Shown here piece after piece: positions 1-34,437 of a stretch of DNA of 34,437 nucleotides. Source of the stretch: Caldilineaceae bacterium SB0662_bin_25 (GTDB lineage: Bacteria > Chloroflexota > Anaerolineae > Caldilineales > Caldilineaceae); the NCBI GenBank assembly GCA_009840225.1, contig VXOE01000393.1, positions 1 to 34,437 on the forward strand, written 5' to 3'. The notes beneath the pieces were generated by a model. That model worked only from the letters and a program-made list of their open reading frames with translations. It was not told the DNA's origin and made no database searches. Position numbers and translations under genes: made by a program. Positions within the stretch are counted from its first letter, which is position 1; each line of letters starts with the position of its first letter.

Positions 1-266
1 CCTACTGCCTACCCGACCGGGTGTCGATATTCGTAACAGGTGCCTAATCGAAGGTGTCTAGCCCGACCACGTCCCGCCCGTCCCATCAGGTCCCTTTACG
101 TGCCGGCCTTGTTCCTGCCCTCACACCCTCCCCAACTGACGGACACCACCGTACAGCCGGGCCTGCCGCCTGCACTGCGTCTCTCTCAGAGCCAGTAAAC
201 ACTTTCAGCCACCGCTGGCACTGTTTCCCCGCCAGACTGTTCCCACCCCAAATCTGGGATGCACCC
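1..266. mobile_element. Truncated right part of a dispersed MITE-like element, left end outside the window
   Basis: Ungapped alignment of 11-266 with 25751-26006 at constant offset 25740, about 35 mismatches in 256 positions by hand count (about 86% identity); ends in TGGGATGCACCC, the inverse of GGGTGCATCCCA. Confidence 0.75.
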
Positions 267-481
267 TCGAGCACCCGCAAAACTGGACTGACAGACAACT
301 CTGCTGGTAGGATGACTTCCCTTGCACTTGGTCGCAGCCCTGGCGAAGCCGTGCTTCAGCCGGGCAGCGACTTGAGTTGTACGGGGCCGGAAATGCAGGT
401 GGCTGTTCCTTTACTGTGCGCTCAGACGCCGCCGCGCCGGCGCGGATCTGCCGCGATCGCGAACTGAAGGAGCAACAGAAT

Positions 482-1786
482 ATGAAGATCAAAGCCTTCT
501 GGAGAGTCTGCGCACTGATCGGCGCACTCCTGTTCGCCGCATGTGCCCCAAGCGAACCGCCAAGTACCCAGCAACCGGGTGCGAACGCCGCGGCCGCGCC
601 TTCCCCCACAACCGCGCCGGCACACACGCCTGCCTCGTCCCCGGCAACCGCCGCAGAAACCAGCACGCCTGCCCCCGAGCCCCAATCCCAGCAATGGCCG
701 GCTTGGCCGGCCATCACTCTGGTCGAAACAATGTCCGGCCTGAGGAATCCTGTTGACCTCGCCCACGCCAAAGATGGTTCCGGACGCATCTATGTGGTCG
801 AGCAGATAGGCCTGGTCCAGGCATTTGAAGACGGTGTCATCGGCCAGTCCCCGTTCATGGACATCCGCGACCGTGTCAGCTGCTGCGGCGAGAGAGGACT
901 GCTTGGCCTCGCCTTCCCCGCCGACTTTTCCAGCAGCCGGACCCTGTACGTCAACTACACCACCACCGACCCCGGCGGTCTCCATACCCGCGTCTCCCGC
1001 TTCCGTCTCTATCCTGACGTCCACCAGGTCGATCCCGATTCCGAAGAGATCCTTCTCCAGTTCCACCAGCCTTGGCGCAATCACAACGGCGGCCAAGTTG
1101 CGTTCGGCCCCGACGGCTACCTCTGGATCGGGACCGGTGACGGCGGCAGCGCCGCCGATCCCCAGGACAACGGGCAAAAGGGCCAGACTCTGCTCGGCAA
1201 ACTCCTCCGTATCGACGTCTCCGCCGCCGCAGAAGCCCCTTACGCCATCCCTCCCGACAATCCTTTCATCGGCAATGACGACTTTTTCGACGAGATCTGG
1301 GCCTACGGTCTGCGCAACCCCTGGCGCTTCTCATTCGACCGCGAAACCGGTGACCTCTACATCGCCGACGTCGGCCAGAACGCCTGGGAAGAGGTGAACT
1401 TCCAGCCAGCAGACAGCCCAGGCGGCGAAAACTACGGCTGGCGCATCATGGAAGGTAATCACTGCTTCAATCCCTCTTCCGGCTGTCCCACCGCCGGTCT
1501 GACCTTGCCGGTGGTCGAGTACGACCGCATCAGCGGGCTTTCAATTACCGGCGGCTACGTCTACAGAGGGCAGGACCACCCCGCCCTGCAGGGCATCTAC
1601 TTTTATGCGGACTATGTCACCGGCAATATCTGGGGTCTTAAGCAGGTGAACGGCGTATGGGAGTCCGAGCTGCTCCTGGACAGCCCCTACAATGTCAGCA
1701 GCTTCGGCGAAGATGAGGCCGGCAATCTCTATCTCCTCCATTACAGCGGCACAATCTTTCAGGTTCAGGCTGCTGGCCGGAACTGA
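482..1786 (+). CDS. PQQ-dependent sugar dehydrogenase (glucose/sorbosone dehydrogenase family) lipoprotein
   Basis: Start at 482 gives lipoprotein signal MKIKAFWRVCALIGALLFAAC with upstream GAAGGAG; motifs GLLGLAFPADF, RNHNGGQVAFGPDGYLWIGTGDGG, GLRNPWRFSFDRETGDLYIADVGQ. Confidence 0.9.
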   Translation: MKIKAFWRVCALIGALLFAACAPSEPPSTQQPGANAAAAPSPTTAPAHTPASSPATAAETSTPAPEPQSQQWPAWPAITLVETMSGLRNPVDLAHAKDGSGRIYVVEQIGLVQAFEDGVIGQSPFMDIRDRVSCCGERGLLGLAFPADFSSSRTLYVNYTTTDPGGLHTRVSRFRLYPDVHQVDPDSEEILLQFHQPWRNHNGGQVAFGPDGYLWIGTGDGGSAADPQDNGQKGQTLLGKLLRIDVSAAAEAPYAIPPDNPFIGNDDFFDEIWAYGLRNPWRFSFDRETGDLYIADVGQNAWEEVNFQPADSPGGENYGWRIMEGNHCFNPSSGCPTAGLTLPVVEYDRISGLSITGGYVYRGQDHPALQGIYFYADYVTGNIWGLKQVNGVWESELLLDSPYNVSSFGEDEAGNLYLLHYSGTIFQVQAAGRN

Positions 1787-1880
1787 AGCAATTCCGTTGA
1801 AGATGCGACCGCAAGCGCGCCGCCAATGAAGCGCACTTAAGTATCTCTACTGCACGACAGCACCACCGAGAGGACCTGCC

Positions 1881-3035
1881 ATGGATTTCGACCTGATTAT
1901 CATCGGCGGTGGTATCGTCGGAGCGGCCGCAGCCTACCGCGCCGGCCAGCTTGGCGCCCGTACCCTACTCTGCGACCGGCGTGACGCAGGCCGCGCCACC
2001 GACGCCGGCGCCGGCATCCTCGCCCCCGAGAGCGGTACCCGCTACGGCCGACTCTGGTACGACTTCGCTCTCGATGCGGTCGACTACTATTCCGTGCTGA
2101 TCGAAAATCTGACCGCCGACGGCGTACCCGCCGCAGAACTTTCTCAGGCATACAGCCGCTGTTCCATGTTGACTGTTGCTCTTGATGAAAGCGAAGCGGC
2201 CGACCTGGCTGAGATGGAGCAGGTAATCTACGCCCGTCAAGAGGAACGTCGCCCACCCCCCGCGGAGCGTATTCAACGCATCTCTTCCGCCGAGGCACGT
2301 GACGCCTACTACCCTCTGCTGGCCGACGTCAGCGCGGTCCTGCTCCAACCGGTCACCCGCCGAGTCGACGGCCGTCTCTTGAACGCAGCTCTCGAGCACG
2401 GCCTCCGCAGCCGCGGCGTCCACACCGTTGAAGCCGACGTGGCGGCTCTGTTACTCGAAGACGGCCAATTGATCGGTGTCCGCACTGTTTCAGGGGATGA
2501 ATTCACGGCTGGCGCGGTACTCATTGCAGGTGGCGCCTGGTCAGAAGCCTTCGGCAGCCAGCTCGACGTCCAAATTCCCGTTGCCCCCCAGCGCGGGCAG
2601 ATCATCCACCTGCGTCTTCCCGAACAGGACAGCGGCGCCTGGTCGATCGTGAGAGGATTCAGCGGCCACTATCAGGTGCCCTGGCCCGGTGGTCGCGTCG
2701 CTGTCGGCGCCACCCGCGAGACCGGCAGCGGCTTCGCTCCCCACGCCACTGTTGCCGGCATCCAGGAAGTGCTGCATGAAGCCCTGCGCCTCGCCCCCGG
2801 CCTGCACAACGCCGCCATCCACGAAATCCGCGTCGGCCTGCGTCCCTACACCACCGATCACCTGCCGCTTCTTGGCTCCATTCCCGGCGCGAAAGGTGTA
2901 TACCTTGCAACCGGCCACGGGCCCACCGGTCTCACCCTCGGCCCATTCAGTGCAAAGCTGGTGGTCGAGCAAGCCCTCGATCAACCGGTTGCCTGGGACC
3001 TGGCGCCCTTCTCTACGACCCGCTCCATTCGCTGA
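1881..3035 (+). CDS. FAD-dependent oxidoreductase, DAO family (glycine oxidase ThiO-like)
   Basis: N-terminal Rossmann motif DLIIIGGGIVGAAAAYRAGQLG; C-terminal RVGLRPYTTDHLPLLGSIPGAKGVYLATGHGPTGLTLGP. Confidence 0.85.
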   Translation: MDFDLIIIGGGIVGAAAAYRAGQLGARTLLCDRRDAGRATDAGAGILAPESGTRYGRLWYDFALDAVDYYSVLIENLTADGVPAAELSQAYSRCSMLTVALDESEAADLAEMEQVIYARQEERRPPPAERIQRISSAEARDAYYPLLADVSAVLLQPVTRRVDGRLLNAALEHGLRSRGVHTVEADVAALLLEDGQLIGVRTVSGDEFTAGAVLIAGGAWSEAFGSQLDVQIPVAPQRGQIIHLRLPEQDSGAWSIVRGFSGHYQVPWPGGRVAVGATRETGSGFAPHATVAGIQEVLHEALRLAPGLHNAAIHEIRVGLRPYTTDHLPLLGSIPGAKGVYLATGHGPTGLTLGPFSAKLVVEQALDQPVAWDLAPFSTTRSIR

Positions 3036-3165
3036 GTCGAAGTCAACTCCTGTTCGCAGCCGGCCCCCGGCCCGAAACTGTCGTGCAACCCCTGCCATGC
3101 GATCCGCTGGCTGCTGACTCCGGCTATCCCAAACACCTGAAGACAGGCATACTCGTGGTATACTC

Positions 3166-3903
3166 ATGACCATGATGGCGACAACGGAATCAATGAACGC
3201 TCAGCCGTTGACAACTGAGCAACTGGAGCAGGCCAAACAATATATCCTGAAAAGTCTGCCGCAGATACTGGAGCAATCACCCGAATTTGTTGTTTTTGTT
3301 GAAGGGGTGGTCGCCGACAAGTTTCCGCGACGAGACGAGTTTGCGCGTCTCCTCGATCAAGTGGAGGCGCACCGACGGGAAACTCAGCAATTCCAGAGAG
3401 AAACTGGCGAACGCTTCGACAAAGTCGACGAGCGGCTCGACAAGATGGATGATCGCTTCAATAAGGTCGACGAGCGCTTCGACAAGATGGACAATCGCTT
3501 CGACAAGATGGACAATCGCTTCGACTCCTTGGAACTGACTCTAGCCCGCCTTGGCTCACGCTGGGGAATCCATAGCGAAGATCTCTTCCGCAAAACCATG
3601 AAATCCGTGCTCGAAGAATCCTTCGAAGCCACGGTGGAAGAGAAGAATATCCAGGGGGAGCAGTTTGACCTCGTCGTCATGCAGAACGGCGACCACATCC
3701 TGATCGAAATAGCCGCTAGTGTCCGGCGCAATATCCTGGAGCGACTGGACCGCAAGAAGGCTCTCTATATTTCCGAAGTGGGGATAGTGCCGGCGCGGAT
3801 CATCCTGGCCGTCGGCACGATAAACAGTCGTTCCGCTCAGATCATTCGCGACGCCGGATTCGAAGTCGTTGAGCCTGACGATGACTTCTATGGCGAAGAG
3901 TAA
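3166..3903 (+). CDS. Coiled-coil protein with C-terminal PD-(D/E)XK-like domain (DUF3782-like)
   Basis: Heptad repeats RFDKMDN followed by GEQFDLVVMQNGDHILIEIAASV; start may be ATG 3172. Confidence 0.65.
   Translation: MTMMATTESMNAQPLTTEQLEQAKQYILKSLPQILEQSPEFVVFVEGVVADKFPRRDEFARLLDQVEAHRRETQQFQRETGERFDKVDERLDKMDDRFNKVDERFDKMDNRFDKMDNRFDSLELTLARLGSRWGIHSEDLFRKTMKSVLEESFEATVEEKNIQGEQFDLVVMQNGDHILIEIAASVRRNILERLDRKKALYISEVGIVPARIILAVGTINSRSAQIIRDAGFEVVEPDDDFYGEE
3412..3525 (+). repeat. 21-bp tandem repeat encoding a 7-aa coiled-coil unit (R-F-D-K-M-D-N/D/E)
   Basis: About 5.4 copies of cgcttcgacaagatggacaat; units 3475-3495 and 3496-3516 are identical. Confidence 0.9.
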
Positions 3904-4149
3904 ACGCGTCCGGTGCCGGTGCGTTCTTTCCCGCACATGGCAGCGAGCGCAATGCAACTGCATCGCTGGACCTTAATGGTGATTTTCGGCTGGATTGATA
4001 CCGGCCCTGTTCTGCACATCCCAACCTTGATGCCTCACCCATAACCTCAAGGATACGCTATTCCTGGCTTCAACAAGCAAACAGTCCTGATCCCGACTGT
4101 GTTGCTCTAAATCAATATCGACCCACGACTATCTCCCGGTCACACCTGT

Positions 4150-4929
4150 ATGCAACTGTCAACTGTAGACAATATTCCCCCTGCCATTGATTCTTCTCAC
4201 GGCGAACGACCTGACCAACACGATCAGGCAACCCCTTCCCGCACAGCCTACACAATCAAAGAAATGCCGGCAGATCTTCGCCCCAGAGAAAGGCTGGAGT
4301 ATGTCGGCGCCGGCGCCCTCAGCGCTGCTGAACTCCTCGCGATTCTGCTGCGTACCGGCGGCAAGGGCGAGAACGTCATCCGCCAGTCCGAGCGGCTGCT
4401 GACCGAGTTCAATGGTCTGCCCGGCCTCGCACGCGCCAGCTTTGAGGAGCTGACAAAGGCCCACGGCGTCGGCAAGGCCAAGGTCACCCAGATCAAAGCC
4501 GCCCTCGAACTGGGACGCAGACTTCTGCTCGCCGCCCCCCAGGAGCGGGCCAGGATCCAGAGCCCCACCGATGTCGCCAATCTGCTGATGCTGGAAATGG
4601 GAATGCTCGAGAGGGAACAGGTGCGGGTCGTTCTCCTGGACACCAAGAATCATGTCCAGCGTACACCCGTTGTCTATTCCGGCAGCCTCAACGCCGCCGT
4701 AATTCGTATAGGTGAAATCTTCACGGAGGCCGTGCGCGCCAACAGCGCTTCACTCATCGTCGTCCACAACCATCCCAGCGGGGATCCAACGCCCAGCCCC
4801 GAAGACGTGCAGGTGACAAAACAGATCGTCGCCGCCGGCAAGCTCCTGCAGATCGATGTTCTCGATCATCTGATCATTACCCGCGACAAATATGTCAGTT
4901 TGAAGGAAAGAAGGTTGGGGTTCGACTAA
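4150..4929 (+). CDS. radC: RadC family protein (JAB/MPN domain)
   Basis: [32 protein letters not shown], and JAMM motif [31 protein letters not shown]. Confidence 0.93.
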
Positions 4930-4944
4930 AGCCAGGCGTCGCCG

Positions 4945-5742
4945 CTACGCCAGCGCGCTGACACTGAGAAGGTAATCGGTCACCGCGCGCACGTCGCCGG
5001 CATTCAACTGCTGCTCTTTCTTCGTGCGCACGTACTTCTTCAACTGATCCACCCGCAGCACCGGCATCGAGGGGTTCTCAAGCTCCAACTGCATCGCCGG
5101 ATTGATGAAGACCGCCGCGCTCTCGATCGGAATGTCGGCAGCGTTTACCGCCAATTCACCGCTGGACTCTCCCTCTTGAAGCAGCTCTCGGACTTTCCGT
5201 TCGGTCTCCTCGATCTCACGCGTGGGGTTGCCCAGCCCCTCCCGGTTGAGAAACGTGAGCAATCGGCCCAGGCTGAACCGTTCCCGCCATCTGTCCCCGT
5301 ATACCGTCACCGTCCCTTTGTCGCTGCGCACAAGAAACACACGTACACCGGAAGGCCCGACCAATATGTAAGGCACCTCATCCAGACCCCACAGAAAGAG
5401 GGCATACTTGTCGTCAAAACCTTTCAGCCCGTTCTCGACAAGCTCATCTGGCCGCGCGACCTTCTTGCTGCCCGGCCAGCGGCGGGGAGCGAATCGGTTA
5501 ATATAATAGCTCCCCACATTCGAGGCGATAAATCCCACCGCCAGCGCGCCAAAGCTGACTACCGTCCAGTATCGCTGTATAAAGCCGGTCAGAGCGTTCG
5601 CGGCCGGTTCGTCCGGCGGAAACCAGTTCGGCGTGAAACTTGCAAGAAGCCCCACAAACAGGATCGCCAGACCCCCCAGGGCAATACGACGCCCCCGCTG
5701 CTCTCTCGCCTTTATCGCCGGTAAATTTCGGTATACTTTCAT
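4945..5742 (-). CDS. Two-TM membrane protein with NERD-like cytoplasmic region
   Basis: Two N-terminal hydrophobic segments; VGPSGVRVFLVRSDKGTVTVYGDRW ... SAAVFINPAMQLELENPSMPVLRVDQL resembles NERD-type proteins. Confidence 0.55.
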   Translation of the reverse strand: MKVYRNLPAIKAREQRGRRIALGGLAILFVGLLASFTPNWFPPDEPAANALTGFIQRYWTVVSFGALAVGFIASNVGSYYINRFAPRRWPGSKKVARPDELVENGLKGFDDKYALFLWGLDEVPYILVGPSGVRVFLVRSDKGTVTVYGDRWRERFSLGRLLTFLNREGLGNPTREIEETERKVRELLQEGESSGELAVNAADIPIESAAVFINPAMQLELENPSMPVLRVDQLKKYVRTKKEQQLNAGDVRAVTDYLLSVSALA

Positions 5743-5771
5743 GGAACTGGATTCTTCAATGAGTGGGCAGA

Positions 5772-6800
5772 CTACCGCTGGAGTTCGACTACCTCTTCCT
5801 GGCTGTCGATTACTTCACTGACGCCCGACTGTATCTCCTCAACCAGTCGCGAATCGATCAACTGCTTCGCATTGCGTATCGTGTGGCGGATGGCGTTGGC
5901 GTTGCTTCTGCCGTGGCCGACGACCATCAGATTGGACAGACCCAGCAGCACCGCCCCGCCAAACTCGCTGTCATCAAGCCTTCGCGCCATCCTGCGCAGC
6001 GCCGACCGTACCAGCAGACCGCCAATACTGCTGATCGGCCCGGCCGTGATCTCATCCAATAGCACACCCTGAAGCAACTTGACAATTCCCTCCGCACCCT
6101 TCATGAAAACATTGCCCGTAAACCCGTCCGTGACAACCACATCCGCAATGCCGCTGGTCACGTCCCGCGCCTCGATGTTCCCCATGAACCGGATGCCGGG
6201 CGTCTCCTCCAGCAATGCGGTCGCCTCCAGGACAAGCTGATTGCCCTTGCCTTCCTCTTCACCATTGCTCAGAATGCGAACGCTCGGATTTCGCACGCCC
6301 ATGATGCGCCGTGAATATACGCTGCCCATCACGCCGAACTGCTGCAGCTGCTCCGGCTTGACGTCCGTATTCGCCCCAACATCCAAAATCAGACAGAAAC
6401 CCTTCAAAGTGGGAAAAGGAACGATCAACGCCGGACGCAGAATGCTCTGCATCCGCCCAAAGTGCAGAATACCCGCAGCCAGCGCGCCGCCTGTGTTGCC
6501 CGCCGTAACAAAGGCATCCGCCTTGCCTTCCTTTACCAGCTGGCAGGCCACCACCATCGAGCTGTTCTTTTTGGTGCGTACCGCCTTCACCGGCTTGTCA
6601 GACATTTCGATCACTTCATAGGCAGGCACGATCGGCAGGTCCAGCCGGTGCGTCGGATGCCTCGCCAACTCCCGCTCGATAACGTCCGGCCGCCCTACCA
6701 GCGACACAGTCACGTCGTACTGCCGCGCCGCCAATATCGCGCCGGATACAATCTCGTGTGGAGCATTATCTCCGCCCATCACGTCCAGGGCAATATTCAT
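5772..6800 (-). CDS. plsX: Phosphate acyltransferase PlsX
   Basis: [21 protein letters not shown] start; [56 protein letters not shown]-type RBS upstream. Confidence 0.95.
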
Positions 6801-6954
6801 CCAGATACTCCTCCAATCGGCAATATCATCAATGCTATACTACTATAAGTTCGGAGCTATGGAGAAATCGCCCGAAAAGCAATAGCTGTCAAATTAACTT
6901 CGATTTTCAGGAGACGCGGCAAAACTGCCGCCCTTTTGCTAAGGGAGCGCGAGC

Positions 6955-7614
6955 GTGAAATTGGGAACGGATCAGATGGCGCACAGAGTGCAGGACGACG
7001 GCATCGTCGCTATCGTGCGCGGCGACTTTCCCGCCCAGAAAATCCTCGAAATCGGCGACGCACTCCTGGCCGCCCCCGTTCTCGTCATGGAGGTGACACT
7101 CAACACCCCCGGCGCCCTTGAGCTGATCCGGATGCTGCGCGACCGCTTCGGCGATAACATGCACATCGGGGCCGGCACCGTACGCACTGTAGACCAATTC
7201 GATGCCGCAACTGCCGCCGGCGCACAGTTTACCGTCGCGCCGGGGCTGAATCCCGCCGTCGTCACCCAGGCCCGCAAGGCCGATATCCTGCACATCCCCG
7301 GCGTCTATACCGCCACCGAAGCCGAAGCCGCCTGCGCAGCCGGCTCCCGCCTCCTCAAACTCTTTCCCGCCAATATCGGTGGCCCTGCCTATCTCAAAGC
7401 CCTGCGTGCCCCGCTCGACGACGTCCAGTTCGTTCCCACCGGTGGCATCGGTCCGGACAACGCCGCCGCCTGGGCCAGTGCTGGAGCCGCCGCTCTTGGG
7501 GTCGGCAGTTCACTCGTCACCGGCCCCCACCAGCCCATGGCCGACCTCATCCAGCGCGCCCGCGCCCTGCGCCAGGCCTGGGAATCCGGCAGCGCCTCTA
7601 CCCGATTCATCTAG
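6955..7614 (+). CDS. eda: 2-dehydro-3-deoxyphosphogluconate / 4-hydroxy-2-oxoglutarate aldolase
   Basis: DGIVAIVRGDF; VLVMEVTLNTPGA; HIGAGTVRTVDQFDAATAAGAQFTVAPGLNPAVV; LLKLFPANIGGPAYLKALRAPL; FVPTGGIGPDNAAAW. Confidence 0.9.
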   Translation: MKLGTDQMAHRVQDDGIVAIVRGDFPAQKILEIGDALLAAPVLVMEVTLNTPGALELIRMLRDRFGDNMHIGAGTVRTVDQFDAATAAGAQFTVAPGLNPAVVTQARKADILHIPGVYTATEAEAACAAGSRLLKLFPANIGGPAYLKALRAPLDDVQFVPTGGIGPDNAAAWASAGAAALGVGSSLVTGPHQPMADLIQRARALRQAWESGSASTRFI

Positions 7615-7640
7615 GGCCCGTTGACATACGTTCACCCCGG

Positions 7641-7680
7641 CCGTCCCCCCGTAGGGGCACCCCTTGTGGGTGCCCATTCC
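7641..7680. repeat. Intergenic hairpin repeat (GTAGGGGCACCCCTTGTGGGTGCCC type)
   Basis: Perfect 8-bp stem GGGCACCC (7655-7662), loop CTTGT, GGGTGCCC (7668-7675), between convergent genes. Confidence 0.6.
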
Positions 7681-7775
7681 CGCACCCCGAAACAAGCAAG
7701 CGCCCCGCGGAAACCCACGAACCGTTCAGCCCAATCCTCCCGACCGGCGCCACCACCCACTACCTGCCCAATTCC

Positions 7776-9647
7776 TTACCCTCGCAGCTCGTTCATCGCC
7801 GCCGGCAAGAGTGGCAGTATATCACTGGCGACAACCCCGGCGCATCCGATCCGCTCTTCACACAGTTCACCCGCCCGCCCGTGGAGCCAAGCCCCTAAAC
7901 ACGCGGCGTGAAAAGGGGGCAGACCCTGCGCCAGCAGGCCGGTGATGGCGCCGGCCAGAATGTCGCCCGTCCCGGCCGTGGCCAGGGCTGCTGTGGCAAT
8001 CGGCAGTACGGCCAGGTCTCCGCCCGGCGATGCGATCACCGTATAGGGTCCCTTCAGCAGTACAACCGCCTGCCACTTTGCTGCCCGCTCCCGCGCCAGG
8101 TTCCATCGATCTGCTACCACCTCCTCCACAGAGCCAAAACCGCAAAGACGGGCCATCTCCGCCGGGTGCGGAGTCAGCACGCAGTCAGCCGGCAGAAGCG
8201 ACGGCCAGTCGTCCAGCTGCGCCAGATTGTTTAGGCCGTCCGCATCGATTACAGTCGGCGGCAGCGGAAGCGAGTCCGCCGGCAGCTGGTCCCGGCGGCG
8301 GATCGGACCGAACGGCGAGGCGGCGGCAGTACCCTGGCCTGACGCCCCTGTCTCCTCCGCAGATTTCTCGCCGTCAGATCCCGCGAATGCTCTCGGCAAC
8401 GCTGACGGCCGCTGTCGATGATTCCTGCGCAGCAGCCTCTCCATGAATCCGCGCGTAGCGCTTTCCTGGCCCAACCCGCAACCTATGAGCAAAGAGTCGT
8501 ATTCCTCCAGCCTTGCGCTCACGTTGGCGGCCGCAGCCTCGTTCACCACGCCCAGATCGTGGCTGAGAAGAATCCACGTCGGTTCAGACAGCGCCGAAGA
8601 CACAGGTACCCACACCGGCTGGGGAATCGCGCCCGTCACCAGCCCCGCGCCCGCTCGCCCCATTGCCGCACAGCTGAGGTAAGCGGCCCCGGGGTAGTTG
8701 ACGCTGCCCACCACCGCCATCCCCTTGCCAAAAGAACCCTTGTGACTGTTGCGGCTGCGCGTCGGCAAAAGCCCGGATACTTGTTCCGGTGTCAAGAAAA
8801 ACGTCCGCAAATCGGCCGTCAACTCGGGAGGAATGCCGATATCCGCCACCGCCAGTTCGCCGACAACCCCCGCGCCCGGGAACTGAAATTGCCCCACCTT
8901 CGCGCAACCGAAGGTCACCGTCATATCGGCCGGCACCGTAACCGCATCGAGCGCGCCGCTGTCCGCGTTCAGACCGCTGGGAACATCGACAGCGACCACT
9001 GCCAAGGGCGGCCGCGTTTCTCCTTCACCCGATTCCGACGCATCTTCAGAGCCGGCTTCATATGCCGGGTCTCCAGCAGTTGACATGCGGGTCTTTCGTA
9101 CCTCGAGCACCTGCTGCAGGACGCCGGCCAGCTCCCCCTCGATCGGACGGTTGGCTCCTGTCCCCAGCAGCGCGTCGACCACAATATCAGCGTCGTCTAG
9201 CCACGCCCGCAGTTGCACCCCATCCTTGTCCTCTTCGGCGCTTTGCGTCGGAACGCTTCGATCGAGTACCTTGCCCAAATGGCCCTCGTAATCCTCCTTC
9301 GGCTTGGCCTTACTTATCGGCGTCCCCTTCCTCCCTTTCTTTCCAGCTTCTCCTTCCTTTGCCGGAACCCCGCCCCTCGCCCACAGATAAACCCGGACGC
9401 GATACCCGGCGTCGCAGAGATGCCGCGCACACACCAGCCCGTCGCCGCCGTTGTTGCCCGGCCCAACCAACACCAGCACCGAACGGTCCACGCTCCCCGA
9501 ATAGCTCTCCTGGATCGCCTCGGCCAGGGCAGTCCCTGCCTGCTCCATCATCGCCGCATAGCTCTGACCGCCCGCATCGGCCTCCTTTTCCAGGCGCTGC
9601 ATCTCCTCGACGGATACAATTCGTGTATGGTCTGCGATCTCATTCAT
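7776..9647 (-). CDS. nnr: Bifunctional NAD(P)H-hydrate epimerase / ADP-dependent NAD(P)H-hydrate dehydratase
   Basis: N-terminal YjeF_N: VLVLVGPGNNGGDGLVCARHL, VVDALLGTGANRPI, VAVDVPSGLNADSG; C-terminal: NSHKGSFGKGMAVVGSVNYPGAAYLSCAAMGRAGAGLVT, VLTPHPAEMARLCG, GTGDILAGAITGLLAQG. Confidence 0.92.
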   Translation of the reverse strand: MNEIADHTRIVSVEEMQRLEKEADAGGQSYAAMMEQAGTALAEAIQESYSGSVDRSVLVLVGPGNNGGDGLVCARHLCDAGYRVRVYLWARGGVPAKEGEAGKKGRKGTPISKAKPKEDYEGHLGKVLDRSVPTQSAEEDKDGVQLRAWLDDADIVVDALLGTGANRPIEGELAGVLQQVLEVRKTRMSTAGDPAYEAGSEDASESGEGETRPPLAVVAVDVPSGLNADSGALDAVTVPADMTVTFGCAKVGQFQFPGAGVVGELAVADIGIPPELTADLRTFFLTPEQVSGLLPTRSRNSHKGSFGKGMAVVGSVNYPGAAYLSCAAMGRAGAGLVTGAIPQPVWVPVSSALSEPTWILLSHDLGVVNEAAAANVSARLEEYDSLLIGCGLGQESATRGFMERLLRRNHRQRPSALPRAFAGSDGEKSAEETGASGQGTAAASPFGPIRRRDQLPADSLPLPPTVIDADGLNNLAQLDDWPSLLPADCVLTPHPAEMARLCGFGSVEEVVADRWNLARERAAKWQAVVLLKGPYTVIASPGGDLAVLPIATAALATAGTGDILAGAITGLLAQGLPPFHAACLGAWLHGRAGELCEERIGCAGVVASDILPLLPAAMNELRG

Positions 9648-9679
9648 AGCGTGCCTCGTGCAAGCCGGTCCTGTCAGGA

Positions 9680-10987
9680 CTACGTTACCCGTATCGGATG
9701 GGGTAACGGCTGGTTGAATAGATAACCCTTCTCATTGAAAAGAATTTCGTCTGGCTGCGTATTGCCCGCGGCGTCCGTCGCCCGCGTCATAATCGTGTGC
9801 TCGCCCCGTCTCGCATCCCATGTAAAGCCGAAACGCGTCCAGGAATATCTGAATGCGCTGTCGCTGAAATCCTCCGCAAGTTGCCCGAATTCCGCTTGAA
9901 TCTGCGGCTCTTCCAGCGTAGAAGCGTTCCATGTCGCGCCGGAGTCAATGCTCCATTCCACTTTCGCAATCGGCCCGTTCGGCGAGTGCGCAAAGCCATA
10001 TATGCGGTTCTTCCCTGCCGCCAAATCGGCCGGCCACACCAGCGCCAGCGCGCTCTTGACCGTCTGCGTTGTCAACGGCTTGCCCAGCGATTCGCCTGCA
10101 GGAGGATAGGAATCGCCGATCAACGCGTATGAGGTCGTGTTGTTTCGGGTCCAAAGCTGTTTCGACGAGACCACGATCCGCCCTAGCCATTTTATGTTGG
10201 CAGCTCCGACCCACCCGGGCGCCAGCGCACGCAAAGGAAAACCGTGATCCCTGGGTAGGGCTTCACCATTCAGCGCATAGGCCAGCAGCGTATCAGGATC
10301 CATCGCCTTTTCAACCGGCATCACGCGCCGGAAACCCTTTTCCGGCGAACCCGTGTCCAGCCCAATCAAAAGCACGCTGACCGCCTCTTCGGTGATGCCC
10401 GCCCGCTCTAGCACGTCCCGCATCGCCGCGCCTGTCCATGCGCCGTTGCCCACCGCCCCCGTCTTCCACTGCGTCCCTTTTGCCGCCCTACCTTTCACTA
10501 AGTCGAACATGGCCCGTTGGTTTCCCGCACATTCCAGATAGGAAACAAACGTCCTGCTGGGCAGATTCAAAATGTCATCGTAGGACAGTTCCAATCGATT
10601 GGAGACCGCGTCGCCCTCGACGAAGAGCCGCCAGTCTGCCGCGTCGACTTCCAGGCTGACCGAGTTGTTGCGCACAAAAAAGAGCCGGCTGGGAGTGATC
10701 AGTCCCTGCATGTTTTCCAGTCGGGCTTCCAGATTCCCGCCGCCGAGATCGACGAACGGTGCCGGGTCCTTGCTGAATTGAGGACCTTCTTCCGTGCCCT
10801 CGTCAGCGGTCGGTGCCGTCGCCGTGGGCAGTGGCAATCCAGCACAAGACGCCAGCACTGCCGCCGTCCCGCCAGCCGATAACAACTGCAAGAAACGACG
10901 CCGGCTCATGCCTCGCTCAAGCGCGAACTTCCAGAGCCCACCTTTCCCTTCAGTGTCCTTCTGTGATCCCAACCTCCCTGCTGTCAT
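9680..10987 (-). CDS. Tat-exported molybdopterin-dependent oxidoreductase, sulfite oxidase family
   Basis: Tat signal SRRRFLQLLSAGGTAAVLASCAG; FVSYLECAGNQRAMF with Mo-ligand-type Cys; LNGEALPRDHGFPLRALAPGWVGAANIKWLGRI. Confidence 0.88.
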   Translation of the reverse strand: MTAGRLGSQKDTEGKGGLWKFALERGMSRRRFLQLLSAGGTAAVLASCAGLPLPTATAPTADEGTEEGPQFSKDPAPFVDLGGGNLEARLENMQGLITPSRLFFVRNNSVSLEVDAADWRLFVEGDAVSNRLELSYDDILNLPSRTFVSYLECAGNQRAMFDLVKGRAAKGTQWKTGAVGNGAWTGAAMRDVLERAGITEEAVSVLLIGLDTGSPEKGFRRVMPVEKAMDPDTLLAYALNGEALPRDHGFPLRALAPGWVGAANIKWLGRIVVSSKQLWTRNNTTSYALIGDSYPPAGESLGKPLTTQTVKSALALVWPADLAAGKNRIYGFAHSPNGPIAKVEWSIDSGATWNASTLEEPQIQAEFGQLAEDFSDSAFRYSWTRFGFTWDARRGEHTIMTRATDAAGNTQPDEILFNEKGYLFNQPLPHPIRVT

Positions 10988-11064
10988 CCTGGCACCCTCC
11001 TGACCGCAACCAACTGCCGGCAGTCCAAAGCGTCAGCGACCAGCGTTCATGAACGGTTACTCAT

Positions 11065-11976
11065 TCAACTCGGCCTGCCAAATCGCAGCAGATACCCATT
11101 ACAGTCCCGAATCGCAAACTCCCTCATGCCCCACGGCTCGTCCGTCGGCTCCCGTTCAATCTGTACGCCCGCCGCTTGGTACTTCTCAAATAGGCCGTCA
11201 ACGTCCTCGCCCATAAATACATAAAACCCAACCGGCGGTTTCGGCGGCAATGTCTGGTCTGTCAGAGTAAGTTGAATGTGCGCGCCCTCCGACGTCCATT
11301 CGCCCAGATGGATGCCCCCATGCGTAGGCGGGTCCCCGTACAGGAAGCCGACCGTGAATCCCAGCTTGTCGCAATAATACTCCGCCGCAGCCTGCACATC
11401 CGGCACCGCCAGAATCGGCGCCAGTAGGTACGCAGCCTGCGCGTTGCCCGCCAGCTGACCCGTGCGCCACTGCTCCGCCGTGATGCCGTAAGTGATCTTA
11501 TCATGGCCGGTCGCGTCCTGATGATACTTCTGCCGCATCCTGCCCCGGCGCCTGAATCCCACCTTCTCAGCCACACGTACAGATGCCCTGTTCTCTTCAC
11601 TGATCCACAGCTCCACCCGGTCCAGCCCCATCTCGTCAAAACCGTAGTCCAGCACAGCGCGCACAGCCTCGCTCGTATAGCCCTTTCCCCAATGGTCCGG
11701 GTGCAGAAAGTAGCCCATCCCCGGCACGCCCGTGTTGCCGATGTAGTCGACATATCCCAGCGCCGGACCGTCCTCGGCCGTGCGAAGAGTCCAAACTGTT
11801 CCTGGCCCGTCCAGCATTCCTTCGACCATCTTTTTTGTCTCAGCCGCAGAACTGTGCGCCGCATCGTCCATAAACTGCATCGCTTCCGGCCGCCGGTACG
11901 CGTCAAAAAGGTCCTCCGCATCGTCCGCCGCAAGAGGTCGCAAAATCAGCCGCTCAGTCGTAAGTGTCGAATGCAT
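11065..11976 (-). CDS. GNAT N-acetyltransferase fused to a C-terminal glyoxalase/VOC domain
   Basis: N-term RimJ/RimL-like (TERLILRPLAADDAEDLF ... HPDHWGKGYTSEAVRAVLDYGFDEMGLDRVELWI); C-term VOC (LAPILAVPDVQAAAEYYCDKLGFTVGFLYGDPPTHGGIHLG ... GMREFAIRDCNGYLLRFG). Confidence 0.88.
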   Translation of the reverse strand: MHSTLTTERLILRPLAADDAEDLFDAYRRPEAMQFMDDAAHSSAAETKKMVEGMLDGPGTVWTLRTAEDGPALGYVDYIGNTGVPGMGYFLHPDHWGKGYTSEAVRAVLDYGFDEMGLDRVELWISEENRASVRVAEKVGFRRRGRMRQKYHQDATGHDKITYGITAEQWRTGQLAGNAQAAYLLAPILAVPDVQAAAEYYCDKLGFTVGFLYGDPPTHGGIHLGEWTSEGAHIQLTLTDQTLPPKPPVGFYVFMGEDVDGLFEKYQAAGVQIEREPTDEPWGMREFAIRDCNGYLLRFGRPS

Positions 11977-12098
11977 CGTATCGTCTCCAAAATGCCTTGT
12001 CGCTCATCAAAGTGTCTATGCCAATATCTGTCGATTCAGCCTCGGTCTATCCGCGTCCGCGCCGAATATAAGAACCAAGTCTTCTCTCTCCTCGCCTC

Positions 12099-12157
12099 TG
12101 GGCGGCCGGGCCTTCGGCCCTCCCTTGTGCGGGGGGTTCCCCCCCGCAACGCCCCCC
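12099..12157 (+). repeat. Stand-alone copy of the double-hairpin module found inside the MITE-like element
   Basis: TGGGCGGCCGGGCCTTCGGCCCTCCCTTGTGCGGGGGGTTCCCCCCCGCAACGCCCCCC, near-identical to 25672-25732. Confidence 0.75.
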
Positions 12158-12420
12158 TCCAACAACATGCCTCGCCGAGTTTGTGCCTTCAATCCAGCTG
12201 GCACGCTTGCCACCGAGTGCGTACCGCCGCTTTCCGAGTCTTGGCCGGTTCCGAGCATGAGCCAGGGCAGGCAAGAGCTGGGCAAGTCAGAAGAGGCAAG
12301 TCCCGCATAGGCCCTGCGGGTGTCGCCAGTACCGTCAAGAGCCCGTTACAGAAATCCTGATAGTCCGGCATTCCTGATTCAGACTGAAATCAATGACTCC
12401 TGACGACCAACTACTACTCT

Positions 12421-13515
12421 CTATCCATACAGCGTCCGCAGCGCCGGCCTCAGCTCCGCCGCCTCCAGCAAATCTGTGCTGTCACTGAACTGGTCGATGC
12501 TCCCAATCTGCCGCCGCTCAGCCAGTTGCGCCACCTCAGAATCCCGGACAGAACGCAGCAGCGCGTCCGCGAAACCGTGCAACGCCATCACCCGGAACGG
12601 CCGGCCAAAGAACGGGATCGGCCTCTCCGGCATCAGTTCCGTGAGCCCCAGTCGGTTGTGCCGGCTAGCCGCGAACCGGTAGGCCTCGCCCAGCCAGCGG
12701 TCACGCTCCTGCCATGAGTCCGCCCTCTGCACAGCCACCAGCATATCGGTCAAACCAGCTGCGCTCTCCAACTGCGCAAAAGCCGACCCAAACCACTTGG
12801 CATACGGCGCATACTGCCTTTCCATCAGAAAACACAGACGCATCACGTCCCGGACCAGCCGCGCCCCGATCAACCCCGAGCCCAGCTCGTCGCCCACCAG
12901 GCCCGCCCGCCCCATCAAATGTTCCTCCTGCCCGATGCGAGCCCAACCCGCAGCCAGCAGGTAACGCCAAACATCCGGCGGATACCATCTGAACCGCGCC
13001 CGCACGCTCTCCAGCCCGATCCCGTCGTGGAAGATCCCGCCTGCCGTGATCGTCCGTAGCTTCTGCTGGGGAAAAGTCAGCCAGTCTGCCGTCCCGATCT
13101 CTCTGCTGACGTCAAAATTCAGGTACCCGCAGAAAAACCCGCCGATCGTCTGCGTTTCCACCCTGTGATTTACCGGCCCGCTCTCCGTGGCCTCCAGCAG
13201 TTGGACCCCGTTGTCGTCAAGGTTCGGTCTGCTGAAATTCGTCGGGTAGCCCAGAAAACTGTGCGGCAATCCATCACACAACGCCGCGTCGATATCTTCA
13301 GCCTGAGTCTCCCAATCCTCCGGGCGCAGCAGCAGCTGCACCCTCGGCCCCCAACCATGGTCCGTCGACATCTCGTCGTCGAACCCCAGCGTCTCCGAAC
13401 CGGCCCCAATCAAGGCAGCGGCATGCGCCAGGCCGGGCCATGACCTCTCAAGCACAGGCCGCACCGCCTCCCAATAAAACCGTCTGCTCAATTCCAGGCC
13501 GGGGATAAACGCCAT
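12421..13515 (-). CDS. DUF4037 domain protein (nucleotidyltransferase-like)
   Basis: ALIGAGSETLGFDDEMSTDHGWGPRVQLLL motif and C-terminal helical region. Confidence 0.75.
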   Translation of the reverse strand: MAFIPGLELSRRFYWEAVRPVLERSWPGLAHAAALIGAGSETLGFDDEMSTDHGWGPRVQLLLRPEDWETQAEDIDAALCDGLPHSFLGYPTNFSRPNLDDNGVQLLEATESGPVNHRVETQTIGGFFCGYLNFDVSREIGTADWLTFPQQKLRTITAGGIFHDGIGLESVRARFRWYPPDVWRYLLAAGWARIGQEEHLMGRAGLVGDELGSGLIGARLVRDVMRLCFLMERQYAPYAKWFGSAFAQLESAAGLTDMLVAVQRADSWQERDRWLGEAYRFAASRHNRLGLTELMPERPIPFFGRPFRVMALHGFADALLRSVRDSEVAQLAERRQIGSIDQFSDSTDLLEAAELRPALRTLYG

Positions 13516-13592
13516 TCTCTACAGCGCCGCTTCAAAGGATAGTCCGCCGTGCCAACCACACTCTCTCATTGTCTATGCCAAACCACTCATGC

Positions 13593-15203
13593 TCACAATG
13601 ACGGTTCCCCCCACACAAACGCGCCCCCAAACAGCGTAGCCTCCACGTCCGTCTCCAATATCGCCATCGGATGGATCGTGAATATATCCTGCGACAGCAC
13701 CACCAGGTCTGCCAACTTGCCCGGCGCAATACTGCCCTGGCTGCTCTCCGTGCCGCCCGCGTAAGCCGCGCCGACCGTATACGCCCACACCGCCTCCTCC
13801 ACGGTCAGCCGCTCCTCAGGATACCAGCCCTCACCGCCGGGTGTTCCGTCCGCCCGCATCCGCGTAACCGCCGCATGAATCCCCTGGATCACGTCCGGCG
13901 TCTCCACCGGTGCATCCGAACCGAAGGCCAGCTTCGCCCCGCTGTCCCACAGGCTCCGGAACGCGTAGGCATACCGGCTCCGCTCCCCCCAATATCTGTC
14001 GGCCAGAAGCATATCCTGCGTGGCGTGGATCGGCTGCACCGACGCGATAATGTCCAGCTCGGCAAAACGGGCAATGTCCTCCACAGCTAGCACCTGTGCG
14101 TGCTCGATCCGGTGCCGCAGATGCAGCCCCCGCCCGGCCCGGCGGCTCGCCTCCAGCGCGTCCAGCACCATCCGGTTAGCCCTGTCGCCAATCGCGTGGG
14201 TCACCACCGCCAGCCCCGCTTCCGCCGCCCTCGCAATAATATCCGCCATCTCCTCGGCGCCTGTCACCGCAATACCAAGATTGTCCGGTTCGCCGTCGTA
14301 CGGCGCTAGCATCCACGCCGTACGCGGCCCCAGCGCACCGTCACTGAACACCTTCACCCCGCCAATGCGCAAAAACTCATCGCCAAGCCCCGTCCGCAGC
14401 CCCAGCCGGATCGCGCTGTCCAGCTCCGCCACCGGGATCTGCGCCACAGTGCGCAGCGTGAGATCCCCCTTTGCCCGCAGCTGCTGAAAGGCCCGCAAAG
14501 AAGCCGCCGCTTCCTTCGTATGCACACCCACAATCCCCATACGGTTGACCACGTCCTGCGCCTGCCGCACCGCCGTCACCGCCTCCCCGTCCGCAGGCTC
14601 GGCCATGCATGGAAACGCCAGCTCCATCGCCCTTTCCAACAGGATGCCCGTCGGCCTTCCTTCCCCATCGCGAACAATCTCGCCGCCGTCCGGGTCTTGC
14701 GTATGGGCCGTGATCCCAGCTCGTTCCAACGCCATACTGTTCACCCACGCCGCGTGTCCGCACTTGCGCGCCAGGTAAACCGGATGCTCCCCCGTCACCG
14801 CGTCCAACTGCGCAGCCGCAGGAAACGCGCCGCCCTCCCACACCGACTGGTCCCAGCCCCGGCCCGTCAGCCACTGACCGGGCGCCGCATCCGCAGCCCG
14901 CTGTCCGACCTTCTCCAGCGCTGAAGACAGAGTCCCCACGCCGCTCAGATCGATCTCCTGCAGACTCAAGCCATAGGAAAGAAAGTGGATGTGGGCGTCG
15001 ATAAAACCGGGCACGACCGTCGCGCCCCGCAAATCAACCTCCCGTCCTCCCGGCGCCAACAGCGCCCGCATTTCGCTATCGCTTCCTGTAGCCAGAAAGC
15101 CGTCGCCTGCGATCGCCGCCGCCGTAACCCGGGGCCGCCCCGCGTCCATCGTATGGATGTTGCCGTTGAATAGCACCAAGTCCGCCTGCACAGGCCGCTC
15201 CAA
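13593..15203 (-). CDS. Amidohydrolase, YtcJ-like
   Basis: DLVLFNGNIHTMD; LRGATVVPGFIDAHIHFLSYGLSL; VVTHAIGDRANRMVLDALE; LRHRIEHAQVL; LAFGSDAPVETPDVIQGIHAAVTR. Confidence 0.9.
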   Translation of the reverse strand: MERPVQADLVLFNGNIHTMDAGRPRVTAAAIAGDGFLATGSDSEMRALLAPGGREVDLRGATVVPGFIDAHIHFLSYGLSLQEIDLSGVGTLSSALEKVGQRAADAAPGQWLTGRGWDQSVWEGGAFPAAAQLDAVTGEHPVYLARKCGHAAWVNSMALERAGITAHTQDPDGGEIVRDGEGRPTGILLERAMELAFPCMAEPADGEAVTAVRQAQDVVNRMGIVGVHTKEAAASLRAFQQLRAKGDLTLRTVAQIPVAELDSAIRLGLRTGLGDEFLRIGGVKVFSDGALGPRTAWMLAPYDGEPDNLGIAVTGAEEMADIIARAAEAGLAVVTHAIGDRANRMVLDALEASRRAGRGLHLRHRIEHAQVLAVEDIARFAELDIIASVQPIHATQDMLLADRYWGERSRYAYAFRSLWDSGAKLAFGSDAPVETPDVIQGIHAAVTRMRADGTPGGEGWYPEERLTVEEAVWAYTVGAAYAGGTESSQGSIAPGKLADLVVLSQDIFTIHPMAILETDVEATLFGGAFVWGEPSL

Positions 15204-15417
15204 GTGTGATCAACTCAAAAAGGCGGCCTGTCCTTCTCCTACAAGCCACCATTTCCTTTTATTCGCCCTTCATCTGTTATACCATACAGCCGCTGGAGCG
15301 CCACTGTAACGGTCGCTTCTGAACTGCAACCGGCAAACCGTGTACTGCTCTAAGCAGGAGCGGCACCGCAAGCCAGCTGTCCGCCAACGCCATGCCCTGG
15401 GTCTTATACTTCGCGCC

Positions 15418-17940
15418 ATGACTGCTCGAACAGAGTTCCTGCCCATCAGCATCGGGACTCTCATCCTGCTGCTCTGGGCCGGCACAATTGCATGGCTGAC
15501 ACATCGCCGTGACGAGCGGCGCTGGGATCTTCTGTCCGCTGCCCTGCTGGCCGCAATGTTCGCAGCCTTCTTCGGGCGCACCATCAGCGGCGCCGTCTAC
15601 CAGCCGGCCAACGGCGGCGACCTGGTCAGCTTCCTCTTCCCCATCTACCGCTTCGCCGCCCGCACCATCAGCCAGGGACAACTGCCTCTCTGGAATCCCC
15701 ACCTCTACGGCGGCGCGCCATTCATCACCGACATTCAGGCCGGATTCCTCTATCCCCCCAACCTGCTGCTCTTCCTGCTCAATCCCACCTTCGACTATCG
15801 CTGGATGCAGCTGCTCAGCATCGGCCATCTCTGGTGGGCTGCGCTCGGCGTCTACACCCTGTCGCGCACCCTCGGCTGCAGCCGGCCCGCCGCACTCCTC
15901 GCCGGTCTCGCCTTCGGCCTCTGCGACATCCTCTTCATCCATCTCGGCAATCTCAATCTCATCGCCGTCCTCTCGTGGAGCGGCTGGATCCTCGCCGCCT
16001 GCCACCGCGCCTTCACACGCCGCAGCCTCACCTGGGCCGCCGCCGTCGCTGCCCTCTTCGCTATTGCCAACTACGCCGGCCATGCCCAGAGCAGCTACTA
16101 TCTGGCCATGATTGTGGGAATCTACGCTATGGGGAGATTTGGAGCCGACTATCGGCAGAATCTAGCTGCAGAGTCCCACTGGACAGCCCTTCGCATGTCT
16201 ATGACCGGCCTTCAATACCCTCTCATCGTCTTCATCCTCACAGCCCTCCTCTCGGCACCAATCCTTCTCCCCGCATTCGAAATGCTCCCCTACACCCAAA
16301 GAGGAGAATTCGAATACCAGGACACCGTATCCTACTCACTCGCGCCGGGACCCGCTATCATCGGCCTGCTGACACCCGGCTTCTTCGGACGCGGACCAGC
16401 GGCCTACTGGGGTTCGTGGGACCGGGTCGAGCTGCCCTACACTGGTCTGGTTACGCTCCTCCTCGCGGCCGCCGCCTTCCTCTTGCCAGTTCCGGAGAGG
16501 CGGCGTCGACTGCTTCCCTGGTTGACGTTGGCTCTGTTCGGCTTTGTCACTGCACTCGGCGGCGACACACCGTTCCACGGCTGGCTGACACGGTTCCTGC
16601 CCGTCTATGGAAGCTTCCAGGCGCCGGCCAGATCCATCGTCCTCTGGGCGCTGGCACTGTCTGTCCTCGCGGCAGTCGGGTTGGATGCTCTGCTGAAACC
16701 ACGGGACAACAACAGGGGCAATCCCATTTCTCCCCATTTCTCACTCTATCTTTCCGTGATAAGCATCAGCGGACCCGCGCTCCTCCTCGTCCTCGTCCCA
16801 CTATATGTCGTCACGACGCGGCCGTTCAACGGGGACCCCGTAGCACTGCAGCGCGCATCAACGGCCGGCCAGGCTCTGCTACTTGCCTCATTCGTATGGG
16901 TTGCTGTACGGCTCCTGCTTGCCTGGTACCGGCGCCACCGTATTGCGAGCGGTACGGTATCCGCGCTGCTTCTTTTCCTACTTCTATTGGAACTGTTCGT
17001 CGCTGGCGCTACCATTGACACCAGCAGGAATGATCCGACGAGCAAGTTTCGCCATCCGGAGATTTTCGCTTTCCTGCGTGAGCAAGCCGGCGAAGAAGCT
17101 GACTGCGCCCCTACCGAAACTGCGCCCTGTTCTGCCGCTTCCGGCACACCCTCCCGCCACTACCGCATCGACACCCGTACCGGCATCCTCGACCTGTGGC
17201 AGCCGAGCACTGCCGCCCTCGCCGGCTTGCAGGACGTATGGGGCATTACCAACCCGCTGGAGTTAGTGCACTGGCATACGCTTTGGGAGAACAACGGCGG
17301 CCGCCATACCCGCATCTATGACCTCCTCAACGTGCTTTATGTGATTGTGCGCGACGGCACACCTCTGCCGGAGCAATATACCCTTGCCTACGACGCCCCC
17401 GGTCCCCTCGCCGTCTACGAAAACCCTGATCCACTCCCCCGCGCCTGGCTGGTTCCCGCCGCGCAGGTCCTCCCTGACCAGGAAGCCGTGCTCTCAGCAC
17501 TGAAGCAACCCTCGTTCGAGCCGCTGCACGCCGTCCTTTTGGCAAAAGAAAATGACAGCCCTCCAAGCCCCGCAGCCGCGCATGACTCAACCCCGCCTAC
17601 TACGTCCGGCCCCGTTTCGGTCCTCGCATACACCCCCAACGAGATCGTGCTGGCTGCCCATGCCGAAAAGCCGGGCTATCTCGTTCTTAGCGAAGTCTGG
17701 TTCCCGGGCTGGCTCGCGACCGTAAACGGCGAGCCCGCCCCCGTAAGGAGGGCCAACTACACCTTCCGCGCCCTCCCCGTACCCGCCGGAGATCTGGAAA
17801 TACGACTCTGGTACGCCCCCGCCAGCTGGCGCATCGGGCTCGTGCTCTTCGGCGTGGGGTCCCTATTGCTTGCCGGTCTGGGCCTGTGGCGGCTCTTGGC
17901 CTCCCGAGAGCGTAAAGTCCAGGCGCAATCGAATCCATAG
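15418..17940 (+). CDS. YfhO-like multi-pass membrane protein (putative glycosyltransferase-type)
   Basis: Many hydrophobic helices, GDLVSFLFPIYRFAARTISQGQLPLWNPHLYGGAPFITDIQAGFLYPPNLL, C-terminal YLVLSEVWFPGWLATVNGEPAPVRRANYTFRALPVPAG; start chosen at ATG 15418. Confidence 0.82.
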   Translation: MTARTEFLPISIGTLILLLWAGTIAWLTHRRDERRWDLLSAALLAAMFAAFFGRTISGAVYQPANGGDLVSFLFPIYRFAARTISQGQLPLWNPHLYGGAPFITDIQAGFLYPPNLLLFLLNPTFDYRWMQLLSIGHLWWAALGVYTLSRTLGCSRPAALLAGLAFGLCDILFIHLGNLNLIAVLSWSGWILAACHRAFTRRSLTWAAAVAALFAIANYAGHAQSSYYLAMIVGIYAMGRFGADYRQNLAAESHWTALRMSMTGLQYPLIVFILTALLSAPILLPAFEMLPYTQRGEFEYQDTVSYSLAPGPAIIGLLTPGFFGRGPAAYWGSWDRVELPYTGLVTLLLAAAAFLLPVPERRRRLLPWLTLALFGFVTALGGDTPFHGWLTRFLPVYGSFQAPARSIVLWALALSVLAAVGLDALLKPRDNNRGNPISPHFSLYLSVISISGPALLLVLVPLYVVTTRPFNGDPVALQRASTAGQALLLASFVWVAVRLLLAWYRRHRIASGTVSALLLFLLLLELFVAGATIDTSRNDPTSKFRHPEIFAFLREQAGEEADCAPTETAPCSAASGTPSRHYRIDTRTGILDLWQPSTAALAGLQDVWGITNPLELVHWHTLWENNGGRHTRIYDLLNVLYVIVRDGTPLPEQYTLAYDAPGPLAVYENPDPLPRAWLVPAAQVLPDQEAVLSALKQPSFEPLHAVLLAKENDSPPSPAAAHDSTPPTTSGPVSVLAYTPNEIVLAAHAEKPGYLVLSEVWFPGWLATVNGEPAPVRRANYTFRALPVPAGDLEIRLWYAPASWRIGLVLFGVGSLLLAGLGLWRLLASRERKVQAQSNP

Positions 17941-17997
17941 GCGAAGAGAGTTGTGCCCTGAACTGAGGACCTCCCAGCGCAATCAGGAACTTGCCTA

Positions 17998-18068
17998 ATT
18001 TCAGTACGAAATCCTCTTCCTCTCCATTGCCGGCGTCGCTAGAATGAGATGTCCCGATCGGCGGGCAA
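17998..18068. repeat. Diverged duplicated non-coding element, copy 1
   Basis: Ungapped alignment with 19236-19306 at offset 1238, roughly 69% identity by hand; shared ATTTCAGTAC and ATCGGCGG cores. Confidence 0.55.
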
Positions 18069-18406
18069 GTTTCCTACCCACCTAGGATATGCTGACCGGT
18101 CGGCCTTTTGGGCCGCGAACGGCGCCCCTCGCCGTCGAGGGCAGACCGCAAAACCATCAAAGTTGCTCCTGCGAATGATCCTCCGCTGAGGCTAGGAACG
18201 GTCCCTTACCGCGCAGCCAAGTCAGCCTTTCTCCGATTGCTGGGCAACGGGTATGCCACAACTGGATCAAATGAAATTCTGGTCTTGCACAAGAGGGAAG
18301 GGCTATTTCCCACTGGCAGAACCCAAATTAACACAGCGATTCGGTATCCAGCAGCATTTTCTATATCAGATAACTTTCCGAGGTGCCAAAGAAAGGGAGA
18401 CCCACG

Positions 18407-19016
18407 ATGAAGCACTTTCTCATTGTCTCACTCGTGCTGCCCATTCTACTGTTCGCCGACTTTACTGGCAGGGTGCTGGCGCAAGAAGAGTGACTCTCGC
18501 TCGCAACCGTTGGCAAGGCCCTGGCCAGGCTCGCCGCGAGTCAACGGTCAGCAGGAAAAGATTGAAACGCTCGAGAAGCATTCGCACTCCACCGACCAGG
18601 AACTGCAACTGCTGAGGAATACTGTGGTGGAGCGTGCCAAGGCGACAGACATCTCGTCTGCGGGGCACGTTCTGCATGTGGACGATTTGCAGATCGAAGG
18701 GAAAACCAGGGACACGCCAACCTGGGGCCGGCTTCCCGAGTCGCAAATGGACTACGCACTCAGGCTCCCCTGGGCCTTGGAGCACTGCGAAGGGGACGAC
18801 ATCTGGGAAGTGCTGAACATGACCGACTCGCAGGCGGACCGGATGGAGGAGAAAAACATAATCTGGAAAGTTCCGTTCCAAGTAGGCAAAACGCTCTATC
18901 GGTTTAGGTTGCTGGATGCAATCGAGATGTTGGGGCCGGACGAGCTGTCTTGCGAACAGTTCCTGGAGGCGAAAACGATCGAGGTGCTCGCCGGGTTCGA
19001 AAAGGGCCAGCGTTAA
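18407..19016 (+). pseudogene. Decayed secreted coiled-coil protein gene (in-frame stop plus +1 frameshift)
   Basis: ATG 18407 encodes signal peptide MKHFLIVSLVLPILLFADFTGRVLAQEE then TGA at 18491; the same frame continues LSLATVGKALARLAA, and the next frame continues RVNGQQEKIETLEKHSHSTDQELQLLRN...EKGQR to 19016. Confidence 0.6.
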
Positions 19017-19235
19017 TCATGTGAACTTAACCGGCGCATACCACCCGCCGAAAATCAGGCGGTAACCCTTCGTACCGGGTCGATCAGGCCGTAATCGCGA
19101 CTGGTCGGGAACTCGGCCGGTTCACTGATGTTGGCGGTATCCCAGTCGGCTACCGTTCCTGCTTTCTATTCTTGCAAAATTTCTCCAGTAGAGTACCAAG
19201 ACTGGCGACCCTCTATCATAACCGCGAATCTCCCG

Positions 19236-19306
19236 ATTTCAGTACAAAAAACGGTTCCATCCGTGCGCGCCTGTCGATACAATGAGGTGTCGCCATCGGC
19301 GGACAA
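19236..19306. repeat. Diverged duplicated non-coding element, copy 2
   Basis: See 17998-18068; same 59-nt spacing between the two core motifs. Confidence 0.55.
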
Positions 19307-19340
19307 CCGAGGCCGCCCTAAACTTGAGGTGCCATCTCAT

Positions 19341-19514
19341 ATGATCAAAGATTTCGCTCTTATCGTCTTGGGAGTATGGGCCTTCTTTTATATGAGCGAC
19401 CGCATGGAGCCCAACACATTCAGGAACGCGACCGTCTTCAGCATAATCGCTGTCGTTCTGCGGCTTGCCTGGGCAGTTATTGTAAGAATGTGGGAGGCCT
19501 CGCCGCCATTCTAA
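19341..19514 (+). CDS. Small membrane protein, 57 aa
   Basis: MIKDFALIVLGVWAFFYMSDRMEPNTFRNATVFSIIAVVLRLAWAVIVRMWEASPPF, two hydrophobic segments. Confidence 0.4.
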   Translation: MIKDFALIVLGVWAFFYMSDRMEPNTFRNATVFSIIAVVLRLAWAVIVRMWEASPPF

Positions 19515-19680
19515 CGTACAGGCGTACCTTACCGGCGCAAAGCACGCGTCCGCAATCAGCCCGTACCTGTTGGCCGCGTGAACGACTTGGTCACCGTGGC
19601 GACCGGCAGAGTTCATGTAGGTCCGACTCTGCCGGCCGAGACTCCACTCTCTCCTCTCTCCTCCTCACCCTCTCCTCGCC

Positions 19681-20598
19681 CTACGGCAACACCGCCTTCG
19701 GCATCTTGCACACCATCGTATACGCCGGATCATAGATGTTGCCCAGATCGTATTCCACCGTCTGCCCCATCAGAATGTGCGCGCCCACCGCATCGATCCC
19801 CAGATCCTTTTCCAGCCACCGGATCATCTCCGTCGTCGCATGTTGCGTAGCCTGGTCCAGCGGACGCGCGTTGCCCGCAGCAAAGATATACGATTCGTTT
19901 TCCCCTCGGGGCCAGTAGATGCGCCGCCCCTTCTGCACATCCACCGTAAAGCCCACGTCAAACGAGATCTCCACACCGGTGCCCACGATCTCGCCATCCC
20001 CCTGCACCGCATGGCCGTCCCCTATGTGAAATAGCGCACCGGGCACGAAAACAGGAAGATAGACGGTCACCCCTTCGACAAAGCCGCGATAATCCATGTT
20101 GCCGCCGAAAGGGCCGGAAGTTGCAGTCGAAATCGCTTCCCCCCGGTCCGGCGCCACCCCAAAGCAGCCCGGCATCGGCGCCAGCGGCAACGTCAGCGCA
20201 CCCAAGCTGGTCTGCGGTTCCTCCAGGGTCACCGTGCCTGCCTCGTTGTCCACCCGCCAACTGGCCAGCTCCTGCCCCTCCGCCGGCCACGGCATATTGG
20301 GCACCTGCTCCGGGTCGACGACATTCGGCGCCACCATCGTCCGCGTCCACCCGTAAGGGCGGTTGCACAACAGCTTGTCCAAATGGACTACCAGCGTGTC
20401 CCCCGGTTCCGCCCCCTCCACATAGAACGGCCCCGTCATCGGGTTGCCCCCTGATGTTACCTGTTGACCGCTGCTGTCTTGCCCTCTGGCGTCGACCGTC
20501 GTTGTTTCAACGCTGTCACCCGGCTGCACGCGCAACACAGGCGGATGCGAACCAATCGTGCTGAAATAATGGTCCGGCTCGAACTGATGAGTAGCCAT
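19681..20598 (-). CDS. Acetamidase/formamidase family protein
   Basis: PVLRVQPGDSVETTTVDARG; NPMTGPFYVEGAEPGDTLVVHL; FGGNMDYRGFVEGVTVYLPVFVPGALFHIGDGHAVQGDGEIVGTGVE. Confidence 0.9.
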   Translation of the reverse strand: MATHQFEPDHYFSTIGSHPPVLRVQPGDSVETTTVDARGQDSSGQQVTSGGNPMTGPFYVEGAEPGDTLVVHLDKLLCNRPYGWTRTMVAPNVVDPEQVPNMPWPAEGQELASWRVDNEAGTVTLEEPQTSLGALTLPLAPMPGCFGVAPDRGEAISTATSGPFGGNMDYRGFVEGVTVYLPVFVPGALFHIGDGHAVQGDGEIVGTGVEISFDVGFTVDVQKGRRIYWPRGENESYIFAAGNARPLDQATQHATTEMIRWLEKDLGIDAVGAHILMGQTVEYDLGNIYDPAYTMVCKMPKAVLP

Positions 20599-20727
20599 AC
20601 CTCTTTCCTTTCGCGGCTGTCTGATGAGACGGCTATGATTTGTATGTTTTTTGGGATTAATCGAGTGTGAGTGGCCGGGGAAAATCAGCCCGAATGCCGT
20701 CAGCAGCCACCCGGGCCTGTCAACTTC

Positions 20728-21393
20728 TCAATTGGCGAACAACTGCCCGGTCGGGCCGATGGTCATTGCTGGCAGCACTTCCTGACTGCTGATCATGTGG
20801 TCAAGCAGCTGCAGTTCCCGCCCCAGATAGTAGTTGCCCAGCTCCAGAAGCTGCGGCACACCCTGTAGCGCCAGCATGCGGTGTTTGTCTTCAGGACGCA
20901 CCTGCAAAGTGATGGCAGTGAGAAAGGCCAGGCTGGTGGCATCCTCCGGCAGACGGTCCAATTTCAGTTGCACGCCCGTAGCCTTCGTCAACAGCTCGAC
21001 ATAGCGCGTAATCTTGGGGCGTACCTTGTGGGCGCGCTCGACCGCCAGTTTCGTATCCCCGTCGGTCACCGGAAAATGCCGTACACGGCCCGTGAGATAG
21101 GGCAAATCGCGATTCAACGCCTCGATGCGGAATCGACGTGTACCCACAACCTGGATATTCATTCTTCCGTCCGCCTGCCGGTCAACTTTCACGATCCGAG
21201 CAGCCGTCCCCACCCGCCGCGGCTCCGCTTCGCCGCCTACTTCCCGGCCTTCCTTGATCAACACAACCCCGAACGCCAGGTTCTCGTCCAGGCAGCGGTT
21301 GATCATCTCCCGGTAGCGGGGCTCAAAGATATGCAGAGGCAGCGCCATACCCGGAAAAAGCACGACGTTCAAAGGGAAAAGCGGCATTTCCAT
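20728..21393 (-). CDS. Lon N-terminal (substrate-binding) domain protein
   Basis: MEMPLFPLNVVLFPGMALPLHIFEPRYREMINRCL; ORF open to 21453, but 21393 ATG has an upstream GGAG. Confidence 0.87.
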   Translation of the reverse strand: MEMPLFPLNVVLFPGMALPLHIFEPRYREMINRCLDENLAFGVVLIKEGREVGGEAEPRRVGTAARIVKVDRQADGRMNIQVVGTRRFRIEALNRDLPYLTGRVRHFPVTDGDTKLAVERAHKVRPKITRYVELLTKATGVQLKLDRLPEDATSLAFLTAITLQVRPEDKHRMLALQGVPQLLELGNYYLGRELQLLDHMISSQEVLPAMTIGPTGQLFAN

Positions 21394-21456
21394 GGTGGTA
21401 CTCCGTTGCCTAAGGGAGAATTCCGTTTCGCTTCTGGGCTTTTCGTCGTGCACCGT

Positions 21457-22581
21457 TTAATTCCTGCCATTCTCGTCTGAACTGCTGTCTTCCACCGCCG
21501 CTTGAGCCAGGAGGTCGTCCGACACTTTCATGAACTCTCGCAGCACCGTTGTCGCAAACGCCCCTTTCGGCAGCGAAAACGCCACAACAATGTCCGTCCC
21601 CTTCCGCGTAACCGACAGATCATTTAGCAGAATCCGACCCAGCCGCCGCGTACCCATCATCTTTGCCCTTGCTAACGAGGCCAAGTCGAGGCCGCTCTCT
21701 GCCAGGACCGCCTGCTCCAGTTCACCAGATTCAGCCTCCGCCTCCCACATCTTGGGTCCGTAAATGGGCGCTGTAAAGCTGATCTCCTTCCGTTCGAAAC
21801 GGCTTTGCTCCACCGTCTGGTCGGCGACGACGAACAGGCCGCCCGTGTCATGCTTCTTGGCGATGTCTCCTGTCAGCAGTCTGTTGAACCGCCCCTGCTG
21901 CTGCCGCAGGGCCAGATAGCGGTTGCACAGGTAGCTCTGCACACTGGCAAGCAGGAGACTCCGCAGCCACCGGTTGGCTATGCGCTTCTCGCCCCGGAGC
22001 AACTCCCATCCCCGCCTCACATTGCTGCCGTTCTGTCCTAGGCGCTGCGGGCCATAGAAGTTAGGAAGCCCGCACCCCCGCAACTGTTCCGCGATGGCCT
22101 CGGCGCGCGCCATCGCTATCTCGCCATCGACCGAGGGCTGTGTAATCGTAATCGTGAAACGGTTGCCCAGCAGATGGCCCTTCTTGATCTTGTTGCGATG
22201 CAGGCGCACCCAGTTCACCGTCACCGGCGTCTTCGTCCCGATGCGGTCCGGCGCCGCCTCCAAAAAACTCTCGTCTACGTGGCCCACCAACAAACTGAAT
22301 GTCTGCGTTGCCCGCGCGTACTTGTCCTTCATGCCGGCAAACCCGACCGCCCTGTAAGGCAGGTCGAACGCCTCCGCCAGCCCCCGCTGTACCTCCCGCG
22401 TCGTCAACTCCTCTTTCGTTACGTTGACATAGAGATGCTGGCCCGTACCGCTCGCCTCGTATAGCGGTATCTCCTCGACGACAAACAAGTCGGGCGCGGC
22501 CCGCAACTCGCCACCGACCCCCGGCAGTCCCTCAGTACTGTACGGCAGATTCAGATCCAGTTCCACGCCAACTCCACGCAT
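21457..22581 (-). CDS. truD: tRNA pseudouridine(13) synthase TruD
   Basis: VGFAGMKDKYARATQTFSL catalytic motif; LHRNKIKKGHLLGNRFTITI; GLPNFYGPQRLGQNGSNVRRGWELL. Confidence 0.9.
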   Translation of the reverse strand: MRGVGVELDLNLPYSTEGLPGVGGELRAAPDLFVVEEIPLYEASGTGQHLYVNVTKEELTTREVQRGLAEAFDLPYRAVGFAGMKDKYARATQTFSLLVGHVDESFLEAAPDRIGTKTPVTVNWVRLHRNKIKKGHLLGNRFTITITQPSVDGEIAMARAEAIAEQLRGCGLPNFYGPQRLGQNGSNVRRGWELLRGEKRIANRWLRSLLLASVQSYLCNRYLALRQQQGRFNRLLTGDIAKKHDTGGLFVVADQTVEQSRFERKEISFTAPIYGPKMWEAEAESGELEQAVLAESGLDLASLARAKMMGTRRLGRILLNDLSVTRKGTDIVVAFSLPKGAFATTVLREFMKVSDDLLAQAAVEDSSSDENGRN

Positions 22582-22671
22582 GCGCGACCGTCCGGGTCGT
22601 TTCAGGAAATTATAACAGATCGGCGCCTGCTGAATAGGAAGAAATGTTCCAATGACAGAAAGCCGCCGCGG

Positions 22672-23307
22672 TTATTCGTCTTTAAAATAGAGTAAGCTGT
22701 AGCAAAATGGGGTGCCCCGCAGCCCGCCGTAGCGAAACCCTACCTCCTGCAACCACTGCCGCACTGTTCGCTGCAGCGCATACCCTGCGTGCGGCATCTC
22801 TTCACTTACGGCCAGACGCCCGCCCGGTTTTAGGACCCGCCGCACCTCTTCCAGGGCGAATGGAGGCTGCGGCATCTCGGAGAGCGAGGCGATCGCAATG
22901 GCAACATCCACGCTGTCACTCTCTAGCGGCAGACTGTAGGCGCCGCAATGATGAAAACTGACGCGCGCGGCCAAGCCGGCGCTTTCCACCTTTGCGCGCG
23001 CCGCTTCGATCATTGACGCCTGAATATCCACCGCATGCACGCGACCCTTGCTGCCCACCTGACGCGCCATCTCCACACTGAAAGTGCCCGTGCCGCAACC
23101 CAAATCCAGCACACTGTCGCCAGGACCGATTCCGAACGGTCCCAGCGTCGCCACAGGATCCCGATATCGCATGCGCACCGGATGGTCCAGCAGGTCCCGC
23201 AGCGGCGCGGGATAAGGCCGGGGCCGGATCCGGTGCGCGACACGGGTGCCGATCTGAGCACCGACCGTGACGCCAATGCTTCGTATCAGAAGATTTCCCA
23301 GTCCCAT
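22672..23307 (-). CDS. Class I SAM-dependent methyltransferase
   Basis: GDSVLDLGCGTGTFSVEMARQVGSKGRVHAVDIQASMIEAAR. Confidence 0.88.
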   Translation of the reverse strand: MGLGNLLIRSIGVTVGAQIGTRVAHRIRPRPYPAPLRDLLDHPVRMRYRDPVATLGPFGIGPGDSVLDLGCGTGTFSVEMARQVGSKGRVHAVDIQASMIEAARAKVESAGLAARVSFHHCGAYSLPLESDSVDVAIAIASLSEMPQPPFALEEVRRVLKPGGRLAVSEEMPHAGYALQRTVRQWLQEVGFRYGGLRGTPFCYSLLYFKDE

Positions 23308-23363
23308 TCGTCAAAGTCCCGTGGCTGGCGAACAGTGCAGATATTCAGACATCTGACCGCCAG

Positions 23364-24584
23364 CTACTGGCTGCTACACGGAAAGCGGATGCGCAGAGTC
23401 CCGCCGGCGAAGACCGCGCCGCTGGCATCCCGTTGCGCCAGGATTGCCGGCAGCAGATATTCACGCTTGAAATTCCCGATCGAAATGAAAAGCTCGTCGC
23501 CCCGTTTCGTCAGCCGGATCTTGTCCAGCTCTATGTGGGGTAACGGCAGCTTCAGAATGAAGTCATCGCCCTGCTCCTCGATCTCCTGTGCCTGACCTAC
23601 GAACATCACCTCGCCCGGGTCCCGCTGCCCGTACAGCTCATCCGCCAACGACCGCAGCGGGCCAAAGCCGACCACCTCCTCGCTTCGCCAGCTGCTGTAC
23701 AGAATCGGCAGCGGGTAGAAATCCCGCTCGATCTCAACCAGGTAGCGCGCCTGGTGCTCCTGAAGCTGGCGCAGATACGGATCGCTGCTCGGAGCAAAAA
23801 CGCCTGCTCCCCATGCCCCCTGACCCGTCTCCCCATCCCCCTGAGCCCGCACACCGGGCAGAATGCGGTTGACCACAACCCCATCCACCGGACAGCCGAA
23901 CAGCGACAGATAGGTCACCGCCCGTGCCCCCTCCTTGATCACCATCCTCTCAGGATTGATTACGACCCGGTAACTGGTGGTCTGAGGATCGCTCAGGACC
24001 TCTTGCAACGCCTTTACATCATCCACCAGTTTGGGCAGACTGGCCAGCGCGTCCTGCTCCGGCATCAGCCGCCGCAACAGCCCGCCGGTCAGCCGCATCG
24101 CCGTCTCCCCCCAACCGAAGAAACGCTCCACATACCACTGGAAACTCTCCGGCATCGCCAACAACCGCATCGACTCGCCCGTCGGCGCAGCATCCACAAT
24201 AACCCGGTCGAATTCACGCGTCTCCGCATAGCGGTAAATGTGCAACAGGCTGAAGATCTCCTCCATGCCCGGTATGATCGCCATCTCTTCGGCAACCGTC
24301 TTACTCATCCCCTGCTTACGCAGAATCTTGCCCATGTAGCCCTGCATCGCGCCCCAGTTCTTCCGTACTTCGTCCAGGACATTGATCTCCTGCGCAAACA
24401 GATTGGCAGTCACCTCCGTTGGTTCGCTCTTCAGCGGCCTGTCAAGGCTGTCCGCCAGGCTGTGCGCGATGTCTGTGCTCACCACAAGCGTACGGTAGCC
24501 CATCTGCGCGCAGCGCAGCGCCGTCGCCGCAGCCGTCGTCGTCTTGCCTACGCCCCCCTTGCCCAAGTAGAGAAGGATGCGCAC
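23364..24584 (-). CDS. ArsA/GET3-family ATPase with C-terminal HSP20-like (ArsA_HSP20) domain
   Basis: [23 protein letters not shown] (GTG start); [41 protein letters not shown]-term [41 protein letters not shown]. Confidence 0.88.
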
Positions 24585-24701
24585 AGTCTCCACCTCTCGT
24601 TTCGTCACAGGAGCAGGACACCCGACTCCCCTGTCGCAGGAGTCGGATCCCTCCACCCGATCACCTGTTCTGGCCGCTGCCCCTGAAACATCAGGCAACG
24701 G

Positions 24702-25424
24702 TCAAAAGGCTTCGCTCGTTTCGTCTCTATCCGAACGGCGCCGGGCGCCTCCGCGCCGCAATAACGCCGCTACCGCCAGCACAACCAGCAGCACCCCGGC
24801 CAGCACATAAAGCGCAGCCGTACGGCTCAGACCGAACCAGCCCCGTATCCGCCACCAGTACAGCGGCAACTGCGCCCAATAGCTCCATCGCAGATGCCAG
24901 CGATGACCGATCGAGATCACATATTTGCCCATCCGGTTGTGCGGCGTCCAGACCACAAGATAACAACGCCCGCCGACAAGCGTACGCGAGTCGATCAGAG
25001 GTCCGGGGAAGTAATGCACACGGGTCAGAACATCCTTGACCGGCTGCAAAAGCTCACTCGGCGGCGGCGCCACGATCGCGCTGTAGCCATGCGGCAGCTC
25101 CAACGGCAGCTTCTCCGTGTCCGCACTGTATGGCAGGCTACGCGCTACGACCGCAAACGACGGCATAACCGAACCGCCGCGGGGAAGGACAGGAACGAAC
25201 ATCTGCGCCCGCAGACGGTCGCCCGCCTTGCAATCCACGCGGTATACATGCGTCTCACCAAGCCGTGTGAACGCCCCAAAAATGAGCCGCTTCCGGCTGA
25301 AATCGGCGAACGATTCGCCGTCTACCAGCTGACTGCCCGGCCGGCTGCCGAACACCGGTACGCTACCCGCAAGATCAACGCCGGGGACCGGCCGGGGGCC
25401 GCTCTCAGTGCCTACCTCAGTCAC
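24702..25424 (-). CDS. Hypothetical protein with C-terminal TM helix
   Basis: Beta-rich ectodomain (THVYRVDCKAGDRLRAQMFVPVLP), hydrophobic AALYVLAGVLLVVLAVAALL followed by basic tail. Confidence 0.65.
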   Translation of the reverse strand: MTEVGTESGPRPVPGVDLAGSVPVFGSRPGSQLVDGESFADFSRKRLIFGAFTRLGETHVYRVDCKAGDRLRAQMFVPVLPRGGSVMPSFAVVARSLPYSADTEKLPLELPHGYSAIVAPPPSELLQPVKDVLTRVHYFPGPLIDSRTLVGGRCYLVVWTPHNRMGKYVISIGHRWHLRWSYWAQLPLYWWRIRGWFGLSRTAALYVLAGVLLVVLAVAALLRRGGARRRSDRDETSEAF

Positions 25425-25534
25425 AACGCCTCCTGCACAAAAATACGTATAGACAGGCCTGCTTGTTGCAGTCCAAGATCACGCGCAAGAGTCTATCACC
25501 CGCGCGCACGCTCCGTCAACCGAACGCCCGCTTC

Positions 25535-26006
25535 GGGTGCATCCCAAAATGGCGGCGAACCCCCGTATTCCTCCGGCAATTGCCCGCCATTGGGTCAGCC
25601 CGCGATCAACTCTGACTCAGGCGAAGCGCCGTCTCTGATCACTGACCACTAACCACTGACCAATGTAGTTTTGGGCGGTCGGGCCTAGTCGGCCCTCCCT
25701 TGTGCGGGGGCTCCGCCCCCGCAACGCCCCCCCTAAACCATGCCGTGCCTCATCGACCGGGTGCCGACATTCGTAACAGGTGCCTAATCGAACGTGTCCA
25801 GCCCCACCACGTCCCGCCAGTCCCATCCGATCCCCACTAGTGCCGGCCTTGTGCCTGCCCTCGCACCCGCCCCAACTGACGGACGCCGCCGTACGGCCAG
25901 GCCAGGCGCCTGCACTGCGTCTCGCCCAAAGACGGTAAACAATTTCAGCCACCGCTGGCATGGTTCCCGCGCCAGACTGTTCCCACCCCAAATCTGGGAT
26001 GCACCC
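25535..26006. mobile_element. Non-autonomous MITE-like element with terminal inverted repeats (complete copy)
   Basis: Left end GGGTGCATCCCAAAATGGCGGCGAAC; right end reverse complement GGGTGCATCCCAGATTTGGGGTGGGAAC; partial copies at 1-266 and 34278-34437; no transposase ORF. Confidence 0.7.
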
Positions 26007-26113
26007 ATCGCTTTGCCAGTGAGTATACCCGTGCCTCAACTACCCCCATTCAGGACCTGCCAATCGACATCAGAATCTTGGAACTCCCGCGAAATCTATG
26101 GTACGCTTCGCCT

Positions 26114-27427
26114 ATGAACGCCCGCGTCCTCGCCCAGCTCACCCTCGTTCACGTAGGGGTCTCCATCACCGTCGTTCCGGTCACCAGCACGCTCAATCGC
26201 GTCATGATCGCAGACATGCAGATGCCGGTAACGCTGGTGGCCGTCCTGGTTGCATTGCCCTACCTGCTATCCCCCCTGCAGGTATTCCTGGGAAACTGGT
26301 CGGATCGCCATCCGGCCGCCGACTACCACCGCACCCCTTGGATTCTCCTCGGCGGGCTGCTCGCCGCGACCGGCAGTTACTTCACAGTCCACGTAGCCTA
26401 TCTGCTCGATCATAACTTTCTGATGGGTCTTGGGGCCGCAGCCGTCGTCTTCTGCCTGTGGGGAGCCGGTATCAACGCCGCCTCCGTGAGTTATCTCTCT
26501 CTCGTTACCGAGCTGGCCGACGAAAACGGGCGGAGTCGAGCGGTCAGCATCATGTGGACAGCAATGATCGCATCCACGATTGCGACCAGTCTGGGCCTCT
26601 CTCGCATGTTGGCAACGCCCACCCCCCTTTCCAAAGAAACGCTTACCACTGCCTTCGGTGTGATCTGGCTGGTCTCCGTCATCTTTGTCCTTATCGGCAG
26701 CTACCGCATCGAACCCCGCGCATCAGCCAGAACCGACCGGCCCGCCAACAGCGCCGATGATCCCATGCTGGTCTTGCGCCTGCTGGCTTTGAATCCCCAG
26801 GCCCGCCGCTTTTTCGTTTACCTCATGATCGTGCTGATCAGCATCCACGCCCAGGACGTATTGCTCGAACCGTTCGGTGCAGAAGCTTTGAACATGTCTG
26901 TCGCAGTCACCTCGCGCCTGACTTCAATCTGGGGAACCGGCATCTTTATCACCCTCCTGGCCGGAATCCTGTTTGTGAAACGCTTTGGAAAAAAAACTGG
27001 CGCCAATACCGGCGCCTTCATCACCGCCGTCGCCTTCGCCTCCATTATTGCCACCGGGTTGTTCGGCAATTCTAACCTGTTTCTCGGCGCCGTATTCTTG
27101 TTGGGTCTGGGCGGCGGCCTCATGACCGTCAGCAACCTCAGTTTTATGCTGGACATGACCTTGCCGCAGGCCGCCGGCCTCTACATCGGCGCCTGGAGCG
27201 TGGCAAATTTCGCCGGTCAGGCCGTCGGCAACATCATCAGCGGTATCCTGTGGGATCTCTTCTTCTGGTTGACGGGTAACCCGCTGCTGGGGTATGCTGC
27301 CGTCTTTTCTCTCGAAATCGCCGGCCTGCTCCTGGCCGTCTGGCTCTTCCGCTCCATCAGTGTCGAAAAGTTCCGCCGCCAGGCCGAAGTGCGGCTCCAT
27401 ACCGTTCTCTCCCTGGCCTCCGACTGA
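26114..27427 (+). CDS. MFS transporter, PucC/BCD-like family
   Basis: LTLVHVGVSITVVPVTSTLNRVMIADMQMPVTLVAVLVALPYLLSPLQVFLGNWSDRHPAADYHRTPWILLGG and multiple TM helices. Confidence 0.82.
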   Translation: MNARVLAQLTLVHVGVSITVVPVTSTLNRVMIADMQMPVTLVAVLVALPYLLSPLQVFLGNWSDRHPAADYHRTPWILLGGLLAATGSYFTVHVAYLLDHNFLMGLGAAAVVFCLWGAGINAASVSYLSLVTELADENGRSRAVSIMWTAMIASTIATSLGLSRMLATPTPLSKETLTTAFGVIWLVSVIFVLIGSYRIEPRASARTDRPANSADDPMLVLRLLALNPQARRFFVYLMIVLISIHAQDVLLEPFGAEALNMSVAVTSRLTSIWGTGIFITLLAGILFVKRFGKKTGANTGAFITAVAFASIIATGLFGNSNLFLGAVFLLGLGGGLMTVSNLSFMLDMTLPQAAGLYIGAWSVANFAGQAVGNIISGILWDLFFWLTGNPLLGYAAVFSLEIAGLLLAVWLFRSISVEKFRRQAEVRLHTVLSLASD

Positions 27428-27544
27428 TGCGCCTTCTACTTTGGTTCCGTTGAGTAGCACGATCTGACCATGCGTCCCCTGCAAACTGAGGCCTGTCGAA
27501 CAGTTTCCGCGCCTGCGCCCACTATGCGCTGTGCCGTTCGTCTG

Positions 27545-27553
27545 TGCTATACT
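27545..27553 (+). promoter_or_regulatory. Putative extended -10 promoter element TGCTATACT
   Basis: TGN-TATACT about 115 nt upstream of the ATG at 27669; the same 9-mer occurs at 6833-6841. Confidence 0.4.
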
Positions 27554-27560
27554 GGTCTTC

Positions 27561-27600
27561 GGAATCGGTCATATAGTCCCGCTTTAACGCTTCCGATTCC
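27561..27600 (+). promoter_or_regulatory. Inverted repeat in 5' leader of the 27669 gene
   Basis: GGAATCGG (27561-27568) with perfect partner CCGATTCC (27593-27600), just downstream of the putative promoter. Confidence 0.4.
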
Positions 27601-27668
27601 AGTTCTTCCGACTCCTGGCGACGGGCAGAACGCCGCAGAACTATCTCCCAGCCCTTGAGGACGGTAGC

Positions 27669-27968
27669 ATGGTCAAAGTACTTCTGAGTTACGATATGCG
27701 GGAAGGGCACGAAGAAGACTGCCAGCGTTACGTCGTACAGACGCTGGCTCCAGGACTTGCCCAGCTGGGTCTGCGCATCACCGACGCCTGGTACACGCTC
27801 TGGGGAGAAGCCCCTCAGATCCTCGGCGGTGGGGTCCTTGAGGATAAGGACGACGCCGCCCGCATCCTGAGCTCAAACGAGTGGCAGGAGTTGATCGCCG
27901 GCCTCGAACCCTTCGTCGAAAACTTCAAAGTTCGCGTCGTTGACGCCAACGGCCGCTTCCAATTCTGA
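27669..27968 (+). CDS. Small conserved-looking protein, possibly ferredoxin-like alpha/beta fold
   Basis: 99-aa ORF MVKVLLSYDMREGHEEDCQRYVVQTLAPGLAQLGLRITDAWYTLWGEAPQILGGGVLEDKDDA... with upstream TTGAGGACGG. Confidence 0.65.
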   Translation: MVKVLLSYDMREGHEEDCQRYVVQTLAPGLAQLGLRITDAWYTLWGEAPQILGGGVLEDKDDAARILSSNEWQELIAGLEPFVENFKVRVVDANGRFQF

Positions 27969-28004
27969 GCGGCCCGCCCCGCGCTTCCTCACACTGCATG
28001 CCCC

Positions 28005-28877
28005 ATGGCCCTTGCCCGGACGCCCGCAAGCTCCACCCGCACCAAACGCCCGCCTCAGGCTTCAAGACCATCCGCAGACCTGTCCGGCAGCGCCGCGCCC
28101 GCCGCTGGCAAACCCTTGGCTCTGATAGTCTTCCTCGAAAACGTCGGCCACATCCACGGCGTCAACCTGCCCCAATGGGCGATGACCGCCATCGATTGGC
28201 TGACCGAAGAATACGCCAAGCTCCTGCTGCGTCTCCTCGGCGCCTACCGCCGCTACCACCGCGTCGTTATCCTTGAGGACGACGCCGCCACCGCCGCCAA
28301 TCTGACACGCGCCCTCATCGACGTCAGCGCCACACATACCGTCGACCAACTTCTCCTCGTGCACGGACAGGAGCGCTGCCTGATCGGCTACAAAGGACAG
28401 GAGCTCGTCGACGCAGCCGCGTTCGACCAACTGCTCGCCCGCTACGTCGAGGATACCTCCCTCCTCGACCTGCGCATGGTCTACGGACTCAACTGCTACG
28501 GCGCCAGCTTGGCCCCCACCTGGCTGGCATTGGGCGCCCAAGCCGTCAACGGCGCCCACGCCGTTAACTGGCTCCCCGAGCCTAGCCTCAGCCTCTTTCT
28601 GCGCAAATGGCTCAACGGCGCACCCTTCAGCGAAGCTGTGGGCTGCAGCGCCTGCCGCGCCCGGGCCATCGGCAAACTCCTCTGGCGCGACCGGGCCGAC
28701 GGCAGCGAACACCCATTCATAACCGGCAGCCGCCAAATCGTCTACGGCCGGCGCGACGTGACAATCACCTCGCCAACCGGCAAAGCCCGAACCATGCAGT
28801 CTCCACCAACTCGAAGAGTCGCCGCCGCCGCGCATGCCCAACGCACGGCGAGCGGCCAAGTCACCACTTCAGACTAG
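28005..28877 (+). CDS. Putative caspase/gingipain-fold (clan CD-like) protein
   Basis: Core: helix AATAANLTRALIDV, strand VDQLLLVHGQ, strand LRMVYGLNCYGASLAPTWLALGAQAVNGAHAVNW, giving a His-Gly / Cys dyad-like arrangement. Confidence 0.5.
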   Translation: MALARTPASSTRTKRPPQASRPSADLSGSAAPAAGKPLALIVFLENVGHIHGVNLPQWAMTAIDWLTEEYAKLLLRLLGAYRRYHRVVILEDDAATAANLTRALIDVSATHTVDQLLLVHGQERCLIGYKGQELVDAAAFDQLLARYVEDTSLLDLRMVYGLNCYGASLAPTWLALGAQAVNGAHAVNWLPEPSLSLFLRKWLNGAPFSEAVGCSACRARAIGKLLWRDRADGSEHPFITGSRQIVYGRRDVTITSPTGKARTMQSPPTRRVAAAAHAQRTASGQVTTSD

Positions 28878-28887
28878 AGGAGCCGAT

Positions 28888-29475
28888 ATGCCCCTTCCCA
28901 GTCGAAATGAAGCTGTACAACTACTGTATGAATGGGTCGAAAACGAGGGCCTGCGCCGCCACATGCTGGCCGTCGAAGCCGCCATGCGCGTCTACGCCCG
29001 TCACTATGGCGAAGATGAGGACCTCTGGGGACTGACAGGTCTGCTCCACGATCTGGACTACGACCGCCACCCCGACATGGACGACCAGGAGAACGGCCAT
29101 CCCCGCACCGCGCTGCGCCTCTTCCGCCAGCACGACTACCCGCCGGAATTCATCCACGCTATCGAGGCCCACGCAACCTTCCTAGGCGTCCCGCGCCAGT
29201 CAAAGCTCGACAAAGCCCTTCTGGCCTGCGACGAGTTGACCGGCCTCATCCTCGCCTGCGCCTACGTGCGCCCCGACAAGGACCTGCGCGGCGTAAGGCT
29301 CAGATCCGTCAAAAGAAAGTGGAAGGACAAGCGCTTCACTGCCGCCATCGACCGCGCCGAGAATCTCCATTTCATCGAGGAGCTGGGCGAACCATTCGAC
29401 GAGCACGTGCAACGCGTCCTCGATGCCATGAAAGAGGTCGCCCCCGAACTGGGCCTCTCCGGCGAACAAAACTGA
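28888..29475 (+). CDS. HD domain protein
   Basis: LRRHMLAVEAAMRVYARHYGEDEDLWGLTGLLHDLDYDRHPD (H...HD pattern), GAGG Shine-Dalgarno at 28876-28882. Confidence 0.88.
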   Translation: MPLPSRNEAVQLLYEWVENEGLRRHMLAVEAAMRVYARHYGEDEDLWGLTGLLHDLDYDRHPDMDDQENGHPRTALRLFRQHDYPPEFIHAIEAHATFLGVPRQSKLDKALLACDELTGLILACAYVRPDKDLRGVRLRSVKRKWKDKRFTAAIDRAENLHFIEELGEPFDEHVQRVLDAMKEVAPELGLSGEQN

Positions 29476-29511
29476 CCGCGCCCGTAGCGCAGAACCGGGC
29501 CGCCCCCAGGA

Positions 29512-31830
29512 TCAGGGACCGCCCCCTGCCAGCGCCTCCAGAACACGCGCCGGCGTCATCGGCAATGTCCGGACCCGCCTGCCCGTCGCCGCCGTAAACG
29601 CGTTGCCGATCGCCGCGCCCACCGGCCCAATCGGCGGCTCCCCCATCCCATACGGCGTCTTGATCCCCGTGTCCACGAGCACCGAACGGACATCCGGCGC
29701 ATCACGCATCGTCAACAGCGGATAGCTCTCGAAATTGTTCAATTCCAGGCGTCCGTCCTTCACGTACGCCTGCTCAATAAGGGTAGACCCCACGCCCCAC
29801 ATCACGTTCCCCTCTATCTGCGCCTTCGCCCCATCGGGGTTCACCACCAGCCCGCAGTCCACCGCACAGTCCACCCTGTGAACCGTGATCTCCCCGGACC
29901 CTTCATCCACCGACACCTCCGCCACCTGTGCCACTACCGTATTCGATCCAAAACAGGCGATGCCCCTTGCCCGGCCCGCAGGCGGCGCGGTCCCCCAACC
30001 GCTCAGTTCCGCGACCGCTTCCAATACCGCCCTCTTACGCCCACCCGCAGGACTGTCCGGTAAATGATCGAGACGGAACTGAAGCGGGTCCGCGCCCACC
30101 TCCGCCGCCAGCTCATCAATGAAGCTCTCCACCGCAAATGTATTCGCGAAGAGTCCCAACCCCCGCCACCAGCCTGTCCAGACCGGCAGTTTCTTTCGCC
30201 AGGCCGTCACCGTGCGGTTGGGCACGTCATAGTCGATTCGCGCCCCCACCGTTGCCCCGAAGTCCGCGCCCATCACCATTTCCATGAACGCGGGCATGAA
30301 ACTGAAGGCCACGTCGCTGCTGCCCTGCCGGTGCTCCATGGCGGCGATACGTCCGTTCCCGTCCAGCGCACCGGAGAGAACGCTTTTCGTCGGCGGTCGC
30401 AGGTAGCCATGAAGCATCGCCTCCGTTCGGTCCCATCCCACGTGCACAGGTACGCCGGCTGCCCTCGATAGCCGCGCCGCTTCAACCGCCACCCCGGTAT
30501 CGAGCTTGGCGCCAAAGCCGCCCCCGAGATAGGTCGGGACAACCCGAACCGTGTCGGCTTCCACCCCGAGCGCCTCGGCGATCAACCCCTTCGCCCTTTC
30601 ATGGGACTGGGTAGACACCCACACCGTCACCTGGCCGTCCTGTACATCCGCGAGCGCTGCCGGTGCCTCGAGCGGAGCCTGTACTGCAAATGGCGAACGG
30701 TAGGTGGCCGTGATCGCGGTCTCTCTCCTCAGCACACCGGCGGCGTTGCCCTCGCGCTGGATCGTGATGCCGCCCTCCCCTGCCGGTTCGATCAGCGCCT
30801 CGATCTCCTCCTGCTGCCACAGATGCCCTTCATCCCACTCCGTCTCCATCGCCTTCACAGCCGACCAGGCCGCGCTGCGAGAGTTCGCCGCCACCCCGGC
30901 AAAGCCGTTTTCCACATCGATCACGATCTCTTCGACGCCCTCCATCGCTGCAGCCTCGCCCGCTGACGCGTGGACCAGTTTGGCCTCCAGTGTTGGCGGC
31001 CGTGCAACAGCGCCATAGAGCATATTCGGCGCACGCATGTCATAACCGTAAACTGCCTGCCCCGTTACCTTGTCGGGAATGTCGATGCGCGCCACCGGCT
31101 GTCCGACGACGGTGAATTCATCCGTCGCTTTCAGCTGCAGCGTCTCCTCCTCCGGAAGGTCCCAGCTCGTAACCGCGCCAGCCAGACTGTAGAAGTCAAC
31201 CTTACTCTCAGGGCTGTCCGCGACCGCAAACCCCCGCCCCGCAACCCGCAAGGCCGCCTCCGGCCGCTCTAACACCACCGCCGCCTCCCGCTGCAGCAAA
31301 CTGCGCATGCCCGCGGCCGCTCGGCGCAGCGACCCGTAACTGGTTGCAACCGAAAAACTGCCGCCGGTACCCATGCCATCCACTAGTCTTGAAGAGGTAT
31401 CCGCCTGCTCCACCACCAGGTCATCCCAACTGATGCCCAACTCCTCAACCGCGATCTGCGCGATCGAAGTATGTACCCCCTGCCCCATCTCCACCTTGGT
31501 CAGAGACAGACGTATGCTGCTGTCCTCCAACACCTCCAGCCAAAGCGGCGGATCGTCAGGCAGTTGCATAAAGCTGCTCCCGGCGTGTTCAGCCTCTGCC
31601 ATACTCTCCGCCATGATTTCGTTGAGAACCGGCCTGCCAAAAAACGCGCCCACCGCCAAGCCGGCCCCTGCCGCCCCCAGACCAATCAGAAAACCGCGCC
31701 GCGTCAGCCGCCAGCGCCGTTTCGTTGACCGAACGGGCTCAGCCCCCTCCGCTCCACCGTCTCCGCTCTCTCCATCGGCCGACGCTTCACGCGCCTCGAC
31801 CGGGTCGTAACCATCGCGTTCCCGCGTCAT
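29512..31830 (-). CDS. Molybdopterin-binding subunit, xanthine dehydrogenase family (IorB-like)
   Basis: Tat-like RRGFLIGLGAAGAGLAVGAFFG; KVEMGQGVHTSIAQIAVEEL; DKVTGQAVYGYDMRAPNMLYGAVARPP; YLGGGFGAKLDTGVAVEAARLS; ATG overlaps upstream gene stop (ATGA). Confidence 0.9.
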   Translation of the reverse strand: MTRERDGYDPVEAREASADGESGDGGAEGAEPVRSTKRRWRLTRRGFLIGLGAAGAGLAVGAFFGRPVLNEIMAESMAEAEHAGSSFMQLPDDPPLWLEVLEDSSIRLSLTKVEMGQGVHTSIAQIAVEELGISWDDLVVEQADTSSRLVDGMGTGGSFSVATSYGSLRRAAAGMRSLLQREAAVVLERPEAALRVAGRGFAVADSPESKVDFYSLAGAVTSWDLPEEETLQLKATDEFTVVGQPVARIDIPDKVTGQAVYGYDMRAPNMLYGAVARPPTLEAKLVHASAGEAAAMEGVEEIVIDVENGFAGVAANSRSAAWSAVKAMETEWDEGHLWQQEEIEALIEPAGEGGITIQREGNAAGVLRRETAITATYRSPFAVQAPLEAPAALADVQDGQVTVWVSTQSHERAKGLIAEALGVEADTVRVVPTYLGGGFGAKLDTGVAVEAARLSRAAGVPVHVGWDRTEAMLHGYLRPPTKSVLSGALDGNGRIAAMEHRQGSSDVAFSFMPAFMEMVMGADFGATVGARIDYDVPNRTVTAWRKKLPVWTGWWRGLGLFANTFAVESFIDELAAEVGADPLQFRLDHLPDSPAGGRKRAVLEAVAELSGWGTAPPAGRARGIACFGSNTVVAQVAEVSVDEGSGEITVHRVDCAVDCGLVVNPDGAKAQIEGNVMWGVGSTLIEQAYVKDGRLELNNFESYPLLTMRDAPDVRSVLVDTGIKTPYGMGEPPIGPVGAAIGNAFTAATGRRVRTLPMTPARVLEALAGGGP

Positions 31831-32315
31831 GTCCCGACCTCCTCCCCGCCTGCCATCCCGGCCGCCTGCTGAACCGCCTGCCGGATGCGCACATAGCAAC
31901 CACAGCGGCAGTAATTCGCACTCATCGCCCGCACCGTCTCCTCTTCAGTTGGCTGCGGATTCTGCGTCAGGAACGAGGCCGCCTGCATGATCTGTCCGCT
32001 CATGCACCAGCCGCACTGCGGCACCTGGTGATCGACAAACGCCTGCTGGACCGGATGCAGCCTGATCGTGCCGCTGTCGTCCGTCGCCGCCAGCCCCTCA
32101 ATCGTGCGAATGTCCGCCCCCGCAACCGCGGCCAGCGGCATCAGGCACGACCGCACCGCCGCACCGTTCACATGAACCGTGCACGCGCCGCAAATGCCGA
32201 TGCCGCAACCGAACTTCGTCCCCGTCAGCCCCAGCCAGTCCCGCAGTACCCACAGCAACCTCTCCTCGCCGGGAACATCCAGCGTATAGCCTTTTCCGTT
32301 GACAGTCAGTTCCAT
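31827..32315 (-). CDS. (2Fe-2S)-binding subunit, IorA-like
   Basis: KFGCGIGICGACTVHVNGAAVRSC; QCGWCMSGQIMQA; NYCRCGCYVRIRQAV. Confidence 0.93.
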   Translation of the reverse strand: MELTVNGKGYTLDVPGEERLLWVLRDWLGLTGTKFGCGIGICGACTVHVNGAAVRSCLMPLAAVAGADIRTIEGLAATDDSGTIRLHPVQQAFVDHQVPQCGWCMSGQIMQAASFLTQNPQPTEEETVRAMSANYCRCGCYVRIRQAVQQAAGMAGGEEVGT

Positions 32316-32342
32316 ACCAGGCTCCTCCTGATCTCTACTGCC

Positions 32343-33083
32343 CTAAAGCACCATCTCCCGTCCCGGCTTCGCGTCAAGCGAGCCGCCCAGGTCCACCAGC
32401 GCCGCTCCGACCTCCTGCAGGCAGCCCGCCAGGTCAGTCTCAATCCGGCTCTCCGGTATGCGCAGAACAAGCCACCGCTCCCCCGGCCCCGATGTCTCTC
32501 GCATGTCGCTGGCCTCATCGAGTCGGATTCCAAGATACCCGTTTCGCACCCGCAGCGCAATGTCAACCGGCCACTCTCCCGCCAACCGGTTGGGAAGCGG
32601 CCTCAACCGGCTCGCACGCAGCGCGCTCCACAGCGTCTGGAACGGTTCCCCCTCCAGCTTCAACTCCGTAACGTCCTTCGCGTTCAACAGACGCTCCAAC
32701 GTCGTATGAATAAAGGTGAGCCGCCTGAACGTCGTTGCCGGCACCGGCCGCGCCAAACGCATCAGCGGGCCGATCTCAATGCGGAAATAGTACTCCTCCG
32801 CCCGCGCATGGTCCGCCTCATCCGGCAGCAGCTCCGCCCGCGACAACAGCTGATAGCGCCGGATCGCCGCATAGTAGCTGACCGTCCGCGCCTCCGCTTC
32901 ACTCCCGAACGCGCCCGTCTGATAAAACGCCAAATAGTCCGCGCCAACCCGCCGCGGCGCCCGCCTCTGGGGTATGCGGTACCAGCCCTCCGATGCCGCC
33001 CGCCGCAGGTCGGCCTGGTTGTTCACCACCGCGACCAGAACTGTCCGCTTCAGACTGTACGGATCCTTGTATTCCTGGGACAT
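32343..33083 (-). CDS. Uncharacterised protein, possible PUA/EVE-like N-terminus and nuclease-like C-terminus
   Basis: VLVAVVNNQADLRRAASEGWYRIPQRRAPRRVGADYLAFYQTGAFG...; C-term LAGEWPVDIALRVRNGYLGIRLDE; 17 bp downstream of uvsE. Confidence 0.7.
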   Translation of the reverse strand: MSQEYKDPYSLKRTVLVAVVNNQADLRRAASEGWYRIPQRRAPRRVGADYLAFYQTGAFGSEAEARTVSYYAAIRRYQLLSRAELLPDEADHARAEEYYFRIEIGPLMRLARPVPATTFRRLTFIHTTLERLLNAKDVTELKLEGEPFQTLWSALRASRLRPLPNRLAGEWPVDIALRVRNGYLGIRLDEASDMRETSGPGERWLVLRIPESRIETDLAGCLQEVGAALVDLGGSLDAKPGREMVL

Positions 33084-33100
33084 CTTCAGGCCTTTACCCC

Positions 33101-34081
33101 CTACTGTACATGCCGCGCCAAACTCGGCGCGAACCTGCTGATCTGCTCCCGCAGGCGCAGCAACGCTACATCCTTCGCCTTCGCTTCCAGCATAACGTCA
33201 AACGACCGCAACTGCGCCGAAACCGCCGCCCCCAGCAGGTCGATGACCTCAAACGGGTGCAGAAAGTCGCTGTGCTGATGCGGCAGCGGCATCTGTACGC
33301 GCGCCGCCCCATCACGATAGAGCGTACGCACCGCCGTACGCGGGCTGCTCACATGGATCTTCGGAACTACATCCTCCGGCCAGGTCGCCAGCGCGATCTT
33401 CAGCGCATCCAACGGCGGAATCGCATCCGGGTTGTGGCAACGGTGGTGGAGCGTGTCCAGGACCACCGGGATCCCTGTCCGCCTCTGCACCCACAGCACA
33501 TCGCGCAGGCTGAACTGCCTGTCTCCGTTCTCCAATACCAGGCGCCTCCGCACACTGTCCGCCAGCAAATTGGCCGCACGCGCGAACCTCTCCAATGCCG
33601 CCGCTAAATCCCCGTGGCCGCCCCCCACGTGAACGACTACCACACTGGCCGCATCAAGCCCCATCCGGTCCAGCAGAGAAGTCGCCGCAGCCAACTCCAG
33701 GCTCGACCGCGCCGCCAGATCAGCATCCGGATGGCTCAACTGCACGTAGAAGCCCGGATGCAGCGTTAAGCGCACACGCTGCTGCCGCGCCAGATCACCT
33801 ATCGCCGCAAGCTCCGTCGAACATTCGTCAAGCTGGTTATGGAACGCCGGCAACTCCGGATGCGTCAGATAAGGAGCAAGCTGACCGGCCATCCGGTAAA
33901 ACCGGATCTCCTTTCGCTCCAGATAGAGAAAAATGTCGCGCAAATAGGCCAGACTGACGCTCAGGTGCGGCTGGTTCTGCCAGCGACGGCTGTCGTGCGA
34001 GCGCAGCCCCGCTGCCCCCAACACCTTGACGGGAAAGCCCAACCGGACGCGCGTACCATTCGCCGCGGGTCGGTAGGGCAT
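33101..34081 (-). CDS. uvsE: UV DNA damage endonuclease (UvsE/UVDE)
   Basis: VRLGFPVKVLGAAGLRSHDSRRWQNQPHLSVSLAYLRDIFLYLERKEIRFYRMAGQLAPYLTHP; RLTLHPGFYVQLSHPD; VVVHVGGGHGD; RLVLENGDRQFSLRDVL; VVLDTLHHRCHNP. Confidence 0.92.
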   Translation of the reverse strand: MPYRPAANGTRVRLGFPVKVLGAAGLRSHDSRRWQNQPHLSVSLAYLRDIFLYLERKEIRFYRMAGQLAPYLTHPELPAFHNQLDECSTELAAIGDLARQQRVRLTLHPGFYVQLSHPDADLAARSSLELAAATSLLDRMGLDAASVVVVHVGGGHGDLAAALERFARAANLLADSVRRRLVLENGDRQFSLRDVLWVQRRTGIPVVLDTLHHRCHNPDAIPPLDALKIALATWPEDVVPKIHVSSPRTAVRTLYRDGAARVQMPLPHQHSDFLHPFEVIDLLGAAVSAQLRSFDVMLEAKAKDVALLRLREQISRFAPSLARHVQ

Positions 34082-34277
34082 ACTATCCTGTTTTGGAGAA
34101 CGCGAAACTGCGAGGAGAGGAGATTCGGTCGTGTACGTATTCCATTTTGATATCGCTCGGGGGTTACCGAGTCTCAAAATACTGCGCCGTTCCCATGGCC
34201 TTTCACAGTCCATGCCTGCCCGGCCCGAAAACAGACTAGCACAGCAATGACCCCCCTTCAAATTCTCCCACCGGCCG

Positions 34278-34437
34278 GGGTGCATCCCAGTATTGGGGTG
34301 AACTTTCCCATTCCTCAGGCAGCAACGGACCCATGCCCAGTCCGCTTTCGACCCTGAAGTAGGTGAAGCGCCTCCTCTGACCACTGACCACTAACCACTG
34401 ACCACTGCAGTTCTGGGCGGTCGGGCCTATTCGGCCC
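34278..34437. mobile_element. Left part of another copy of the MITE-like element, truncated by window end
   Basis: GGGTGCATCCCAGTATTGGGGTGAAC, then TGACCACTGACCACTAACCACTGACCACTG and TGGGCGGTCGGGCCTATTCGGCCC, same order as 25535-25695. Confidence 0.7.

Follow-up and report, generated by a model that had tools for sequence, protein, structure and literature searches.

A promoter-linked MITE with ISKra4-type ends in Caldilineaceae and an internal module in common with IS66-type MITEs

What is the repeated element at positions 25535-26006 of a Caldilineaceae contig, which lacks a transposase gene, and by what means could it have spread? The window, that is the whole stretch of 34,437 nucleotides analysed here from Caldilineaceae bacterium SB0662_bin_25 (GCA_009840225.1, VXOE01000393.1), is the entire contig C33 and carries an incomplete copy of the element at either end. 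The 472-bp sequence at 25535-26006 (plus strand) is a real MITE of the ISKra4 family, as shown by its terminal inverted repeats (TIRs), empty sites in seven congeners, and a filled ortholog in genome G004. The 12-mer GGGTGCATCCCA was found in the window at 25535 (+), 25995-26006 (-), 34278 (+), and 255-266 (-), and the TIR arms of the complete element reach 21 nt with 81% complementarity. Allowing up to two mismatches, the window alone holds five occurrences compared to 4.36 expected (not significant); exact occurrences number 41+49 = 90 in the 5.6-Mb genome versus 0+0 for a reversed-pattern control, so the recurrence of GGGTGCATCCCA is not due to chance. A tblastn search for a transposase remnant inside 25535-26006 gave no significant match. 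The initial annotation, which described a transposase-free 472-bp element with GGGTGCATCCCA inverted repeats, was thus borne out by the genome counts, the empty sites, the filled ortholog, and the lack of such a remnant. It had also taken three copies in 34 kb as a sign of a numerous family, and the 90 exact 12-mers uphold the family size but not the density: the second copy (1-266, plus strand) has lost its left part and the third (34278-34437, plus strand) its right part at the contig ends, and since the window is a contig with cut copies at both ends, the count reflects the positions of assembly breaks.

Comparison with congeners revealed a sharp insertion boundary, as the element was absent and its flanks were joined at the orthologous loci of G011, G001, G005, G006, G007, G008, and G002. 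The filled ortholog in G004 reads CCTGCTTC, element, CCCGCTTC, and the window reads CCCGCTTC (25527-25534), element, ATCGCTTT (26007-26014). The right side of the G004 element is identical to the left copy in the window, so ATCGCTTT is a decayed target duplication; the CGCTT match between the flanks, offered earlier as a weak trace of an 8-bp duplication, is therefore genuine. The insertion is older than the split between the window species and G004. Perfect 8-bp duplications were identified around 102-bp members (loci L067, L071, and L073), a 163-bp member (L132), and the IS in L057; a 455-bp copy (L059) has a perfect 9-bp duplication TCCAATGGC, one-mismatch duplications flank the long copies in L058, L060, L063, and L108, and similar duplications occur on family copies in G004, G014, and G005. 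An ancient immobile repeat, of the REP/BIME or another palindromic type with incidental inverted ends, would fit the palindromic structured interior, the restriction to the genus, and the decayed duplication in the window, but is highly improbable given the perfect 8-bp duplications on several members, the sharp empty sites, the cognate IS described below, and the absence of a Y1/RAYT transposase (PF01797) from four genomes of the genus. A REP/RAYT origin was rejected on the latter ground, the control being positive in 5/14.

A transposase gene bounded by the same TIRs, the autonomous partner for which the initial annotation had no name, was identified as an ISKra4-family IS on contig C304 (7786-9243). 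This single 1458-bp IS has both 12-bp GGGTGCATCCCA ends exact and a perfect 8-bp duplication, TTCTACCC. The IS carries two overlapping ORFs, of 122 and 344 aa, that align to consecutive portions of the NF033572 ISKra4 transposase model (2e-69 and 6.9e-11), the better reaching 234.8 bits (above the cut-off of 205), and the transposase scored 81.6 bits against the ISLre2 model, below its 200-bit cut-off. The second ORF is shifted by +1 with respect to the first, the same two-ORF split was found in the G012 copy, and a similar T/C run is present at the junction in G010; a programmed +1 frameshift likely joins the two ORFs. The C304 transposase was the only such match in the window genome, several near-identical copies with 76% identity to it were found in G012, and its relatives in named records come from uncultured Caldilineaceae. 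Multiple identical matches limited to the last 36-37 residues of the ISKra4 transposase were also observed on G005 contigs C45, C77, C98, C99, and C101 and on several G010 contigs, which suggests further deletion derivatives that kept the 3' end of the gene.

The left TIR of the window element (25535-25555, plus strand; CCCAAAAT) is the counterpart of the 3' or IRR end of the IS, and the right TIR (25986-26006, minus strand; CCCAGATTT) that of the IRL end, which precedes the transposase gene in the IS; at this end 17/17 nt are identical. Otherwise the interior gave no match to the IS, and its origin as an IS remnant was rejected because the similarity is limited to the ends. The ISKra4-family transposase (prokaryotic Mutator, p-MULT 4) would bind the GGGTGCATCCCA ends of the MITE and insert it with an 8-bp, at times 9-bp, target duplication, so that the C304 IS or its relatives would have mobilized the family in trans; with only one IS copy in this genome, the source could also be a relative that is now lost. 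Alternatively, another transposase recognizing the same ends moved the element and the C304 IS played no part in its spread, as the single copy of this IS versus approximately 90 exact ends might indicate. This is very unlikely, as the IS and the MITE agree in both asymmetric end types, in the length of their duplications, and in the 15-bp promoter spacing set out below, and the copies examined contained no other gene flanked by these ends.

Insertion of the family is non-random, with good support for one element end lying 15-16 bp ahead of the -35 hexamer of a sigma70/A-type promoter. An independent scan of 25400-26150 found one promoter-like site only, the sigma70-type TTGACG-18-TAGACT (25490-25519, minus strand) of the divergent gene, with a -35 that starts 15 bp from the left end of the element. 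This site is the presumed target of the window copy, and its -35 region (CGTCAA on the plus strand) was kept in all seven empty-site congeners. The element lies between a PucC/MFS transporter gene (26114-27427, plus strand) and the divergent gene, to which no function was assigned (24702-25424); a neighboring gene (23364-24698, minus strand) codes for an ArsA-type ATPase. Across 132 distinct flanks of the GGGTGCATCCCA TIR, partly orthologous between species and so incompletely independent, a match of at least 9/12 to TTGACA-16/18-TATAAT was found 14-17 bp from the element end in 40 cases, compared to 0-2 in the other four-base windows and a mean of 0.5 in shuffled flanks. Among the 26 complete copies (up to three mismatches between duplications), 20 had a promoter match on one side at a threshold of at least 8/12. 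Either end type may face the promoter, two autonomous IS copies follow the same spacing, and IS66-type MITE ends from the same genomes showed it in 0/82. Approximately 70% of the ends had no strong promoter match; half are expected to lack one as the far ends of elements, and the remainder may reflect decay or weak promoters. In the proposed mechanism, the transposase would insert the element so that 15-16 bp separate one of its ends from the -35 hexamer downstream, leaving the promoter intact and altering only the DNA upstream of it. Such insertions would be tolerable because the promoter is intact, which could explain the high copy number, and they may affect transcription. By landing approximately 15 bp ahead of promoters, a high-copy MITE can rewire many genes, or insulate them, with none broken.

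The unusual part of the element is an internal module in common with IS66-type MITEs. The interior includes 7-bp iterations ACCACTG/ACCACTA (25635-25662, plus strand) that vary in number from copy to copy and a structured core (25673-25729, plus strand) composed of an outer stem and two hairpins; an extra core copy at 12100-12154 (plus strand) has neither TIR type recognizable within 420 bp. The core measures 55-57 nt and is predicted to fold into a three-way junction (-37.2 kcal/mol, z = -3.0 for the window sequence), with weak z-scores in two other variants (-1.0 and -0.7). Pairing was maintained in 93.9% of cells across 26 distinct copies, and compensatory changes in four pairs (eight cells) were not equalled in any of 500 shuffles; this signal, arising from few events, supports conservation of the predicted hairpins. 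The core was present in 16/17 genomes of the genus, with at least 150 matches in several, and in 0/288 other sampled genomes of the class, and plasmid and phage collections contained no match to the element. An Rfam search of 25400-26150 gave chance-level matches only, with nothing near a gathering score, and terminator function was rejected since no terminator-like site was found in the same interval.

The core also resides in G015 within 283-349-bp elements with GTAACTACTnAGCC ends and mostly perfect 8-bp duplications. These ends also bound a 1569-bp IS that carries an IS66-family transposase (NF033517, 3.5e-88). G015 has six identical copies of this IS and 213 exact GTAACTACTnAGCC matches, compared to 30 such matches in the window genome. 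Loci of this MITE family and its partner include L249 (G015:C1:1177300-1179900) at 496-2064, L251, and L252-L256. Around the core, the element of the window aligns with an IS66-type MITE at 82% identity over 123 bp (E = 7e-27). Where core copies had enough flank, 28/36 adjoined one TIR type, 0/36 both, and 8/36 neither; an independent existence of the core apart from MITEs was not supported, as the eight TIR-less copies were decayed-looking or mid-array. In G011 and G012, the segments that flank the core are mixed between the MITE families. A further observation was made at L196 13368-14304 (G015:C1:213368-214304), where about five core-bearing units with a spacing of approximately 210 bp lie in tandem within one IS66-type element.

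Recombination or template switching most likely carried the module from one MITE family to the other. A functionless core that hitch-hiked by homologous recombination or template switching is the probable reading, being in agreement with the flanking segments mixed between families, the variable 7-bp iterations that favor slippage, and the tandem module arrays in G015, although across species no other part of the interior is as well conserved as the core, in which compensatory changes also occur (few events, as above). A function of the core is possible, and a functional RNA or DNA structure, e.g., an insulator between element and promoter that raises the survival of carrier MITEs, would agree with its presence at a roughly fixed position in two unrelated MITE families, the z-score of the window fold, and the compensatory changes. 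This is nonetheless rather unlikely in view of the weak folding of the two other variants, the negative terminator and Rfam searches, and the absence of promoter preference in the IS66-type carriers. It is likewise doubtful, if conceivable, that the core is a selfish or functional cassette with hundreds of copies across the genus, having spread by lodging in MITEs whose transposases belong to two or more unrelated families, and that one of these families sets it beside host promoters. A module common to two unrelated MITE families raises the question of whether MITE interiors matter or are exchanged by chance. For the element as a whole, we are highly confident in a MITE that is moved in trans by an ISKra4-family transposase, generates 8-bp (sometimes 9-bp) duplications, sets one end 15-16 bp upstream of a -35 hexamer, and has an interior foreign to the IS with a genus-specific module that is also found in IS66-type MITEs, most likely acquired by the exchange described above.

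The MITE family is a main cause of the fragmented assembly. In a systematic contig sample, the element matched at 31/67 left ends and 20/50 right ends, giving an estimated copy number of approximately 340 matching ends out of 792, some of which cover the core only and may be IS66-type. Such repeats help account for assemblies of hundreds of contigs in the genus. One copy (L058; G000:C125:13852-14399) contains a long poly-G and N stretch inside the core, where the assembly left a gap in the GC-rich hairpin. A 102-bp subfamily shares the ISKra4 ends and is flanked by perfect 8-bp duplications but lacks the core (L067 1179-1280, L071 503-604, L073 1100-1201, and L267 797-898), and a long copy in G005 has the L267 member nested at its end. 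The closed 5.1-Mb genome G003 is the sole congener without a core match, has almost no element matches, and may represent the pre-expansion state or a loss.

Literature searches found neither strong promoter-linked MITE targeting nor a module common to unrelated families, and the open-licence literature searched held no earlier description of this MITE family. REP/RAYT palindromes are also high-copy palindromic units, from which the element differs by its TIRs and target duplications. Bacterial MITEs (PMC2229807, PMC10969869) are similarly short, non-autonomous, and of high copy number, with TIRs, a target duplication, and sometimes structured motifs, but unlike them the present family combines strong promoter-linked targeting with a module in common with MITEs of an unrelated transposase family. 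The IS66 family is the source of that second MITE family with the same module and differs in its unrelated transposase, its GTAACTACTnAGCC ends, and its lack of promoter preference. TnGBS and ISLre2 elements also insert 15-17 bp upstream of sigmaA promoters, but these, as conjugative elements or ISs, encode a transposase of their own, and the partner IS falls below the ISLre2 cut-off. The ISMich2 group is described with a -1 frameshift, whereas the two ORFs of the partner IS are offset by +1, both in G000 and in congeners. The closest agreement is with the ISKra4 family (p-MULT 4; PMC3942029): p-MULT elements generate 8- or 9-bp duplications and several ISKra4-group members insert 13-17 bp upstream of sigmaA promoters (PMC3942029), and the present family resembles them in both respects as well as in its NF033572-matching partner and in ends that start with G (terminal C on the other strand). 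It differs in that the MITE has no transposase and that the promoter rule holds for either end. The promoter specificity of ISKra4-group transposases is already published, and the MITE is an addition to the known ISKra4-type elements, providing many natural insertions with empty-site controls for the study of Mutator-like promoter targeting.
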